A DNA stretch of 64,000 nt. It comes from Acidimicrobiia bacterium (GTDB lineage: Bacteria; Actinomycetota; Acidimicrobiia; Acidimicrobiales; Poriferisodalaceae). The position numbers were made by a program, and so were the translations under genes. Positions within the stretch are counted from its first letter, which is position 1, and each line of letters opens with the position of its first letter. The notes beneath the pieces are model-generated. The model was not told where the DNA came from and ran no database searches. It worked only from the letters and a program-made list of their open reading frames with translations. Shown here one piece after another: positions 1 to 64,000 of this stretch. The stretch covers positions 62,001 to 126,000 of the forward strand of contig JAJECP010000024.1 of NCBI GenBank assembly GCA_022821985.1, given 5' to 3'.

Positions 1-528
1 GACTCGCTGGTGTTCACCCATCGCAGATGCGCCCACCTGCTCTGGCCAGACGGCGACGAGCCCGAACCGGTCGTGTGGAAGCACCACCATCTCGGTCCAA
101 ACATGAAGTACGACCGGATGCTCGACGAGGACCTCTACTGGGAGGTCCCCGACCTCATCGAGAAGATGGAGATCGGCATCGGCTGGCTGGAGCGGGTGGT
201 GGGCGAGAACTCCATCGAGCAACTCCGCGCCGACACCACCAGCATCCGGGGCACCCACTTCTGGTCCTATGTCATCACCACTCTCGCTCGGGGAGCGAGC
301 GCCGACCCGGACCGGCCCGGCTACATCCGTTACGACCTCGAAGGGTCGCTGTGGATGGTCTTCTACGAGCTGCTCACCCACATCCGCACCATCCAACGGC
401 TCAAGACCCACCAGGGCATCGCCCTCAACGTTGAGTTGCCCCGAGTGGGTTACCTCCGCCTGCCGGAGTACTGGGGCGACACCAATGCCAATGGACCATC
501 CATGACACGACTTGAGGTCAGCCCATGA
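1..528 (+). CDS. Protein of unknown function, 5' end outside window
   Basis: The reading frame is open from the first base, so this is probably the 3' part of a longer gene; a GTG at position 10 is the first possible start inside the window. I do not recognise the family. The visible 170 or so residues are rich in Trp, His and Tyr, with a helical middle section (IEKMEIGIGWLERVVGE) and no obvious membrane segment or signal peptide. The stop overlaps the next start by four bases (ATGA at 525-528), so the two are translationally coupled and are likely to work together. The tight coupling and actinobacterial codon use support a real gene; no function is proposed. Confidence 0.6.
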   Translation, partial: DSLVFTHRRCAHLLWPDGDEPEPVVWKHHHLGPNMKYDRMLDEDLYWEVPDLIEKMEIGIGWLERVVGENSIEQLRADTTSIRGTHFWSYVITTLARGASADPDRPGYIRYDLEGSLWMVFYELLTHIRTIQRLKTHQGIALNVELPRVGYLRLPEYWGDTNANGPSMTRLEVSP

Positions 529-1187
529 CGCCTGCCGCCAACCCGTCGAACGACTCAGCCCGCGTCCGGGCGCTCGTAGTCGAAGCCGTCAGCCGAGCAG
601 CCGATCTCATCGCCACCCCAGCCACAGCCGAGCGGTGGGACCAGCCTTCGGCTCTTGACGGCATGACGGTCGGGGCGCTCTCGGCCCACCTCGTACGCGC
701 CGCCGGCGCCACGATCGCCTACCTCGACCGCACCGCGCCTGACCGGCGCCCCGACGGCGACCTGCTCACCGCAGTCACCTACTTCCACGCCGCGGTCGAC
801 TCTCCAATCCACGACCAGATCAAAGATGTTTCCGCCACCGAATCGGCCATCGGTCACGAAGCCACCGTGGCCAAGTGCCGCCAACTGGCTGCCGACCTCG
901 AAACACGACTGGCCGAGGAACCCGATGATCGTCTCGTCGCCGCGCTGGGAGGCCGTCTGCTCACCCTCGACGACTTCTGCCGCACCAGGCTGATCGAGGT
1001 ACTCCTGCATCTCGACGACCTTGCCGTCAGTACAGGCCAGCCCCGCCCAGCCACCGACCCAGAGGGTGCAGCCATCATCATCGACATCTGCATCAACATC
1101 GCCCGAGACCGCAACGGCGACTGGGGCGTCCTCTACGCCCTGACCCGAGCCGAACGCTCCACGGGAACCGTCTTCCCCGTCTTCTGA
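525..1187 (+). CDS. Maleylpyruvate isomerase N-terminal / DinB-fold family protein
   Basis: This 220-residue protein resembles the actinobacterial mycothiol-dependent maleylpyruvate isomerase N-terminal (MDMPI_N, DinB_2) family. The N-terminal helices carry the family pattern of a Trp-containing turn followed by MTVGALSAHLVRAAG, where the His lies near residue 58 in the metal-ligand region. A second conserved stretch, DDFCRTRLIEVLLHLDDLA, supplies the further histidine typical of the four-helix bundle. Members bind a divalent metal and are thought to be thiol-dependent transferases or isomerases; most have no assigned substrate. It starts inside the stop of the upstream gene, so they form an operon. 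The fold call is good; the reaction is unknown. Confidence 0.7.
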   Translation: MTPAANPSNDSARVRALVVEAVSRAADLIATPATAERWDQPSALDGMTVGALSAHLVRAAGATIAYLDRTAPDRRPDGDLLTAVTYFHAAVDSPIHDQIKDVSATESAIGHEATVAKCRQLAADLETRLAEEPDDRLVAALGGRLLTLDDFCRTRLIEVLLHLDDLAVSTGQPRPATDPEGAAIIIDICINIARDRNGDWGVLYALTRAERSTGTVFPVF

Positions 1188-1237
1188 ACCTCATCCCGCA
1201 ACGCACACGCCGCTGTCGCTCCTGAGTTGTGGGCGTT

Positions 1238-1254
1238 GCTGACCTAGGGTCAGC
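1238..1254. promoter_or_regulatory. 17-bp perfect inverted repeat upstream of arylsulfatase
   Basis: GCTGACC-TAG-GGTCAGC is a perfect 7-3-7 palindrome lying 50 bases before the TTG start of the arylsulfatase gene and 50 bases after the preceding stop. No T-run follows it, so an operator for a dimeric repressor is more likely than an intrinsic terminator. The binding protein is unknown. Confidence 0.4.
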
Positions 1255-1304
1255 CCGAGCGCGGGCACTGGAGTCGGCACGGGTTTGCTGGGGAGGGCGC
1301 ACGG

Positions 1305-3557
1305 TTGAGCACACCGAAGGTTGGCACGACGGTCCATGAATCGACGCCGGGGTGGGACCCGCCGAGACGTCCGCCCCCGGGGGCACCCAATGTCGTGGTG
1401 ATCGTGCTTGACGACACCGGGTTCGCGCAGCTCGGGTGCTTCGGATCCGACATCGACACACCGAACATCGACCGACTGGCCAACGGCGGGCTGCGCTACA
1501 CGAACTTCCACACCACGGCTCTGTGCTCGCCCACCCGGGCATGCCTGCTGACCGGGCGCAACCACCACTCGGTGGGCATGCGGTTCGTCTCGAACGTCGA
1601 CAGCGGATTCTCGAACAGCCGCGGCGCCATCTCGCCGAAGGCGGCGACGATGGCCGAGATGCTCCGCGAACACGGGTACGGCACCTTCGCGCTGGGCAAA
1701 TGGCATCTCGCGACGCTCGAAGACTGCTCTCCCGCCGGGCCGATGGACCACTGGCCGCTGCAGCGCGGCTTCGACCGCTACTACGGCTTCCTGGGCCCAG
1801 CAACCGACCAGTTCTCCCCCGAGCTGAGTATCGACAATCACCCGATCGATCCGCCGTCGCAGGCCGGCTACCACGTGTCCGAGGCTCTCGTCGATCAGGC
1901 GATCGCGATGATCACCGCGCACCAAGGCTCCGCTCCCGGCAGACGCTTCTTTGCCTACGTGGCCTTCGGCGCCACCCACTCGCCGCATCAGGCGCCCCGC
2001 GACTACATCGAGAAGTACCGCGGCCGCTATGACGACGGCTGGGACATCGTGCGGCGCCGCTGGTTCGAGCGGCAGCTCGCACTCGGCGTGGTGCCCGAGG
2101 GGACGATCCTCGCGCCGCGCAACCCCGGCGTCGAGCCGTGGGACGAGCTGCCCGACGCCAACAAGGCCATCTACCTGCGCATGCAGGAGGCGTTCGCCGG
2201 CTTCCTCGATCACACCGACGACCAGATCGGCCGGCTGATCGACTTCCTCGAGAAGATCGACGTGCTCGACGACACGATCGTGATGCTGGTGTCTGACAAC
2301 GGCGCCAGCCAGGAAGGCGGCAAGCACGGCACGCTGAACGAGCTGGCGTATTTCAACGAGATCGAGACGCCGATCGAGGGGATGCTCGAGCGAGTCGACG
2401 AGATCGGCGGCCCGAACATCTACAACAACTACCCGTGGGGCTGGGCCCAGGTCGGCAACACCCCGCTGCGCTTCTACAAGCAGAACACCTACGAGGGCGG
2501 CATCCGCGACCCGCTCATCGTGCACTGGCCTAACGGCATCAGCGACGCCGGCGGCCTGCGAGACCAGTACCACCACACGATCGACCTGCTGCCGACGGTC
2601 CTCGAATGCGTCGGTGTCGAGGCTCCCGAGACCTACCGCGGTGTCGCGCAGATGCCGGTCGAGGGCACGAGTCTTCGATACACGTTCGATTCGCCGTCGG
2701 CGCCGACCCGCAGGACGACGCAGTACTACGAGATGATCGGCCACCGCGCCATCTGGCACGACGGATGGAAGGCGGTGACCATGCATGCCCCCGGCACCCC
2801 GTACGAGGACGACCAGTGGGCGCTGTACCACACCGATGCAGACTTCTCCGAGTGCGTCGATCTCGCTGAGACTCACCCCGACAGAGTGCGAGAGCTCGTC
2901 AATCGCTGGTGGTCCGAAGCGGGCAAGTACAACGTGATGCCCCTCGACGACCGGCGCGGCGGCGACGCCATCGTCCGGCGCCGACCCGGTCATGGCCCGC
3001 CGGGCAAGACACAGCGCTTCTACGCCGGCACGCCGCACCTCCAGCGTGGCAAGACGCCCGACATCCGCAACCGGTCCTTCAGGATCACCGCCCGGGTGAC
3101 CCGTGCCGATGGCGACGGCGGCGTGCTCGTGGCCTACGGCGCCCGCACCACGGGGCTGACATTCTTCGTGCAAGACGACCACCTGTGCTTCACCTACAAC
3201 CGGCTCGGCCAGATGTTCGACGTGCGCAGCGACGCTCCGCTGCCCGAAGGCGAGCTCGACCTGGTTGTCACGTTCACCAAGACCGCGCAAGCCCAGGGCA
3301 CCGCGGAGCTGTCGTGCGTGCGCGACGGCACCGCGACCGAGATGGGGCGCGGCCCCGTCGAGATGGTGCCCTACCGCGAGACTCTCTACGGCATGGACAT
3401 CGGCAAGGACGCCGGCCCCACGGTGACCGACGCCTACCAAGGCCCTTTCCCGTTCACGGGTAGGCTCGAATGGGTCGAGTACGAGCTCGAGAACGACCGC
3501 GACGACCTGATCAAGGCAGCCGAGGTTGAGCTCAAGAACCAGTTGGCAGACCAATGA
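1305..3557 (+). CDS. Arylsulfatase (type I sulfatase, AtsD-like)
   Basis: A 750-residue sulfatase that hydrolyses sulfate esters. The formylglycine signature LCSPTRA is present, with Cys74 as the residue that a formylglycine-generating enzyme oxidises, followed by TGRN. The Asp pair in VIVLDDTG (36-37) and the later SDNGAS supply the calcium ligands, and GKWH is the usual catalytic Lys/His block. A C-terminal beta-rich domain from about residue 570 makes it longer than the 500-550-residue core sulfatases and similar in size to mycobacterial AtsD. The TTG start is chosen because GGGGAGGG lies at 1289-1296. There is no signal peptide, so it is probably cytoplasmic. Its stop overlaps the next start (ATGA), and the substrate is unknown. 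Confidence 0.9.
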   Translation: MSTPKVGTTVHESTPGWDPPRRPPPGAPNVVVIVLDDTGFAQLGCFGSDIDTPNIDRLANGGLRYTNFHTTALCSPTRACLLTGRNHHSVGMRFVSNVDSGFSNSRGAISPKAATMAEMLREHGYGTFALGKWHLATLEDCSPAGPMDHWPLQRGFDRYYGFLGPATDQFSPELSIDNHPIDPPSQAGYHVSEALVDQAIAMITAHQGSAPGRRFFAYVAFGATHSPHQAPRDYIEKYRGRYDDGWDIVRRRWFERQLALGVVPEGTILAPRNPGVEPWDELPDANKAIYLRMQEAFAGFLDHTDDQIGRLIDFLEKIDVLDDTIVMLVSDNGASQEGGKHGTLNELAYFNEIETPIEGMLERVDEIGGPNIYNNYPWGWAQVGNTPLRFYKQNTYEGGIRDPLIVHWPNGISDAGGLRDQYHHTIDLLPTVLECVGVEAPETYRGVAQMPVEGTSLRYTFDSPSAPTRRTTQYYEMIGHRAIWHDGWKAVTMHAPGTPYEDDQWALYHTDADFSECVDLAETHPDRVRELVNRWWSEAGKYNVMPLDDRRGGDAIVRRRPGHGPPGKTQRFYAGTPHLQRGKTPDIRNRSFRITARVTRADGDGGVLVAYGARTTGLTFFVQDDHLCFTYNRLGQMFDVRSDAPLPEGELDLVVTFTKTAQAQGTAELSCVRDGTATEMGRGPVEMVPYRETLYGMDIGKDAGPTVTDAYQGPFPFTGRLEWVEYELENDRDDLIKAAEVELKNQLADQ

Positions 3558-4675
3558 GCCTGATGACGACCGCGAGATTCAGCGCCGACGAGCTGTATGA
3601 AATCGTCGAGACCTACGCGAGCTTCGGCAACCACCACACCGGCACGCCGGCCGATGCCCAGACCACCGCCTGGCTGACCGACGTCCTTCGAAGCCTCGGT
3701 GCCTCGGTGCACGAAGACTGGTTCGAGTTCGACCGTTTCGTCTGCTCTGCCGAGTTGAGGACCGCCCACGGAGCCGTGCCCGCGCTGCCCGTCTTCTACT
3801 GCGCGGCAGGCGACTGGCGCACCACGAACCTCTCCGTAGTTGACGTCGATGTCAACATCGTCGGCAACCCGCGAGGGCTCGACCCCTACCTCCAAGCCGA
3901 TCCTGACGCAGCGGCGCTCGTCATGGCCATCGGAGGTCTCGACGACCATCCCGTGCAGTGCAACCGGGTGCCGCAGATGCCGACAACCCCCGGGCGCCCT
4001 GCAGTCATCATTCCGGGCAACTGGGCCCACCGTGTGCGCGGCGGCGACGCCGAATTGACCTTCACAGCGACGGCCGAGCCGGATCGCAGCGCCAACGTCA
4101 TCGCCACGCTGGGCGCAACCGACGCGCCAGCCATCAACATCACGACGCCGCTGACCGGCTGGACCCCCGCCGGCGGTGAACGCGGCACCGGTCTCGCGGT
4201 CGCATTGGCAATGGCCGCCGATCTCGCTGCCGATCACCACGTCACGCTCTCGGTGTGCAGCGGCCACGAGATCGATCACATCGGTCTCAAGCACTATCTC
4301 GCCAGCCGCGACGTGACTGGCTGGCCGGTTGTCCATCTCGGCGCATCGGTTGGGGCGATCGAGCCCGATTCGACGGGCCCGGCTGGGCTCGGCGCCCAAC
4401 GGATGGTGCTGACCACGGCCAACGGCCAGGTCCGCGACGAGATCGGCCGCCGGGTGCTCGCAGCAAATTGGCGCTTGAGCCAGGCGAATCCGTGGCCCGG
4501 CGAAGGCGGCACATGGTTCGAAGCCGGCGCATCGGTGCTGTCGTTCCTGGGCGGATCATCGCTGTTCCACACCACCGCCGACACCGCCGCCGCTGCGACC
4601 ACGCCGCAGGCCATGGCGCTGGCCGCCGAGGTCGCGGTCGACGCGGCCCGGCTCTTCCTCGACAGTCACCGGTAG
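3554..4675 (+). CDS. M28 peptidase-like protein with degenerate metal site
   Basis: This 373-residue protein has the overall plan of M28 zinc aminopeptidases: an N-terminal helix, a PA-like insertion (about 70-185), then a catalytic-type domain ending in GGTWFEAGASVLSF and SLFHTTADT. The last segment keeps the C-terminal His ligand of the family. The first ligand motif, normally HxD, reads TPLTG. The DNxSG motif reads ERGTG, and the Glu pair reads SGHEID. At least two zinc ligands therefore look replaced, and the protein may be inactive or use another chemistry. It overlaps the sulfatase stop by four bases, which suggests a joint role, perhaps on a sulfated amide or peptide-like substrate. 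Family call moderate; function uncertain. Confidence 0.6.
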   Translation: MSLMTTARFSADELYEIVETYASFGNHHTGTPADAQTTAWLTDVLRSLGASVHEDWFEFDRFVCSAELRTAHGAVPALPVFYCAAGDWRTTNLSVVDVDVNIVGNPRGLDPYLQADPDAAALVMAIGGLDDHPVQCNRVPQMPTTPGRPAVIIPGNWAHRVRGGDAELTFTATAEPDRSANVIATLGATDAPAINITTPLTGWTPAGGERGTGLAVALAMAADLAADHHVTLSVCSGHEIDHIGLKHYLASRDVTGWPVVHLGASVGAIEPDSTGPAGLGAQRMVLTTANGQVRDEIGRRVLAANWRLSQANPWPGEGGTWFEAGASVLSFLGGSSLFHTTADTAAAATTPQAMALAAEVAVDAARLFLDSHR

Positions 4676-4696
4676 CCGTTACCGGGAGGCCGCGGC

Positions 4697-5494
4697 TCAG
4701 CGCGCCAGTGCGTCAGCCGGGTCGGGGATCGCGGCGATGAGCCGCTGGGTGTAGGGGTCCTGGGGTCGTTCGCACACGTCGTCGGGACTGCCGCGCTCCA
4801 CGATGCGCCCGTCATGCATGACGAGCACCTCGTCGCAGAGCTGGCGAACCAGGGCCAGGTCGTGGGCAATGAACAGCATCGCGTTGTCGGCATCGACCAG
4901 CGCTCGCAACAGCCGCGCGACCCGCGTTCCGGTCGTGACGTCGAGCGAGCTGAGCGCCTCATCCAAGACGAGCACCCGGGGCTCGCTCGCCAGCGCCCTC
5001 GCTATGGCGACGCGCTGGCGCTGGCCGCCTGAGAGCTCCCGGGTGGTGCGTGGCCGCAACTCGGCGTCGAGACCCACATGTTCGAGCAGCTCATCGATGC
5101 GAGAGCTGTGCTCGGTGGGTTCGCGATGGCCGTGCACTCTCAACGGCTCCCCGATGAGCTGCTCTGTGCTGTGGCGCGGATTGAGCGCCTGCAGCGGGTC
5201 CTGAAAGACAGCCTGGATGCGGCGGCGATAGTCAAGACCGGGATAGGTCGGCAGATCGTGGACTGCGACACCGTCGACGGTGACCTCGCCTTCGAACGGG
5301 ACCAGACGCAGCAGGGCACGCGCCACGGTCGTCTTTCCCGAGCCGGATTCGCCCACGATGGCGGTGATCTTGCCCGAAGTGAGCTCGAAGCTGACATCGT
5401 CGACGGCGGTGAACGGCGGTGGCCGCAGCGCCGTCAGGCTCCGGCGCCGCTTGAAGCGCACCGTCAGGCCATCCGCCGTCGCGAGCACGGTCAC
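4697..5494 (-). CDS. Oligopeptide ABC transporter ATP-binding protein (DppF/OppF type)
   Basis: This 265-residue ATPase subunit energises peptide or nickel import. It shows Walker A GESGSGKTT, Q-loop VFQDPLQALNPR, signature LSGGQRQR, Walker B VLVLDEALSSLD and the H-loop HD. The Q-loop continuation PLQALNPR is typical of the Opp/Dpp subfamily. The GTG at 5494 is preferred because it overlaps the upstream stop (GTGA at 5491-5494) and follows GGAGG; a longer open frame upstream lies inside the preceding gene. It is the last gene of the transporter operon and is convergent with the M28-like gene 22 bases away. Confidence 0.92.
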   Translation of the reverse strand: MTVLATADGLTVRFKRRRSLTALRPPPFTAVDDVSFELTSGKITAIVGESGSGKTTVARALLRLVPFEGEVTVDGVAVHDLPTYPGLDYRRRIQAVFQDPLQALNPRHSTEQLIGEPLRVHGHREPTEHSSRIDELLEHVGLDAELRPRTTRELSGGQRQRVAIARALASEPRVLVLDEALSSLDVTTGTRVARLLRALVDADNAMLFIAHDLALVRQLCDEVLVMHDGRIVERGSPDDVCERPQDPYTQRLIAAIPDPADALAR

Positions 5495-7464
5495 CGCTCG
5501 CCTCCGGGCTCGAATGCAGACGGTTCTACAGGGATAGCGGGCAGATCCAGTTCCTCGGCATGGATGCAAGCGACCAGATGGCTTCGAACGTTCCTCAGCA
5601 CTGGTTCGCGCTCGCGGCACTCCGGCGTTGCGTGCTCGCAGCGGGGCGCATACACGCACCCGGCCGTCGGCACCGCAAGCGAAGCCGACCGGTCGATCTT
5701 CGGTTCGATCCTGACGCCCCCCACGTTGCGCGGCACCGAGAGCAGCAGCTCCGACGCGTAGGGGTGCTGCGGCGCCGTCACCAAGCCGGCCATCGGCGCC
5801 CGCTCGACCACCCGGCCCTGGTACATCACGAGGGTGCGATCGGCCAATTCGGCGGCCACTCCGAGATCGTGCGTGACCAACAGCACTGCCAGGCCACGCT
5901 GCTCGCCGAGTTGCTTGAGCAGCGTGATGATCTCGGCCTGGATCGTGACGTCGAGAGCAGTTGTGGGTTCATCGGCAATCAGCAGCCGGGGCTCACTGGC
6001 CAGAGCTTGAGCGATCACCACACGTTGCGCCATGCCACCCGAGATCTGGTCGGGGCGCAGGCGAGCGACCTCGGCAGGCCGCGGCAGGCCGACAGCGGTC
6101 AGCAGCTCGATGGTCCGGTCCGAGATCTCGCGCCGCGACATGCCCCCGACCCGTTTCAGCGCGTCGGCCATCTGCCGGCCCACCGTTTGCAGCGGGTTCA
6201 AGCTGGCAGCCGGCTCCTGGAAGACGACGCCGAGTTGGCTTCGCCAGCGGCGCTGTTCGCTTCGACTCATGTCGAGCAGGGACATGTCGCCGCTTGGCGT
6301 CGCGAGCGACAGTTCGGCGGCACGCACGTCGGCCGGAGGTGTCAGCAGAGCTGCGACGGCCATCACCGCGCTGGTCTTGCCGCTCCCCGACTCGCCGACC
6401 AGGGCCACCACCTCGCCCTCGTCGACATGGAAATCTGCCGACAGCACCGCTGTCGTCGTGGGATAGTTGACCGACAGCGAGCGGACCGTGAGAACCCGGC
6501 TCGCTCCGCCAGCCCAATCGGCGCCTGCGGCAGTGCGGTCCAAGTTCGTCATCGGCTGAGCGATTGGATCGACGATTGGCGCATCGACATCTTTCGAACG
6601 GGCAATGACCGGTTCGAGGTGGCCGGCCGGGTGGTCGAACGACTCGCCCCTGCGGCGCCGCAGCAGCGAATCACCGACGATGTTGATCGCCAGCACCGTG
6701 ATGAAGATCGCCACCCCCGGAGGCACCGATTGAAAGGGGTTGTCGCGATGAACACGCTGCGCGTTCGTGAGCATCGAACCCCAGCTGGCATCGGGGATCT
6801 CGACGCCGAGGCCGATGAAGCTCAGCCCAGCCTCGGTGACGATGGCCTGAGCAAAAACGGTGGTGGCGATCACGACAAGCGGGCCGCCGATATTCGGCAG
6901 GATGTGACGGAGCAGCAGACTCGAGCGGCCGAGGCCCACGACCCTCGCGCCATCGACGTAGAGGCGCTCGCGTTCGCTCAGCGTCAACCCTCGCGCCAGT
7001 CTCGCCACGCTGGCCGAGAACGCCAGGCCGACGGCGATCATGGCTTGAGTCAGGCCGCCTCCGATGGCGGCAATGATGGCGATGGCAAAGACCAGAGCCG
7101 GGATCGCCGCCACCGCGTCGACCACGCGCATCACCAAGCGATCGAGCGCACCGCCGAGGAACCCCACCGTGATGCCGATCGGCACCCCGACCGCGATCGC
7201 AATCGCCGTCGCTTCCAATCCGGCAAGCGCAGCGATGCGCGTGCCCACCATGAGTCGACTGAGGGTGTCGCGCCCCAGGTTGTCGGTGCCAAGCCAATTC
7301 TCGCTGCTCGGGCCGACCATGATCTTCGAGAAGTCGCCGAGGTTGGGGTCGTGCGGCGAGAGCCACGGCCCGAGAATCGCCACCCCCACCAGCAGCAGGA
7401 TCAGCCCCCATGCGATCTTGACTATCGGGCTTTCACGTGCCGTTGGCGCCTCGGGTGCACTCAT
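5491..7464 (-). CDS. Fused ABC permease (DppC type) and ATP-binding protein (DppD type)
   Basis: This 657-residue fusion joins two transporter subunits. Residues 1-290 are a DppC-like permease with an N-terminal membrane helix, the GTDNLGRD motif and the cytoplasmic coupling segment around the LSERERLYVDGARVVG sequence. A hydrophilic linker follows (about 290-325). The rest is an ATPase with GESGSGKTS, SGGMAQR signature, LLIADEP and the C-terminal Cys-containing oligopeptide-transporter region (CVYAPRCEHATPEC). Fusions of this type are known in actinobacteria and fix the stoichiometry of permease to ATPase. Both ends overlap neighbours by four bases (ATGA upstream, GTGA downstream). The substrate is set by the binding protein at 8522. 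Confidence 0.92.
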   Translation of the reverse strand: MSAPEAPTARESPIVKIAWGLILLLVGVAILGPWLSPHDPNLGDFSKIMVGPSSENWLGTDNLGRDTLSRLMVGTRIAALAGLEATAIAIAVGVPIGITVGFLGGALDRLVMRVVDAVAAIPALVFAIAIIAAIGGGLTQAMIAVGLAFSASVARLARGLTLSERERLYVDGARVVGLGRSSLLLRHILPNIGGPLVVIATTVFAQAIVTEAGLSFIGLGVEIPDASWGSMLTNAQRVHRDNPFQSVPPGVAIFITVLAINIVGDSLLRRRRGESFDHPAGHLEPVIARSKDVDAPIVDPIAQPMTNLDRTAAGADWAGGASRVLTVRSLSVNYPTTTAVLSADFHVDEGEVVALVGESGSGKTSAVMAVAALLTPPADVRAAELSLATPSGDMSLLDMSRSEQRRWRSQLGVVFQEPAASLNPLQTVGRQMADALKRVGGMSRREISDRTIELLTAVGLPRPAEVARLRPDQISGGMAQRVVIAQALASEPRLLIADEPTTALDVTIQAEIITLLKQLGEQRGLAVLLVTHDLGVAAELADRTLVMYQGRVVERAPMAGLVTAPQHPYASELLLSVPRNVGGVRIEPKIDRSASLAVPTAGCVYAPRCEHATPECREREPVLRNVRSHLVACIHAEELDLPAIPVEPSAFEPGGER

Positions 7465-8405
7465 GACACACGGGTCCGGGGATCGATGACGGTATAGGTG
7501 ATGTCCAAGAGCAGCTGAACCAGCGCCACCCCGACTGCGGCAACGAACACGAAGCCCAGCACAACGGGCAGGTCGCCGTTCTGAATGGCTTCAAGCACGA
7601 GCGAGCCCAAGCCGGGATAGGCAAAGACCGCTTCCACGATCACCGCTCCGCCGAGCAGCACGCCGAACAGCGTGGCGGCGCTCGTGACCACCGGGATTGA
7701 CGCATTGCGGAGCGCGGTCCGGTACAGGATCGACCGCCGTGACAGGCCAACCGACAAGGCGGTGCGGATATAGGGCTCGTGGAGCACTCGGACGAACGCG
7801 GCTCTCGTCTGGCGGGCAATCGCTGCGGCAGCGGCGGTGCCGAGCGCGATCGACGGCAGCGTGATGCTGATCAACCAGTCCTTCACCGATTCGGTAGGGC
7901 CGGTGTAGGCCGTCGCCGGAAACACGTCATAGGGCAGCGCGACGAACGCCACCAGCAGGATCCCAACCCAGAAATTCGGAATCGCTTGCCCCGTGGACGC
8001 CGCCGCGGTGATGACTGAGTCAGTCGCTCGACCGGCACGAACGCCCGCGGCGATGCCGAGCACCATGCCGATGGTCGCCGCGACGAACAGCCCGCCCAGT
8101 GCCAGCGAGAACGTGACCGACAGGCGTTCCTTCAAGAGCTGGGAGACCTGGTTAGGCCCGTTCCACGACTCGCCCAAGTCGCCGGTGGCTGCGTTGCCCA
8201 GCCATCGGCCGTACTGAACGACGAAAGTGTCGTTGACGCCGATCTGCTCCCGGAATGACTCGTAGGCCTCCTCGGTCGCGTCGTCGCCCAGCCGCACGAT
8301 GGCGGGATCGGTCTCGGTCAGCTGCAGCAGCGAGAACGTGATGAAGCTCGCGAGGATCACGAGCGGCACCAGCGACGCCACCCGGATCAGGACGGTGCGA
8401 GTCAC
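7461..8405 (-). CDS. Oligopeptide-type ABC transporter permease (DppB type)
   Basis: A 314-residue inner-membrane permease. It begins with the hydrophobic first helix VASLVPLVILASFITFSLLQL and continues with an external loop ending GDLGESW, which is typical of the DppB N-terminal domain. The conserved coupling segment reads LHEPYIRTALSVGLSRRSILYRTALRNA, and the C-terminal helices end in DPRTR. It pairs with the permease half of the downstream fusion to form the channel. A gap of 116 bases containing a strong hairpin separates it from the binding-protein gene, which suggests expression lower than that of the binding protein. Confidence 0.92.
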   Translation of the reverse strand: MTRTVLIRVASLVPLVILASFITFSLLQLTETDPAIVRLGDDATEEAYESFREQIGVNDTFVVQYGRWLGNAATGDLGESWNGPNQVSQLLKERLSVTFSLALGGLFVAATIGMVLGIAAGVRAGRATDSVITAAASTGQAIPNFWVGILLVAFVALPYDVFPATAYTGPTESVKDWLISITLPSIALGTAAAAAIARQTRAAFVRVLHEPYIRTALSVGLSRRSILYRTALRNASIPVVTSAATLFGVLLGGAVIVEAVFAYPGLGSLVLEAIQNGDLPVVLGFVFVAAVGVALVQLLLDITYTVIDPRTRVS

Positions 8406-8435
8406 GTCGTCAGTCCGCCAAATGGGACAGTCGAA

Positions 8436-8468
8436 CTCCCCAGCCCGATGATGTGTCGGGCTGGGGAG
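8436..8468 (-). promoter_or_regulatory. Intercistronic hairpin between binding-protein and permease genes
   Basis: A perfect 13-bp inverted repeat (CTCCCCAGCCCGA and its complement) surrounds a 7-base loop, between the stop of the binding-protein gene and the start of the first permease gene. No U-run follows on the minus strand. Such hairpins in ABC transporter operons usually protect the upstream message from 3' decay or partly terminate transcription, giving excess binding protein. That role is inferred here. Confidence 0.65.
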
Positions 8469-8521
8469 CTCTGGGACTGGTCAGTGCAGATAAGGACCAC
8501 GAAATGGGCGTGGCCCTGCGA

Positions 8522-10204
8522 TCACCCGACGCTCATGCCGTACGGGCGCGGCATGATGTCGGCAGGGAGCATTTCGGCGCCAGCCACGCCAGGGCCAATG
8601 ACCACGCCACCCGTCGCGTGCCCGTACACCATGACGAAGCCCTGATTCACGGCGTACGCGAAAGTCTTGGCCCACGCTTCATTCTGCGCTTCGACCGTGG
8701 TGGCCTCGAACGCCTTGGCGGCGAGATCGGCCAGCTCCCCACGGTCTGCCAGGAATGGGTCGAATCCATTTCCGGGTGCCAGACGCTGACGGTAGAAGCG
8801 CTCTGGCGGGTGGCCGGCGTTGAACGTCGGCGTCAGCGGTGTCACGCCGGCGCGCATCGTGCCGGCCAAGGTTCCCGGTTCCCCGACATTGACCGATACG
8901 TCCAGCCCGAGGGCAGTCCACATCTGCGCTATCGCCTCCACCGCAGGCGCGAGCGGCGGGATGGTCTCGATCGTGATGGCGAACCCGTCCGGGTAGCCGG
9001 CCTCGGCGAGCAGCGCCTTGGCACGGTCGAGATCGAAGGCCCACTGTTCGGTGGAGGGGTCATGCCACGCCTCGGTCGGCAGGAACCATCCGGGGTACGG
9101 GTTGCCCAGACCGTTCTGGATTGCTGCGTTGAACCCGTCCCGGTCGAGGGCCAGGTTCATTGCCTGCCGGACACGGACGTCGCCGATCGGTTCGAGCAGG
9201 ACGCCGTCGATGTCCATGACCTGCACGTACCACAGGCCGGGCTCTGGGCCGTCGATGATCGTCAGCCCGGCGTCCTTGTAGGCCGACACCGACAGGTCGT
9301 CCTTGAAGATCAAGTCCAGCTCGCCGTTCAAGATGGCGTTTGTCGCTGCGTCGTTTTGCAGCAGACGGATCTCGATGCGCTCGACCTGGACCGATTCAGG
9401 GTCCCAGAATCCGTCGGTGCGGGCCGCGAAGTCCTGCTGAACGCCGGCCCGGGTGGATTCGGCGTCGAAGACCCAGCCGCCGGCGCCCACGGGAGTCACA
9501 TCGACATTGGTGTCAAACGCACCCGGGCTCACCATCATCCCCGGCAGCCAGGTCAGCTCCTGAAGGAACGCCGTGGATGGCTCGACGAGATCGAAGCGGA
9601 CGGTCATGTCGCTCACTGCGGTGACCGTGGCGATGTTGCTGTAGGTCGCTGCCTGCGGGCTGTCTTCTCGGGCCTTGGCTCGTTCAAAGTTGGCCACCAC
9701 CGCAGCGGCGTCGAGAACTGCGCCGTCGCTGAACGTGATGCCCGATCTGATGTCGAGCTCGTAGGAAGACGAGGTGATGATGCGGAACGCCTCTGCCTGG
9801 CGTGGCGCCACTCCCCCGTCGGCACTGCGGACCAGCAAGGTGTCGTACACAGGCATCAGGTATGGCCCTTGCGCGATCCCGGCCATGACCGGGTCGTATG
9901 TCTGGACGTCGGTTGTCATCGCCATACGCAACGTGCCGGACGGCCCGGCGGGTGCCTCATCGGCAGGTGCGTCGTCAGCCGACGCATCATCGGCGGGCGC
10001 GTCGTCCGCGGGCGCGTCCTCAGCCGGCGCGTCATCGGCCGGTGCATCGTCGGCGGCTACGTCGTCTGCGGACTCACTGGCTTCGGCGTCGCCACCAGTC
10101 GCCCCGTCTCCGCTATCGTCACCGCCGCAGCTCACAGCTAGCAGCGCGAACACCGCGAGCACCGCGAGCAATAGGCGCAGCGGGTTCTTGGATCGCTGGG
10201 TCAT
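8522..10204 (-). CDS. Peptide/nickel-type ABC transporter substrate-binding lipoprotein
   Basis: A 560-residue SBP_bac_5 family protein that captures the transported ligand outside the membrane. The ATG at 10204 is chosen over a longer frame because GGAGG lies five bases upstream and it opens directly into a lipoprotein signal (LLLAVLAVFALLAVSC, Cys at about residue 27). The lipobox is followed by about 45 residues made almost only of Ala, Asp, Glu and Pro, a flexible acidic tether. The mature domain shows the family patterns DVQTYDPV, ITFSDGAVLDAAAVVANFERA and RVRQAMNLALDRD. Its ligand cannot be deduced; the arylsulfatase and M28-like genes nearby hint at a processed amide or peptide. Confidence 0.9.
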   Translation of the reverse strand: MTQRSKNPLRLLLAVLAVFALLAVSCGGDDSGDGATGGDAEASESADDVAADDAPADDAPAEDAPADDAPADDASADDAPADEAPAGPSGTLRMAMTTDVQTYDPVMAGIAQGPYLMPVYDTLLVRSADGGVAPRQAEAFRIITSSSYELDIRSGITFSDGAVLDAAAVVANFERAKAREDSPQAATYSNIATVTAVSDMTVRFDLVEPSTAFLQELTWLPGMMVSPGAFDTNVDVTPVGAGGWVFDAESTRAGVQQDFAARTDGFWDPESVQVERIEIRLLQNDAATNAILNGELDLIFKDDLSVSAYKDAGLTIIDGPEPGLWYVQVMDIDGVLLEPIGDVRVRQAMNLALDRDGFNAAIQNGLGNPYPGWFLPTEAWHDPSTEQWAFDLDRAKALLAEAGYPDGFAITIETIPPLAPAVEAIAQMWTALGLDVSVNVGEPGTLAGTMRAGVTPLTPTFNAGHPPERFYRQRLAPGNGFDPFLADRGELADLAAKAFEATTVEAQNEAWAKTFAYAVNQGFVMVYGHATGGVVIGPGVAGAEMLPADIMPRPYGMSVG

Positions 10205-10241
10205 GAGGTCCTCCCGACTCTCTCCCCAAAGATCCGAACCT

Positions 10242-10259
10242 AGTGGGCCGCGTCCCACT
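10242..10259. promoter_or_regulatory. 18-bp inverted repeat upstream of the transporter operon
   Basis: AGTGGG-CCGCGT-CCCACT is a perfect 6-6-6 repeat, 38 bases before the start of the binding-protein gene, in the region shared with the divergent selenoprotein gene. It could be an operator or part of the 5' leader; nothing in the sequence tells which. Confidence 0.35.
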
Positions 10260-10403
10260 GGTGCTTGGGACAGCTGCGGTCGACGCTGACCGGGGACTTC
10301 GCCCCGAGCGCCGCTCTAGCATTCGATCGTGGATCGAGCCGCCACGGATCAGCGACATGGCCTAACGCCCTTTCGACTCAAGGAATCCGAGGCACGGCGA
10401 CGC

Positions 10404-11576
10404 ATGAACGTGAGCGAAGAAACCCCCACTGAGCTTCAGGCAGCTTCGCAGGCCGCGCTCGAGTGGATCAACGCAACGCAGGAGTCTCGCTACGAGATCA
10501 CCGGAGTCATCGACGCCGAAGACACCGTGACACGAGCGCAAGCAGGGTCCTTCGAACTGGGTTTGGTGCTGTGCAACGGCGACGTCTGTGCCCGTGAGCA
10601 GGTGGTGATCGAACGATCAGCCGAAGGCTTCCGAGTGTCGGCCGCCGAAGTTGACGATCCGCTGATCCCGCCGCTGCTCGACCCGCCGATCGGGGTACGC
10701 GCCGGATGGCTCAACGCCCAACTCGACAAGCACAAGTTCGTCGTGTTGGTGTTCTACCGCGGGTTGTGGTGACCTCCCTGCCGCCGCGAGTTGCGCGGCT
10801 TCGGCAAATCGGGAGTCGTCGAGGAGATCCGGGCTGCTGGAGGCGAGATCTTCGCCGTCACCAGTGAGCCCCAGAGTCTCGCGAGCGAAGCCCAGGACAC
10901 ATGGGAACTGGAGTATCAGGCGGTAGGCGACCCGCACCACGAGATCCTCGAAGACTGCCGTGAGAATGGCCGGTTCGACCTCTACATCGGCGACACCGGA
11001 GTGCTCGAGCGACACTGGTCTTCGCACCCGAACGGCATCTTTCAGGCTGGGATACTCGCCCTCAACGAGGACCGACGGGTGCTGTACCGGTGGCACTGTC
11101 GCCCGACTCATCAGAATCGTGGCGGTGCCTCCGGTCGAGTCACCGCGTCGCATATGTGGTCTCGCGTCCGAGACGGACTAGCCAGCGACACCGACGCCGC
11201 ATGGGATACCGATCCGCCACTCGACGCTCCAGAGGCCTTCTGGCCGTACTTCGTCGCTCAGCTGTTCGCCCATGGATGGTTCGTCAAGCCGAAGCGATTC
11301 CCGCTCGGCCGACCCGACGACAAGCCGTCCGCTCGCATATCCGCGATGAAGCCACGGCTCATCGGCTTCGCCGCGGCGTGGGCCATCTGCTTCGTGCTCC
11401 TGCCGGCTCGCCGGGTCCTCCTCGCTCTGGTCGGCTACGCCGTGGCCATCACACCGGCTGTCCGCAGGGTGAACCGCGAGTTCCAGCACGTTCCCGCCGG
11501 CCGCGCGCCCGAGCCCGGCGGGCGAAGCCTCGGCACCGAGCCTCTAACGCCTCACCCTCAACAGCCGAGTCGCTGA
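10404..11576 (+). CDS. Peroxiredoxin-like selenoprotein with in-frame UGA (Sec) and C-terminal membrane anchor
   Basis: A standard translation gives two pieces, one ending at the TGA at 10770-10772 and one resuming in the same frame. Reading the TGA as selenocysteine gives one 390-residue protein with the motif FYRGLW-U-PPCRREL. This matches the FYRGxWCPxC active site of the peroxiredoxin-like AhpC/TSA family, with Sec123 in place of the first Cys and Cys126 kept (UxxC). A hairpin fitting the bacterial SECIS rules starts two bases after the UGA. The region after the UGA continues as a thioredoxin fold and ends with about two hydrophobic helices (near 315-350), so the protein is probably membrane-bound. 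The ATG at 10404 is one choice; an earlier in-frame start at 10329 is possible. Likely role: reduction of a peroxide or other oxidant. A nonsense mutation is the alternative. Confidence 0.78.
10774..10815 (+). promoter_or_regulatory. Bacterial SECIS-like hairpin after the in-frame UGA
   Basis: The RNA just after the UGA can fold as CTCCC-TGCC-GCCGCG, loop AGTTG, then CGCGGC-(TTC)-GGCA-(AATC)-GGGAG: 15 paired bases with two one-sided bulges. The 5-base apical loop has G at its second position and begins 16 bases after the UGA. This fits the known bacterial SECIS rules (short loop with a G among its first two bases, 16-37 bases from the UGA). In the cell SelB would bind it to recruit Sec-tRNA. 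Confidence 0.7.
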
Positions 11577-11594
11577 GACGAACGGTGAGTCGGG

Positions 11595-12758
11595 TCACTC
11601 GAAGGTGCGCCTGGCTGTTTCCCAAGCGTTGATCTTGTCCCAGTCGTATTCCACGCCCAGCCCCGGACCGGTGGGCACCGCGACGCATCCGTCGGGACCC
11701 ACATCGTCGAGGCCCTCGCCGTAGCCGTCGGCGTAGATCGGCGGTTGCAGGCAGTTCTGCGATGTGTCGGGATTGACCAGGCCGAGCTCGTAGAACATCG
11801 TGTTGGGTATTGCCGACATGCAGTGCCGGTGCATCGGGCCGGCGGTGTGGAGCTGAACATCCATGCCGATGGCGTCGCAGAAGTGGGCCAGCTTCATCGT
11901 GCCGGTGATGCCGCCGTCCAATTCGGGGTCGATGTGCATGATGTCGGTGCCACGAGCCAGCACGAAGTCGGCCTTCTGCTCGAATCCCCGGATGTGCTCG
12001 GCGATGAGCATCGGCGTGCGGACGAACTCTCGCAGGCGCTTGTGCGCGGCAGCGCTCGAAGAGGCATCGCGGTAGGGGTCTTCGTACCAGAAGAATCCCA
12101 AGTCGTCGCACGCCCGACCGACTTCCACGGCATCCATGAATGACACCAAGGACGATGCGGGGTCGGTCATCAGCTTCATCGAGGACCCGACGCGATCGCG
12201 AACCGCTGTCATGATGCCGATCTCGTTGTCCACGCTGCCGTCGAAGAAGCCGTGAATCTTGTACGCCGGCAAGCCGCGTTGCTGGCATTCCTCGGCGAAG
12301 TCTGCGTACTTGTCGATGCTGTCGAGGCCGCCAGGCGTCTGTTGCCCCGGCGTCGTGCTCGCATATGCCGGCAACCGTTCCCGGTACCCGCCCAGCAACT
12401 GGCTGATGGAGGCGCCGTACTTCTTGCCGGCGAGGTCCCACAGGGCGGTGTCAAGCGCTGCGATGCCGACCTTGTCGAAGTGCCGGAACTGGATTTTGAG
12501 GAGTTCGAAGATCCGTTCGCGCTGCTCTGGGTTTCTGCCGATCAGCAGCGGCGCCATGTCGCAGACCTGCGCCATGGCGTGATCCGTTGCGCCGTAGTGG
12601 GGTGCGTAGCTGCCCGTGAGACCGTCGTCGGACTCGATCGACACCATGAACTTCGAGACGCTCGTCTCTGACCCGGGCGAGTAGGTCCAGATCGTCGGAC
12701 CGACATCGCGGAGCTGGTACGTGTAGGCCTGAACGACGATTCGGCTGATCTTGCTCAT
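11595..12758 (-). CDS. Enolase-superfamily (mandelate racemase/muconate lactonizing) enzyme
   Basis: A 387-residue member of the MR/MLE branch of the enolase superfamily, which abstracts the proton next to a carboxylate with help from a bound Mg2+. Visible elements are the N-terminal capping domain, the KxH motif in AYKIHGF as catalytic acid/base, metal ligands in LMTDPAS, FWYEDPY and LIAEHI, and the barrel His in VQLHTAGPMH. These fit a dehydratase or racemase of a sugar acid or a similar acid; the specific substrate is not readable. It starts within the stop of the uridine phosphorylase gene (ATGA) with GAGGTGAA upstream, so the two form one transcript. Confidence 0.85.
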   Translation of the reverse strand: MSKISRIVVQAYTYQLRDVGPTIWTYSPGSETSVSKFMVSIESDDGLTGSYAPHYGATDHAMAQVCDMAPLLIGRNPEQRERIFELLKIQFRHFDKVGIAALDTALWDLAGKKYGASISQLLGGYRERLPAYASTTPGQQTPGGLDSIDKYADFAEECQQRGLPAYKIHGFFDGSVDNEIGIMTAVRDRVGSSMKLMTDPASSLVSFMDAVEVGRACDDLGFFWYEDPYRDASSSAAAHKRLREFVRTPMLIAEHIRGFEQKADFVLARGTDIMHIDPELDGGITGTMKLAHFCDAIGMDVQLHTAGPMHRHCMSAIPNTMFYELGLVNPDTSQNCLQPPIYADGYGEGLDDVGPDGCVAVPTGPGLGVEYDWDKINAWETARRTFE

Positions 12759-13549
12759 GGTTCACCTCGGTGAGATTTCTGTTGAAGCAGACGGCGGGCC
12801 GCCTCGACGACCACGCCGACTGCCCGCTCTTCGGTGGCAGCGATGCGGGCCTCGTCGACCACGGCTTCAGACTCGGTGCGCTGGGCGATCACCCCGGCCA
12901 CGCACCCGGCCCGCCAGCCGTTGGCCGCGCACATCGTGAACAGCGTCGCCGATTCCATCTCGTAGTTGAGCACGCCGATGCGGCGCCACTCGGCCAGGCT
13001 GCCCCGCAGCCACCCGACGACATCACCGGCCACGGTGTCGTAGCGCTCCTGGCCGGGATAGAAGGTGTCGCTCGATGCCGTGATCCCCACCTGATAGGGG
13101 GCGTCGAGGGCGACCGCTGCATCGACCAGGGCACGGGTGCACTCGAACGAGGAGGCCGCCGGATACTCCAGCGGGGCGAAATGCCGGCTCGCCCCGTCGA
13201 GACGGACCGCCGCTTGGGTGATGACCAGGTCACCGATCCGCAGGTCAGGTTGGATCGAGCCGGTGGTGCCGACCCGCAGGAACGTCCGCACACCGAGCTG
13301 GGCCAGCTCCTCGACCGCGACTGAGGTCGATGGCCCGCCGACGCCGGTCGAGCAGACCACCACCGGCCGGCCCTCGATCGACGCTCGATGGGTCGTGAAC
13401 TCCCGAACGGAGGCCAGGTGCACCGGCTCGTCCATCGTCTCGGCGATCCGAGCCACCCGCGCTGGGTCGCCAGGCACAATCGCGAGCGTTGCCCCGCCCA
13501 GATCGGCGGCAGTCACGCCCAGGTGCATCACCCGCTCGTCGCCCATCAC
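12755..13549 (-). CDS. udp: Uridine phosphorylase
   Basis: This 264-residue enzyme splits uridine with phosphate into uracil and ribose 1-phosphate in pyrimidine salvage. The sequence follows E. coli Udp closely: RVGTTGSIQP for phosphate binding, VRLDGASRHFAPLEYPA, ASSDTFYPGQERYDT and MNYEMESATL-like LNYEMESATLFTMCA, which holds the ribose and base contacts, then VAGVIAQRT. Length matches the family (about 253 residues) with a short extra N-terminus; a second start at residue 7 is possible. It is coupled by ATGA to an enolase-superfamily gene, an unusual partner for nucleoside salvage. Confidence 0.93.
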   Translation of the reverse strand: MMGDERVMHLGVTAADLGGATLAIVPGDPARVARIAETMDEPVHLASVREFTTHRASIEGRPVVVCSTGVGGPSTSVAVEELAQLGVRTFLRVGTTGSIQPDLRIGDLVITQAAVRLDGASRHFAPLEYPAASSFECTRALVDAAVALDAPYQVGITASSDTFYPGQERYDTVAGDVVGWLRGSLAEWRRIGVLNYEMESATLFTMCAANGWRAGCVAGVIAQRTESEAVVDEARIAATEERAVGVVVEAARRLLQQKSHRGEP

Positions 13550-13641
13550 CCGACCCTATGTCTCATCCGCAGGCGACACCGGCGTCGGCCTGCCGGTAAC
13601 CGATGCCCGTCGACACGCCTCGCTGCCGGCGGTCTCTGCCG

Positions 13642-14226
13642 CTAGTCGACTGCGGCCGGGCGGATGGCTGAAGCCGGGCGGAACGCATCGATGTGTTCGG
13701 TATTGGTCGAGATGTACGGCCCGCCGATGAGGTCGACGCAGTACGGGACAGCGGCGAACACCGCGTCGAGGCACTCCGCGATCGCCTTGGGCTGACCTGG
13801 CAGGTTGATCACCAGGGCACCGTCGCAGATGCCCGCTGTCTGGCGGGACAGGATCGCAGTCGGCACCGCCTTCAGCGACGCGGTGCGCATCGCTTCCCCG
13901 AAGCCGTGCAGCATCTTGGAACAGGCTGCCTCGGTGGCCTCAGGGGTGACGTCGCGCAGTGCCGGACCGGTGCCGCCGGTGGTGAGGATGAGACAGCATC
14001 CCGCTGCGGCCAGCTCCCGGATCGCTTGGGCCACCTGGTCCTGCTCGTCGGGAACGAGCGCAGCCTGCGCAGACCATTCCGAAGCCATCACGCGCTCGAG
14101 ATAGTCACGAATCGCCGGTCCTCCCCGGTCTTCGTAGTCGCCTCGGCTGGCCCTGTCCGAGACCGTCACGATGCCGATCAGCGCGTGCGTCGAAAGGTCC
14201 GGCGTTCCATCGGAGGTGCTGGTCAC
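13642..14226 (-). CDS. mog: Molybdopterin adenylyltransferase
   Basis: This 194-residue MogA-type protein adenylates molybdopterin before molybdate insertion. It shows IVTVSDRASRGDYEDRGGPAI, LILTTGGTGPALRDVTPEAT and ILSRQTAG, followed by LVINLPGQPKAIAECLDAV, the signature blocks of MogA. The GTG at 14226 is chosen because it places the start just before the conserved domain; a longer frame runs into the upstream operator. A 21-bp Fur/Zur-type site lies 22 bases before the start. The molybdenum hydroxylase at 28-31.7 kb is a likely client of its product. Confidence 0.92.
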   Translation of the reverse strand: MTSTSDGTPDLSTHALIGIVTVSDRASRGDYEDRGGPAIRDYLERVMASEWSAQAALVPDEQDQVAQAIRELAAAGCCLILTTGGTGPALRDVTPEATEAACSKMLHGFGEAMRTASLKAVPTAILSRQTAGICDGALVINLPGQPKAIAECLDAVFAAVPYCVDLIGGPYISTNTEHIDAFRPASAIRPAAVD

Positions 14227-14247
14227 GCCGAAACGGTACCGCTCAGT

Positions 14248-14268
14248 TGGGAATGAGTGCCATTCCCA
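14248..14268 (-). promoter_or_regulatory. Fur/Zur-type operator upstream of mog
   Basis: TGGGAAT and ATTCCCA flank GAGTGCC, a 7-7-7 arrangement of 21 bp. It can be read as two overlapping 7-1-7 heptamer repeats offset by six bases, the architecture described for Fur-family double-dimer sites. It aligns with three other sites in the window (14325, 18963, 24796). It sits 22 bases before the mog start. Confidence 0.65.
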
Positions 14269-14324
14269 TAAGCCCATCCCCATTGCGGCCGCTGAGCAGA
14301 ACATAACCACATGCCGGCGCTAAA

Positions 14325-14345
14325 TGGGAATCGTTCCTATTCCTG
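14325..14345 (+). promoter_or_regulatory. Fur/Zur-type operator upstream of the FecCD importer operon
   Basis: The 15-bp core TGGGAATCGTTCCTA is a 7-1-7 palindrome matching TGnnAATsrTTnnCA-type Zur boxes of actinobacteria, and is followed by ATTCCTG to give the 21-bp form. It ends 15 bases before the GTG start of the permease gene, where it would block RNA polymerase. Confidence 0.75.
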
Positions 14346-14346
14346 T

Positions 14347-14352
14347 TATGAT
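14347..14352 (+). promoter_or_regulatory. Putative -10 element giving a leaderless mRNA
   Basis: TATGAT lies directly after the Zur-like operator, with 8 bases between it and the GTG start at 14361. Transcription would then begin at or within a base or two of the start codon, so the permease mRNA would be leaderless. No Shine-Dalgarno sequence is seen in front of this GTG, which agrees. Confidence 0.5.
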
Positions 14353-14360
14353 CCGCCGCC

Positions 14361-15440
14361 GTGTCTCTTCTCCAGGCACCAAGTCGCGCCCCGGCTGCGT
14401 CGCACGACGGCTGGGCATGGAGTCGCCGGCCCACCCTCATTGCCCTCACATCGCTCACCGTTGTGTCGGTGGTGGTCGCCATCGGGCTCGGTCCGGTCGG
14501 CGTGGCACCTCCGACGGTCCTGAAGATCATCGGGCACCACATGATGGGCCTGTTCGATGCCGAGAGCTGGGCCCGAACCGACGACGCAATCATCTGGCAA
14601 GTGCGCCTGCCACGGGTGCTGCTCGGCGCAATCGTGGGTGCGGCACTTGGGGTCGTGGGCGTGACGCTGCAAGCCCTCGTGCGCAACCCGCTGGCCGAGC
14701 CGTACATCCTCGGCGTGAGCTCGGGTGCGTCCGCCGGAGCTGCTGCGGCGATCCTGTTCGGAGTCGGCTCCTGGCTGGGCCGAGAATCGGTGTCGCTGAT
14801 GGCGTTCTTCGGCGCCCTCGGCGCCCTTGCGCTCGTGTTGGCGCTGGCCCGTTCCTCCGGTCGCATCACGCCCTCGCGGATGCTGGTAGCCGGCGTGGCC
14901 GTCGCCTACCTGCTCAGTGCCGTCACCAGCCTGCTCATCCTCTTCGCCCATAGCGAGTACGGCGCCCGGGCGGTGATGTTCTGGCTGCTCGGCTCGCTCG
15001 CGAACGCCGACTGGTCCACGCTGCCCATCGGCTACCTCGGCATGGGGGCCGGCATGATCCTGGTGTTCTGGTGGCGCCGCCGACTCGACCTGCTGGCGCT
15101 CGGCGACGAGACCGCTATGGCAAGCGGCGTCGATCCCGGACGCACCCGGCTGCAGCTCGTGGTCGTCGTCGCGATGTGCGTCGGCTTCGCCGTGTCGCTG
15201 TCGGGCGGCATCGGATTCGTCGGTCTCGCGGCGCCTCACATCGCGCGTCGGATCATCGGCCCGATTCACCGCCATCTGATCCCGGCATCCGCAGCGTTCG
15301 GCGCCCTCATGCTGGTCTGGGCGGACGTTGCGGCTCGCATGGTGTTGCAGCCCCGCGAGCTGCCCATCGGAGTCGTCACCGGCGTGCTCGGAGCCCCCGT
15401 GCTCGTCGCTCTCGTCCGAAAGCTCAGTCACAACTCCTAA
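14361..15440 (+). CDS. FecCD-family ABC transporter permease (metal or metallophore uptake)
   Basis: A 359-residue permease with about nine to ten hydrophobic segments. Family blocks are IIWQVRLPRVLLGAIVGAALGVVGVTLQAL, NPLAEPYILGVSSGA and GGIGFVGLAAPHIARRI, all typical of BtuC/FhuB/FecCD importers of siderophores, haem or cobalamin. It is not of the ZnuB/TroC type usually found in zinc uptake. The GTG start sits 15 bases behind a Zur-like operator. The next two genes encode the binding lipoprotein and ATPase, completing the importer. Context suggests zinc-linked uptake, perhaps of a zinc-metallophore complex. Confidence 0.9.
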   Translation: MSLLQAPSRAPAASHDGWAWSRRPTLIALTSLTVVSVVVAIGLGPVGVAPPTVLKIIGHHMMGLFDAESWARTDDAIIWQVRLPRVLLGAIVGAALGVVGVTLQALVRNPLAEPYILGVSSGASAGAAAAILFGVGSWLGRESVSLMAFFGALGALALVLALARSSGRITPSRMLVAGVAVAYLLSAVTSLLILFAHSEYGARAVMFWLLGSLANADWSTLPIGYLGMGAGMILVFWWRRRLDLLALGDETAMASGVDPGRTRLQLVVVVAMCVGFAVSLSGGIGFVGLAAPHIARRIIGPIHRHLIPASAAFGALMLVWADVAARMVLQPRELPIGVVTGVLGAPVLVALVRKLSHNS

Positions 15441-15506
15441 GCGCGCCAGCGCGCGTGCGAGCCCCTCTCCGTGAACGGAAACCCCCCTATGAAGAAGGAG
15501 ACCCCC

Positions 15507-16502
15507 ATGAGACGGTTAGCAACTTGGCGTCGAGCGATCGCATTGTTCGTCGTGGTCGGATTCCTGACCGCAGCCTGTGGAGGAAGCGATGACTCCCCGA
15601 CCGAAGCGGCTCAAGACGACGGATTCCCGCTCACCTTCACCAACTGCGACACCGAGTTCACCCTCGACGCCCCGCCTGAGCGGGTGATGCTGATGGAGGC
15701 CGCGGCGCCCTCACTGCTGTTCGCAGCCGGCGCCATGGACCGGGTGATCGCCCGCATCGAGAACTTCCCGGAGGAGTACTACACCGCCGACGAGCTGGCC
15801 CTGCTCAACGACATCCCGGCGTTGGTGGCCGAGCACACATCGACCGGCGGCGTCGAGATATCGGTGGAGGCGATCATCGACCACGACCCCGACATCGTCA
15901 TCGGCTATGACACCGCCACCCTCACCCACGACTCGCTCGGCGACGTCGGCATCCAGCTCTACGTGATGCCCCCGTTCTGTGACAACCCGCCGACGCCGTC
16001 GTTCGAGAGCATCCTGGACGAGGTCCGCTTCTACGGGAAGCTCTTCGGCACCTCCGAGACCGCCAATGCGAGCGCCGACGCGCTAGAGGCCGCCGTGAAC
16101 TCCGCGGCCGATGCACCGGTTGCCGAGGGCCAGACCGCTGCTGCGCTGTATGTCAGCTCCGACGGCAGCGCCATCTACGCCTACTCCTCGCTCGGCATGG
16201 TGCATCCGCTGATGGAGGCGCTCGGCATGACCAACGTGTTCGCCGAGCTCAGCGAGCGGGTGCCCGAGGTTTCGATCGAAGAGGTCATCGGCCGCAATCC
16301 CGAGATCCTGGTGCTGCTCTACGACGATTTCGGCCTCACCCCCGACGAGATCAGCGCACTGGTCACCGATCTGCCGGGAGCCAGCAGCATCACTGCGGTC
16401 GAGCACGGCGCGGTGTACCCGCTGCTGTTCAACTGGGCGGAGCCGCCCACGCCGCTCGTGGTGAAGGGACTGTCTGAGCTCAGCGATCAGATCACCGAAT
16501 GA
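15507..16502 (+). CDS. Metal/metallophore-binding lipoprotein (BtuF/FepB-type)
   Basis: This 331-residue periplasmic-binding protein of the PeriBP_2 (TroA-like fold) class serves the FecCD permease. The ATG at 15507 is preferred because AAGGAG lies six bases upstream and it leads straight into a lipoprotein signal ending FLTAACGG. The mature part has the expected DAPPERVMLMEAAAPSLLFAAG opening, then VEAIIDHDPDIVIGYD and IEEVIGRNPEILVLL, which form the two lobe-edge segments. There are no His-rich loops of the kind seen in ZnuA, which supports a complexed rather than free metal as ligand. Confidence 0.88.
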   Translation: MRRLATWRRAIALFVVVGFLTAACGGSDDSPTEAAQDDGFPLTFTNCDTEFTLDAPPERVMLMEAAAPSLLFAAGAMDRVIARIENFPEEYYTADELALLNDIPALVAEHTSTGGVEISVEAIIDHDPDIVIGYDTATLTHDSLGDVGIQLYVMPPFCDNPPTPSFESILDEVRFYGKLFGTSETANASADALEAAVNSAADAPVAEGQTAAALYVSSDGSAIYAYSSLGMVHPLMEALGMTNVFAELSERVPEVSIEEVIGRNPEILVLLYDDFGLTPDEISALVTDLPGASSITAVEHGAVYPLLFNWAEPPTPLVVKGLSELSDQITE

Positions 16503-16509
16503 CGAACCC

Positions 16510-17274
16510 GTGATCACGGCCACCGGCATCGAACTGCGGCTCAGCGCCGTCGACGTCCTGTCCGGAGCGCAGCTCAGCACGCGCTCCGGACAGGTCGTCG
16601 GCCTCATCGGTCCCAACGGCAGCGGCAAGTCATCACTGCTGCGCTGCCTGTACGGCATGCTCCGACCGAACAGAGGCGCCGTTCTCATCGACGACGCAGC
16701 GATCGGATCGATGTCGCAGCGCTCGATTGCCCGTGCGGTCGCCGTCGTCACTCAGGACGCCTCAGCAGACGGGATCGACATCACGGTCGGCGAGTTCGTG
16801 CTGCTGGGACGCCATGTGCATCGCGGCGACCATCAAGGCTTCACCGACGACGACCGCAAAGCCGTACTCGACGGGCTGGAGATGGTGGACATGTCGGGCT
16901 TCGCCGACCGCAGCATCCACCACCTGTCAGGCGGTGAACGCCAACGGGTGATGATCGCCCGCTGCATCGCGCAGCAGAGCCCGGTCATCCTGCTCGACGA
17001 GCCCACGAATCATCTCGACGTCCGCTACCAGCACGAGGTGCTCGCGCTGGTCCGGCACCTCCAGATCGACAGCATCGTCGTGCTGCACGACCTCAACCTG
17101 GCCAGCCGCTACTGCGATCATCTCGCCCTGCTCAACCACGGCAAGGTCGTGCACCAGGGCCGGCCCGACGACGTGCTGCGAAGCGAGCTGCTCGAACCCG
17201 TCTACGGCATCGAGGTGCGACGACTCGCCGACGGGCACCACTCCCACTTCGCGTTCGGCCCACTCTCGCCGTGA
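16510..17274 (+). CDS. FecE/FepC-type ABC transporter ATP-binding protein
   Basis: A 254-residue ATPase for the FecCD importer. It shows Walker A GPNGSGKSS, the Q-loop VTQDAS, signature LSGGERQR, Walker B VILLDEPTNHLD and switch His in VLHDLNLASRYCD. The segment VGEFVLLGRHVH is characteristic of the iron-siderophore/B12 subfamily, where it reads VALGRxPH. The GTG start is seven bases after the binding-protein stop, in the same operon. Confidence 0.92.
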   Translation: MITATGIELRLSAVDVLSGAQLSTRSGQVVGLIGPNGSGKSSLLRCLYGMLRPNRGAVLIDDAAIGSMSQRSIARAVAVVTQDASADGIDITVGEFVLLGRHVHRGDHQGFTDDDRKAVLDGLEMVDMSGFADRSIHHLSGGERQRVMIARCIAQQSPVILLDEPTNHLDVRYQHEVLALVRHLQIDSIVVLHDLNLASRYCDHLALLNHGKVVHQGRPDDVLRSELLEPVYGIEVRRLADGHHSHFAFGPLSP

Positions 17275-17287
17275 TGGGCAGCGAGCG

Positions 17288-17707
17288 ATGAACACCGCGC
17301 CGAACGGCTGGGCTTTCCCCGCCTCCATACGTGTCCAGGTCTGCCGCGGCTGCTGTTGCGGAACCGAGCGAAAGCACCCCGAGACCGATCACGACGGGCA
17401 GCTCGCCGCAATCGCGGCCGTCGCTCGAACTCGCGTGGTGGACTGCGTGGACGAGTGCGCGTACTCCAATGTCGTGATCGTCCGCCGCGGCGACGGGACA
17501 TCGGTGTGGCTCGGCGGCATCAACGACGCAGCACTCACTGATGCGGTGTGCGAATGGTTTGTCGACGGCGCCGCGCAGCCGCCGCCTCCGGTCCTTCAGT
17601 CGAAGGTCTTCATTCGAACGTCAAGTGCAGTCGGGGCAGATGCCGAAGACGTCGAGCCGGTGAGTGTTCGGCTGGAACCCGCTGGTGTCCAGCGCTTGGT
17701 CGAGTGA
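17288..17707 (+). CDS. Small cysteine-rich [2Fe-2S] ferredoxin-like protein
   Basis: A 139-residue protein with the cluster motif VCRGCCCGT (Cys19, 22, 23, 24) and DCVDEC (Cys53, 57). Four of these would ligate a thioredoxin-like [2Fe-2S] cluster. It is the fourth gene of the importer operon, 13 bases behind the ATPase. The last 30 or so codons run antisense into the 3' end of the Fur-family gene, an overlap of 87 bases. The first 100 residues look conserved, and the tail may be a drifted extension. A role in reducing or releasing the imported metal complex is an inference. Confidence 0.7.
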   Translation: MNTAPNGWAFPASIRVQVCRGCCCGTERKHPETDHDGQLAAIAAVARTRVVDCVDECAYSNVVIVRRGDGTSVWLGGINDAALTDAVCEWFVDGAAQPPPPVLQSKVFIRTSSAVGADAEDVEPVSVRLEPAGVQRLVE

Positions 17708-18070
17708 TGTCTGGAGGCTGCGTTCGTCCGCGGCGGGCATGAAGAAGTCGTCCACCGTGCCGCACACGGTGCAGATCGTGTGGTGGTGACGGCCGATGAT
17801 GTCCTCGGAGAACTCGTAGCGAGTGGGGTCATCGATCCCGACGACACGCCGGACGATGCCCACGCTTTCGAGATCGGCCATATTGCGGTACAGCGAGCTC
17901 TGGGTGAGGCGAGGCCGGAGCTCGAGCATCTCGGGGATGGTCGCCGGTCGAGCGGCGCGAACGAGAAGCTCCACGAGTTCTCGCCGACCCTTGGTGTAGA
18001 GCTGCCCGGCGTCATTCAGGCGGGCCGACACCAATTCGTGAGTCTCGGCGAGTCGCTCGCCCATCAGCAC
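17621..18070 (-). CDS. zur: Fur-family metalloregulator, probably Zur
   Basis: This 149-residue repressor has an N-terminal winged helix with the recognition segment TQSSLYRNMADLESVGIV. Its dimerisation domain begins with GRHHHTICTVCGTVDDF, which carries the His cluster and first CxxC (Cys100, 103), and it ends with a second CxxC (Cys145, 148) as structural zinc site. Family members respond to Fe, Zn, Mn or peroxide, and sequence alone does not settle which. Zinc is favoured because Zur-like operators nearby control a COG0523 GTPase and a zinc-type RibA. The GTG start at 18070 is used; an ATG two codons later is possible. Confidence 0.82.
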   Translation of the reverse strand: MLMGERLAETHELVSARLNDAGQLYTKGRRELVELLVRAARPATIPEMLELRPRLTQSSLYRNMADLESVGIVRRVVGIDDPTRYEFSEDIIGRHHHTICTVCGTVDDFFMPAADERSLQTSLDQALDTSGFQPNTHRLDVFGICPDCT

Positions 18071-18116
18071 ATTCTACCGAGACCGGTTGCGCCGGCTTGA
18101 AGGCACTACGCCGTCT

Positions 18117-18938
18117 CTATGCAGCGATCCGGGCAACGAATGCGGCGATTTCATCGATCACCTCATCCCGGTTGGTCTCGTTCACGAGCTCGTGGCGGGC
18201 GCCCTCGTAGAGGCGGATGGTCTTGTCGTTGCTGGGCATCGCCTGCACCGCCTCGAGCGAGGTGCGGTAGTCGACGAAGGGATCATCAGTGCCGTGGCAG
18301 AACAGCACCCCCATGGTGAGGGTGCTGACCTGGGCCTGGAATCGGTCCAGGGCGATGACCTCGGCTTCAAGCAAGGGCCGCTTGTACTTGCCTCGGTAGA
18401 TGAGCGGATCGGTGGCGTAGGCCTCGACAGCGGCCGTGTCACGGGACATGCCCGAGAAGTCGGTCGTGGCGGGAGGCAGCTCTGGCTGCGCCAAAACCTC
18501 CCGGGCCCAGTTCCAGTCGCCGATTACTGCGCCAAGCAGGACGATGCCGGCGACATCGTCGGGGTACTCCTGGGCGAATCTTGAAGCGAGCAGCCCGCCC
18601 ATCGAGTGCCCGATCATCACCGTAGGCAGCTCCGGATGCTCGGCCCGCGCGATATCTACGAGCGTCCGGATGTCATCGACCACGTGCTCGAAGTCGGTGA
18701 TGAGCGCCCGCTCGCCGTCGCTGCGACCGTGCCCCATGTGATCCTCGCCGTAGATCACTGCGCCGTCGGCCATCAGCCGCTCGGCCAGGTGGCCATACCG
18801 GGCCGCGTACTCGGCGTAGCCGTGCACTACCACCACTATGCGGTGGGCCGGGCCGTCGGGAGCCCATCGCTCGTAGTGAATCGACCCCTCTGACCCAGCG
18901 AACTTCGGCACGGGCGCGGTTCTAGCACTCCCGCACAC
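18117..18938 (-). CDS. Alpha/beta hydrolase, monoacylglycerol-lipase-like
   Basis: A 273-residue serine hydrolase. Its features are the oxyanion segment VVVVHGYAEYAARY, nucleophile elbow GHSMGG, the acid residue in HGTDDPFVD and the catalytic His in YEGARHELVNE, the pattern of monoacylglycerol lipases. The DHMGHGRSDG block is also typical. No signal peptide is seen. It is divergent from the RibA paralogue, so the Zur-like operator at 18963 may affect both. The start is uncertain: the frame opens with a GTG at 18938, and a GTG nine codons later is also possible. Confidence 0.87.
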   Translation of the reverse strand: MCGSARTAPVPKFAGSEGSIHYERWAPDGPAHRIVVVVHGYAEYAARYGHLAERLMADGAVIYGEDHMGHGRSDGERALITDFEHVVDDIRTLVDIARAEHPELPTVMIGHSMGGLLASRFAQEYPDDVAGIVLLGAVIGDWNWAREVLAQPELPPATTDFSGMSRDTAAVEAYATDPLIYRGKYKRPLLEAEVIALDRFQAQVSTLTMGVLFCHGTDDPFVDYRTSLEAVQAMPSNDKTIRLYEGARHELVNETNRDEVIDEIAAFVARIAA

Positions 18939-18962
18939 CGACGCCCTTCGTGCTCAGTCTCG

Positions 18963-18983
18963 TAGGAACCGTTCTCATTCTGG
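18963..18983 (+). promoter_or_regulatory. Fur/Zur-type operator upstream of the ribA-type operon
   Basis: The core TAGGAACCGTTCTCA is a 7-1-7 near-palindrome, followed by TTCTGG, and aligns with the other three sites. A -10-like TAGAGT lies at 18985-18990, at almost the same distance from the operator as at the importer promoter. Confidence 0.65.
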
Positions 18984-19024
18984 TTAGAGTTCCTGTCCGG
19001 CTTCCATCGTCGAAACACACCCCC

Positions 19025-19705
19025 ATGAGCACGGCACCCGACGAAACCCCGCACACCCTGGAACGGGTGGGCGAGGCCAAACTCCCCACGAAGCACGGCC
19101 TGTTCACGATCTTCGCCTACACCGGAGAGGGCGCGGGCGAACACGTGGCACTGGTCTTCGGCGATCCGCACTCGCGTCGCAGAGTCCCGGTTCGTATGCA
19201 CTCCTCGTGCGTCACCGGTGACGTGTTCGGCTCGTTGCGGTGCGACTGCGGGCAGCAGCTTGAGCTCGCGATCCAACACGTGACCGGCGCAGGGGCCGGC
19301 GCGATCCTCTATCTCGACCAGGAAGGCCGCGGGATCGGGCTCGCCAACAAGATCCGGGCCTACCAGTGCCAGGACACCGGCTTCGACACCGTGGACGCCA
19401 ACACCACGCTGGGTTTCGAGGCCGATCAGCGTGACTATGCGCCCGCGGCCGGGATCCTTCGTGACCTCGGCATCACTGACGTCGAGCTGCTCACAAACAA
19501 CCCCCACAAGGCAGAGAGCCTCCGCGAGAACGGGATCGCCGTGGAACGCGTGCCGCTCGCGGTGGTGCCGAACCTCCACAACCACCGATACCTCGAGACC
19601 AAGGCCCGCCGACTGGGCCATCAACTTCCCGCCACGAACGGGCATCACCCGGCGTGGTCACAGCAGCAGGGGGATTTCCCAACAGATGAGCACTTACACG
19701 CTTGA
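19025..19705 (+). CDS. ribA: GTP cyclohydrolase II (RibA), zinc-type, under Zur-like operator
   Basis: A 226-residue RibA homologue. The enzyme opens the imidazole ring of GTP to give the pyrimidine precursor of riboflavin. The zinc ligands are kept with exact family spacing (Cys62, Cys73, Cys75 in MHSSCVTGDVFGSLRCDCG), as are YLDQEGRGIGL and NNPHKAESL. The ATG at 19025 is used because the operator and promoter lie upstream of it; an earlier frame start falls before the operator. As a stand-alone RibA in a metal-stress operon rather than a riboflavin cluster, it may feed another pathway or serve as a backup. Confidence 0.9.
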   Translation: MSTAPDETPHTLERVGEAKLPTKHGLFTIFAYTGEGAGEHVALVFGDPHSRRRVPVRMHSSCVTGDVFGSLRCDCGQQLELAIQHVTGAGAGAILYLDQEGRGIGLANKIRAYQCQDTGFDTVDANTTLGFEADQRDYAPAAGILRDLGITDVELLTNNPHKAESLRENGIAVERVPLAVVPNLHNHRYLETKARRLGHQLPATNGHHPAWSQQQGDFPTDEHLHA

Positions 19706-20873
19706 ACCCATGCCGACCACCCTCGTGGGAGAGGGCAGCGTCGCCGATCTCGCCGGGCACGTACGGGCCAACGGCAGCCGCGCCTTCGTGGTGAGCGACC
19801 CGGGCGTGCGCGCTGCGGGCATCGTCAACACGGTCATCGACGCGCTCACATCCGATGGCCTCGAATGGACGGTCTTCGACGACGTCGACCCCAATCCGAC
19901 CGATGCCAACGTCGCGGCTGGGGTGGAATCGCTGCGAGGATTCGGCACCGAAGACGTCGTGATGGTGCTCGTCGGCGGCGGGTCGGTCATGGACTGCGGC
20001 AAGTACATCGCGATGGCAGCTCCGTCAGGCGTCGAGGACTCGTCGCTTGCCTTCTCGCCCGAGCTCGACGACGCCGACCGGATCGACTTCGCCACCCTGG
20101 CGCCGCTGGCTCGGGCCAGTGCGCCGTGCGTGCCCACGATCGCGGTGCCCACCACCTCTGGCACCGCATCGGAAACCAACGGCGGCGGGCTGATCACCCG
20201 GACAGAGGACCATCGCAAGCTGACGTTCAGCCACCCGGACGTTCGGCCGCGCGCTGTCGTGCTGGATCCGCTCCTGACCGTCGGGCTTCCGTCGGGTGCC
20301 ACTGCGGTATGCGGCATGGATGTGCTGACGCACGCCATCGAGGCCTACACGTCCACCGCATCGAACCCCTACGCCGACGGCCTCGCGCTGCAGGCCATCC
20401 GGCTCACCGGGCAGTGGCTCCCCCAGGCCGTCGCCGTCGGCAGCGACGTGCAAGCCCGGGCGTCGATGCAGATCGCGTCCCACCTGGCCGGCCGTGCGTT
20501 CTCGTCGGGCCCGCTGCTGGGACTCGTCCATGCCACCGGTCATCCCGTCTCGGGCACCTTCGGCGCGGCCCACGGGCAGACGCTCGCCACCATGCTCCCC
20601 CACATCATGCGCTTCAACCTCGAGTCGGTTTCCGACCGCTACGCCGACGTGGGCCAAGCGCTCGGCGTTGCCCGCGACCCGCTGGCGGCCATCGAGGCAG
20701 TCGAGACGCTGTCGGCAACCGTCGGTACCGACCGCAGCCTCAGCGACCTCGGCGCCACGGCGCAGGACATCGACGGGCTCACCACCGACGCGTTACGCGA
20801 CCTCATCATTCTGAATACGCCGCGCTACCCGAGCCGGGAAGAAGTCCATGCGCTGTACGAACAGGCGATGTAA
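19686..20873 (+). CDS. Iron-containing alcohol dehydrogenase family protein
   Basis: A 395-residue group III dehydrogenase that oxidises alcohols or reduces aldehydes with NAD(P). It shows the nucleotide motif VLVGGGSVMDCGKYIAM, IAVPTTSGTASE and the metal ligands in MDVLTHAIEAYTS and LVHATGHPVSGTFGAAHG. The ATG at 19686 overlaps the end of the RibA gene by 20 bases, so the genes are cotranscribed. Family members usually bind Fe2+, which would suit a zinc-starved cell replacing a zinc alcohol dehydrogenase; that reason is inferred. Confidence 0.88.
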   Translation: MSTYTLEPMPTTLVGEGSVADLAGHVRANGSRAFVVSDPGVRAAGIVNTVIDALTSDGLEWTVFDDVDPNPTDANVAAGVESLRGFGTEDVVMVLVGGGSVMDCGKYIAMAAPSGVEDSSLAFSPELDDADRIDFATLAPLARASAPCVPTIAVPTTSGTASETNGGGLITRTEDHRKLTFSHPDVRPRAVVLDPLLTVGLPSGATAVCGMDVLTHAIEAYTSTASNPYADGLALQAIRLTGQWLPQAVAVGSDVQARASMQIASHLAGRAFSSGPLLGLVHATGHPVSGTFGAAHGQTLATMLPHIMRFNLESVSDRYADVGQALGVARDPLAAIEAVETLSATVGTDRSLSDLGATAQDIDGLTTDALRDLIILNTPRYPSREEVHALYEQAM

Positions 20874-22103
20874 GTGAGCCAGCACGACCGTCCTGGTTCT
20901 GGGGACCTCAGTAATCTCGCCGGCATGGACGCTGCCGATGCCAAGAACATCGTTCGTGCTGAGATCGACCGCCTGACGCCGGCGCTGCTGGATCTCTCGC
21001 ACTCGATCCACGCCAACCCCGAACTCAACTTCGAAGAGCACCACGCCCACGAAGCCCTGACCGGCGTGCTGGAAGACAACGGGATCGACGTGACGCGGGG
21101 CGCCTACGACATGCCGACTGCGTTCGACGCCCGCGTCGGCGCTGCCGACGGGCCCACGGTCGCGGTGCTGTGCGAGTACGACGCACTCCCTGGGATCGGC
21201 CATGCGTGCGGTCACAACATCATCGGCTCGGCGGGGCTCGGCGCAGGCATCGCGGTGGCGAAGGTTGCCGAGGCCCTCGGCGGGCGGGTCGCCATTCTCG
21301 GGACGCCCGCCGAAGAGGGCGGCGGCGGCAAGGAGTTCATGGTCCGCCGCGGCGCCTTCGACGATGTCGATCTGGCGATGATGGTGCATCCCGCCGATCG
21401 CGACCTCCGCACATTTCACGCGATCGCCATCCAGCAGCTGCACGTGACCTACGACGGCCAAGCGGCCCACGCGGCTGCCTCACCGCACCGGGGCCGAAAC
21501 GCTCTCGATGCGGCCGTGCTGGGCTACAACGCGGTCGCTGCGCTGCGCCAGCACATCCGGCCCGACGAGCGGATCCACGGCATCTTCACCGACGCGGGCG
21601 ACAAGCCCAACATCGTGCCGTCGCGCGCCGCCGCCGAGTGGTACGTGCGCAGCCACAAGATGGCGAGCCTCGAAACGCTCAAGGAGCGGGTGCAGCGATG
21701 CCTGCAGGGAGGCGCCGATGCCTCTGGGTGCGAGATGCAGGCCGAATGGATCGATCCGCCGTTCTACGACATGATCGACAACCACCCCCTGCTCGACGTG
21801 TACGTGCGCAACGCCATGGATGTCGGGCGTCACCCGCTGCCCTCGGAGGAAGGCTCGATGGTGGTCGGATCGACCGACATGGGCAACGTCAGCTACGCCG
21901 TCCCGTCCATCCACCCGATGATCAAAGTCGCCCCCGAGGGCACCCCGATACACACACCGGAATTCGAGGTGTACACGGGCCGCGAGGAAGGCGACCAGGC
22001 AGTCATCGACGGCGCGCTCACCCTGGCGCTCACCATGGTCGACTGCCTGGCCAGCGCGGACACTCGCGAAGAGATCCGTGCGGCATTTTCCCCGAGCGCA
22101 TAG
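20874..22103 (+). CDS. M20-family amidohydrolase (aminobenzoyl-glutamate/PM20D2-like)
   Basis: A 409-residue M20D amidohydrolase that cleaves amide bonds of N-acyl amino acids or dipeptides using a metal pair. Visible motifs are VAVLCEYDALPGIGHACGHNIIG, where the Cys and His pair is typical of the D subgroup, GTPAEEGGGGK with the catalytic Glu pair, and DGQAAHAAASPHRGRNALDA in the dimerisation domain. The GTG start follows the dehydrogenase stop with no gap. Folate-like p-aminobenzoyl-glutamate is one substrate of relatives, which may matter beside a GTP cyclohydrolase; this link is speculative. Confidence 0.87.
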   Translation: MSQHDRPGSGDLSNLAGMDAADAKNIVRAEIDRLTPALLDLSHSIHANPELNFEEHHAHEALTGVLEDNGIDVTRGAYDMPTAFDARVGAADGPTVAVLCEYDALPGIGHACGHNIIGSAGLGAGIAVAKVAEALGGRVAILGTPAEEGGGGKEFMVRRGAFDDVDLAMMVHPADRDLRTFHAIAIQQLHVTYDGQAAHAAASPHRGRNALDAAVLGYNAVAALRQHIRPDERIHGIFTDAGDKPNIVPSRAAAEWYVRSHKMASLETLKERVQRCLQGGADASGCEMQAEWIDPPFYDMIDNHPLLDVYVRNAMDVGRHPLPSEEGSMVVGSTDMGNVSYAVPSIHPMIKVAPEGTPIHTPEFEVYTGREEGDQAVIDGALTLALTMVDCLASADTREEIRAAFSPSA

Positions 22104-22139
22104 CTTCACCGAACGAACAGCACAGGAGCGTTGCGTTCC

Positions 22140-22775
22140 ATGTCATTGACCCAGTACCGGATTGACCGCGACGGCGCAGACCGTCTCCTCTTTCTCATGC
22201 ACGGCTACACCGCCGAGCAGCATCACCTCGCGTCGTATGTACCGCTCGTCGACCCAGACGAACGCTTCACCGCGATTGCGCCACGGGGACCGATCGACAT
22301 GCCCGACGGCGACGGTGCGGGCTGGTGGTCGATCGACCTCGAGACGTTCGAACAGGACATCTCGCAGTTCGTGCCCTCACTCGAGATGCTCGAGTCGCTC
22401 ATCGCGGACGAGGCCGACAAGGCAGGCGTGCCGCTTGAACGATGCATCGTGGGCGGGTTCAGCCAGGGCGGCTACCTGTCGCTGGCGCTTGCGGGCAGGG
22501 CCGGTGCGCCCCGCTACGCCGGGGTGTGGGCCATCTGTTGCGGCCTGCCGAGCGCGCCCGGGCTCGACCTCGACCTGTCCAAAGGCGACGGCCGGCCGGC
22601 GCTCTTCCAGTGGGGCACCCGCGACCTCTTCATCGGCCAGGAGCAGCCCAAAGAGGTGATCGCGGCCCTTGGCGACGGCGGGTGGAACCTTCGGCACCAC
22701 GCCTACGACATGGCTCACAGCCAGACCATCGAAATGATGATCGACGCCCGCGAGTGGCTCGCCGGGGTCCTCTGA
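22140..22775 (+). CDS. Carboxylesterase/phospholipase family alpha/beta hydrolase
   Basis: A 211-residue compact serine hydrolase of the YpfH/acyl-protein-thioesterase type. It shows LLFLMHGYTAEQHH, nucleophile elbow GGFSQGGYLS, the acid in QWGTRDLFI and a final His in YDMAHSQT. The ATG at 22140 with AGGAG at 22123-22127 is used; a TTG three codons earlier is possible. It is the last gene of the RibA-type operon, 36 bases after the M20 gene, and converges with the WD40 gene. Confidence 0.85.
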   Translation: MSLTQYRIDRDGADRLLFLMHGYTAEQHHLASYVPLVDPDERFTAIAPRGPIDMPDGDGAGWWSIDLETFEQDISQFVPSLEMLESLIADEADKAGVPLERCIVGGFSQGGYLSLALAGRAGAPRYAGVWAICCGLPSAPGLDLDLSKGDGRPALFQWGTRDLFIGQEQPKEVIAALGDGGWNLRHHAYDMAHSQTIEMMIDAREWLAGVL

Positions 22776-22784
22776 GCTGTCCTT

Positions 22785-23807
22785 CTAGAGAGCGAGTTTG
22801 ACCAGGCCTCCGTCGGCCCGACCGACCAGAAGGCAGTCTTCGCTGACCCAGCGGAGGCGACTGGTTGCCTCATCAGACTCGAGCGCAGTCACCGGCGACA
22901 GGTCCTGACCGGCGCGGGTCGGGGCCGCCCACACAATGGTGCGGCCATCTCCTCCCCCAGTGGCGACAGAATTGCCAGAGGGATCCCAATCGAGATCCTC
23001 AATGTGCTTGTCGTGACCGGAGGCAGCGGCCGGCGCGGTACCGGCGGGGCCCTTTCCGCCGAAATCCCAGATGGTGATCTCGCCGAGGCACGCAACCGCG
23101 AGCCATCTGCTGTCGTGGCGGAACCCGATTCGCTCGATCTTGGACGGATAGCCGGACATCGAGAGGTCCTTGCCGCTCCAGAGCCGCCACAGATGCACGG
23201 TCGCGTCTTGGGCGCCGGCGCAGGCCCATGCTCCGTCGGGGGACATCGCCAGCGACAGCAGCGACCCCTTCCAGTCGAAGCGACGTCGACGACCGGTCCG
23301 TGGCCCCACAACATCGTGCCAACCGATGCCGCCGTATGCGGTTGCACCGACACGGCTGCCGTCGGCCGACCAGGCGACCGCCGTCACCGTCGAAGGCTGG
23401 TCGTCGAAATCGTGGAGCAGCGCACCGTCGAGGTCGGTGATGAGCAGGTGCCGGCCCGCGCCGATCGCAAGCACGGGCGCGTTCGGCGACCAGGCCAGTG
23501 CCGTCACCCAGGCCGACGTGTCGACAACGCCCTTCCCAGCTCCGGTGCGGTCGTAGATGCGCACGCATCCGTCCTGGCCCCCGACTGCCACGCGGCCGCC
23601 ATCGGATGACCAGGCAGCGCTCAGCACTCCCATCTCGTGCCGTTCCAGCGCAGTGGCCGAGCCGTCGTCGATGTCGATGAGGGCAGCGTCGCCGCCCAGG
23701 GACCCGACCACCGCCTGGCCCTGGTCCCGGCAGACCTCAAGAACCTGCACGTAGTCGTCGACGTCCACCCGCCACTGTGCGATGGGCGATGTCGCAGCGT
23801 CGGTCAT
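22785..23807 (-). CDS. WD40-repeat protein coupled to COG0523 GTPase
   Basis: A 340-residue beta-propeller made of about seven WD40-like repeats. Repeats are recognisable by [48 protein letters not shown] and [17 protein letters not shown]. There is no signal peptide, so it is probably a cytoplasmic scaffold or binding partner. The ATG at 23807 overlaps the stop of the GTPase gene by four bases; a long upstream extension of the frame is antisense noise inside that gene. Tight coupling suggests that the propeller presents a client protein to the metallochaperone. No function is proven. Confidence 0.85.
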
Positions 23808-24787
23808 ACGAGGCAGGACCTGAAGCTGGCCTCCAGTGACTCTCGGTCGAGGTCGCGCCCGATGAACACGAGACGGTTGCGTCGTTCCTCGCCGTCTCCC
23901 CACGTCCCTTGGGGTTGGCCGTCGAGCAACATGTGGACGCCCTGGAACACGTACCGCTCGTCCCAGCCGGCGATCGACAGGATGCCCTTGGAGCGGAAAA
24001 TGTCGGTTCCCTTGGTGCGAAGGAGTTCGCCCAGCCATTCATTCAGCCGGTCGATATCGAGGTCGCCATCGGCTTCGATCCCCACCGATGTCACGCTGAG
24101 GTCGTGCTGATGCTCGGCGTCGGGGTCGAGGAACTCGGGATCATCGGCCAGCACACGATCGAGCGAGAACGCGCCGACCTCGAGGATGGCATCAAGATCG
24201 ACCTTTCCGTGCTGGGTCCGGATAATCGGCGGCAGCGGGTTGATCTGTCGGATGCGGGTCTCCACATGGTCCAGTTCGTCGCTGTCGGCGAGGTCGATCT
24301 TGTTGAGCACGACCCGGTCGGCGAACGCCAGCTGCTCGACAGCCTCATTCTCGACCCCGTCGGGCTTCTCTTCGTCCAAGTGCGGGACCAGGTGCTTGGC
24401 GTCGACCACCGTGACGATGGCATCGAGCCGCAGCTGGGCTGACATCTCGTCGTCTACGAAGAACGTCTGAGCCACCGGTGCCGGGTCGGCCAGCCCCGTC
24501 GTCTCGATGAGGATCTGGTCGAACCGGTCCTTGCGCCGCATCAGATTTCCGAGAATGCGGATCAGATCGCCTCGAACGGTGCAACAGATGCAACCGTTGT
24601 TCATCTCGAAGATCTCTTCTTCGGCATCGAGGACGATGGCATCGTCGATGCCCACCTCGCCGAACTCGTTCTCGATCACCGCAATCCGCTTGCCGTGCTG
24701 CTCGGTGAGGATGTGATTCAACAGCGTTGTCTTGCCCGCACCGAGAAAGCCCGTCAGCACCGTCACTGGAACTCGATCATCAACCAT
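23804..24787 (-). CDS. COG0523 (CobW/YeiR/ZigA-like) metallochaperone GTPase
   Basis: A 327-residue G3E GTPase that delivers metal, probably zinc, to client enzymes. It has Walker [10 protein letters not shown] (13-21), the metal motif GCICC (Cys66, 68, 69), Walker B ETTGLADP, the base motif NKID and the C-terminal CobW_C domain. The His-rich metal loop is short (AEHQHD). COG0523 genes under Zur serve during zinc starvation in several bacteria. A Zur-like operator ends nine bases upstream of this start. The WD40 gene follows in the same transcript. Confidence 0.92.
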
Positions 24788-24795
24788 GAGTTAGA

Positions 24796-24816
24796 TGGTA
24801 ATGATTCCCATTCCCG
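24796..24816 (-). promoter_or_regulatory. Fur/Zur-type operator upstream of COG0523 gene
   Basis: Read on the plus strand, the core TGGTAATGATTCCCA is the best 7-1-7 palindrome of the four sites and is extended by TTCCCG to 21 bp. It lies immediately before the start codon at 24787, so bound repressor would cover the promoter. Confidence 0.8.
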
Positions 24817-24899
24817 CATACACCGCGGCGCCGGCCGGCACCGGAACTTGCCGCCTTCTCGTCCTTGCGCCGGCACGGCAAATGTAAGGCCAACGGCCA

Positions 24900-24920
24900 T
24901 TGCCTTAACTTTGAAGGCAA
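24900..24920. promoter_or_regulatory. 21-bp inverted repeat after the methyltransferase gene
   Basis: TTGCCTT-AACTTTG-AAGGCAA is a perfect 7-7-7 repeat in an AT-richer patch. It lies 32 bases downstream of the methyltransferase stop and upstream of the COG0523 promoter. It may be a terminator hairpin for the former or an operator for the latter. GGCAAATGT also occurs twice (24877 and 24916). Confidence 0.4.
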
Positions 24921-24952
24921 ATGTTTAGGTTGGCGTTTGGGGCCGAGATCCG

Positions 24953-25636
24953 CTAGTCGATGCGGACGGTGAATTCGAGGCCTCCCGTGAAGGGCAAGGT
25001 CATCGTGCGGAGCTTGTTGGCGGGGTCATTGAGGAACTCGAAGTAGGGCGCGTAGCCCCCAGCGGACGCGATGGTGTTGTCGGTGACCACGACCGCTCCG
25101 GGACGCAGGGCTGGGGCGACCAGCTCCAGCGCGTCGAGCGCGACGTGCCAGATGTCGACGAGCAGGAAATCGACCGGTCCCCCGCAGTCGACGAGCGTTT
25201 CACGCAGATCGCCCTCGCGAAGCTCGATCCACGGCGCGAGACCCGCTTCGGAGAAGTTGGCCCGAGCGATGGCAGCCTTGGCTGGCTCGTACTCGGTGGC
25301 GATCACCACGCCGTCGTCATGGCCGTTGTCGCGCACAGCGGCAGCCAAGTACAGCGTGGACACGCCGTGTGACGTGCCGGCCTCCACGACACGGCGAGCA
25401 CCCAGAGCACGGCAAACCTGATAGCAGAACGTCGCCTTGTCGCGATCCAGCGCGACGAGCTTGTCGCTAAAGAACCGCCGCATGTTGTCGTCGAAGCCGC
25501 GCTGGCTCCGGTCCTGACCGCTCAAGCGCCGTTGCTCCGCAGCGAACGCCGACGTCTCAGCAACTTGTTCGTCGCTCTGGGCGTGCAACCGGTCGAGCAG
25601 CCCTTCGAGCGCAGAATCATGCAGCGGTGACGGCAT
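24953..25636 (-). CDS. Class I SAM-dependent methyltransferase
   Basis: A 227-residue methyltransferase of the O-methyltransferase/Methyltransf_24 type. The SAM-binding motif I is VVEAGTSHGVSTLYLA; the acidic residue closing beta 2 is in VIATEYEPAKA, motif II reads DFLLVDIWH, and ALRPGAVVVTDN follows as in family 3 O-methyltransferases. Start ATG at 25636 has GGGAGAGGAA upstream. It is divergent from the Rieske oxygenase gene and could modify a hydroxylated product of that pathway, but this is a guess from position only. Confidence 0.82.
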   Translation of the reverse strand: MPSPLHDSALEGLLDRLHAQSDEQVAETSAFAAEQRRLSGQDRSQRGFDDNMRRFFSDKLVALDRDKATFCYQVCRALGARRVVEAGTSHGVSTLYLAAAVRDNGHDDGVVIATEYEPAKAAIARANFSEAGLAPWIELREGDLRETLVDCGGPVDFLLVDIWHVALDALELVAPALRPGAVVVTDNTIASAGGYAPYFEFLNDPANKLRTMTLPFTGGLEFTVRID

Positions 25637-25829
25637 GCGGTTCCTCTCCCGATAGCCGTGTGTCCTCGGCTGGACGCGTGGCGACGGAGCTGACCGACAC
25701 GTCTCGCCTTGCAGTCGCCATCCATCCGGTCTCGGTTGTTCGCTCGTCGGCGGTTGAGGTCATGCCCTGCTTATATAGCGGAGAGCGGAGTGAATCCCGC
25801 CATGCGTTACCGGGGGAAAGGGGGACGCC

Positions 25830-26963
25830 ATGTCGGATTCGACCGAGTTGGATCCGCGGGGAACCAGGGCGGCGCTCGACGAGGCCAGCCATGCGCCGGG
25901 CGCGATCTATGCCAGCCCGGAGATCTTCCGCCGCGAGGTGGACGAGTACTTCAAGCGCGAGTGGCTGTACGTCGGGCGGGTCGAGGAGCTGGCCGAACCG
26001 GGTGACTTCATGGCGCTGCGCCTGGTCGGCGAGCCCGTACTGCTGTCGCGCGATCGCGATGGCGAGCTGCACGCCAACTACAACATGTGCGTCCACCGGG
26101 GCGTCGAGGTTGCGTACGGATCGGGCAATCTCAAGGCCTTCAGCTGCCCGTACCACGGCTGGGTCTACGGTCTCGACGGCCAGTTGAAGGGAGCCGCCTA
26201 CATGGCCGACTCCAAGGACTTCGACGTCGCCGACTGCGCCCTCACACCGCTGCGGCTCGATGTGTGGCGGGGCAACATGTTCATCAACTTCGACCCCGAT
26301 GCCAAGCCGCTGGCCGACGCGATGGCCGTGCTCGACGAGGAGTTCTCGTTCCTCGGGTGGGAGAAGTGCCGCCTGGGCAACAAGATCGACATCGACCTGG
26401 GGTGCAACTGGAAGTTCGTGCACGAGAACCTGATGGACTTCTACCACGTCGGTGTGCTGCACGCGGGCAGCTTCGGCGCCAACTTCAGCTTCGAGCCCGA
26501 CCACGTCAACATCAAGCCCGACGGCGGCCTCTCGATCTTCTACAACGCCGGCCCGCCAACCCCGGGGGCCGAGCCGCTGCTGGGCAAGATGCCGTGGCTG
26601 GAGGACCGGCCGCACAGCTTTGCCTGCACTGCGTTCAGGTCGCCCAACCTGACGTTCTTCGGCCGCATCGACTGCATCCGACCGATGATCGCGTGGCCGA
26701 TCGACGAGGGCCACACCCGGGTGGTTGTCTACCACCTGTTCCCCGAGGAGTTCTTCGACCGGCCCGACTTCGACGAGACGCTGAAGATCTACCACGACTA
26801 CCAGATCCTGGTGCTCGAAGAGGATCGGCTGATGATCGAGTCGATGCAGCAGGCGATGAGCTCGCCCGCCTACCGGCCTGGGCGCATGAGCACCCTGGAG
26901 AAGGGCATTCACAACTACCTCAACGGCTACCTCGACCGCATTGTCGACGGGGCAACCCCATGA
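25830..26963 (+). CDS. Rieske non-haem iron oxygenase, alpha subunit
   Basis: A 377-residue ring-hydroxylating or demethylating oxygenase. The Rieske [2Fe-2S] motif is CVHRG followed by CPYHGW, and the mononuclear iron site is ENLMDFYHVGVLH with a later Asp/Glu block EEDRLMIESMQQ. These match aromatic-ring dioxygenase and monooxygenase alpha subunits. No beta subunit or reductase is next to it, so it must take electrons from elsewhere. AAAGGGGG precedes the ATG. Its stop overlaps the next start (ATGA), linking it to the NicX-like gene and the molybdenum hydroxylase. Confidence 0.9.
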   Translation: MSDSTELDPRGTRAALDEASHAPGAIYASPEIFRREVDEYFKREWLYVGRVEELAEPGDFMALRLVGEPVLLSRDRDGELHANYNMCVHRGVEVAYGSGNLKAFSCPYHGWVYGLDGQLKGAAYMADSKDFDVADCALTPLRLDVWRGNMFINFDPDAKPLADAMAVLDEEFSFLGWEKCRLGNKIDIDLGCNWKFVHENLMDFYHVGVLHAGSFGANFSFEPDHVNIKPDGGLSIFYNAGPPTPGAEPLLGKMPWLEDRPHSFACTAFRSPNLTFFGRIDCIRPMIAWPIDEGHTRVVVYHLFPEEFFDRPDFDETLKIYHDYQILVLEEDRLMIESMQQAMSSPAYRPGRMSTLEKGIHNYLNGYLDRIVDGATP

Positions 26964-27985
26964 CCGCGACGGTTGCGGGCGCAGCCGACGTGCTGATGCG
27001 CGACTACATGGCGTTGGAGCCCGGCGAGACCGTCGTGATCACCGCCGACACCGACAGCGACTCCGAAGTGTGGCAGGCGATACACCGAGCATCTCTGCTC
27101 GCCGGCGCCAATTCATCGGTGATGCTGATCCCGCCGCTGCCGTATCAGGGCCGCCTCGCCGATCCGTACCTCACGCCGGCAGTGTCGGCTGCAGCGCTGG
27201 CCGCCGATGTGTGGATCGACCTCACCTTCCCCTACCTCGCCGGCTCGGAACTGCACGATCAGGCGATGGAGGGCAACCACATCCGCTACCTGCTGGGTGC
27301 CGACCTCAACGCCGGGGGCCTGCTGAGGCTGTTCGGGCGGGTCGATCTCGACCGCTACTTCGCCGTGCACCATGCCTTCGACGCGCTGGTGAACGACGCT
27401 GAGGGCAAGCCCGTGCGCATCACCGACGGCGGCGGCACCGACGTGAGCTTCACGCTCGGGGAGCGTGGGTTCTCCAAGCCGAGACGAGCGGACAAGCCGG
27501 GCACAGTATTGGTGCCGGGGCAATGCACGCTGTTTCCCGAGGTCGAATCGGTGAAGGGGCGCATCGAGATCGGCGCCATCTTTCACGAGTACTACACCTC
27601 GCTCGCCGCACCCATGACGCTGGAGATCGACGGCCGCATCCGCGCCGTCTCGGGCGGCGGCAACGAGCGCACCGTCGCCGACCGGGCGCTGCGACGGGCG
27701 GGCTCCGACGGCAACTACGGCTACGTCATCCACTTCACCCACGGCATCCATCCCACGGCCCGGGTGACCGGCAGCTCGTTCATCGAGGACACCCGTACCC
27801 AGGGCAACAACGCCATCGGCATGGGCATGCCGTGGTGGGATCCCGGCGGCGGTGAGAACCACCCCGACGCGGTGCTGTTCATGCACACCATCGACATCGA
27901 CGGCCAGCGTGTCGTCGAGGACGGCGCCATCGTGGGCCCTGAGTCATTGGTGGCCCTGGCGGCCGACCTGCAGCCAGTCGTCTGA
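26960..27985 (+). CDS. M29 aminopeptidase / 2,5-dihydroxypyridine dioxygenase (NicX)-like protein
   Basis: A 341-residue protein of the M29 fold group, which includes thermophilic aminopeptidases and the ring-cleaving NicX. Visible family-like segments are VLMRDYMALEPGETVVITAD at the N-terminus, GAIFHEYYTS, a HFTHGIHP block and ENHPDAVLFMHT, where the HxD pattern could bind the metal. The ATG at 26960 overlaps the Rieske stop; a longer frame upstream is noise within the Rieske gene. Beside an oxygenase and a molybdenum hydroxylase, ring cleavage of a hydroxylated N-heterocycle is more plausible than peptide hydrolysis, but the family alone does not decide. Confidence 0.65.
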   Translation: MTATVAGAADVLMRDYMALEPGETVVITADTDSDSEVWQAIHRASLLAGANSSVMLIPPLPYQGRLADPYLTPAVSAAALAADVWIDLTFPYLAGSELHDQAMEGNHIRYLLGADLNAGGLLRLFGRVDLDRYFAVHHAFDALVNDAEGKPVRITDGGGTDVSFTLGERGFSKPRRADKPGTVLVPGQCTLFPEVESVKGRIEIGAIFHEYYTSLAAPMTLEIDGRIRAVSGGGNERTVADRALRRAGSDGNYGYVIHFTHGIHPTARVTGSSFIEDTRTQGNNAIGMGMPWWDPGGGENHPDAVLFMHTIDIDGQRVVEDGAIVGPESLVALAADLQPVV

Positions 27986-27991
27986 GTCGCC

Positions 27992-28849
27992 ATGAAACCT
28001 GCACCGTTCTCGTTTGTCGCCCCCGAGTCGCTCGACGAGGTGGTTCGAACCTTGGCCGAGCACGGCGACGACGCACAGATCCTCGCAGGCGGCCAGAGCC
28101 TGGTTCCGCTCATGAACCTCCGGCTGGCTCGACCCGAGGTGGTCGTGTCGATCAACCGCTGTCACGAGCTCGACTACATCCGGCTTGTGGACGACCGCCT
28201 CGTCATCGGTGCGCTCGTGCGCCAGATCGATGCCGAGACCAGCCCGCTTGTCCAGGCCGAGTGCCCGCTGCTGGCCAAGGCGCTCCCCCACGTCGGGCTG
28301 CCCGCCACGCGCAACCGCGGCACCGTCTGCGGCAGCCTGGCGCATTGCGACCCGCTGGCCGAGCTGCCCGCGGCTGCGCTCGCTTTGGAGGCCGAGATGG
28401 TGCTCACGAGCGCCGCCGGCGAACGTCGGGTGCCGGCTCACGACTTCTTCGTCGCTGAGATGACCACCTGCATCGAGCCGGGCGAGGTCGTCTCGGCGGT
28501 CACGTTCGCCCGACAGGACCCAAGCGAGCGAAGCGCCGTACGGGAAGTCTCGAACGGGGGCCACGTATTCCCGGTGGGCGGGGTGGCACTGCGGTGGGCC
28601 AGCTCGGACGGCATCTGCACGATGGCACGCATCGCGGCATTCGGCGTCGGGTCGGTGGCCCAACGTCTGCGCGACGCCGAGCGTGCGCTGGTCGGCTCCG
28701 ACGTCGGCCCAGCGGCAATCGCCGCCGCCGTCGCGGCAGCCCGCAGTGAGGTTGACCCGACCGGCGACATCCATGCCGATGCCGACTACCGGCGGCACCT
28801 CGTCGGCGTTCTGCTCGAACGCGGCCTGCTGGAAGAGGAGCGTCCATGA
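27992..28849 (+). CDS. Molybdenum hydroxylase FAD-binding subunit (CoxM/CutM type)
   Basis: This 285-residue medium subunit of a xanthine-oxidase-family hydroxylase passes electrons from the iron-sulfur subunit to its acceptor via FAD. It has the FAD motifs ILAGGQSLVPLMNLR and TVCGSLAHCDPLAELPA, plus a C-terminal CO_deh_flav_C domain (ALRWASSDG onward). The next gene overlaps by four bases (ATGA). The M-S-L order is that of heterotrimeric hydroxylases. Confidence 0.92.
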   Translation: MKPAPFSFVAPESLDEVVRTLAEHGDDAQILAGGQSLVPLMNLRLARPEVVVSINRCHELDYIRLVDDRLVIGALVRQIDAETSPLVQAECPLLAKALPHVGLPATRNRGTVCGSLAHCDPLAELPAAALALEAEMVLTSAAGERRVPAHDFFVAEMTTCIEPGEVVSAVTFARQDPSERSAVREVSNGGHVFPVGGVALRWASSDGICTMARIAAFGVGSVAQRLRDAERALVGSDVGPAAIAAAVAAARSEVDPTGDIHADADYRRHLVGVLLERGLLEEERP

Positions 28850-29334
28850 CTGACGAAGTCGAGGTGACGGTCACCGTCAACGGGCGCACCCGACAGTCCC
28901 GGGTCGAGCCTCGACGGCTGCTCGTCGACTACCTGCGGCACGATCTCGGCCTGACGGGCGCCCACATCGGCTGCGAGCAAGGGGTGTGCGGCGCATGCAC
29001 GGTGCTGCTCGACGGCCGCACCGCCCGCAGCTGCCTGCATTTCGCTGTGACGGTCGACGGATCCGACATCCGCACCGTGGAAGATCTCGCAGACTTCGAC
29101 GAGCTCCACCCGATCCAGGAGATGTTCCATCAGAAGCATGCGCTGCAGTGCGGATTCTGCACTCCGGGCTTCCTCCTGACCGCAGTGGAGCTGCTGGAGC
29201 GCACTGCCGACCCCGACGAGGCCGCCATCCGGGAGGCACTGATGAACAACGTCTGTCGCTGCACCGGCTACGCCAACATCGTCGACGCGGTGGCCGAGGC
29301 CGCGGTGGAGCTGCGACGGAGGAGCTCAGCATGA
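28846..29334 (+). CDS. Molybdenum hydroxylase [2Fe-2S] subunit (CoxS type)
   Basis: This 162-residue small subunit carries two [2Fe-2S] clusters. The plant-type cluster uses GCEQGVCGACTVLLDG and the C of RSCLHFA. The second, helical-domain cluster uses QCGFCTPG and NVCRCTGYANI. Length and motifs match the family closely. It overlaps both neighbours by four bases and joins the flavin and molybdenum subunits. Confidence 0.95.
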   Translation: MTDEVEVTVTVNGRTRQSRVEPRRLLVDYLRHDLGLTGAHIGCEQGVCGACTVLLDGRTARSCLHFAVTVDGSDIRTVEDLADFDELHPIQEMFHQKHALQCGFCTPGFLLTAVELLERTADPDEAAIREALMNNVCRCTGYANIVDAVAEAAVELRRRSSA

Positions 29335-31694
29335 GCGTCGACCAGAACGGCGCTGTCGGGCAGAGCGTCCTGCGCCGCGAAGACGACTACCTCCTGCGAG
29401 GCCAAGGCCGCTTCGTCGACGACCTGCCCACACCGCTCAACACCCTGCACCTTGCCTTCGTGCTCAGCCCCTATGCCCACGCCCGGATCACCTCGATCGA
29501 CACGAGCGAAGCAATGGCGCTCGACGGCGTGGTCGATGTGCTCACCGGTGCGGATCTCGCAGCCATGGTGAAGCCGATCGCTGCCCAGATCGAGCTGCCC
29601 GGCTACAGCTTCAACACCCGCGATGTGCTCGCAGTCGACGAGGTGCGGTTCGCGGGCGAGGCGGTGGCGGTGGTGGTGGCCGAGAGCCAGTATCTCGCCG
29701 AAGACGGCATCGAGCTGGTGGAGGTCGACTACGAGCCGCTTGCCGCAGTCACCGACATTCACGAAGCCACCGATCCCGCCGCCCCGCAGGTCAACCCGAC
29801 CGTGCCGGGCAACGTCTATTTCGAGGGCCGGTTCGCCACCGACAATGTGGCCGCCGGCTTCGATGCGGCGGCCCACGTGATCGCAGAGGACTTCAACTCG
29901 AACCGTGTGACCGCTGTTCCGATCGAGCCCCGCGGGTGCCTTGCGGTGCCCGAGCAGCCGGCCAACCTGGTCTTCTACTCCTCGACCCAGATCCACCATC
30001 TGCTGCGGACAGCCCTGGCCGAGTTCCTCGATGTTGCGGAGTCGACCCTGCGGGTCGTGGTGCCCGACGTGGGCGGCGGTTTCGGCATCAAGGCGGCGCT
30101 CTACCCCGAGGAGTTCGTCTGCGCCGCGCTCGCGCTGCGCCTGCGCCGGCCCGTCAAGTGGATCCAGGACCGCTACGGCGCCCTGCTCACCGACGTGCAC
30201 GCCCGCGACAACCACTACCGGGTCGAGGCCGCGATCGACGACGACGGCATCGTGCTGGCGCTCAGGGCCGAGATTCGCACCAACGGCGGCGCCTACTCGG
30301 CGCTGCCCTTCGGCTGCACGCTGGAGACCACCGGCGGCGCCCGCATGATCGTCGGGCCGTACCGGATCACCGAATACGAGTACACGGCCACCGCCGTGGC
30401 GACCCACACGGCGCCCGTGCTGGCCTACCGGGGCGTGGCCCAGCCGGTCTGCTTCATGGCGATCGAGGGCATCATGGATCGGATCGCCCGCCGGCTCGGG
30501 CTCGATCCAGCCGAGGTCCGGCTGCGCAACATGGTGCCCACCGCAGAGCTGCCGTGGACCAACATCGTCGGCGTCCGCTACGACACCGGCAGCTTCGTCG
30601 AATCGCTCGAGATGGCGATGGAGATGGTGAACTACGACGAGTTCCGCGCCAGCCAGGCGCAGGGTCGACTGGTCGACGGCAAGTACCGGGGCATCGGCAT
30701 CTGCAGCTTCACCGAGGTGAGCGGCACGGGTGCCCCGGGCTGGCGTGCCCGTGGGCTGACCCGCCTGCCCGGATTCGACAGCGGGACAGTGAAGGTGGAG
30801 CCCACGGGCAAAGTGACAGCCTTCGTGAGCCACGCCCACTCAGGGCAAGGCCACTTCACGACCTTCGCTCAGGTTGTCGCCGACGCGCTCGGGGCCCGGC
30901 TGGAAGATGTGACTGTCGTCGAGGGCGACACTGCCGCTGGGCCCTACGGCACGAACACCTTCGCCAGCCGCAGCGCGGTCACGGGCGGCGGAGCGCTAAT
31001 CCGAGCGTCGGAGAAAGCGAGGCTCAAGTTGGCGCGGATCGCCGCGTTCATGCTCGAGTCGACGCCCGAAGACATCGTGGTCGCCGACGGCCAGATGCAC
31101 GTCGCCGGCGTGCCGAGCCGAGCCCTCTCGTTCCAAGAGGTCGCCGAGACGGCCTATGCGATGAACACCAGCGACCTGCCCGAAGGAGAGAGCTTCGGTG
31201 TCGAGGAGACCGACTTCTACGACCCGCCCCTGGTCACCATGGCCAACGCCACCCACATCGCGCAGGTGGCTGTCGATGCCGCAGACGGCACCGTCGACAT
31301 TGAGGGGTACGTCGTCGTGCACGACTGCGGCCGCGTCATCAACCCGATGATCGTGGACGGCCAGGTGATGGGCGGTGTGGCCCAGGGCATCGGCGAGGCG
31401 CTCATGGAGGAGTTTGTGTACGACCCCGACGGCGGGGTCCGCACGGCGACGCTGATGGACTATCTCCTGCCGAGCTCGGTGGACGTGCCCAACTACCAGA
31501 TCGCTCACATCGAGTCGCCGTCGATCGACACCGTCGGCGGGTTCAAGGGCGTGGGTGAAGGCGGGCTGATCGGCGCAGTGGCAGCGCTCGTCAACGCCGT
31601 CGCCGACGCACTGTCCGATCTCGACGTCAACGTCAACACCAAGCCGCTCCGGCCCGCGCTGCTGTCACGCCTCATCCGGGAAGCCGGCGGCTGA
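29331..31694 (+). CDS. Molybdenum hydroxylase large (Mo-cofactor) subunit, CoxL-like
   Basis: A 787-residue catalytic subunit that binds molybdopterin-cytosine-dinucleotide-type cofactor and hydroxylates a carbon centre with water-derived oxygen. It contains VGGGFGIKAALYPEE, the cofactor loop, and GFKGVGEGGLIGA, whose Glu is the catalytic base. The active-site loop reads AYRGVAQPVCF. It lacks the AYxCSFR signature of true CO dehydrogenases, so a heteroaromatic compound or aldehyde is the likely substrate. GGAGGAG precedes the ATG at 29331, and an upstream extension of the frame is noise inside the small-subunit gene. Confidence 0.92.
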   Translation: MSVDQNGAVGQSVLRREDDYLLRGQGRFVDDLPTPLNTLHLAFVLSPYAHARITSIDTSEAMALDGVVDVLTGADLAAMVKPIAAQIELPGYSFNTRDVLAVDEVRFAGEAVAVVVAESQYLAEDGIELVEVDYEPLAAVTDIHEATDPAAPQVNPTVPGNVYFEGRFATDNVAAGFDAAAHVIAEDFNSNRVTAVPIEPRGCLAVPEQPANLVFYSSTQIHHLLRTALAEFLDVAESTLRVVVPDVGGGFGIKAALYPEEFVCAALALRLRRPVKWIQDRYGALLTDVHARDNHYRVEAAIDDDGIVLALRAEIRTNGGAYSALPFGCTLETTGGARMIVGPYRITEYEYTATAVATHTAPVLAYRGVAQPVCFMAIEGIMDRIARRLGLDPAEVRLRNMVPTAELPWTNIVGVRYDTGSFVESLEMAMEMVNYDEFRASQAQGRLVDGKYRGIGICSFTEVSGTGAPGWRARGLTRLPGFDSGTVKVEPTGKVTAFVSHAHSGQGHFTTFAQVVADALGARLEDVTVVEGDTAAGPYGTNTFASRSAVTGGGALIRASEKARLKLARIAAFMLESTPEDIVVADGQMHVAGVPSRALSFQEVAETAYAMNTSDLPEGESFGVEETDFYDPPLVTMANATHIAQVAVDAADGTVDIEGYVVVHDCGRVINPMIVDGQVMGGVAQGIGEALMEEFVYDPDGGVRTATLMDYLLPSSVDVPNYQIAHIESPSIDTVGGFKGVGEGGLIGAVAALVNAVADALSDLDVNVNTKPLRPALLSRLIREAGG

Positions 31695-31708
31695 TCCCCC
31701 GTCGCCGC

Positions 31709-31726
31709 GCCGCCAATCGCGGCGGC
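31709..31726. terminator. Hairpin between convergent hydroxylase and ligase genes
   Basis: GCCGCC-AATCGC-GGCGGC is a perfect 6-6-6 stem-loop filling the 31-base gap between two convergent genes. It could stop transcription from both sides, although no T-run is present. Confidence 0.5.
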
Positions 31727-33132
31727 TAGAAGGTGTCGTAGTACTCGCGCTGTTCCCAGTCGGTCACGGCTGCCTCGAACCGCGCCCACTCGGACCGCTT
31801 GAGGGTGACGAAGTAGTCGACGATCTCGTCGCCGAGCGTGTTGCGGTAGAAGCCGCTGCGGTCGAACGCGTCGATGGCATCGCCGAGCGTGCGGGGCAGG
31901 AGGGGCCCGGCCTCGGCCTCATACGGCGTCTCGCTGGGGGGCGGCACTTCGAGCTTCGATTCGATGCCGTCGAGCCCCGAGAGGATCTGGGATGCGAGGT
32001 AGAGGTACGGGTTCGCGGCGGGGTCTCCGGCGCGGTTCTCGATCCTGGTCGCAGGCCCCGGCGGCTCGTCGATGACGCGCAGCATGGCGCCACGGTGTTG
32101 GCGGCTCCACACAATCCGATCGGGAGCGATGCTGTAAGGCCGGTAGCGCTTGTAGCCGGTGACGGTCGGCGTGGTGAGCAGGCACGACTCGAGGGCGTGG
32201 GCGAGGAGCCCACCGAGATAGTGCATTGCCATCTCCGAGAGCGTTTCACCGGAGATCGTCGGGGCGAACAGGTTGCGGCCGTCGTCGACGCTGACGATCG
32301 ACTGATGGATGTGCCAGCCGGTTGTGAAGGTGTCGTCGCCTGATGGCCTGGACATGAACGTCGCATGCAGGCCGTGCCGTCTCGCTATCTGCTTCACCGC
32401 GGCGCGGATCAGGACTGCTTGATCTGCCGGCTCGATGCCGTCGGCGGGAGCGAAGGTGAGCTCGACCTGACTCGGTCCGTGCTCGGCCTCGATGGTCCTC
32501 GGCGGCAGGCCGAGCGCCGTGAGGTGGCGTTGGATTGGCTCGAGCAGCGGTTCGATCCGGTCGGAGTAGTCCTCAGCCAGCAGATCCCATCCCGGGTGGA
32601 CGCGTTGATGGTCACCGGAGGATTCGTCGACGCGGTAGAGGTGAAACTCGATCTCGAGACCCGCCCGAAGCCGTAGCCCTTGGTCCGTCAGCTTCTGGTG
32701 CGCCCTGGCACAGATTCGGCGCGTCGACAGCTCGATCGGAGCGCCCTCGACGCTGTACAGGTCACTGAGCAGCCACCCGGTCCCGTCCAGCCACGGCAGT
32801 ACGCGAAACGTGGTGGGGTCGGGGATCATGCGCACATCGCGCGCCCCCATGACCGAGGCGAGCGTCGGGCCGCCGTCGGGTTCCCAGAGGCTGAATGCGT
32901 AGTGCTGGCCGGTGTCCTTGGTGAGCAGCGAACCCGGGAACGAGACACCGCTCCGCAGCGCATGCGGGATCTGTGCCGCATCGAGCACCTTGCCGTGCAG
33001 CAACCCGTGCTGGTCGGCGAACGAGATCCGGACGCTGCGCAACCCCAGGCCGCGCACCTGGTCCTCGACCTGCGCCGCGGCGTCGGACCAGTCCGCGTCC
33101 CAGCGGTCCTCCAGCTTGGGTGTGTCGCTCAA
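31726..33132 (-). CDS. Glutamine-synthetase-like ligase (possible gamma-glutamylation enzyme)
   Basis: A 468-residue type-I glutamine synthetase fold protein. Active-site blocks are GLEIEFHLYR (metal Glu), EAEHGPSQVELTF, HIHQS (ATP and Glu site), GYKRYRPYS and ENRAGDPAANPYLYLA (Arg and ammonium-site Glu/Asp region). The adenylylation-site loop of housekeeping GlnA is not evident. Relatives ligate glutamate to amines, as in putrescine, ethanolamine, isopropylamine and aniline pathways. The gene lies three bases behind a Rieske oxygenase, which recalls aniline oxidation systems in which a GS-like enzyme acts with a Rieske dioxygenase. The substrate is unproven. Confidence 0.87.
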   Translation of the reverse strand: MSDTPKLEDRWDADWSDAAAQVEDQVRGLGLRSVRISFADQHGLLHGKVLDAAQIPHALRSGVSFPGSLLTKDTGQHYAFSLWEPDGGPTLASVMGARDVRMIPDPTTFRVLPWLDGTGWLLSDLYSVEGAPIELSTRRICARAHQKLTDQGLRLRAGLEIEFHLYRVDESSGDHQRVHPGWDLLAEDYSDRIEPLLEPIQRHLTALGLPPRTIEAEHGPSQVELTFAPADGIEPADQAVLIRAAVKQIARRHGLHATFMSRPSGDDTFTTGWHIHQSIVSVDDGRNLFAPTISGETLSEMAMHYLGGLLAHALESCLLTTPTVTGYKRYRPYSIAPDRIVWSRQHRGAMLRVIDEPPGPATRIENRAGDPAANPYLYLASQILSGLDGIESKLEVPPPSETPYEAEAGPLLPRTLGDAIDAFDRSGFYRNTLGDEIVDYFVTLKRSEWARFEAAVTDWEQREYYDTF

Positions 33133-33135
33133 TGG

Positions 33136-34437
33136 TCAGTCCGCCAGCGCGGGAGCCCACCCTGAGGCTTCGCGTCGTTGGGTCTCAAGATTGCGCCACG
33201 CAGCATCGAAGTCGTCGCCGGTGGTGACACCGTCGATGGCGCCGGGGCCACGGAGCCCGCCGGGATCAGCCGTACCGATGAGCGTGTCCGCGTCGGGCTG
33301 GCGGAGAGCGGCCAGGAACATGCGGCGATGGGTGCGGATGCCGGCATCGGTCGGGCTGAGGTGTTCGGCGGTGCGGTCGAAGATGGGACCGGGCGACTCG
33401 ACCGCCCACTGATCGTGAACATTGATGTCGGCGCCCATGCCGGTGTAGGTCCGCTCGCGCTGCTCGACCGGATCGAACCCCCAGTTGTTCGATTCGTCGG
33501 CGATTGGCTGGTACCCCGGCAGGGTGACCTGGCTGATGCGCTGCGCCCGCATGACTTCGGCATCGACAGGGTCGCCGTAGCTGACGAACATCGAGTACCA
33601 GTAGCAGCGGCGGTCATCGATGGGGACATGCCACTGGAAGATGCTCATCTCCCGGCTCATCGCGATCGTGATGGCGTTGGGGAAGATGCAGTTCGAGACT
33701 CGGACATGGGTGAACTCATCCCGGTACCGGCGCAGCGTCCGGGACCGGAAGCCGAACGGGGTGAGTTCGATCGTGATGTCGGGCGCAGCGGCTTCCCGCA
33801 TCAGCTCCGCGACGGTCACATCGGTGTCCGCGATGGTGTCGCGGAACTGCAGCCCATAGGTGCCGTCGGTGGCACCAAGGAAGCGATGCAAGAACGCCGC
33901 ATGCGCCGGGTCTATGCCGACTTCGTGAGCCTGCAGCCAGTTGCACCCCCACATGCCCTTGAACGCGAACACCTGCGGGCCCGGCGCCACGAAGCAGTCC
34001 AACCCAGGAAGCTCGGGCGGATCGCCGTCGCCCAGGAAAGCCCACACGATGCCGTTGCGCTCGGCCACCGGGTAGTGGACTTGGCACACCCTCGTGTGGA
34101 ACGTCGATGCCGGCGGCTCTGCGGGGGTCTCGAGACACGCACCGGTCACGTCGAAGAGCCACCCATGGAACGGGCAGCGCAGACCGCCGTCTTCCACCCG
34201 GCCATACGACAGATCGACTCCACGGTGGGGGCAGCGGCGCCCGATCATGCCCAGCCGATCCTGATCGTCACGAAACAGCACGAGGTCCTCTCCCAGCAAG
34301 CGAACCGGGACCACCGGCCGATCGCTGTCGAGTTCCTCAGTGAGGGCCGCCGGCTGCCAGTACCGGCGAAGCACATCGCCTCCCGGAGTTCCCGGGCCGC
34401 TTTCGGTCAAGAGTCGGTTCTCATCGGCACTGACCAT
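33136..34437 (-). CDS. Rieske aromatic-ring oxygenase (phthalate 4,5-dioxygenase-like)
   Basis: A 433-residue oxygenase alpha subunit of the single-component phthalate-dioxygenase group. Rieske ligands are in CPHRGVDLSYG and LRCPFHGW, and the iron site is in HEVGIDPAHAAFLHRF. The group uses a separate reductase and no beta subunit. The ATG at 34437 is selected because GGGAGG lies just upstream. It precedes the GS-like gene by three bases, and a 20-bp palindrome lies in its own 5' region. Confidence 0.9.
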   Translation of the reverse strand: MVSADENRLLTESGPGTPGGDVLRRYWQPAALTEELDSDRPVVPVRLLGEDLVLFRDDQDRLGMIGRRCPHRGVDLSYGRVEDGGLRCPFHGWLFDVTGACLETPAEPPASTFHTRVCQVHYPVAERNGIVWAFLGDGDPPELPGLDCFVAPGPQVFAFKGMWGCNWLQAHEVGIDPAHAAFLHRFLGATDGTYGLQFRDTIADTDVTVAELMREAAAPDITIELTPFGFRSRTLRRYRDEFTHVRVSNCIFPNAITIAMSREMSIFQWHVPIDDRRCYWYSMFVSYGDPVDAEVMRAQRISQVTLPGYQPIADESNNWGFDPVEQRERTYTGMGADINVHDQWAVESPGPIFDRTAEHLSPTDAGIRTHRRMFLAALRQPDADTLIGTADPGGLRGPGAIDGVTTGDDFDAAWRNLETQRREASGWAPALAD

Positions 34438-34460
34438 GCGAGCCTCCCCCAGCCGTGCGT

Positions 34461-34480
34461 GACGACGACTCACCGTCGTC
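34461..34480. promoter_or_regulatory. 20-bp inverted repeat upstream of the second Rieske gene
   Basis: GACGACG-ACTCAC-CGTCGTC is a perfect 7-6-7 palindrome, 24 bases before the Rieske start and about 60 bases after the acyl-CoA dehydrogenase stop. It is a plausible operator giving the Rieske and ligase genes their own control. Confidence 0.5.
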
Positions 34481-34542
34481 TATCAGGCGATGCTAAGAGG
34501 CTGAGCCGAAGGGCGAAGCCGTGGCCCGAGCGGTGCAGTCGG

Positions 34543-35661
34543 CTAGAGGCCGAGGGCGACGGCGGCTCGCTCGGTCTGGGCGTCGGTGTCGCCGTGGCTC
34601 AGGCAGAACGCCCGAGCGCGCCTGGTGTAGAGCTGCAGGTCGTACTCGGTCGTGTAGCCGATCGCCCCGTGGACGGTGTGGGCGGCATGGACCATGTCGA
34701 CCATCACCTCGTTCGCGAAGACCTTGGTGCCGGCCACCTCAAGGGTCGCTTCGCGCCCCTGGTCGAGCAGCCAGGCGGTCTCTGCGACCAGGAGCCGGCA
34801 GGCGTCGGTGTTGATGCGCATGTCGGCCAGCCGGTGGGCTACCGCCTGGTAGCTGCCGATCACCCGCCCGAACTGCTGACGGTTCGATGCGTACTCCGAC
34901 CCGAGCCGGATCATCGCTTCGCAGCAGCCGACCGCTTCAGCGGTGGCCAGGATCGTGGCCGCGTCCAATCCGGCGTCGATGGCCCGCTGCGCGGCGGGGC
35001 CGCGGGCCAGGACGGCGTCGGCGGGCACATCCACGTTGTCGAACTCGACGTGGAACAGCGGGTCGCCGCCCGTGGCGCCATGGCGAGCCCAGCTGACTCC
35101 TGCGGCGTCGCGGTCGACGGCGACGACCGCTGCTTCGCCGTCTGGTGTCGTCAGCGACACGAGCAGCACCTGCGCTACCGACGCGTACGGGACCATCGCC
35201 TTCGCGCCCGCGATCGTGGCACCGGCGTCGGTCTCGGTGAGGACGCTGGAAGGGGCGGATCGTTCGTCGCGCCCGACCACGTCGGCCAGTGCTGGCGTGA
35301 TCACTGCATCGCTCGCCGCGAGCCTGCTCAACAGATCGCGGGTCGCCGCTGTCGGCTCGACGGCCCGCAGGAAGGCCGCCGCGAAGCCGGCCGTGGCGAC
35401 CAGCGGCGTCGATGCGGCAGCCCGTCCGAGCTCCTCGGCAAGCACGCACAGGTCGGCAAGCCCGGCACCGCCCCCGCCGATGTCGTCGGGTAGCGCAAGG
35501 GCGGTCCAGCCGAGCTCGGCCATCTGGGCCCAGATCTCGGCGTGGACGCCGTCGGCACTCGCCTCGACCTCTCGCACCGTGTCGGCATCGAGCGAGTCGG
35601 CCAGAAAGCGCCGGGCGCCGTCTCGGATCATCTCTTGGGTGTCGCTGAGCATGAGGTCCAT
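34543..35661 (-). CDS. Acyl-CoA dehydrogenase (short, divergent type)
   Basis: A 372-residue flavoprotein of the acyl-CoA dehydrogenase family, which oxidises acyl-CoA to enoyl-CoA. The N-terminal helical domain, mid beta-domain (SSVLTETDAGATIAGAKAMVPYA) and C-terminal helices (ASNRQQFGRVIGSYQAVAHRLADM, TVHGAIGYTTEYDLQLYTRRA) are recognisable. The beta-domain is less conserved than in the neighbour. Such pairs often form heterodimers or heterotetramers in actinobacterial sterol and side-chain degradation (FadE pairs). Start ATG at 35661 is used, 11 bases after the partner gene. Confidence 0.88.
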   Translation of the reverse strand: MDLMLSDTQEMIRDGARRFLADSLDADTVREVEASADGVHAEIWAQMAELGWTALALPDDIGGGGAGLADLCVLAEELGRAAASTPLVATAGFAAAFLRAVEPTAATRDLLSRLAASDAVITPALADVVGRDERSAPSSVLTETDAGATIAGAKAMVPYASVAQVLLVSLTTPDGEAAVVAVDRDAAGVSWARHGATGGDPLFHVEFDNVDVPADAVLARGPAAQRAIDAGLDAATILATAEAVGCCEAMIRLGSEYASNRQQFGRVIGSYQAVAHRLADMRINTDACRLLVAETAWLLDQGREATLEVAGTKVFANEVMVDMVHAAHTVHGAIGYTTEYDLQLYTRRARAFCLSHGDTDAQTERAAVALGL

Positions 35662-35672
35662 GACAGTCGCTC

Positions 35673-36848
35673 CTACCGGGGCAGGCCGAGGCCGCGCTGG
35701 GCGATGATGTTGCGCTGGATCTCGTTGGTGCCCATGGCGATCGGCTGCGGGATGCTGTGGACCCAGTGATCGTTCATGAGCCCGTCGAGCGGGGCGCAAC
35801 CGTCACCGGTCGTGAGCTGTCCGCGGGCGCCCACCATGTCGAGGCCGATATTGCCGATCAAGATGTTCAGCTCCGACGAGAAGACCTTGCTCACGGCGGG
35901 GTCGACGTCGTTGGCGTCGCCCGCCGCCATGGCCGAGACGATGCGGTAGCACAACAACCGCGCTGCCCGGTATCGGGCCTGCAGCCGTACCAAACCCGAC
36001 CGCACCGACGGACGCATGGCCAGTGGTTGGCCGTTCTCGTCCTTCGTCGTGATCGCGTACTCGATCAGAGCGTCGAGCAGCACCTTCACCCGCGCATGAA
36101 GCGCAGCCCCCACCCGCTCATGGGCCAGTGTCGACATCGCGACTCGCCAACCGTCGCCACGCGGGCCCACCAAGCAGTCATAGGGCACCTCGACGTCGTC
36201 GAAGAACACCTCGTTGAACTCCTTGGGACCACCCATCGAGTCGATCGGCCGAACCGTGATCCCCGGCGTGTTCATGTCGACCAGGAGCATCGACAGACCC
36301 TGGTGCTTGCGCTCACCCGGATCTGTTCGGCACAGCAACAAGCACCAGTCCGCAGCAGTCGCGTAGCTGGTCCAGATCTTCTGACCGTTCACCAGGAAAC
36401 ACCCGTCGGCGTCGGTCGCCTTCGTCGACAGCGCAGCCAGATCGGAGCCGGCCTCGGGCTCGGAGAACCCCTGGCACCACATGACCTCGCCCGCAGCCAT
36501 CGGCTTGAGGAACCGCTCCTGCTGGTCGGCGGTGCCGAACTCCATCAGCATCGGCCCGATGTAGTTCAGGCTCATGTACTGCGGACCACGGGGCTCACCG
36601 GCCGCCCACATCTCCTCGCGCACCACCATCTGGCTCCACACGTCGGCGTCGACGCCACCGTGCTCGACCGGCCACGACATCGTCAGCCAATCCCGCTCCG
36701 CCAACTTCATGCAGAACTCTCGGGTGAACGGATAGATGCGGTCGTCGTCGTGAAACAGGCCCTTCCACCACTCAGGCAGCTCAGCGTCCATGAACGCACG
36801 CAGCTCCGCCCGAAACCGCTCCGCCTCAGCCGGGAATTCGAACTCCAT
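35673..36848 (-). CDS. Acyl-CoA dehydrogenase (canonical partner)
   Basis: A 391-residue acyl-CoA dehydrogenase with the FAD-binding beta-domain WCQGFSEPEAGSDLAALSTKA, DGCFLVNGQKIWTSYA, and a C-terminal end NEIQRNIIAQRGLGLPR typical of FadE enzymes in actinobacteria. The ATG at 36848 has GAGGAGGTG just upstream. Together with the adjacent short partner it probably forms an alpha2-beta2 enzyme. It is the first gene of a minus-strand operon that also includes the Rieske oxygenase and GS-like ligase. Confidence 0.92.
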   Translation of the reverse strand: MEFEFPAEAERFRAELRAFMDAELPEWWKGLFHDDDRIYPFTREFCMKLAERDWLTMSWPVEHGGVDADVWSQMVVREEMWAAGEPRGPQYMSLNYIGPMLMEFGTADQQERFLKPMAAGEVMWCQGFSEPEAGSDLAALSTKATDADGCFLVNGQKIWTSYATAADWCLLLCRTDPGERKHQGLSMLLVDMNTPGITVRPIDSMGGPKEFNEVFFDDVEVPYDCLVGPRGDGWRVAMSTLAHERVGAALHARVKVLLDALIEYAITTKDENGQPLAMRPSVRSGLVRLQARYRAARLLCYRIVSAMAAGDANDVDPAVSKVFSSELNILIGNIGLDMVGARGQLTTGDGCAPLDGLMNDHWVHSIPQPIAMGTNEIQRNIIAQRGLGLPR

Positions 36849-36891
36849 CCCCCACCTCCTCAGCGAAGAACGCCGGCAGCGGAGATCGATG

Positions 36892-36909
36892 CCGTACGAC
36901 GACGTACGG
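36892..36909. promoter_or_regulatory. 18-bp inverted repeat in the acyl-CoA dehydrogenase promoter
   Basis: CCGTACG-ACGA-CGTACGG is a perfect 7-4-7 palindrome 43 bases before the dehydrogenase start and in the divergent region shared with the PhyH-like gene. Its form suits a TetR-type repressor of lipid or steroid catabolism. No regulator gene is adjacent. The rest of the 245-base intergenic region shows nothing further that I can support. Confidence 0.55.
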
Positions 36910-37093
36910 TATTGCGGCACCGAACTCACTGCGAGTTGTGCAGGGGCCGACAGCACACCAGCGGTCACCCTGAGCTGATCCGACTCAGATCACGGCGGAC
37001 CAAGCGCCTCTGGTCTTCGTGGGCGTCCAGGCGATTGGTAGTTTCGGCGACGAACCAGGCCGACCTGTCACGACGGGCTAGGAGAGGGACGCG

Positions 37094-37936
37094 ATGCCGA
37101 AGCACCTGACCGACGCCCAGATCCGCCACTACCGCGACCGCGGCTACGTCTCGCCGGTCGATCTTCTGACCGAGAGCGAGGCCGCCGAGGCGCGTGCGAA
37201 GCTCGAGGCCTACGAGGCTGAGAGCGGCGGCCCACTCGGCGGCGCTCAGCGTGCCGGCGGTCATCTGCTGTGGACGTGGCTCGATGAACTCATGCGCCAC
37301 GAGACCCTGCTCGACGCGGTCGAGGACCTGATCGGCCCGGACATCCTGTGCTGGAACTCGATCTTCTGGATCAAGGAGGCGGGTTCGCCCAGCTACGTCG
37401 GCTGGCACCAGGACCTCGAGTACTGGGGACTCGACAATGACGAGCTCGTCAGCGCGTGGATCGCACTCTCACCCGCTTCCGAGGAGGCCGGTGCGATGTC
37501 GGTTCTCCCCGGAAGCCACCGAGAACTTCTCGACCACGACGAGACCTACCACGCGGACAACATGCTGACGCGGGGCCAGGAGCTCAAGATCGACGTCTCC
37601 GAGCGAGAGGTCGCCTCGATGGCTCTCGAGCCCGGCCAGATGTCCATGCACAACGTGCGGCTCGCACACGGATCGGGGCCGAACACCACCGCAGACCGTC
37701 GCATCGGCGTGTCGCTGCAGTACATGCCCACCCGGACCAGGCAGCGCCTCGTCGACTGGGACTTCGCCACCCTCGTCCGCGGCACTGACGACTACGGGAA
37801 CTTCGAGCTGACCCCGCGACCGCAGCGAGACTTCGACCCGGTCGCCGTGGAGTTCCACCAGCGAGCCGGCGTGGCACTGCGCGAACTGCTCTACCAGGGT
37901 GCTGAGCGTCCGCCCGAACGGGCCCCGACGCTGTAG
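37094..37936 (+). CDS. Phytanoyl-CoA dioxygenase (PhyH) family protein
   Basis: A 280-residue Fe(II)/2-oxoglutarate dioxygenase. The iron triad is visible as HxD in GWHQDLEYW and the distal His in VRLAHGSGPN, with an Arg for 2-oxoglutarate in ADRRIGVSLQ. FxxxGYV near residue 18 is the usual start of the family. GGAGAGGG precedes the ATG. It is divergent from the acyl-CoA dehydrogenase operon and may share its regulation; substrates in this family range widely, so none is assigned. Confidence 0.88.
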   Translation: MPKHLTDAQIRHYRDRGYVSPVDLLTESEAAEARAKLEAYEAESGGPLGGAQRAGGHLLWTWLDELMRHETLLDAVEDLIGPDILCWNSIFWIKEAGSPSYVGWHQDLEYWGLDNDELVSAWIALSPASEEAGAMSVLPGSHRELLDHDETYHADNMLTRGQELKIDVSEREVASMALEPGQMSMHNVRLAHGSGPNTTADRRIGVSLQYMPTRTRQRLVDWDFATLVRGTDDYGNFELTPRPQRDFDPVAVEFHQRAGVALRELLYQGAERPPERAPTL

Positions 37937-37954
37937 CTGCGCCCTGATGGTTCG

Positions 37955-38038
37955 TGTCGGAGGGGGGACTTGAACCCCCACACCCTTTCGGGCACTAGAT
38001 CCTTAATCTAGCGCGTCTGCCAATTCCGCCACTCCGAC
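37955..38038 (-). tRNA. tRNA-Leu, anticodon AAG
   Basis: An 84-base type II tRNA. The acceptor stem GTCGGAG/CTCCGAC pairs fully, the D-arm reads GCGGAATTGGCAGACGC, and there is a long variable arm with a CCC-GAAA-GGG hairpin and a T-arm GGGGGTTCAAGTCCCCC. The anticodon stem CTAGA/TCTAG leaves the loop TTAAGGA, giving anticodon AAG (38002-38004) after U33, followed by G37, which is usual after G36. A34 would need conversion to inosine to read CUC as well as CUU. CCA is not encoded. Confidence 0.9.
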
Positions 38039-38119
38039 TGAACGCCCCAAAACCGGCCGTTGGGCAGCCATTTCGGGGCGCATCAGCATAGCGCTGCAGG
38101 GTCAGATATTCGGCGGGGA

Positions 38120-38959
38120 TCAGGCCTTGCTGATCGCCGTCGCGAGGGCATCGAGGCGCACCGGATCCAGCTCGCCCCGCCACGACCACACCACGATGTC
38201 GACCCCCGCGTCGAAGAAGTCCTGCGCGCCCGCGACTGCCTTGTCGACATCACCACCGGCCTCGAAACCGAGGTGGATCGACCGGTCTATCTCGGCCTCG
38301 TCGCGCCCGACGCGCTCGCAGTGCGCCCGCAAGACCTCGTCGAGCTCCCGCCACGCAGCGACATCAGGAGGGAACGTCATGTCCCACTGGTCGGCGCACT
38401 TGGCCGCCGTTCGCAGCGTCCGCACCCGACCCTGCCCGCCGATCACGATCGGGATGCGCTCCTGGATCGGCTTGGGCTCGCACCAGGCATCGGTGAGCTC
38501 GAAGAACCGGCCCTTGTGGGTGGTCGTTGTCTCGGTCAGCAGCTTGACGATCACCTCCATGCCCTCCTCGAGCCGATCCGACCGGTCGCGCAGCGGCCCG
38601 AGCTCGATGCCGTACGCATCGCTCTCCATGAAGTTCCAGCCGGCGCCCATCCCCAGCTCGAAGCGGCCGTTCGAGATGTGGTCGAGCGTGGCCGCCATGT
38701 TCGCCGTGACCGCTGGATGACGGTGGTGCATGCCGTTGACCATCGCTCCGAGGCGGATCCGGGTAGTGGCCTGCGCCAAACCCGCCAGCATCGTCCAGCC
38801 CTCCAGGTTGGGACCGTCGTAGGGGGGCGCCAGGGGATAGAAGTGGTCCCAGTTCCACGCCGACTCGAACACCTCGATCTCATCGGCGGCCTGCCAGATG
38901 GCCAGATACTCGGGCCACGTGGCGTGGTGCGGCGGTGTCTTGATTGCGTGACGTCCCAT
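38120..38959 (-). CDS. Luciferase-like (LLM) F420- or flavin-dependent oxidoreductase
   Basis: A 279-residue bacterial-luciferase-fold oxidoreductase. Markers are EVFESAWNWDHFYPL, ATTRIRLGAMVNGMHHRHPAVTANMAATLDHISNGRFELGMGAG (given in the family as one continuous block near residues 66-110) and PIVIGGQGRVRTLRTAAKCAD. In actinobacteria most such proteins use coenzyme F420. The ATG at 38959 has AAGGAG ahead; a longer frame is less likely. It is divergent from the D-aminoacylase-like gene. The substrate is not readable. Confidence 0.87.
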   Translation of the reverse strand: MGRHAIKTPPHHATWPEYLAIWQAADEIEVFESAWNWDHFYPLAPPYDGPNLEGWTMLAGLAQATTRIRLGAMVNGMHHRHPAVTANMAATLDHISNGRFELGMGAGWNFMESDAYGIELGPLRDRSDRLEEGMEVIVKLLTETTTTHKGRFFELTDAWCEPKPIQERIPIVIGGQGRVRTLRTAAKCADQWDMTFPPDVAAWRELDEVLRAHCERVGRDEAEIDRSIHLGFEAGGDVDKAVAGAQDFFDAGVDIVVWSWRGELDPVRLDALATAISKA

Positions 38960-39078
38960 GAGGGCTCCTTGTCGCAGGCGGCTCGAACCATACGTGACGA
39001 GGCCGCCGAGCACGAGGACGGCGAACCGAACTGTGGTGAACTCGCGACCTCGACCGGCCTGGGAAGGGACTCCCCGCA

Positions 39079-40545
39079 GTGGCAGACAGCGTGGATCTGA
39101 TCATTCGCAACGCCCGCCTGATCGACGGCACGGGCGCGCCGTCGGCCCATGGCGACATCGCCATCAACGATGACCGGATCGCCGAGCTTGGCGATCTGCG
39201 CGAGACCACTGGGGCGACCGAGATAGACGCCGGTGGCAAGGCAGTGGCTCCTGGGTTCATCGACGTGCACACACACGACGACCGCGCGCTGCTGGTCGAC
39301 CCGTTGATGGCGCCCAAGGTCAGCCAGGGCGTGACCACCGTCGTCACCGGCAATTGCGGAGTCAGCCTGGCCCCTCTGCGGACTGCCCGACGCCCGCCCG
39401 CACCGCTCGATCTCGTGTGCCCCGACGCCGAGGGCTTCTTTGCAGAATTCGGCGACTACCTCGCTGCGCTCGATGCTGAGCCTGCGGCAGTCAACGCGCT
39501 CTGCCAGGTCGGCCACGCCTCGCTGCGAGTGGAGGCCATGGACACGCTGGATCGCCCTGCGACCGCAGGTGAGATCTCGGCCATGCGACGGCGCTTGGAA
39601 CGAGCGCTGGAAGACGGCGCCATCGGCCTGTCGACGGGGCTGTTCTATGCCCCGGCCAACGCAGCTCCGACCGACGAGATCATCGAACTGGCGCAAGCTG
39701 TCCGGGCCGCAGGCGGCATCCACACAACCCATATGCGCGACGAGGGGGACGGGGTCAGCGAGTCACTGGAAGAGACGTTCACCATCGGCCGTACCGCAGA
39801 CGTTCCCGTGGTGATCTCCCACCACAAATGTGCCGGGCAGGCCAACTTCGGCCGCTCGGCAGAGACCTTGGCGCAGATCGATGCTGCTCGACAGCGCCAG
39901 GCAGTCAGCCTCGACGCCTACCCCTACATCGCCAGCTCGACGACGTTGGCGTCAGGACGACGACTCGGTGCCAGCAGAGTGCTGGTGACCTGGTCGGCGC
40001 CGCATCCTGAAGCAGCAGGGCGGGACCTGAACGAGGTCGCCGCCGACATGGGTCTCGACCTCGCAGACACCGTCGATGCCCTGATGCCCGCCGGCGGGAT
40101 CTTCTTCATGATGGACGAGTCCGACGTGCGCCGCATCCTGGCGTACCACGGCACCATGATCGGCTCGGATGGCCTGCCGCACGACGAATTCCCGCACCCG
40201 CGGCTGTGGGGCACCTTCCCGCGGGTGCTCGGCCACTATGCACGCGAGGAGGGCCTCTTCTCGCTGGAAGAAGCGGTGCACAAGATGACCGGCCTGCCGG
40301 CCCGACACTTCGGTCTCACGGGCAGGGGGGTGCTCACGCCCGGAGCGATGGCCGATTTGGTGGTCTTCGACCCCGAGACGGTGATCGACACCGCCACCTT
40401 CGAGCAGCCGAAGCAGCCGGCCCGCGGCATCGAACTCGTCGTGGTCAACGGCCGGACGGTCTGGCGTGATGGCGCCAGCACCGGCGCGCGACCCGGCCGG
40501 GCGATCAGGCGAGGAGCGGTCCCGCCGCCGACACGCGAGCGGTAG
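39079..40545 (+). CDS. N-acyl-D-amino-acid deacylase (D-aminoacylase) family amidohydrolase
   Basis: A 488-residue amidohydrolase-superfamily enzyme. The barrel metal ligands appear as HTHDD near residue 70, the family Cys in TGNCG, ISHHK, and SDGLPHDEFPHPRLWGTFPRVLGHY near the C-terminal third, which is diagnostic for D-aminoacylases. The reaction is release of an acyl group from an N-acyl-D-amino acid, or of a similar amide. GTG start with AAGGG about 15 bases upstream. It converges with secG. Confidence 0.9.
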   Translation: MADSVDLIIRNARLIDGTGAPSAHGDIAINDDRIAELGDLRETTGATEIDAGGKAVAPGFIDVHTHDDRALLVDPLMAPKVSQGVTTVVTGNCGVSLAPLRTARRPPAPLDLVCPDAEGFFAEFGDYLAALDAEPAAVNALCQVGHASLRVEAMDTLDRPATAGEISAMRRRLERALEDGAIGLSTGLFYAPANAAPTDEIIELAQAVRAAGGIHTTHMRDEGDGVSESLEETFTIGRTADVPVVISHHKCAGQANFGRSAETLAQIDAARQRQAVSLDAYPYIASSTTLASGRRLGASRVLVTWSAPHPEAAGRDLNEVAADMGLDLADTVDALMPAGGIFFMMDESDVRRILAYHGTMIGSDGLPHDEFPHPRLWGTFPRVLGHYAREEGLFSLEEAVHKMTGLPARHFGLTGRGVLTPGAMADLVVFDPETVIDTATFEQPKQPARGIELVVVNGRTVWRDGASTGARPGRAIRRGAVPPPTRER

Positions 40546-40555
40546 GCCCGCGCCG

Positions 40556-40783
40556 CTAGGCGAGCAAGAGGCCGAGTATCAGCGTGGTGAAGCCGAAGGA
40601 GACCGCCACCACCACCGTGATGCGGCTGAGGTTCTTCTCGGCCACCGTCGAGCCCGCTGCGGTGGATCCCACGGTGCCGCCGAACATGTCGGACACGCCG
40701 CCGCCACGGCCGCTGTGCAGCAGCACCAAGCCGATCAGCCCGAAGGCCGACAGCAGGTGAATCGCACCGACAATCCACGTCAT
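40556..40783 (-). CDS. secG: Protein-export membrane protein SecG
   Basis: A 75-residue SecG with two membrane helices (about 3-22 and 52-73) joined by the conserved loop LLHSGRGGGVSDMFGG. It supports the SecYEG channel. The ATG at 40783 is chosen by the hydrophobic first helix; an upstream extension of the frame is noise. In many actinobacteria secG directly follows tpiA; here tpiA is more than 12 kb away, so the gene has moved. Confidence 0.9.
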   Translation of the reverse strand: MTWIVGAIHLLSAFGLIGLVLLHSGRGGGVSDMFGGTVGSTAAGSTVAEKNLSRITVVVAVSFGFTTLILGLLLA

Positions 40784-40838
40784 CACGGCTGTCGAGGCTA
40801 CCGGCACCCATCGCCGGGCCCGAGCGGGGATTGGGCGA

Positions 40839-42434
40839 TTACGGGCGGATCGGGTGGGTGATGGGGATGCTGCCCTTGGCGCCGGGCACCCACCCCTCGA
40901 TGATGGCGCTGAAGCCGCCCGCTCCCCCGCCGGCGCGCACCACCATGGGCGACCACGGCGGCAGCTTGCGCAAGCCCCCGCTGGCAGTGCCCTCCGACGA
41001 ACCGAACACGTGCCCGCCGTCGGTTGGGACGCCGCTGTCACCATCGCCGTCGGCGTCAGCAGTGCCCCTCAGGTGCTGCACGAACGACGCAGGCAGCCCC
41101 TCCTCGATGCCCCCGGCACCACACGAGGCGAAGTCGAGATCCATCTGCAGCAGCGGATCCAGCTCGTCGTAGAAGCGCTCCTTGGTCCAGCCAGAATCGG
41201 CGAACGTCGACATGTGCTCGGGCGTCATCACCACCATCGCCTCGGCCGGCAGCTTCCGGTTGCCCACGCACAGGAGCTGCTGGGCGAGCGTGCGGATCAG
41301 CGAGCCGGGCGTGCGCGACACCTGGTCGATGCAACCGACCGGACCATGCCCGGCGAACAGCGTCACCGTGTCCTGCCCGGGCTCGAACCCGCGGGTCACC
41401 GACAGCGGCGGCCAGCCGTCGGGCAGCCCCTCCTCGTCTTCGGCGAAGCACCAGCCGACTTTCGATGGCGACCCGAGCGCCGAGCGGTCGATGCCGCCGA
41501 TGCCGGGCTTGCCGCCGCCGACGTTGCGAATCACGAGCTGCAGGGCCCGCCCGATAGTGGAGTTGGCGCGATTGCCCTGGCCGAGGGCGTTCTTGTCGGT
41601 GTTCATGCCGATGCGATGCCGGATCGGGCCGTTCACGATCACGATCGGCCCTGAGAACCACAGCGTGCACAGCAGGCCGTGCATGTTGAACGTGTCGGTA
41701 CAGGCAGCTTCGACCGCGGCCAGCACCACGGGCAGGTACTCGGGCTTGCAGCCCGCCATGACGGCGTTGACCGCCACCTTCTCCACCGTGCATTCGGCCA
41801 GCGTCGGCGGCACCACCGCGACGATCTCGTCGGGCGCGCGGCTCGTTCCCGCCAGCATGGCAGCCACCCGTGCCTCGGTTGGCGGCACCACCGGCAGCCC
41901 GTCAGACCAGCCGCGGTCGTACGCCGCCTCGACGGGGTCCTCCGCCGAAGCCAGCTCCACCTTGCGGCTCGCGAACGCGGTGGCGCCGAAACGCAACGCC
42001 AGCTCATCTGCCAGCAACGGGTCGACCGACATCGAGCCGCAGCCCGGTCGCATTTCCGGCAGCTGGGCGCCCAGATCGTCGGCGCCGCTGAGCGCCTGCC
42101 AGCTCGTGCGATCCCAGCCCACGGTGCGCGCCATCTCACGGCCGTCCATCACCGCCATGAGCGTCGGCACAGTGTCGATCTCGTGGTGCCACGACATTGC
42201 CAAGTCGTGGTCGTGCACCACCTCGGAAGACTGCCCGCCGAGCCCAGCCATGAACTCGGGATCGTCCTGGGTGAACACCGTCAGGCGAGTGCCGCTACGC
42301 ACGGCGTGGTCGACGAGTTCGGCGAGCACCGGCTCCACGTCGCGACAGGTGGGGCAATCGCGTTTCACAAACGCCACGAGGCCATCGCGCAGACTCGGCA
42401 TCTCGGCGGCGGTGGACGATTCTTCAGCAGACAC
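40839..42434 (-). CDS. Thioredoxin-domain fusion protein of unknown function
   Basis: A 531-residue protein. Residues 1-115 form a thioredoxin-like domain with the active site CPTC in LVAFVKRDCPTCRDVEPVL and the cis-Pro loop DTVPTLM. A Cys-containing link PGCGSMS follows. The large second domain starts YDRGWSDGLPVVPPTEARV and includes HRIGMNTDKNALGQGNRANSTIGRA near its middle and several Gly-rich loops. I do not recognise this domain with a named reaction. Similar DRGWxDGLPVVPPT proteins occur in environmental bacteria. Redox handling of a bound small molecule is conceivable. No signal peptide is seen. Confidence 0.75.
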   Translation of the reverse strand: MSAEESSTAAEMPSLRDGLVAFVKRDCPTCRDVEPVLAELVDHAVRSGTRLTVFTQDDPEFMAGLGGQSSEVVHDHDLAMSWHHEIDTVPTLMAVMDGREMARTVGWDRTSWQALSGADDLGAQLPEMRPGCGSMSVDPLLADELALRFGATAFASRKVELASAEDPVEAAYDRGWSDGLPVVPPTEARVAAMLAGTSRAPDEIVAVVPPTLAECTVEKVAVNAVMAGCKPEYLPVVLAAVEAACTDTFNMHGLLCTLWFSGPIVIVNGPIRHRIGMNTDKNALGQGNRANSTIGRALQLVIRNVGGGKPGIGGIDRSALGSPSKVGWCFAEDEEGLPDGWPPLSVTRGFEPGQDTVTLFAGHGPVGCIDQVSRTPGSLIRTLAQQLLCVGNRKLPAEAMVVMTPEHMSTFADSGWTKERFYDELDPLLQMDLDFASCGAGGIEEGLPASFVQHLRGTADADGDGDSGVPTDGGHVFGSSEGTASGGLRKLPPWSPMVVRAGGGAGGFSAIIEGWVPGAKGSIPITHPIRP

Positions 42435-42500
42435 GCTGAGACTCTAGGTCTGAGCCGCTACCCGCGGCCTCCCGGCCGGCGCCGGCGCACGAGCGATCCG

Positions 42501-43511
42501 CTACAGGGGGTGCGCCGTGAACTGCTCGCTCGCCGTGGCGTAGGCCTGCAGGGCCACAGCAGGTCGGCGGCGCGGGTCGAGCAGGTTGGCGCCCATGGCA
42601 TCGAGGTCGGCCGATGCCGGCATGACGATTTCCACACGCTCACACTCCGTCAAGCTCAGTCGTTCGCATTCGGTGGCCATCCGGCTGGCAACTCGCAATG
42701 CGCTCCAGCCGAGTGTTGTCGCGCCGAAGTCCATCGCCGCGGCAATCGGCATGGCCCACGGACGCGCTGCAGACGGCAGCTCGGCAATGCCCATCGGCGA
42801 GCTCACCACGACCAGGTCGTACGACTCGTCGCGCAGCACATCGAGGTTGTCGGACGAGTGCACGCCGGCATCGATGTACGCGGTGCCGTCGATCTCGACC
42901 GGCTCGAAGACCGCCGGCACAGCACAAGACGCCGCGACAGCCTCCGCAGGGGTCGCCGGGCCGTCGACATCGAAGACCACCCGGTGGCCGGTGTCGAGAC
43001 CGACCACCGGCACACGCAGTCTTGGCCCGGTCGGCCACTCCCCCTCGAACAACCCGCGCACCATGTCGGCCACGTGCGACGTCGGCACCCTGCCACGGGG
43101 CAGCAGCGACGCCAGCGCGGTTCCCGGCGCCACCTGGCCCGGCATCGCCGCAGCGAGCATCCAGATGTGGGGTGCCATCGGTGCCCCGAAGCTGGCGGTG
43201 GCATCGCGTTTCGGGCCGCGCCGGGCCCGTGCCGCGCCGAGCAGCCGCTCGCCGTCGGAGCTGAGGGGCTGACGTGTCTCACGGCGGAACAGATCGCTGG
43301 GACTCAGTCCGGCAGCCACCAGGGCACCCGAGATCGATCCGGCCGACGTGCCGACGATCAGGTCGACCTCCCGGGCGTCGATCGCCCAGGTGTCCTCGAG
43401 CGCTTTGAGCACGCCGGCATGGAATGCACCGCCGACGATGCCGCCAGAGCCCATCACCAGCGCCACGCGCTGACCCGCCCGGCGGCGCTCCGATGTGGCT
43501 GTCTCGCTCAC
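42501..43511 (-). CDS. Patatin-like phospholipase
   Basis: A 336-residue patatin-fold acyl hydrolase using a Ser-Asp dyad. The oxyanion loop is VMGSGGIVGGAFHAG, the nucleophile is in IVGTSAGSISGAL, and the catalytic Asp is in YIDAGVHSSDN. The neighbours are PHA synthase genes on the same strand. It may act on granule-associated or membrane lipids, though no direct link is shown. It lies 52 bases after the PhaC gene. Confidence 0.9.
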   Translation of the reverse strand: MSETATSERRRAGQRVALVMGSGGIVGGAFHAGVLKALEDTWAIDAREVDLIVGTSAGSISGALVAAGLSPSDLFRRETRQPLSSDGERLLGAARARRGPKRDATASFGAPMAPHIWMLAAAMPGQVAPGTALASLLPRGRVPTSHVADMVRGLFEGEWPTGPRLRVPVVGLDTGHRVVFDVDGPATPAEAVAASCAVPAVFEPVEIDGTAYIDAGVHSSDNLDVLRDESYDLVVVSSPMGIAELPSAARPWAMPIAAAMDFGATTLGWSALRVASRMATECERLSLTECERVEIVMPASADLDAMGANLLDPRRRPAVALQAYATASEQFTAHPL

Positions 43512-43563
43512 GGGCTGCAGCGTCCCCGACTCAGGCTCGGCTCTCGGCCACGAGTGGCGTCGA

Positions 43564-44715
43564 CTAGCTCTCGACGTCGCTGTGTTCGAGCATCCAGCCG
43601 ATCATCGAGGGGATCGAACGCTTGCGGGCGCCGTTGCCCACGATCAGCCCGACGTGGCCGGCGGGCAGCCGCATCTCGGTGGCATCGTCGGAGCCAACCA
43701 GCTCATCGAGGCCGTAGGTGGACTCGGGCGGCACGATGTGGTCGCGCTCGGCGATCACGTTCAGGAACGGCACCGTGATGTCGGCAAGGTCGAGCCTGCG
43801 ACCGCCGAGCATCAGGTCGCCGGTAATGAAGCCGTTGCCCTCGTTGAACATCTCGACGGTCTGGATCATCGTGGCGCCGGGAAATGGGATGTGATTGCGG
43901 GTCCACGACGTCATGGCCTGGTACGAGCTCAGGAACTTGTCGTCGTCGAGGTGCTCCCAGAAGTCCATGACCGTGCTGAGGTCCGACGTGGGCGTGAGCA
44001 GCGTGAACGAGGCCCGCACGGCTTCGGCGGGCACGTTGCCCGTGTGGTCCATCAGGTGTTCGGGGTCGATGCCGCCCTCGCCGACACCGGTCATGGCCGC
44101 GGGCATCTTGGTGAAGTCGACCGGGGTGGCCATCACGACAAGGTTGCGGACCGGATCGTTTGGGTGGCCGGCCGCGTACAGCAGCGACAGCAGGCCGCCG
44201 TAGCAGTAGCCGAACACGGTGACGCCGTTGTGGCCGCCCATCTGGTTGACCTTGGCCACCGCCTGCGGCAGCAGCTCGTCGCAGTAGGTCTCGAGGGTGT
44301 TGTTGGCCTCTTCCTCGTCGGGCACGCCCCAGTCGAGCAGGAAGACGTCGAAGCCCTCGGCCACGAGCCGCTCGATGAAGCTGTTGCCCGGCTGCAGGTC
44401 CAAGATGAATGAGCGGCTGACCAGGCTCATCACCAGCAGGAGCGGTGGCCGCACGGTCGGGCTCTCGCTGCGGTAGCGGTACAGCACGGCCTTGCCGTTG
44501 CTCCACACCGCGTCGCGGGGCGTCTGGCCCACGGGGGCACGATCGATGCCCATGACGTGGCGAGTCAGGTTCCACCAGCGCCGCATGCCGGCCTCCCACA
44601 TGTCGGCAAACGGGGCGAAACCGGCAAACGGATTGAACTCGGCCGCGTCAGCCTCGGGCGCAGCGCCGTTGGCGCCGTTCTTCGGAATGGGCTTGGCCAG
44701 TGTGGTTGGGGGCAT
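43564..44715 (-). CDS. phaC: Class III-type poly(3-hydroxyalkanoate) synthase PhaC
   Basis: A 383-residue polyester synthase joining hydroxyacyl-CoA units. The lipase-like box reads FGYCYGG with catalytic Cys; the Asp lies in NVIAERDHIVPP and the His in LPAGHVGLIVG. The length of about 355-390 residues and the PhaE-like neighbour indicate class III, which needs both subunits. It is 47 bases behind the PhaE-like gene in one transcript. Confidence 0.9.
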   Translation of the reverse strand: MPPTTLAKPIPKNGANGAAPEADAAEFNPFAGFAPFADMWEAGMRRWWNLTRHVMGIDRAPVGQTPRDAVWSNGKAVLYRYRSESPTVRPPLLLVMSLVSRSFILDLQPGNSFIERLVAEGFDVFLLDWGVPDEEEANNTLETYCDELLPQAVAKVNQMGGHNGVTVFGYCYGGLLSLLYAAGHPNDPVRNLVVMATPVDFTKMPAAMTGVGEGGIDPEHLMDHTGNVPAEAVRASFTLLTPTSDLSTVMDFWEHLDDDKFLSSYQAMTSWTRNHIPFPGATMIQTVEMFNEGNGFITGDLMLGGRRLDLADITVPFLNVIAERDHIVPPESTYGLDELVGSDDATEMRLPAGHVGLIVGNGARKRSIPSMIGWMLEHSDVES

Positions 44716-44762
44716 GGCTATTCCTTCAGGATGTTCAGATGTGATCGGAGTGTTCGGGGGAC

Positions 44763-45143
44763 TCAGGCCTTCGAGGCCGTCTTGGCAGGGGCCTTCTTGG
44801 CTGCCGGCTTGCTCGGGACCGACGCTGCCTTGCCGTTCGTGGCCGGTGCCACATCGCCGGGCGCAGCGGCGGCCACCTCGAACACGAGGTTCTTGAGACC
44901 CTTCAGCTCACGGTCGACTGCGGCGACCTGCTGGCGAAGCTTGCGAACATCGGTGGCCGCGGGCAGGTTCCAGAAGTGCAGCCAACGCCGGCTGGCCCGC
45001 TCGAACTCAGCAGTGAGTGCGCTGGTGACCTTGGCGCTCGCGGCCATGAAGTCGCGGAAGCCGTCCGAGGCGGTGAGCTGCTGGAGACCAGGCGCTACGG
45101 CCTTCTCCCACTCGTCATAGATCTCACGCCATTGCTTGGCCAT
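44763..45143 (-). CDS. PhaE-like PHA synthase subunit / phasin
   Basis: A 126-residue protein whose core LHFWNLPAATDVRKLRQQV and following VDRELKGLKNLV match the C-terminal signature of PhaE, the second subunit of class III synthases. It is much shorter than typical PhaE (about 350 residues). The tail is rich in Ala, Lys and Pro (AAKKAPAKTASKA), as in granule proteins that also touch DNA. The ATG at 45143 has GGAGGA upstream. An upstream extension of the frame crosses a promoter region and is rejected. Confidence 0.78.
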   Translation of the reverse strand: MAKQWREIYDEWEKAVAPGLQQLTASDGFRDFMAASAKVTSALTAEFERASRRWLHFWNLPAATDVRKLRQQVAAVDRELKGLKNLVFEVAAAAPGDVAPATNGKAASVPSKPAAKKAPAKTASKA

Positions 45144-45274
45144 GTTTGGTTCCTCCGGAATGCAGGGGGGTGTCCGGTCTGATGTCACGAATCCCGGCGG
45201 CGTACCAGACACCTGCCGGAGCGAATTGGCGGACTGATGGGACACATGCCGTCGTCCAACTTGGTCGTCTGCCA

Positions 45275-45294
45275 ATTGCATGACGCTATGCAAT
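45275..45294. promoter_or_regulatory. 20-bp inverted repeat between phaE-like and marR-like genes
   Basis: ATTGCAT-GACGCT-ATGCAAT is a perfect 7-6-7 palindrome in an AT-rich 266-base divergent promoter region. It is a candidate operator for the adjacent MarR protein or for the XRE regulator at 48.9 kb. Smaller repeats (CAAGC-N7-GCTTG, ATTTC-N7-GAAAT) overlap each other near 45320-45345. Confidence 0.6.
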
Positions 45295-45409
45295 CATATC
45301 TACGTTACAGCGAGGTCACAAGCAGATTTCGCTTGATGAAATTGTGTGACACGCTGCAATGATCTGCTGGCGGGGAGGCACCAGATCGGCTAGATTATGA
45401 AGACCGCCC

Positions 45410-46018
45410 ATGAGCTTGATCGATACGGACCAGCAGGGCCAGACAGGCCCAGCGCAGTCGGGGGACAGCAGCGCTCGCCGCACGCTCGGGCTGCCTCGCG
45501 TTCGTGACGCGCAGCAGACCTGGGCGCCCGAGTCCGCCGTCTGGGGCGATGAATGGGACCTCGATCACAAGGTCGCTGCCCTGTGGCGCGCCGCACGGCT
45601 GGGGCCGACCGTCGAACGGCTGCGGCGGCACGTGCTCGGGGGCGGATCCCAGTCGATCGAGCCCGGCCAGTTCCGGGCGCTCGACGCGGTGGCAGGTCAC
45701 GGTCCCGTCTCCATCCGGACGCTCGCCGACATCATGGATGTCGAACCCAGCACGGTGACACGCGCCGTCGTCCGGCTCGAGACCGATGGGCTCGTCTTCA
45801 AGCGACGGGCCGACCGCGACCACCGGGAGGTGCTGGTGGAGCTGACCGATCTCGGCGCGGCCCGCCACCAGTACTTCGTCGACCGCGCCTACCGCATCTA
45901 CGAGGAGATCTTCACCGTCTTCGACACCGGCGAGCGCGAAGTTCTTGCAGACTTGCTGGAGCGCATGCTGGTGTCGACCGATGCCGCACTCGCCCGGCTC
46001 GATGCCCGGGCGCTGTAG
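45410..46018 (+). CDS. MarR-family transcriptional regulator
   Basis: A 202-residue winged-helix regulator. The DNA-binding part is VSIRTLADIMDVEPSTVTRAVVRLETDGLV followed by the wing KRRADRDHREVLVELTDLG, the standard MarR pattern. An extra 65-residue N-terminal segment precedes the fold. AT-rich TAGATT stands about 15 bases before the ATG with no clear Shine-Dalgarno sequence, so the mRNA may be leaderless. It is divergent from the PHA synthase genes and is their most likely local regulator. Confidence 0.88.
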   Translation: MSLIDTDQQGQTGPAQSGDSSARRTLGLPRVRDAQQTWAPESAVWGDEWDLDHKVAALWRAARLGPTVERLRRHVLGGGSQSIEPGQFRALDAVAGHGPVSIRTLADIMDVEPSTVTRAVVRLETDGLVFKRRADRDHREVLVELTDLGAARHQYFVDRAYRIYEEIFTVFDTGEREVLADLLERMLVSTDAALARLDARAL

Positions 46019-46057
46019 AGCGAGATCAAGCGACCAGCGAAAGAATCCCGACCGCCG

Positions 46058-47290
46058 ATGACCGCCCTTCCCTCCGACGCTCCGACGGACGGCCGCCGAC
46101 CGGCCTCGAAGCGGCCTGCGTCGCCGCTGCGCGCCGGCTGCCGGGCGGCGGGCTCGGTGGCCGAGTGGATCCGCGGGCACAACGAAGACGATCTGCCCGC
46201 GGTGCGCCAGACACCGGCCGCAGCGTGGAAGTGGATGGTCGACGAGTGGTCGATCCAGCTGGAGCTGGCGTCGGCTCGCATGCGCATCCCCGACGGGCCG
46301 TTCCGCCAGCGGCTTCGCTCCGAGCTGGCCGAGGCCCGCAGCCTGTATGCCGAATGCGGCTGGCTCGACGACCCCGCTGCCTATCACCGCACTCCCCCGC
46401 CGCTCGATGGCGGGGTGCAGATCAGCGCGACCTCAGCCGGCGACGCCGACTTCTGGCACGTCCGATTCGCCAGCGAGTTCGAGCCGTGGCCCGGCGAGCC
46501 GGGGCGCGACCGCTGGATGGACTACCGGCCGGTTCGCACCACCCATGCGTGGATGCTGCAGCACCCCGACCGACCCCGTCCCTGGGTGGTTGCCGTCAAC
46601 GGCTACCGCACCGGCGAGCCCGAGATGGACATGTGGATGCTGTACGCGCACCGCCTGCACCGGCGCTGGGGGCTCAACGTGATCGCCGTGGTGCTCCCGC
46701 TGCACGGCCCCCGGGCAATCGGCGTCAGCGGCTCGCGGGTCATCCACGCAGGCGCCATGAACACGGTGTTCACCGTGGCGCAGGGCGCCTGGGACATCCG
46801 CCGGGTGATCGGATGGGTGCGCGACCAGCATGAAGCGCCGGCCGTTGCCGTGTCGGGCATCTCGCTCGGCGGCTACATGGCCGCCATGACCGCGGCGCTG
46901 GAAGACGACCTGGCTGCGGTGATCGCCGGTGTGCCCGAGAGCGACCTGGCGCGCGGCACCCGCCGGCAGGTCGAACCGCTGCTCCCGCCCTTCTACGAGC
47001 AGTGGGGGCTGTCGTGGGAGCCCTACGAGCAGACCCTCTCGGTGGTATCGCCGCTGTCGCTTCCCTGCAAGGTGCCCCACGAGCGGCGCTACATCTTCGC
47101 TGGGCTCCTCGACCGCTGGGTCCGGCCGGGCAACGTCAAAACGCTCTGGGAGCACTGGGAGCGCCCCGACATGCTCTGGTACCAGGGCTCGCACCTGTCG
47201 TACCCGTTCGAGCGCGAGGTCGCTCGCTACGTCGACCGGGCCGCCGTCGAGACGTTCGGCCAGCAACCGCCGGTGCCGCCAAGAGGCTGA
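46058..47290 (+). CDS. Alpha/beta hydrolase (large, ABHD18-like)
   Basis: A 410-residue alpha/beta hydrolase with a long N-terminal helical region. The core has PWVVAVNGYRTGEPEMDMW, the nucleophile elbow VSGISLGGYMA, an acidic residue in FAGLLDRWVRP and a His in YQGSHLSYPF. No signal peptide. It follows the MarR gene by 40 bases and sits among PHA genes, so an ester such as a hydroxyalkanoate oligomer is possible. The substrate is not known. Confidence 0.82.
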   Translation: MTALPSDAPTDGRRPASKRPASPLRAGCRAAGSVAEWIRGHNEDDLPAVRQTPAAAWKWMVDEWSIQLELASARMRIPDGPFRQRLRSELAEARSLYAECGWLDDPAAYHRTPPPLDGGVQISATSAGDADFWHVRFASEFEPWPGEPGRDRWMDYRPVRTTHAWMLQHPDRPRPWVVAVNGYRTGEPEMDMWMLYAHRLHRRWGLNVIAVVLPLHGPRAIGVSGSRVIHAGAMNTVFTVAQGAWDIRRVIGWVRDQHEAPAVAVSGISLGGYMAAMTAALEDDLAAVIAGVPESDLARGTRRQVEPLLPPFYEQWGLSWEPYEQTLSVVSPLSLPCKVPHERRYIFAGLLDRWVRPGNVKTLWEHWERPDMLWYQGSHLSYPFEREVARYVDRAAVETFGQQPPVPPRG

Positions 47291-47296
47291 GGGCCG

Positions 47297-48892
47297 CTAC
47301 ACGCGATCGGGGTGCCCCAGCACAGCGAGGCGGTGCCGCACGACCTTGCCTGTGGTGGTCATGGGCAGGGCATCTACGAAGTGAACGTCGCGCGGCACCA
47401 TGAAGCTCGGAAGGTTCTCGCCGACCCAAGCACGCAGCTGGTCGGCATCGACGCGGCGCCGCGGGCGCGGCACCACGAACGCCGCCACACGCTGACCGAA
47501 CTCGGGATCGTCCACCCCGACGACGGCTGCGATCTCGACGCTCGGATGACGCCCCAGTACCTCCTCGACACCAGAGGGGAAGACGTTCTCACCGCCCGTC
47601 ACGATCATGTCGTTGGCGCGCCCTGAGATATGCAGCCGGCCGTCGGCGTCGAGACGGCCGATGTCGCCGGTGGCCATGAGCGTGCCCGCTCGGTCGCCGT
47701 CGCTCCCGTCGGTATAGCCGAGGAATTGCGCCGTGCTGGCGAGGTGAACCCAGCCGGCACTGCCGTTGAGCGACGGCATACCGTCATCATCGAGGATCGT
47801 CAGCGTCACGCCGTCGGGAGGTCGGCCCACCGTGCCGGGAGCTGCGCGCAGGTCGACAGGATCGGCGATGGTCCCGATGGCGGTCTCGGTCGAGCCGTAC
47901 ACGTTGTACAAGCGGTCTCCGAAGCGGTCCATCCATTCCCGGGCCAGGTCGCCCGACAGGACGTTGCCGCTGCTGAGCACCATGCGCGGTCGGCGCACCG
48001 CGTTGGGCTCGATCGGCAGGTCGAGAATGCGGCGCAGCATCAGCGGAACCACCACAAGGGCGTCGTAGCGCCGCTCGCACAGCAGCTGGCCCACCTCGGC
48101 CGCCTGGAATTGCCGCCTCATCTCGAGAGTGCTGGCGGTAGCGAGACCGACGACGAGCTGGCTCAAGCCCCAGGCGTGAAAGAGCGGCGCGGCGATGAAG
48201 TAGCGGTCGCCCAGGCGGTACGGGACGCGTCGCAGCATGCCAACACCGCCCGTGCGCGTCGTCTTGAGCGCGCGCACTGCGCTCTTCGGCGCTCCGGTGG
48301 TGCCCGATGTCAGCAGGACGAGCTTGGGCCGGCGCGACGGCGGCGAGCACGGCGAGCCATCCGCTGCAATATGAGACAGCGAGTCCGGGCCGCTTCCGTC
48401 GGCCACGAGCACCGCGGCATCCGTGCCCGACTGGGCCACGACCTCGGCGAATTCCTCGTCGGCGACGATCACGGCGATGCCGTCGCGTGCGCACACCTCT
48501 GCGAGATTCGACGCAGGCAGCGCTGTCGAGAGCAGCACAGAGTCGCAGCCGGCGCGCTCGGACGCCACGAGCGCCGTCACGAACCACCGGTGGTTGCGGC
48601 ACAGGATGCCGACGGCGCCGAGGCTGCCGTCGGGCTGGGTCGATTCGGCGCGCAATCGGGCTGCGACGCTCGATGCACTGCGGTCGAGCGTGCGGTAATC
48701 GACCGAACCGGCATCGTCGGTGATCGCGCTGCGACCGCCGAACCGCAGCGCCGCGGCCGTCACGGCAGCAGCGGTGCCGAGGCCCCACTGCACCGAAGCC
48801 CACCAGCGCGCCGAGCCGAGAGCTGCATCGGCAGCCCCCATGCGCAAGGCGACCTTCCACATGCTGTCGCCGGCGATCATGGATCCGGGCAC
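47297..48892 (-). CDS. AMP-dependent acyl-CoA synthetase
   Basis: A 531-residue ANL-superfamily ligase that activates a carboxylic acid as an acyl-adenylate and then a CoA thioester. Motifs are LLTSGTTGAPKSA (P-loop), YNVYGSTE (A5), ATGDIGRLDADGRLHISGRANDMI (A7-A8) and TTTGKVVRH with the catalytic Lys. A GTG start at 48892 has GGAGACTGAGG upstream; an ATG four codons later is possible. It is third in an operon behind the phasin-like and XRE genes, so it may supply acyl-CoA for storage polymer. Confidence 0.9.
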   Translation of the reverse strand: MPGSMIAGDSMWKVALRMGAADAALGSARWWASVQWGLGTAAAVTAAALRFGGRSAITDDAGSVDYRTLDRSASSVAARLRAESTQPDGSLGAVGILCRNHRWFVTALVASERAGCDSVLLSTALPASNLAEVCARDGIAVIVADEEFAEVVAQSGTDAAVLVADGSGPDSLSHIAADGSPCSPPSRRPKLVLLTSGTTGAPKSAVRALKTTRTGGVGMLRRVPYRLGDRYFIAAPLFHAWGLSQLVVGLATASTLEMRRQFQAAEVGQLLCERRYDALVVVPLMLRRILDLPIEPNAVRRPRMVLSSGNVLSGDLAREWMDRFGDRLYNVYGSTETAIGTIADPVDLRAAPGTVGRPPDGVTLTILDDDGMPSLNGSAGWVHLASTAQFLGYTDGSDGDRAGTLMATGDIGRLDADGRLHISGRANDMIVTGGENVFPSGVEEVLGRHPSVEIAAVVGVDDPEFGQRVAAFVVPRPRRRVDADQLRAWVGENLPSFMVPRDVHFVDALPMTTTGKVVRHRLAVLGHPDRV

Positions 48893-48898
48893 AGAGCC

Positions 48899-49288
48899 TC
48901 AGTCTCCGCCGGTGTCGAAGCTGCGGTACACGCCCAGCAGCGCTGCCTTCTGCTCATCGGTGAGGTTCGGGTCGGCCTGCACCGCCTCCACCACCGAAGG
49001 CACGTCGTCGCGGTCCATCAGACCGGCATACGACAGCAGCGTGGCCGCGCGCACGTTCAACGCTTCGGCCAGCGCCTTGAGCACGCGCACAGACGGCTCG
49101 TGCAGGCCGCGCTCGATCTGGCTGAGGTACGGGTTCGACAGCCGAGCCATCTTGGCCAGCTGCCGCTGGCTCAGCTCCATCAGCTCACGCTGGGCCCGTA
49201 TGAAGTCTCCGAGCTGGTCGAAGCCGGGAAACGGGTTCGCCGACCGCTGACCGTCCGCTTCGGCGGCGTCAGGGTCGGATGCGGCCAT
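48899..49288 (-). CDS. XRE-type helix-turn-helix regulator
   Basis: A 129-residue regulator with a helix-turn-helix of the Cro/XRE type: ELSQRQLAKMARLSNPYLSQIERGLHEPSVRVLKALAEALN spans residues 45-85 (shown here in overlapping short blocks: LSQRQLAKMA, RLSNPYLSQIERG). The C-terminal 45 residues may sense an inducer or mediate dimers. Its start overlaps the phasin-like stop by one base (TGATG). Regulators of this size next to phasins often repress granule genes, which is a reasonable guess here. Confidence 0.85.
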   Translation of the reverse strand: MAASDPDAAEADGQRSANPFPGFDQLGDFIRAQRELMELSQRQLAKMARLSNPYLSQIERGLHEPSVRVLKALAEALNVRAATLLSYAGLMDRDDVPSVVEAVQADPNLTDEQKAALLGVYRSFDTGGD

Positions 49289-49566
49289 CAGGCCTGGGCG
49301 TCCTCGCTGGCCCGCTCCCAGGCTGCGGCGATGCGTGCGGCGCAGTCCTTGTTGGCCTCGTGCACCTGGCTCCAGAAGCTGAAGTAGGTGTCGATCATCT
49401 CGGTGGGCTTGGGCAGGTACTCCGCGAACGGGCTCGACGTGGCCGGCACGGCAGACAGCCAAGCCTCAGCGACGCGCTCGTTCATCGAGACGAACTGCTC
49501 TTGGGCAGTCTTCATTTGCTCGAGGGTGCGGTCCTGCATGTCGCGGATGGAATCGAGGACGGCCAT
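49288..49566 (-). CDS. Small phasin-like granule protein
   Basis: A 92-residue, largely helical protein (LDSIRDMQDRTLEQMKTAQ, FVSMNERVAEAWLSAVP) resembling the short actinobacterial phasin-like proteins that coat storage granules. No other domain. The ATG at 49566 has AGGAGC upstream; a longer frame covers the promoter and is rejected. First gene of the operon with the XRE regulator and acyl-CoA ligase. Confidence 0.65.
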   Translation of the reverse strand: MAVLDSIRDMQDRTLEQMKTAQEQFVSMNERVAEAWLSAVPATSSPFAEYLPKPTEMIDTYFSFWSQVHEANKDCAARIAAAWERASEDAQA

Positions 49567-49645
49567 GTGACGTGCTCCTGGGGAAAGGGGGAAGTGCCGG
49601 CGGGGGTCACCGACACTGTTAGAAATAGTACCCACTGCGGGAACG

Positions 49646-49661
49646 ACTTGCAACCGCAAGT
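49646..49661. promoter_or_regulatory. 16-bp inverted repeat in the phasin-like promoter
   Basis: ACTTGC-AACC-GCAAGT is a perfect 6-4-6 palindrome 80 bases before the phasin-like start. It is a possible site for the XRE regulator of the same operon. The remaining 174-base divergent region shows only a -10-like TACGCT near 49726 for the plus-strand gene. Confidence 0.45.
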
Positions 49662-49740
49662 GCTCACCTCATTCTGGCAGCCTGTCCTGCACGCGATAAC
49701 CGCTGGATGGCGCTCGTGGCCTGCGCCTACGCTTAGGGCC

Positions 49741-50229
49741 GTGAAGAGCGCTGGATCGTTTCCGATTTCCGAGGATCTGGCCGAGCGACTGCGCGCCGCG
49801 GGTCGATCCAGCGGCCAAGAACCGGCTGCACTGGCTGCGTCGTTGCTCGACGAGGGCCTCAAGGTGCGCCAACATCCCGGCATCGTCTACATGGACGGCA
49901 CTGCTGGTCGGCGTGCGTGCCTGTCGGGTGGCCCCGATGTCTGGCAGGTCATTCGTGCGCTCCGAACGGTTCCGGCGAGTGAGTTCGATCCTGTGGCGAC
50001 CGTATGCATCGAATCGGACCTGCATGCGCAGCAGGTCAAGCTTGCAGTGCAGTTCTACGAGTCGTACCCGGACGAGATCGATGAGATGATCGCCAAGGAC
50101 GCCGCCACCATCGGACTCATCGAAGAGATGATCGCCGAACGCGAGCGGACTGCTGCGCGAACCCAGTCGGAGAGGCCGAGATCCACACGAGCCAAGTCGC
50201 GAGGCAACCGCTCCGCCCCAAGCCTCTGA
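49741..50229 (+). CDS. Antitoxin-like DUF433-type protein
   Basis: A 162-residue protein. The central part HPGIVYMDGTAGRRACLSGGPDVWQVIRAL resembles DUF433, shown here as HPGIVYMDG, GRRACLSGG and PDVWQVIRAL; such proteins are paired with PIN-like toxins. The N-terminus has a short helical region that could be a DNA-binding element (ISEDLAERLRAAGRSS), and the C-terminus is basic. GTG start at 49741 with no Shine-Dalgarno sequence and a -10-like element nearby suggests leaderless translation. The toxin-like gene starts ten bases later. Confidence 0.72.
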   Translation: MKSAGSFPISEDLAERLRAAGRSSGQEPAALAASLLDEGLKVRQHPGIVYMDGTAGRRACLSGGPDVWQVIRALRTVPASEFDPVATVCIESDLHAQQVKLAVQFYESYPDEIDEMIAKDAATIGLIEEMIAERERTAARTQSERPRSTRAKSRGNRSAPSL

Positions 50230-50239
50230 TCCGACGACC

Positions 50240-50593
50240 ATGCGATGGCTTCTTGACGAGATGCTTCCGGACGCGGCTGCAGAGATACTGAGTCGCCTCG
50301 GTCACGATGCAGTTAGCGTGTCCACCATGGGGTTCCGTCAGGCTCCAGACTCGGTCGTGTACCAACTGGCGCTCGCAGAGAATCGCATACTGGTGACAGA
50401 GGACCGCAGCGGCTTCGTGCCGATCGCAAAAGCGGACCTCGAAGCTGGGCGACCTGCGGTACCGATTGTCATCGTCCATCGCGATGAATTCGGGCGACAT
50501 GGCGCGCTGCCCCATCACTTGGCCGACGCACTCAACCGCTGGTCGCAACAGGTCTCCTCACCATGGCCCGGCCCGCACTACCTGTCGGCATGA
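50240..50593 (+). CDS. DUF5615 PIN-like toxin component
   Basis: A 117-residue protein starting MRWLLDEMLP, with an early acidic residue like the first metal-binding Asp of PIN nucleases. It continues LGHDAVSVSTMGFRQAPDSVV and NRILVTEDRSGFVPIA, the second acidic site of the DUF5615/Mut7-C-like family. It is probably a metal-dependent RNase kept in check by the upstream protein. Order and spacing are those of toxin-antitoxin operons. Activity is not shown. Confidence 0.75.
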   Translation: MRWLLDEMLPDAAAEILSRLGHDAVSVSTMGFRQAPDSVVYQLALAENRILVTEDRSGFVPIAKADLEAGRPAVPIVIVHRDEFGRHGALPHHLADALNRWSQQVSSPWPGPHYLSA

Positions 50594-50690
50594 GAGGCAC
50601 CAGGGCGCGCGATATTTGCTCACTGTGTCGGCCGAGGCATGAGCGGCGCCTCCCCGAGCGAAGGCCAGAGTGACCTGACAAGATTCGGGC

Positions 50691-51542
50691 ATGCCGTCGC
50701 TCAGCTACCTCGCCGTGCTGCTGTTGGCATTCCTTGGAGTTGACCACAGCGATACCCACGACGACCTCGGTGACCCGTGCCCCACCAGTCAGGTGAGCGA
50801 TTACGGGGACGGATATGCCGGTGATTGGTACGCATGGGAGCGTTGCTTGCTCGGCGATCGCCGCGGCGACGTACCCGAGTGGCGGCTGACCCGCACCGAC
50901 ATACACACTCTGGCGGCCGAAATATGGGCCGAGTACGAGCCGTGGGTTAGGCAGGCGCTCACTCGCAGCGGCAGCGGCTGGGAAACCAACGAGCAGCGAC
51001 CTTGGTGGCGTCAGGTAACCCGCGTTGACCTTGAGCCGCTTCGGGTCCATATCGGTGCTCAAGCGATAGCCGATCACTGTCCAGGCAATCGCGGGTGCGC
51101 TGCGCCCTACACGGCCAGTGGCTGCACGATTCCGTGCCAAGCGCCATTTCCCTCCGAGGACACCGGCCACGCCGTATGGCATTGGGCCGACGGAGGCAGT
51201 GTCAGCTACGACTTGCGTGCGTCCTACATTGCGGTGGAGGAGAACGGCGTCACGATCGCGGATCGAAACCTATTCCTGTTGCTACACGAAATCGCTCATG
51301 CCATCGCAAGCCGCCAGTGGTATGGGCCGTCCCTCTACGACGACACCGGTCCCTCGGCAGCGGTACAACGAGGCACCAGCGGCCATGGGCATGGCTTCCG
51401 ATGTCTCCTACTGGACTTGTACCACCGTCACGGCCGAGGCGCCGTTCCAGACGATGTGTACCGACCGCTCAATGATGTCTGTATGGCCCTTGTGCCCGAC
51501 TATCCCCGCCCGATCACCGCGCCGCTACCGCCCAACAGATGA
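50691..51542 (+). CDS. Secreted zinc-metalloprotease-like protein
   Basis: A 283-residue protein with an N-terminal hydrophobic signal (SYLAVLLLAFLGV). The zincin motif HEIAHAI lies in LFLLLHEIAHAIASRQW, and a third ligand is likely in GHGHGFRCLLLDLY, giving HExxH plus a distal His. Several Cys pairs (CPGNRGC, CTIPC) fit an exported, disulfide-bonded protein. I do not recognise a named peptidase family. It converges with the CWB2/RCC1 gene. Confidence 0.68.
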   Translation: MPSLSYLAVLLLAFLGVDHSDTHDDLGDPCPTSQVSDYGDGYAGDWYAWERCLLGDRRGDVPEWRLTRTDIHTLAAEIWAEYEPWVRQALTRSGSGWETNEQRPWWRQVTRVDLEPLRVHIGAQAIADHCPGNRGCAAPYTASGCTIPCQAPFPSEDTGHAVWHWADGGSVSYDLRASYIAVEENGVTIADRNLFLLLHEIAHAIASRQWYGPSLYDDTGPSAAVQRGTSGHGHGFRCLLLDLYHRHGRGAVPDDVYRPLNDVCMALVPDYPRPITAPLPPNR

Positions 51543-51596
51543 GAGCGATGCTTGGGGTCAGCTCCGCAGACTGCGCCAATACACGTGCAGGCAGCA

Positions 51597-52949
51597 TCAC
51601 CGAAGCGGCACCTCGGATTGGCCGGAACCATTGCGACCCCAGCACACCATGGCGCCGTCGGTACGTAATCCGCATGAGTGCCAGAAACCGGCCGACACAC
51701 TGGTGAATGCCCCTGACGGAGCGTCAGCTTCGCCGTCAGCGTTGTAGCCCCAGCACTGAACTCGCTCGTCGGTCCGCAGGGCACATGTGTGCGCGCCGCC
51801 TGCCGACACAGCTTTGAATTGACCTGAGGGAGCTACAGCACGTCCGTCGTTGCCGGAACCGTTGTAGCCCCAGCAATGCAGAGCCTCGCTCTGCCGCAGT
51901 GCACAAGTGTGGTTCCCGCTCCCGGAGATCGCGGTGAACCGGCCGGGAGGCTCGTCGGTCTCGCCGTGTATGCCGCCACCCCAGCAGTTCACGGTGCCGT
52001 CCACTGACAATGCGCAAGAGTGGCCGGTGCCAGCGACGACGGCTGCGTATTCACCGCTAGGTGTCTCGGCGGTCAGGGAAGCATCGCCCCAGCATTCGAG
52101 AGTCCCATCGGTCCGTACGGCACAAGAATGACGCCAACTGCCAGCAGACACGGAGGCAAAGGTGCCCTTCGGGGCACTCGCCTTACCGGCCGTGTTGCTG
52201 CCCCAACACTGAACCTCACGACTTGTACTCACAGCACACGAATGGTCCAAGCCCGTCGAGACCGCTATGAACTGGCCCGCAGGTGGGTCGGTCTTGCCAA
52301 CGCTGCTATCTCCCCAACATTGGAGAGTCCGGTCAGTCCGCAAAGCGCAAGTGTGATTCCACCCTGCGGAAACTGCGCTGAACGAGGCGAACTGCCCAGG
52401 CTCTGTGCTCTCGGGCAGGCTCGCGGCGCGTTCTCCGATCGCCGCGGCCGTCAGCCAGCGGTCAGTGCCGCTCACGCGTTCCACGGTTCGAGCAGCAAGC
52501 TTGGAGTTAGGAACCGCCGCGGTGCCGCCGACCACATACACGGTGCCGACCGAGGCTGTGAGTCGCGCCCGTTGCGTTGCGGGCATCGACTCGCCGCGAT
52601 GGCCTGCCAAGATCACGCAGTTGGTGCCAAGCGCAGCGGCCAATGTGACTGCGCTGTACAGATCAGGCTGCGCGCGAGAGTCCGATGCCGCTACTACTGC
52701 GACCTCACCGGCACAATCCGATTCGGTCCACGGCTCCGATCCCAATGTGAATGCGTCAGTGCGCGGCTGCGCTCCGGAAGCCGGCACACCAATCACGAGT
52801 GCCATGAGCGTGACGGCTACCAGTGCCGCGGACCACCCGCGTCGGACTCGATGATCGGCGTTTCTCGACTGGGTGGACGAACGGGCCAATGGGGACGGGA
52901 ACAATCGCATATCGATGAACACGGTAACCCTGCTCATGTGCCTGGCCAC
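51597..52949 (-). CDS. Secreted protein with CWB2-type region and RCC1-like repeats
   Basis: A 450-residue exported protein. After a basic start and hydrophobic signal (SAALVAVTLMALVIGVPASG), residues 80-170 resemble a cell-wall-binding repeat 2 unit (VYVVGGTAAVPNSKLA, VERVSGTDRWLTAAAI). About seven repeats follow, each with HTCALRTD and a CWG turn, forming an RCC1-like propeller with paired Cys. GTG at 52949 has AGGAG upstream. Probably surface-attached; ligand unknown. The 236 bases between this gene and tpiA hold nothing else that I can support. Confidence 0.82.
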   Translation of the reverse strand: MARHMSRVTVFIDMRLFPSPLARSSTQSRNADHRVRRGWSAALVAVTLMALVIGVPASGAQPRTDAFTLGSEPWTESDCAGEVAVVAASDSRAQPDLYSAVTLAAALGTNCVILAGHRGESMPATQRARLTASVGTVYVVGGTAAVPNSKLAARTVERVSGTDRWLTAAAIGERAASLPESTEPGQFASFSAVSAGWNHTCALRTDRTLQCWGDSSVGKTDPPAGQFIAVSTGLDHSCAVSTSREVQCWGSNTAGKASAPKGTFASVSAGSWRHSCAVRTDGTLECWGDASLTAETPSGEYAAVVAGTGHSCALSVDGTVNCWGGGIHGETDEPPGRFTAISGSGNHTCALRQSEALHCWGYNGSGNDGRAVAPSGQFKAVSAGGAHTCALRTDERVQCWGYNADGEADAPSGAFTSVSAGFWHSCGLRTDGAMVCWGRNGSGQSEVPLR

Positions 52950-53185
52950 CGGGTCGCTCCTGAGCGATGCCGATCACGCAGTCCCTAACCCGCCCACAGA
53001 GAACGGCTTCACTCCCGGCTGCCGAGGCACCACGTTCCCTTGGAGTCGCGGGGCCGTCAGCACGAGAGGGCATTGCCCCGAGTTGGCAGATACCACTGCG
53101 GCCAGCGCGCAGCCTCTGCCTCGCGAGCGCCACAGCGTCCCTGGCCCAGACGACTGCCGTTGCCTAGGCCTGACCCATCGGCAGT

Positions 53186-53959
53186 TCAGGGTCGAAGCGC
53201 GGATTGGACTATGCGGGCGAACTGGACAGGGTCGAGGGAGGCGCCGCCGACGAGGGCGCCGTCGATGTCAGTCTGCGCTAGGAGTTCGGGCGCATTGGCG
53301 AGCTTGACTGAGCCGCCGTACTGGATGCGGACCTGCTCGCCGGTTCCCCGGCGCATGCCGTCGACAACGCCACGGACGGCTGCGCACATCTCCTGCGCGT
53401 CGTCAGGAGATGCGTTGCGTCCGGTGCCGATGGCCCAGACGGGCTCGTAGGCCACCACCAGCGTCTCGAAGTGGGCCTTGGCGAGCTTGGCGAGACTGCC
53501 TCGCAGCTGCGTGCTGACGACATCGACCGCCTGTCCGGCTTCGCGTTCGGCAAGCGTCTCGCCGACGCAGACGATCGGCGTCATGCCAGCTTTGGCCACG
53601 GCCGCCGCTTTGGCGGCGATGAACTCATCGGTCTCGCCGAATAGCGCCCGACGCTCACTGTGGCCGACGATGACGTAGCTCACGTCGAGCTTGGCCAGCA
53701 TTGCTGGCGAAACCTCGCCGGTGAAGGCACCCTGGCCCTGGTCGTGGCAGTTCTGCGCGCCCAGCTTGAACTCCAAGCGGTCCGCGTCGATGACCGTCTG
53801 GCAGCTCCGCAGATCGACAAAGGGCGGGTGCAGGCTCACCTCCACCTGGTCGTAGCGGTGGCGGGCCAATTCGTAGCTGAGCTTCTGGCAGAGCTGGATG
53901 GCCTCCAGGTGATTGAGGTGCATCTTCCAGTTACCCGAGATCAGAGGCGTTCGGCTCAT
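53186..53959 (-). CDS. tpiA: Triosephosphate isomerase
   Basis: A 257-residue glycolytic enzyme interconverting dihydroxyacetone phosphate and glyceraldehyde 3-phosphate. Catalytic residues are visible: Lys in SGNWKMHLN, His in YVIVGHSERR, Glu in VVAYEPVWAIGTG, and the phosphate loop IQYGGSVK. It ends the gap-pgk-tpiA series. Its ATG overlaps the stop of a 24-codon ORF whose beginning copies its own. Confidence 0.96.
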   Translation of the reverse strand: MSRTPLISGNWKMHLNHLEAIQLCQKLSYELARHRYDQVEVSLHPPFVDLRSCQTVIDADRLEFKLGAQNCHDQGQGAFTGEVSPAMLAKLDVSYVIVGHSERRALFGETDEFIAAKAAAVAKAGMTPIVCVGETLAEREAGQAVDVVSTQLRGSLAKLAKAHFETLVVAYEPVWAIGTGRNASPDDAQEMCAAVRGVVDGMRRGTGEQVRIQYGGSVKLANAPELLAQTDIDGALVGGASLDPVQFARIVQSALRP

Positions 53960-54030
53960 CGTCTACCCCCATTTCTCATTGGCCCGCCGAAGCGGCGGGT
54001 CGTACCCGAAACCAGTGGCGTTCGGTTCAT
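53956..54030 (-). CDS. 24-codon leader ORF copying the TpiA N-terminus
   Basis: This short ORF begins MNRTPLVSG, against MSRTPLISG of TpiA, and its first 28 bases match the tpiA start at 24 positions. It then diverges and encodes TTRRFGGPMRNGGRR before stopping in the ATGA that starts tpiA. GGGGAGAG stands at good distance before its ATG, so it can be translated and would couple pgk to tpiA. It may be a remnant of a tandem 5' duplication kept as a leader, or a functionless scar. Confidence 0.5.
   Translation of the reverse strand: MNRTPLVSGTTRRFGGPMRNGGRR
53983..53999 (-). promoter_or_regulatory. Hairpin within the tpiA leader ORF
   Basis: CCCGCCG-CTT-CGGCGGG on the minus strand forms a 7-bp GC stem with a tight loop, about 25 bases before the tpiA start. 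A ribosome translating the leader ORF would open it, which suggests coupling of leader and tpiA translation. Confidence 0.5.
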
Positions 54031-54050
54031 CGTTGCTCTCCCCGACTGGC

Positions 54051-55238
54051 TCACCGCTGCGGCGAGTCTCGCAGGGCGGCGAGCCCGGGCAGATCGCCGT
54101 GCTCGATGAGCTCGAGGCCCGCCCCTCCCCCGGTCGAGATGTGATCCATGTAGGGCGCCAGCCCGAATTGGGCCACTGCCGCGGCGCTGTCTCCGCCGCC
54201 GACCACGGTGAACGCGCGGGAATCCGCCATCGACTGGGCCACCGCGCGGGTTCCCGCGGCGAATCGCTCGTCTTCGAACAGGCCCATCGGGCCGTTCCAG
54301 AACACCGTTCGGGCTCCTGCAATCACATCGTCGAACTCGGCCGCTGAGCCGGGGCCGATGTCGAGGCCGCGGCAGCCGTCGGGCAGGCTGCGGCCCATCT
54401 GGCGCACCGTCCCGCCGGCATCGAGGGCGGTGATGTCGTTGGGCAGAACGATTCTGGCGCCGCTCCCGAGCAGGCGTTCGCAGGTCTCGATGAAGTCGGG
54501 CTCGCACAGCGAGTCACCGATCGGGTGACCCAATGCGGCCAAGAAGGTGAAACACATGCCGCCGCCGATGACCAGCGTGTCGACAACGTCCAGCAGCGCT
54601 TCAACTACGCCGAGCTTGTCACTCACCTTGGCGCCGCCGAGCACGGCCGCAAACGGCCGCTTGGCGTCGGTGCGCAGGCCGCCGAGCACGTCGGCTTCCC
54701 GTTGCAGCAGTCGGCCCGCGGCGCTCGGCAGGCGCTGCGGCGGTCCCACGATGGAGGCGTGCGCCCGATGGCTCGCACCGAAGGCGTCGTTCACGTAGCC
54801 GTCGAACGCAACCACATCTGTACCCGCTGGTGAACCGCCGAACGGGACAGGGAGGCCGCCGGAGACAAGCGCCTCCACGAAGGCCGGATCGTTGGACGTC
54901 TCTCCCGGGCTGAAGCGGAGGTTCTCGGCCAGCGCGACGCCGGGGGCCAGCTCCGCAAGACGTTCCGCCGCAGGGGCCAGTGAGTACCGCTCATCCGGGA
55001 CGCCTGACGGCCGACCCAGGTGCGAGCAGGCGGTGACGGAAGCTCCGCGCTCCGTCAGCCAGCGCAAGGTCGGCAATGCCGCCCGGATGCGCAAGTCGTC
55101 CGCGATCTCTGGCCGACCGTCCCCGCCGTCACGCAACGGAACATTGAAGTCGCACCGAACCAGGATGCGCCGGCCGTCGAGACCGCCGAGCCGCAGCTCG
55201 AGGTCCTCCAGCGCCGGCAGGCTGCCGGCGCTGCTCAT
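54051..55238 (-). CDS. pgk: Phosphoglycerate kinase
   Basis: A 395-residue enzyme transferring phosphate from 1,3-bisphosphoglycerate to ADP. Signature RRILVRCDFNVPLRDG, the substrate segment CSHLGRPSG, the nucleotide-side AVLGGAKVSDKLGVVEAL and VVGGGDSAAA are all present. The ATG at 55238 overlaps the gap stop by four bases (ATGA), so the longer frame is rejected. Confidence 0.96.
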   Translation of the reverse strand: MSSAGSLPALEDLELRLGGLDGRRILVRCDFNVPLRDGGDGRPEIADDLRIRAALPTLRWLTERGASVTACSHLGRPSGVPDERYSLAPAAERLAELAPGVALAENLRFSPGETSNDPAFVEALVSGGLPVPFGGSPAGTDVVAFDGYVNDAFGASHRAHASIVGPPQRLPSAAGRLLQREADVLGGLRTDAKRPFAAVLGGAKVSDKLGVVEALLDVVDTLVIGGGMCFTFLAALGHPIGDSLCEPDFIETCERLLGSGARIVLPNDITALDAGGTVRQMGRSLPDGCRGLDIGPGSAAEFDDVIAGARTVFWNGPMGLFEDERFAAGTRAVAQSMADSRAFTVVGGGDSAAAVAQFGLAPYMDHISTGGGAGLELIEHGDLPGLAALRDSPQR

Positions 55239-56239
55239 CGGTTGCAGGTGATGCCCACGAGGTCCACCAGCCGGTTCGAGTAGCCCCACTCGTTGTCGTA
55301 CCAGCCGAGCACCTTGACCATGCTGCCCATCGCCATGGTCAGACCGGCGTCGAACACGCAGCTCGCCGGGTTGCCCACGATGTCACTGCTCACGAGCGGG
55401 TCTTCGGAATAGTCCAGAACGCCGGCCAGCGGACCGCTGGCCGCAGCGGCAGCGAATGCCTCGTTCACCTCGTCGACGCTGGGGCTGGCGTCCAGCGTCG
55501 CCGTGAAGTCGGTGATCGAGCCGTCGGGGATCGGCACCCGCAGCGAGGTGCCGTCGAGCTTGCCGTCCATCGCCTGCAGCACCAGCCCTGTCGCCCGGGC
55601 GGCACCGGTCGAGGTGGGGATGATGTTCACGGCCGCCGCGCGGGCCCGGCGCAGGTCGCCGTGCGGCCCGTCCACCAGCGACTGATCGCCGGTGTAGGCG
55701 TGGATGGTGGTCATGAGGCCCTGCTGCACGCCGAAGGCTTGGTCGAGCACCTGCACCATGGGCACGAAGCAGTTCGTCGTGCAGCTCGCGTTCGAAACCA
55801 CCTTGTGCGCTTCGGGGTCGAAGTCGGCGTCGTTCACCCCCACCACAAATGTGGCGTCGGCACCGGACGCAGGTGCCGACACGATCACGAGCGGTGCGCC
55901 CGCGTCGAGGTGCATCGACGCCTTGTCACGGGAGGTGAAGATGCCGGTCGATTCCACAACGACGTCGACGCCGTAGTCACCCCAGGGCAGATCGGCCGGG
56001 TTGCGCTCTGACAGCACCGGCAGCACTGTGCCGTCGATCGAGATGCCGCCCTCGACTGCAGCGATGTCGTGCGGCAGGTTGCCGAGCACCGAGTCGTACT
56101 TGAGCAGGTGGGCCATGGTGGCGGTGTCGCCGAGATCATTCACCGCCACGATCTCGATGTCGCTGCCGGGGCGGTCGGCCGCCCGGTAGAAGTTGCGCCC
56201 GATCCGGCCGAAACCGTTGACGCCCACGCGCACGCTCAT
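55235..56239 (-). CDS. gap: Glyceraldehyde-3-phosphate dehydrogenase
   Basis: A 334-residue NAD-dependent dehydrogenase. It has the NAD motif VGVNGFGRIGRNFYRA, the catalytic Cys in SNASCTTNC, the partner His in TIHAYTGDQ and a conserved C-terminal WYDNEWGYSNRL. It is the first of three overlapping glycolytic genes. In most actinobacteria whiA and yvcK stand between rapZ and this gene; here the gap is only 89 bases. Confidence 0.97.
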   Translation of the reverse strand: MSVRVGVNGFGRIGRNFYRAADRPGSDIEIVAVNDLGDTATMAHLLKYDSVLGNLPHDIAAVEGGISIDGTVLPVLSERNPADLPWGDYGVDVVVESTGIFTSRDKASMHLDAGAPLVIVSAPASGADATFVVGVNDADFDPEAHKVVSNASCTTNCFVPMVQVLDQAFGVQQGLMTTIHAYTGDQSLVDGPHGDLRRARAAAVNIIPTSTGAARATGLVLQAMDGKLDGTSLRVPIPDGSITDFTATLDASPSVDEVNEAFAAAAASGPLAGVLDYSEDPLVSSDIVGNPASCVFDAGLTMAMGSMVKVLGWYDNEWGYSNRLVDLVGITCNR

Positions 56240-56328
56240 CTGCTGCTGTCCTCTTCGCTCTGCGGGCCTGGCGGGCTGCCTGCACCCCGGCCCATTCCGT
56301 CGCTAGCTGTCTAGCGGGCAAATGGTGG

Positions 56329-57243
56329 CTAGCGGGCGATGTCGCGGTGGCGGCAGTGCAGATCGTGGCCCGCCTGGGCGAGCAACCGCGTCACTGCCTC
56401 GGCAATCGCCACGCTCCTGTGACGTCCGCCCGTGCAACCCAGCGCAATCGTCAGGTACGACTTGCCCTCGGTCCGATAGGAGGGCAGCAGCGATTCGAGC
56501 AACGGCATCAAATGCTCAAGGAACGTGCCGGTCGCCGGCTGGCCGAGCACCCATTCGCTCACTCCGGGATGCAGACCGGTGAATGGCCGCAGCTCGGGCA
56601 CCCAATGCGGGTTGGGGAGGAAGCGGCAGTCGAATACCAAGTCGGCCTCACGCGGCACACCGTGCTTGTAGCCGAACGACATGACTGCGGTGCGCATCTG
56701 CGGCTCGTCACCGGTTGACCCGAACTCGTCGTGCACCCGGTCCCGCAACTCGTGAACGTTCAAGTCGCCCGTGTCAATGACGACATCGGCCGTTTCTCGC
56801 ACATCAGCCAGCAGCTCCCGCTCCAGTTCGATGGCGTCGATAACCGACTCCGCCACTGGTTCCGCCATTACCTGCTCGGGGGTATCGGCGATAGCCGGCT
56901 GATCGCCTGTGTGCAACGGGTGCCGCCGGCGGGTGTCGTCGTAACGCCGCACCAGCACGTCGGTGGGAGCATCCAGGTAGACGACGCGCACCGCGGCATT
57001 GAGCTCGCGCAGCTGCGAGATCGCCGTCACTAGATCCTCCCGGTACTCCCGGGTGCCCGCCACCAACGCCACGCGGCGCAGCCGGGCACCAGGCCGAGCC
57101 ACCATGTCGGCCACATCGCCGATGAGGTGCGGCGGCAAGTTGTCGATGACAAACCAGCCGAGATCCTCGAGCGCGTTCGCGGCAGTCGAGCGGCCGGCGC
57201 CAGACAGACCCGCGACGATCACGAACTCAGGCCCTCCAGCCAT
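56329..57243 (-). CDS. rapZ: RNase adapter protein / nucleotide-binding protein RapZ
   Basis: A 304-residue RapZ/YvcJ protein. The P-loop reads GLSGAGRST (Arg in the place of Lys, as is usual in actinobacteria), followed by ALEDLGWFVIDNLPP. The C-terminal half has MSFGYKHGVPREADLVFDCRFLPNP and IALGCTGGRHRSVAIAE, the phosphate- or metabolite-sensing site. In E. coli RapZ controls GlmS through small RNAs; in actinobacteria its role is less clear. It lies 27 bases after uvrC. Confidence 0.94.
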   Translation of the reverse strand: MAGGPEFVIVAGLSGAGRSTAANALEDLGWFVIDNLPPHLIGDVADMVARPGARLRRVALVAGTREYREDLVTAISQLRELNAAVRVVYLDAPTDVLVRRYDDTRRRHPLHTGDQPAIADTPEQVMAEPVAESVIDAIELERELLADVRETADVVIDTGDLNVHELRDRVHDEFGSTGDEPQMRTAVMSFGYKHGVPREADLVFDCRFLPNPHWVPELRPFTGLHPGVSEWVLGQPATGTFLEHLMPLLESLLPSYRTEGKSYLTIALGCTGGRHRSVAIAEAVTRLLAQAGHDLHCRHRDIAR

Positions 57244-57270
57244 GCGACTGAGGGTAGAGGGCGCTGCCTG

Positions 57271-59127
57271 CTAGCTCGGGTGCGTTGCGGCGTACACGTT
57301 CTCTGCCACGGTGTCGGGCAGCCAACTCAGCGCCCGCAAGTCGTCGAGCGAGGCCGACTTGACCGCGCCGACGCTGCCGAGCTCGCGCACAAGCCGCGCT
57401 CGCCGCTTGTCGCCCAGCCCGGCGATGCCGTCGAGCACTCCCCGCTTCATGGCCTTGCTGCGCAGCCTGCGGTGGTACGACACGGCGAAACGGTGGCTCT
57501 CGTCGCGCACTCGCTGCAGCAGGTACAGCGCTTCGGACTGGCGAGGTATGCGCACCGCCTCTGAGCGGCCCGGCACGAACACCTCCTCGAACTGTTTGGC
57601 GAGGGCGCACACCGGGATCTGCTCGCGGAGCCCCAGCTCGTCGAGCACCGCAGCCGCCACGCCGAGCTGCCCCTTGCCGCCGTCCACCACCAAGAGCTGG
57701 GGCGGGTAGGCGAAGCGGCCCTGCTCGGATGCCGGCAGGTCACGCTCGGCCAGGTATTTCCGCAGCCGCCGGCGCAGCACCTCATCCATGGCCGCGTAGT
57801 CATCGTTGCCATCGACGTTGCGAAGCCGGAAGTGCCGGTACTCGCTGCGGCGCGGCAGGCCGTCCTCGAGCACCACCATCGAGCCGACGTAGTTGGTTCC
57901 CTGCAGGTGACTCATGTCGTAGCACTCGATGCGCAGCGGCGGCTGTGGCAGCTCCAAGTGCTCGGCCAGCTCGTTCAGCGCCCGGGCCCGGCTGTTGTGG
58001 TCGCTGCCGCGACGCATCCGGTGCCGTGCGAGCGATTCGCGTGCGTTGTGCCGTGCCGTGTCCATCAGCGCGCGCTTGTCGCCCCGCTGAGGGATGCGCA
58101 GCGTCACCCTGGAACCACGCTGCTCGCTCAGCCATTGCTCGTACAGCGCTGCGTCCGACGGCAGTTCCGGAACGAGCACGAGCTTGGGCCATCCCAGCGG
58201 GTTCTCCTCGTGATACAGCCCCGAGAGCACACGGGAGACCAGCTGCGGGCCGTCGAGTGCCTCCACCTTGTCCACGACGAACCCTCGCTGGCCCATCACC
58301 CGCCCCTTGCGCACGAAGAACAGTTGGACGGCCGCTTCCAACTCGTCGTCGCTGATGCCGATCACGTCGAAGTCCTCGTTGCGGGTCCCAGCGAGCTGCT
58401 GTTTCTCGATGGCACGCCGGACGCTGGCGAGCCGATCCCGCAGCCGGGCCGCCAGCTCGAACTCGAGCTCGGTCGACGCATCGGCCATGCGCTGGGTGAG
58501 ATCGTTGACGATCGCGTCGGTATCGCCTTCGAGGAAGCGCACCAGTTCTCTGACGAGCCGGTCATATTCGTCGCGCCCGATCTCTCCCACGCACGGCCCT
58601 GCGCACTGCTCGATGTGGTACAGCAGGCACGGCCGGCCGAGCCGCTGGTGGGTGGCCAGCTTGTTGTCGCTGCATGTGCGGATCGGGAATGTCCGCAGCA
58701 GCAGGTCGAGCGTCTCGCGGATGGCGTAGGCGTGCCCGTAGGGCCCGAAGTACCGGTTGCCGCGTTTGCGCCGCCCGCGCATGACCATGGCGCGCGGCCA
58801 CTCGTCGAGCAGGGTCACCGCCAGAAACGGGTACGACTTGTCGTCACGCAGCCTGACGTTGAAGCGCGGCTGGTGCCGCTGGATGAGGCTGTACTCGAGC
58901 ATGAGCGCCTCGACCTCGGTCGATACTTCGATCCAGTCGACAGACGCGGCCGAGGCGACCATCTGTGCGGTGCGCAGCGGCAGGCCGGCGGGATCGCCGA
59001 AGTAGCTGTTCAGGCGGGATCGAAGGCTCTTCGCCTTGCCCACGTAAATGATCCGCCCGTCCGCGTCCAGGAATTGATAGCTGCCCGGCGTATCCGGTAC
59101 TGATCCCCCCTCAGGGCGCAGACCCAC
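57271..59127 (-). CDS. uvrC: Excinuclease ABC subunit C
   Basis: A 618-residue nuclease making both incisions in nucleotide excision repair. Domains in order: GIY-YIG (PGSYQFLDADGRIIYVGKAKSLRSRL around residues 15-40), a Cys-rich link (TCSDNKL, CLLYHIEQCAGPCVG), UVR helix (DASTELEFELAARLRD), RNase-H-like domain (IECYDMSHLQGTNYVGSMVV, LLVVDGGKGQL, with Asp residues) and tandem helix-hairpin-helix (GIAGLGDKRRARLVRELGS). The start at 59127 is accepted since GIY-YIG begins soon after. Confidence 0.96.
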   Translation of the reverse strand: MGLRPEGGSVPDTPGSYQFLDADGRIIYVGKAKSLRSRLNSYFGDPAGLPLRTAQMVASAASVDWIEVSTEVEALMLEYSLIQRHQPRFNVRLRDDKSYPFLAVTLLDEWPRAMVMRGRRKRGNRYFGPYGHAYAIRETLDLLLRTFPIRTCSDNKLATHQRLGRPCLLYHIEQCAGPCVGEIGRDEYDRLVRELVRFLEGDTDAIVNDLTQRMADASTELEFELAARLRDRLASVRRAIEKQQLAGTRNEDFDVIGISDDELEAAVQLFFVRKGRVMGQRGFVVDKVEALDGPQLVSRVLSGLYHEENPLGWPKLVLVPELPSDAALYEQWLSEQRGSRVTLRIPQRGDKRALMDTARHNARESLARHRMRRGSDHNSRARALNELAEHLELPQPPLRIECYDMSHLQGTNYVGSMVVLEDGLPRRSEYRHFRLRNVDGNDDYAAMDEVLRRRLRKYLAERDLPASEQGRFAYPPQLLVVDGGKGQLGVAAAVLDELGLREQIPVCALAKQFEEVFVPGRSEAVRIPRQSEALYLLQRVRDESHRFAVSYHRRLRSKAMKRGVLDGIAGLGDKRRARLVRELGSVGAVKSASLDDLRALSWLPDTVAENVYAATHPS

Positions 59128-59291
59128 GCTCGCAGGTTATGAGGGAGACATGGGTTGGTGGATACCGCGAAGGTGTGTAGTAGGTTTCGCCGACGTAGAG
59201 CCTGAACTTTGGCGTGTCGGATCGGGCATGCCTGAGGACGGGTGCGATGCGGTACTTCCGCATCTCGTAGCTGCGCAGGAGGCTGCACAAT

Positions 59292-59627
59292 ATGGAACTC
59301 GCACAGGAGCGGGATGCAGGCACGAACGTGATCAGGCCCGCAGGCCGGGTGGACGGATCGAACTCCGCCGATTTTCACGAGTCGCTCATGGCTGCTCTTT
59401 CGGGCGATGACAACCGCGTCATCCTCGACATGGGCGGCATCGACTACATCAGCAGCGCCGGCCTGCGTGTCTTGTTACTGCTCGCTCAGCACCTGGGCGG
59501 CAGCGCGACGCCGTTCGCCGTCTGCTCGCTCGCAGCCTCGGTCGACGAAGTGTTCCGCATCAGCGGCTTCAATCAGATCATCACGGTGTTCGGAACGCTC
59601 GACGAGGCGAAGGCACAGCTGGCGTAG
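59292..59627 (+). CDS. STAS-domain anti-sigma factor antagonist
   Basis: A 111-residue STAS protein like SpoIIAA/RsbV. The phosphorylation loop is GGIDYISSAGLRVLLLL, with Ser54-Ser55 as the likely kinase target. In partner switching the unphosphorylated form frees a sigma factor or other target by binding the kinase. AGGAGG precedes the ATG. First gene of the signalling operon. Confidence 0.92.
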   Translation: MELAQERDAGTNVIRPAGRVDGSNSADFHESLMAALSGDDNRVILDMGGIDYISSAGLRVLLLLAQHLGGSATPFAVCSLAASVDEVFRISGFNQIITVFGTLDEAKAQLA

Positions 59628-59635
59628 CCGCGCCC

Positions 59636-60811
59636 ATGTCCCAGCCTTGGCGCATCCTCGTCGTTGACGACGAGCCCGATCTCGAGCCGCTCGTCCTGCA
59701 ACGGATGCGGAGACACATCCGCAGCGGCAAGTACGAATTCGAGTTCGCCGGCAACGGCTTGGAGGCGCTCGAGAAGCTGCGAGCCGACGACAGCATCGAC
59801 TTGGTGCTGTCCGACATCAACATGCCGCAGATGGACGGGCTGACGCTGCTGTCCCAGCTCGGCTCGCTCAATCAGGACTTGCGGGCGGTGATCATCTCTG
59901 CCTACGGCGACATGGGCAACATCCGCACGGCCATGAACCGGGGCGCATTCGACTTTGTCACGAAGCCGGTCGACTTCGACGATCTGCAGATCACGATCGA
60001 GCGCACAGTGGAGCATCTCCGGCAGTGGCGGGAGGCCACGGCATCGCGCGACAAGCTGGTCACGCTCCAGAACGAACTCGACATCGCCACCAACGTGCAG
60101 CAGTCGATCCTGCCGTCCGACTTCCCGGCGACGCAGGCCTACGGGATCAGCGCCAACATGGTTGCGGCACGCAACGTCGGCGGCGACTTCTACGACTACG
60201 TCGGCGCTCCGGACGACCGGATGTTCGCGACAGTGGCCGACGTGTCCGACAAGGGCATCCCCGCAGCACTGTTCATGATGTCGAGCCGGACTGCCCTCAA
60301 GGGCGCTGCCATCGGCACCGGTTCGCCTCGCGAAGCCCTCATCGAAGCGAACCGGGTACTCCAGGCCGACAATCCGACGCTCATGTTCGTCACCGTGATC
60401 ATGGCGGTCTACGACCCTCACAGCGGCCAGGTGACGTACTCGAGCGCAGGTCACGATCCGCCGGTCGTCGTCCACGCCGACGGAAGCGCAGAGCGCTTGC
60501 CCGCAATGGGGGGCATCGCCTTGGGCATAGCGCCCGAGGACATCTTCGTGATGAACCTGAAGGAGCACACCTTCACGCTCGGCCCGGGCGAAACGCTCAT
60601 CCTGTACACCGACGGCGTCAGCGAGGCCATGAACGTGGAGCACGAGGAGTACGGAACTGCCCGGCTCCTGGAGCTGTTCGCTGGCAGCCCGCCGAAGAGC
60701 GCCGACGAAGCGGTGACCGCTGTGTTCGATGCCGTGGCCGAGTTCGCCGGCGAAGCGCCGGCATCGGACGACATCACATGCTTGGCTCTGCATCGGGATG
60801 CTGCGCCGTGA
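59636..60811 (+). CDS. Response regulator fused to PP2C (RsbU-type) phosphatase
   Basis: A 391-residue two-domain protein. Residues 1-125 are a receiver with acidic pocket VVDDEP, phospho-acceptor Asp60 in LSDINMPQMDG and Lys in FVTKPVDF. A coiled-coil linker (about 125-160) leads to a PP2C domain with NVGGDFYDYV, VADVSDKGIPAAL and ASDDITCLAL supplying the metal Asp residues. Phosphorylation by a histidine kinase probably turns on dephosphorylation of the STAS protein encoded eight bases upstream. Confidence 0.94.
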   Translation: MSQPWRILVVDDEPDLEPLVLQRMRRHIRSGKYEFEFAGNGLEALEKLRADDSIDLVLSDINMPQMDGLTLLSQLGSLNQDLRAVIISAYGDMGNIRTAMNRGAFDFVTKPVDFDDLQITIERTVEHLRQWREATASRDKLVTLQNELDIATNVQQSILPSDFPATQAYGISANMVAARNVGGDFYDYVGAPDDRMFATVADVSDKGIPAALFMMSSRTALKGAAIGTGSPREALIEANRVLQADNPTLMFVTVIMAVYDPHSGQVTYSSAGHDPPVVVHADGSAERLPAMGGIALGIAPEDIFVMNLKEHTFTLGPGETLILYTDGVSEAMNVEHEEYGTARLLELFAGSPPKSADEAVTAVFDAVAEFAGEAPASDDITCLALHRDAAP

Positions 60812-60829
60812 AGTTACGGAGTACCTGAC

Positions 60830-61258
60830 ATGCGACGTTCGCTGAACATCACGCCTGTGCCCGGAGCTGCAGCGGCCGAGGCGCTGCCGCGCATCGTGGC
60901 TTTCGTCGAGGAGATGGCCGAGTTGGACGACTGGGCACCCGATCTCGTCCTGAGGTCCAATCTCATCCTCGAAGAACTCATCCTGAACACACTCACGCAC
61001 GGGCGCACCACCGGGCTCAGCGACATAGAGATCACACTGGAGAGCGGCGAGAACTCGGTGGCGATCACCCTCGTCGACGACGGCGCTGCGTTCGATCCCC
61101 TGAACGACGAGCTGCCTGCCAACACCGACCTGCCGCTGCAAGAACGATCGATCGGCGGCTTGGGACTGCATCTCGTGCGCTCGATGGCCGAGGACCTCGC
61201 ATACAGACACGCCGACGGCAAGAACCACCTGACGCTGGTCGCGCGGTCCGGCGTCTGA
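60830..61258 (+). CDS. RsbW/SpoIIAB-like serine kinase, anti-sigma type
   Basis: A 142-residue GHKL ATPase. The N box is NLILEELILNTLTHG, the G1 box is LVDDGAAFDPL, and GGLGLHLVRSMAEDLAYRH is the G2 region. It would phosphorylate the STAS protein and hold the output partner. No sigma factor gene lies in the visible operon, so the target is elsewhere or is not a sigma factor. Confidence 0.92.
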   Translation: MRRSLNITPVPGAAAAEALPRIVAFVEEMAELDDWAPDLVLRSNLILEELILNTLTHGRTTGLSDIEITLESGENSVAITLVDDGAAFDPLNDELPANTDLPLQERSIGGLGLHLVRSMAEDLAYRHADGKNHLTLVARSGV

Positions 61259-61268
61259 CAGCACGCCG

Positions 61269-62591
61269 ATGCGCCTGCGCCTGTCATCGCAGTGGCGTGC
61301 AGGCGTCGCGGCAGCAGCGTTCGCTCTAGGCGCACCGGCGCTGCTTGGCGCCTGCAGCGGCCAAGCCGACGACTCCGGCGACGACGGTCCCGCCGGCACG
61401 ATCGCGGCGCCCGCCCGCCCCACCGTTCCCGACGTTGTCAGCGACGAGACCGGCGTCTACCCGGACCGGGTGGTGTTCGGGCAATCGGCTGCACTGAGCG
61501 GCCCCAATGCGGAACTCGGCGTCGGCATGCGCTTGGGGATTCTCGCTGCGTTCGAGGAGGCAAACCGGACTGGAGGCGTGAACGGCAGGCGACTCGAGCT
61601 GAGGTCGCTCGACGACAGGTACGAACCCGAGCCGGCCATAGCCAACACGGCAGCATTCATCGACAGCAACGAGGTGTTCGCGCTCATCGGCGCCGTAGGA
61701 ACGCCGACATCGCGTTCAGCGGCGCCCGTCGCGGCCTCCGCAGGCATTCCCTACGTGGCGCCGTTCACCGGGGCCGGGTTCCTGCGGAATGACGACTGGA
61801 CCAACATCGTAAACGTACGCGCCTCGTACGCGCAGGAGACCGAAGAGATGGTCGCGCGCCTCACCGGCGACTTGGGCATCGAGCGCATCGCTGTGCTCTT
61901 CCAGGACGACTCGTTCGGCCGCGCCGGCTATTTCGGCGCCTTGGCTGCACTCGAGCGGCGCGGCATGGCACCGGTGGCGATCGGCTTTTACCCGCGCAAC
62001 ACGACGGCCATCAAGACGGCGCTGCTGGACCTCAAAGCGGGCGACCCCGAGGCCGTGATCATGGTCGGCGCATATGAGCCCGTCGGCACCTTGATCTCGT
62101 GGTCACGCAACACCGGCTTCGACCCGGTCTTCATCACGCTGTCATTCGTCGGGGCGAATGCGCTAGCGAGCCAACTCGGTGCCATCGGCGAGGGCGTGCT
62201 CGTGACCCAAGTCGTGCCCTTCCCGTTCGACGACACCACGCCCGTCGTCGCGAACTACCACGCTGCCTTGAATCACCTCGCGTCCCGACACGGCGACTTG
62301 GAGCATGTCGATCCCGAGCCTGCCCCCGGCTTCGTGTCGCTCGAGGGCTACCTAGCCGGCAGGCTCGCCATCGCGGGCCTGGAACAGTGCGGCAGTTCCG
62401 TGACGCGCCAGTGCTTCTTGAACGCCATCTTGGGGGCCGACGAAGTCGACATCGACGGCTTCATGCTGAAGTTCGGCGACGGCGAGCGCATCACCGACGA
62501 CAACCAAGGCTCTGACGCAGTCTTCGTCACCCAGATCGGACCCGACGGCACCTACCTTTCGCTTGACAGGCTCACGGACACCGGCCGATGA
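61269..62591 (+). CDS. Periplasmic ligand-binding lipoprotein (branched-chain amino-acid type)
   Basis: A 440-residue Peripla_BP_6 protein. The signal ends with ALLGACSGQ, a lipobox with Cys near residue 30. The ligand lobes open with VVFGQSAALSGPNAELGVGMRLGI and include FIDSNEVFALIGAVGTP and ASYAQETEEMVARL. No permease or ATPase genes follow; instead its stop overlaps the sensor gene (ATGA), so it probably presents ligand to the sensor rather than to a transporter. Confidence 0.9.
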   Translation: MRLRLSSQWRAGVAAAAFALGAPALLGACSGQADDSGDDGPAGTIAAPARPTVPDVVSDETGVYPDRVVFGQSAALSGPNAELGVGMRLGILAAFEEANRTGGVNGRRLELRSLDDRYEPEPAIANTAAFIDSNEVFALIGAVGTPTSRSAAPVAASAGIPYVAPFTGAGFLRNDDWTNIVNVRASYAQETEEMVARLTGDLGIERIAVLFQDDSFGRAGYFGALAALERRGMAPVAIGFYPRNTTAIKTALLDLKAGDPEAVIMVGAYEPVGTLISWSRNTGFDPVFITLSFVGANALASQLGAIGEGVLVTQVVPFPFDDTTPVVANYHAALNHLASRHGDLEHVDPEPAPGFVSLEGYLAGRLAIAGLEQCGSSVTRQCFLNAILGADEVDIDGFMLKFGDGERITDDNQGSDAVFVTQIGPDGTYLSLDRLTDTGR

Positions 62592-64000
62592 CCCCCGCAG
62601 CGCCAACTGATGAGGCTCCTCCAAGCGGAGAGGCTGCCAGCGCCACTCATGCGCCTGGGCACCGCAAGCCGGCGATGCACCTGCGAATCTCGACTCAGAT
62701 GTATGCAGGCATTGCCGTGCCGCTGCTGTTGACGCTGGCAGCGAGCCTGATTGCATGGATCTCGTTCGCCCGCATCGGCGAAGCGGAGCAGCAGGTCACC
62801 CAAGGTGCCATTCCCGAACTCGACGCCGCGCTGGGCGTCGCGGAGGCCAGCAACCGGCTGGTCGCCGCCGGGCTTCGCTTGACGGCCTCAACGCCTGACG
62901 ACTACGAGAACATCGTCGCGGAGATTGCCGCTGCTCGCAGCGAGTTCGAGGCACCGCTCGAACTGCTGTGGAACCGCGGCACAGGCTCTATGTGGCTGGG
63001 TCAGATGCGCAGCGATGCCGCCCAGCTCAATGCCAACATCGCCGCAATCGAGGCCGAGATGCCCGAACTCTTCGCCCTGCGGCAGCAGGCACAGATGCTG
63101 CGCGAGCAGTCGGACGCCGCCGTTGGGGACTTGGTGAGCCTGATCGTTCCCGCGCTCGACGACCAGCTCTTCTTCCTGATCCAAGGGCGACGGCACCTGT
63201 GGACACCGCCGGCACCGGCATCCATCCACAGGTCGGATTCCGAGGTGCTGACGTACCGACGCTGGTCGGCACTGAGAGGCGACGTGTCGCAAGCCGACGC
63301 CTTGCTGGCGGGCGCCTTCAGCTCGTCGGCATCGGCGCTGGTCGAGCCGCTCCGGGAGAGCTTCGAATCGACCCGGGACCGTATCGAGATCAATCTGGCG
63401 GCTCTGGACAACGCCACCGCCGACGATCTGAGACCGATGGCGATCCGGCTGGTCGCGCTGGGCCTCGACGATGGCGGCGTCTTCGACGTGATGTTCCGCA
63501 GTCTGCAGATCGAGGAGAACCAGCGCGGTCTGCTGGCCCAGAACCAGGAGCTGGGCATCGGACTGGTGGACGAGATCGAATCGCTTGTCGGCACGGTGCA
63601 GACCAGCGTGGACTCGGCGACCGCGGCATCGGCGCAGGCCGTCAGCACGGGACGTGTGCTGCTGATCGTCATCAGCATCGTCGGCATCGTGGGCGTGCTG
63701 GCGTTCAGCTGGCTGTTCGTCGGACGGCGGATCCTGCGTCGTGTCGGCCTGTTGTCAAGCCGTATGCGGGCGCTTGCCGGCGGCGACCTGGAATCGCCGG
63801 TCGACGCCAGCGGTCGTGACGAGGTAGCCGAGATGGCCGACGCGCTGGAGCACTTCCGCAAGGCCGCGCTCGAAGTGCAGCGGCTCAATCTGGTCGAAGA
63901 GCTCGCCGGTCAGCTCAGCGAGCGCAACGAGCAGCTATCCCAGACGCTCGCCGACCTGGACCGTGCGCAAGACCAGATCGTGGCAAACGAGAAGCTGGCG
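62588..64000 (+). CDS. HAMP-domain membrane sensor, probably histidine kinase, 3' end outside window
   Basis: The frame is open for 471 codons to the window edge. Membrane helices lie near residues 39-60 and 356-379, enclosing an external region of about 295 residues that is mostly helical. A HAMP domain follows (RRVGLLSSRMRALAGGDLESPV), and then a coiled coil (ELAGQLSERNEQLSQTLADL) ending ANEKLA, where histidine kinases usually continue into their phospho-acceptor helix. The layout recalls TorS, which reads a periplasmic binding protein. The kinase domain itself is not visible. Confidence 0.85.
   Translation, partial: MTPAAPTDEAPPSGEAASATHAPGHRKPAMHLRISTQMYAGIAVPLLLTLAASLIAWISFARIGEAEQQVTQGAIPELDAALGVAEASNRLVAAGLRLTASTPDDYENIVAEIAAARSEFEAPLELLWNRGTGSMWLGQMRSDAAQLNANIAAIEAEMPELFALRQQAQMLREQSDAAVGDLVSLIVPALDDQLFFLIQGRRHLWTPPAPASIHRSDSEVLTYRRWSALRGDVSQADALLAGAFSSSASALVEPLRESFESTRDRIEINLAALDNATADDLRPMAIRLVALGLDDGGVFDVMFRSLQIEENQRGLLAQNQELGIGLVDEIESLVGTVQTSVDSATAASAQAVSTGRVLLIVISIVGIVGVLAFSWLFVGRRILRRVGLLSSRMRALAGGDLESPVDASGRDEVAEMADALEHFRKAALEVQRLNLVEELAGQLSERNEQLSQTLADLDRAQDQIVANEKLA

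Follow-up and report, generated by a model that had tools for sequence, protein, structure and literature searches.

Selenoproteins with a peroxiredoxin-like (Prx-like) fold and a UxxC active site are an established family: thiol:disulfide oxidoreductases of this kind (PF00578) appear in Table 1 of PMC13188914, the GOS study (PMC2398784) counted 225 sequences in a group named "Prx-like 1", and Actinobacteria are given among three selenoprotein-rich phyla in PMC1794560. The gene reported here lies at 10404-11576 on the forward strand of the window (i.e., the whole stretch of 64,000 nucleotides that was analysed) and very probably encodes a Prx-like UxxC selenoprotein, in which the UGA at 10770-10772 would be read as selenocysteine (Sec) with the help of a downstream hairpin. 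We assign a probability of about 0.88 to this explanation as a whole, which draws on decoding machinery, conservation and structure. The initial annotation had suspected an undescribed type of selenoprotein, a claim that does not hold in view of the known family. Like its members, the predicted protein combines an AhpC-TSA domain with a UxxC active site, but it adds parts at both termini that match nothing in Pfam (compared by description). Judged from its sequence, it is thus the known Prx-like UxxC kind with extra terminal parts, in one genus of uncultured actinobacteria. It thereby adds to Prx-like selenoproteins a domain arrangement that we did not find described in the open-licence papers searched, and a search of the same scope returned no paper on acidimicrobial selenoproteins.

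Two other described systems can be set apart by motif or score. Classical selenocysteine peroxiredoxins carry TxxU, whereas the target reads GLWUPPC, and the model of the SelL-related redox protein (NF040769) gives it 23.6 bits against a curated cut-off of 120. No PDB sequence matched at E up to 0.01, and a tblastn search of plasmids returned no match at 1e-5; at E up to 1, the latter yielded 86 records and, among the 30 listed, the match covers the core region only. The features of the locus are as follows:

10404..11576, + strand: putative selenoprotein gene of 390 codons, interrupted by one internal TGA and ending in the TGA at 11574-11576
10404..10688, + strand: N-terminal part (residues 1-95), which contains the invariant C57 and C62 and matches no Pfam family
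10722..10952, + strand: AhpC-TSA domain (Pfam PF00578), residues 107-183, E 4.5e-10, 40 bits against a cut-off of 26
10770..10772, + strand: UGA, putative codon for Sec at residue 123, where the UPPC motif begins
10783..10799, + strand: putative bacterial SECIS hairpin core, 6-bp stem, loop AGTTG
11358..11459, + strand: possible membrane anchor made up of two hydrophobic stretches (residues 319-333 and 338-352)

The Active-Site UGA and Its Probable Decoding

As the initial annotation had observed, the gene forms a single frame whose sole break, at codon 123 of 390, falls on the position of the active-site Cys (FYRGLW-U-PPC). The predicted splitting by standard gene callers is also borne out, since the open reading frame (ORF) listing gives two pieces, one of 147 aa at 10329-10772 and one of 261 aa at 10791-11576. 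Such Sec-blind calling breaks the gene inside its active site, and the relatives are therefore probably mis-annotated. The TTG start that the listing places at 10791 could suggest two separate genes, yet a split at this point would divide the U from the C of UPPC and halve the domain. In a variant of this reading, the UGA would be read through with insertion of an ordinary amino acid (Trp or Cys), and some UGA read-through does work without Sec machinery; against this, Sec is favoured by the Cys that relatives have at the exact column and by the completeness of the Sec machinery. We consider either form, two genes or ordinary read-through, very improbable.

The decoding genes are indeed all there. 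Their absence had been named beforehand as grounds for dismissing Sec insertion, but selA, selB, selD and tRNA-Sec are all present in the source genome (3.3 Mb in 41 contigs, 89.87% complete): SelA is encoded with an E of 2.9e-96, SelB (E 2.2e-81, above cut-off) lies 95 bases downstream of the SelA match, SelD is found at E 4.7e-106, and tRNA-Sec, with anticodon TCA, scores 66.3 bits against a gathering score of 47. A second tRNA-Sec match above the gathering score proved to be a tRNA-Ser. SelA occurs in all 37 searched genomes of the same bacterial family, source genome included. The SelD gene (L020, contig 10) has an in-frame TGA of its own, in GAGUACK, and probably encodes a selenoprotein itself, as SelD is known to be elsewhere.

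Selection across the UGA within the Genus

The gene, with its one TGA, was recovered from 10 of the 11 genomes of the genus (source included), the gene records of which are metagenome-assembled genomes (MAGs). Codon 123 is TGA in all ten copies (the window and L046-L054). Taken by itself, this invariance is weak evidence, because invariance among the genus copies extends to 88 of the first 246 codons. In pairwise comparisons of the window with each of the nine other copies, dN/dS ranges from 0.193 to 0.387 before the TGA and from 0.089 to 0.163 after it, the same nine comparisons being used for both parts. The 267 codons beyond the TGA, for which a coding character had been claimed from the letters alone, are thus evidently translated in the frame of the gene and under strong purifying selection. 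Likewise, none of the nine relatives shows any further disruption, one of them (L054) being cut by the end of its contig after 246 codons.

These results bear on the reading of the locus as a pseudogene, or as a sequencing or assembly error, according to which the TGA would be either a genuine stop or artefactual, with the remainder in decay. Most ORF callers would report a broken gene, and one member of the genus (G002, L031) does retain just the last 24 codons, beside the conserved enolase-superfamily gene. However, the identical TGA recurs in 10 genomes, and the nine relatives combine the absence of any other stop or frameshift with the low dN/dS after the TGA, which leaves such an explanation with a negligible probability. 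Because of this conservation and selection, we reject the pseudogene, error and two-gene readings alike. SelA is present in G002, despite the loss of all but the remnant of the gene.

Cysteine and Probable Selenocysteine in Homologues

A profile of the whole protein, run against 397 genomes of the order, found matches in 8 genomes of the genus and in 14 others; the 15 matches from these 14 genomes, which belong to other families, all have Cys at the aligned column. A profile of the core, run against 396 genomes of the phylum, returned 24 matches outside the source genome, with Cys in 16, TGA in 7 and Ser in 1 (some of the Cys rows, L085 and L088-L090, being thioredoxin-like rather than Prx-like). 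The alignment of homologues that had been called for therefore gives Cys or TGA outside the genus, save for that one Ser. L097, L101, L103 and L109 are left out of this tally, L041 and L098 are one gene, and L108 is the target itself.

The best matches outside the genus are two Cys homologues (L057 and L058) from two other families of the order, with E-values of 2.0e-24 and 2.3e-23 over residues 106-274; they have Cys in place of Sec and match the target neither in its N-terminal part nor at its hydrophobic C-terminus. A second Prx-like gene with a TGA is found within the same bacterial family (L041/L098 and 13 more matches) and reads FYRSAVW-U-PPC. It is about 36-38% identical to the target over some 70 residues in the genus, has a different and longer C-terminal part, and falls on a separate branch of the tree; the 14 matches to this paralogue in a search of 61 relatives all have TGA. 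In other families of the phylum, Sec probably occupies the same motif in genes of the form FYRGDW-U-PYC (L077, L078, L079, L081, L083 and L095, with PFC in L093), but their match to the target is limited to the core of about 75 residues and their termini differ. Cys forms of these genes occur within the same family, f77. The proteins of f77 (L074, L077-L081, L083, L087, L091, L092, L095 and L096) are of the FYRGDW-x-PYC type and show Sec in some species and Cys or Ser in others at this column, a pattern of close-range Cys/Sec exchange.

A tree built from 49 core sequences places the Cys forms L057 and L058 as sister group to the gene's Sec clade (96/97). This tree was computed without L034-L036, L040, L042-L045, L085, L088-L090, L097-L099, L101-L104 and L107-L109, and without five of the nine genus relatives (L046, L048-L050 and L054). 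Mapping the Sec and Cys labels onto it requires 5 changes, at least 4 of which are forced by supported branches, while the deep branching order is unsure because of several long branches and a short alignment. The nearest relatives outside the genus are Cys forms, and a Sec clade beside them makes the direction of the exchange testable.

A Putative SECIS Element

The strong evidence for Sec insertion is comparative. The TGA shared by all ten genus copies, selection downstream of it and Cys or TGA in relatives, along with the machinery and the lack of any other disruption, all point to the Sec insertion proposed by the initial annotation. The hairpin itself is as then described (starting two bases after the UGA, with loop AGTTG 16 nt away and G at loop position two). 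Its stem pairs 10783-10788 with 10794-10799 (GCCGCG/CGCGGC), and in a single-sequence fold the outer helix starts at the second base after the UGA. Bacterial SECIS loops lie about 16-37 nt from the UGA.

Several results speak for a structure at this place. The fold has an energy of -23.4 kcal/mol (z -3.14), which 1 of 200 shuffles equalled, and the fold energy of the hairpin region was reached by 27 of 5000 synonymous redraws. The 6-bp stem and its loop, the latter 16 nt after the UGA, are found in all ten genus copies, where substitutions at two of the six pairs retain pairing, L054 having changed on both sides. For bacterial SECIS elements, PMC1088965 describes a small apical loop that contains a guanosine. 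In the SECIS check suggested earlier, the hairpin with G in its small loop is thus present in 10 of 10 copies, but the minimum-energy folds pass the rule in 7 of 10 (L046, L050 and L052 fail) and the genus shows no significant covariation, column shuffles reaching as much in 162 of 500 cases. Moreover, the hairpin matches no Rfam family.

The chance background also has to be considered. Of the 365 codon positions of the gene, 81 satisfy a loose SECIS rule, as do 2218 of 5000 synonymous redraws; such rules are often met by chance in a GC-rich gene, and the hairpin alone is weak evidence. With stricter definitions the numbers drop, as 196 of 5000 synonymous redraws yield an exact 6-bp stem at equal distance with G among the first two bases of the loop, and of 365 codon positions 2 have a 6-bp stem at the exact place, the TGA itself being one of them.

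Comparison with other TGA genes gives a mixed picture. One further TGA gene of the source genome (L100) has the loop AGTTG at equal distance, closed by 6 pairs with different stem letters, which provides independent support for the hairpin of the target gene. These two are the only ones among the six TGA rows of the genome with at least 4 pairs in register, and none of the 21 TGA rows elsewhere (14 from the paralogue, 7 from the phylum) has at least 4 pairs in the exact register. The letters AGYTG occur at the place of the hairpin in 14 of 14 paralogue, 5 of 7 phylum and 3 of 6 own-genome TGA rows, i.e., in 22 of the 27 TGA rows of the compared loci, target counted. They are present as well in 11 of 31 Cys rows (6/15 from the order and 5/16 from the phylum) and in the Ser row, so that they are partly fixed by the protein. 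Since loose rules are common by chance and AGYTG is seen in Cys rows, we do not accept the hairpin as proof of Sec and keep it as supporting evidence.

Proposed Function and the Terminal Parts

According to the mechanism that we propose, SelB and Sec-tRNA-Sec would decode the UGA at 10770-10772 as selenocysteine, aided by the hairpin just downstream. Motif and family suggest that the product belongs to the Prx-like UxxC kind and acts as a selenol/thiol oxidoreductase with a peroxiredoxin fold. By family analogy, Sec123 would attack a peroxide or a disulfide and Cys126 would resolve the intermediate as an internal selenenylsulfide, which a thioredoxin-type donor might then reduce. More speculatively, the N-terminal Cys pair C57/C62 may serve as an electron relay, and the C-terminal hydrophobic part (residues 319-352) may hold the enzyme at the membrane.

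Neither the N-terminal part (about 95 residues) nor the C-terminal part has a Pfam match, and a profile of the latter, run against 396 phylum genomes, gave 2 weak matches besides the source genome. Two AlphaFold models are poor (mean pLDDT of 36.6 and 39.9). The initial annotation had described a membrane-tethered form; two hydrophobic stretches are present, and from hydropathy an anchor role is plausible. Kyte-Doolittle hydropathy reaches 1.95 over 19 residues, in a region (residues 319-352) interrupted by PARR. The selenoprotein might instead be soluble, with stretches that are buried or amphipathic and no membrane anchor, and we give this an even chance: at about 15 residues each, with PARR between them, the stretches are short for a membrane-spanning helix, but their hydropathy tells against a soluble form, as do the high conservation of the region within the genus and the fact that it is not seen in the Cys relatives L057 and L058. 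A more elaborate scenario, which we put forward tentatively and consider rather doubtful, is a membrane-tethered selenoprotein in three parts, with a Prx-like UxxC selenol domain, a C-terminal hydrophobic hairpin that would hold it at the cytoplasmic membrane and an N-terminal part carrying C57/C62 as a second redox pair. It would have arisen by Cys/Sec exchange in an acidimicrobial lineage, the nearest outside relatives being Cys forms, and would act on peroxides or disulfides at the membrane.

Genomic Setting and Other In-Frame TGAs

The source genome has 13 AhpC-TSA matches, 6 of which contain one in-frame TGA. Besides the target, these are the following genes, each with the TGA in its active site:

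L098, contig 7: UPPC
L099, contig 4: UGC
L100, contig 22: UPYC
L105, contig 23: UPNC
L106, contig 23: UPAC

These five further genes suggest a selenoproteome rich in Prx-like proteins and, with 6 of 13 AhpC-TSA matches carrying an in-frame TGA in one genome of 3.3 Mb, point to a genus rich in Prx-like selenoproteins. Elsewhere in the window, in-frame TGAs were scanned by script for Sec-like motifs and the one at 33138(-) was inspected; it joins, by eye, a Rieske-oxygenase-like frame to a glutamine-synthetase-like frame, for which a gene boundary is likelier than a Sec codon.

Comparison of six neighbouring ORFs with Pfam revealed no redox partner. Upstream, the substrate-binding protein is found within the 3 kb flank in 1 of 9 relatives; downstream, the convergent enolase-superfamily gene is kept in 7 of the 8 full-length relatives.
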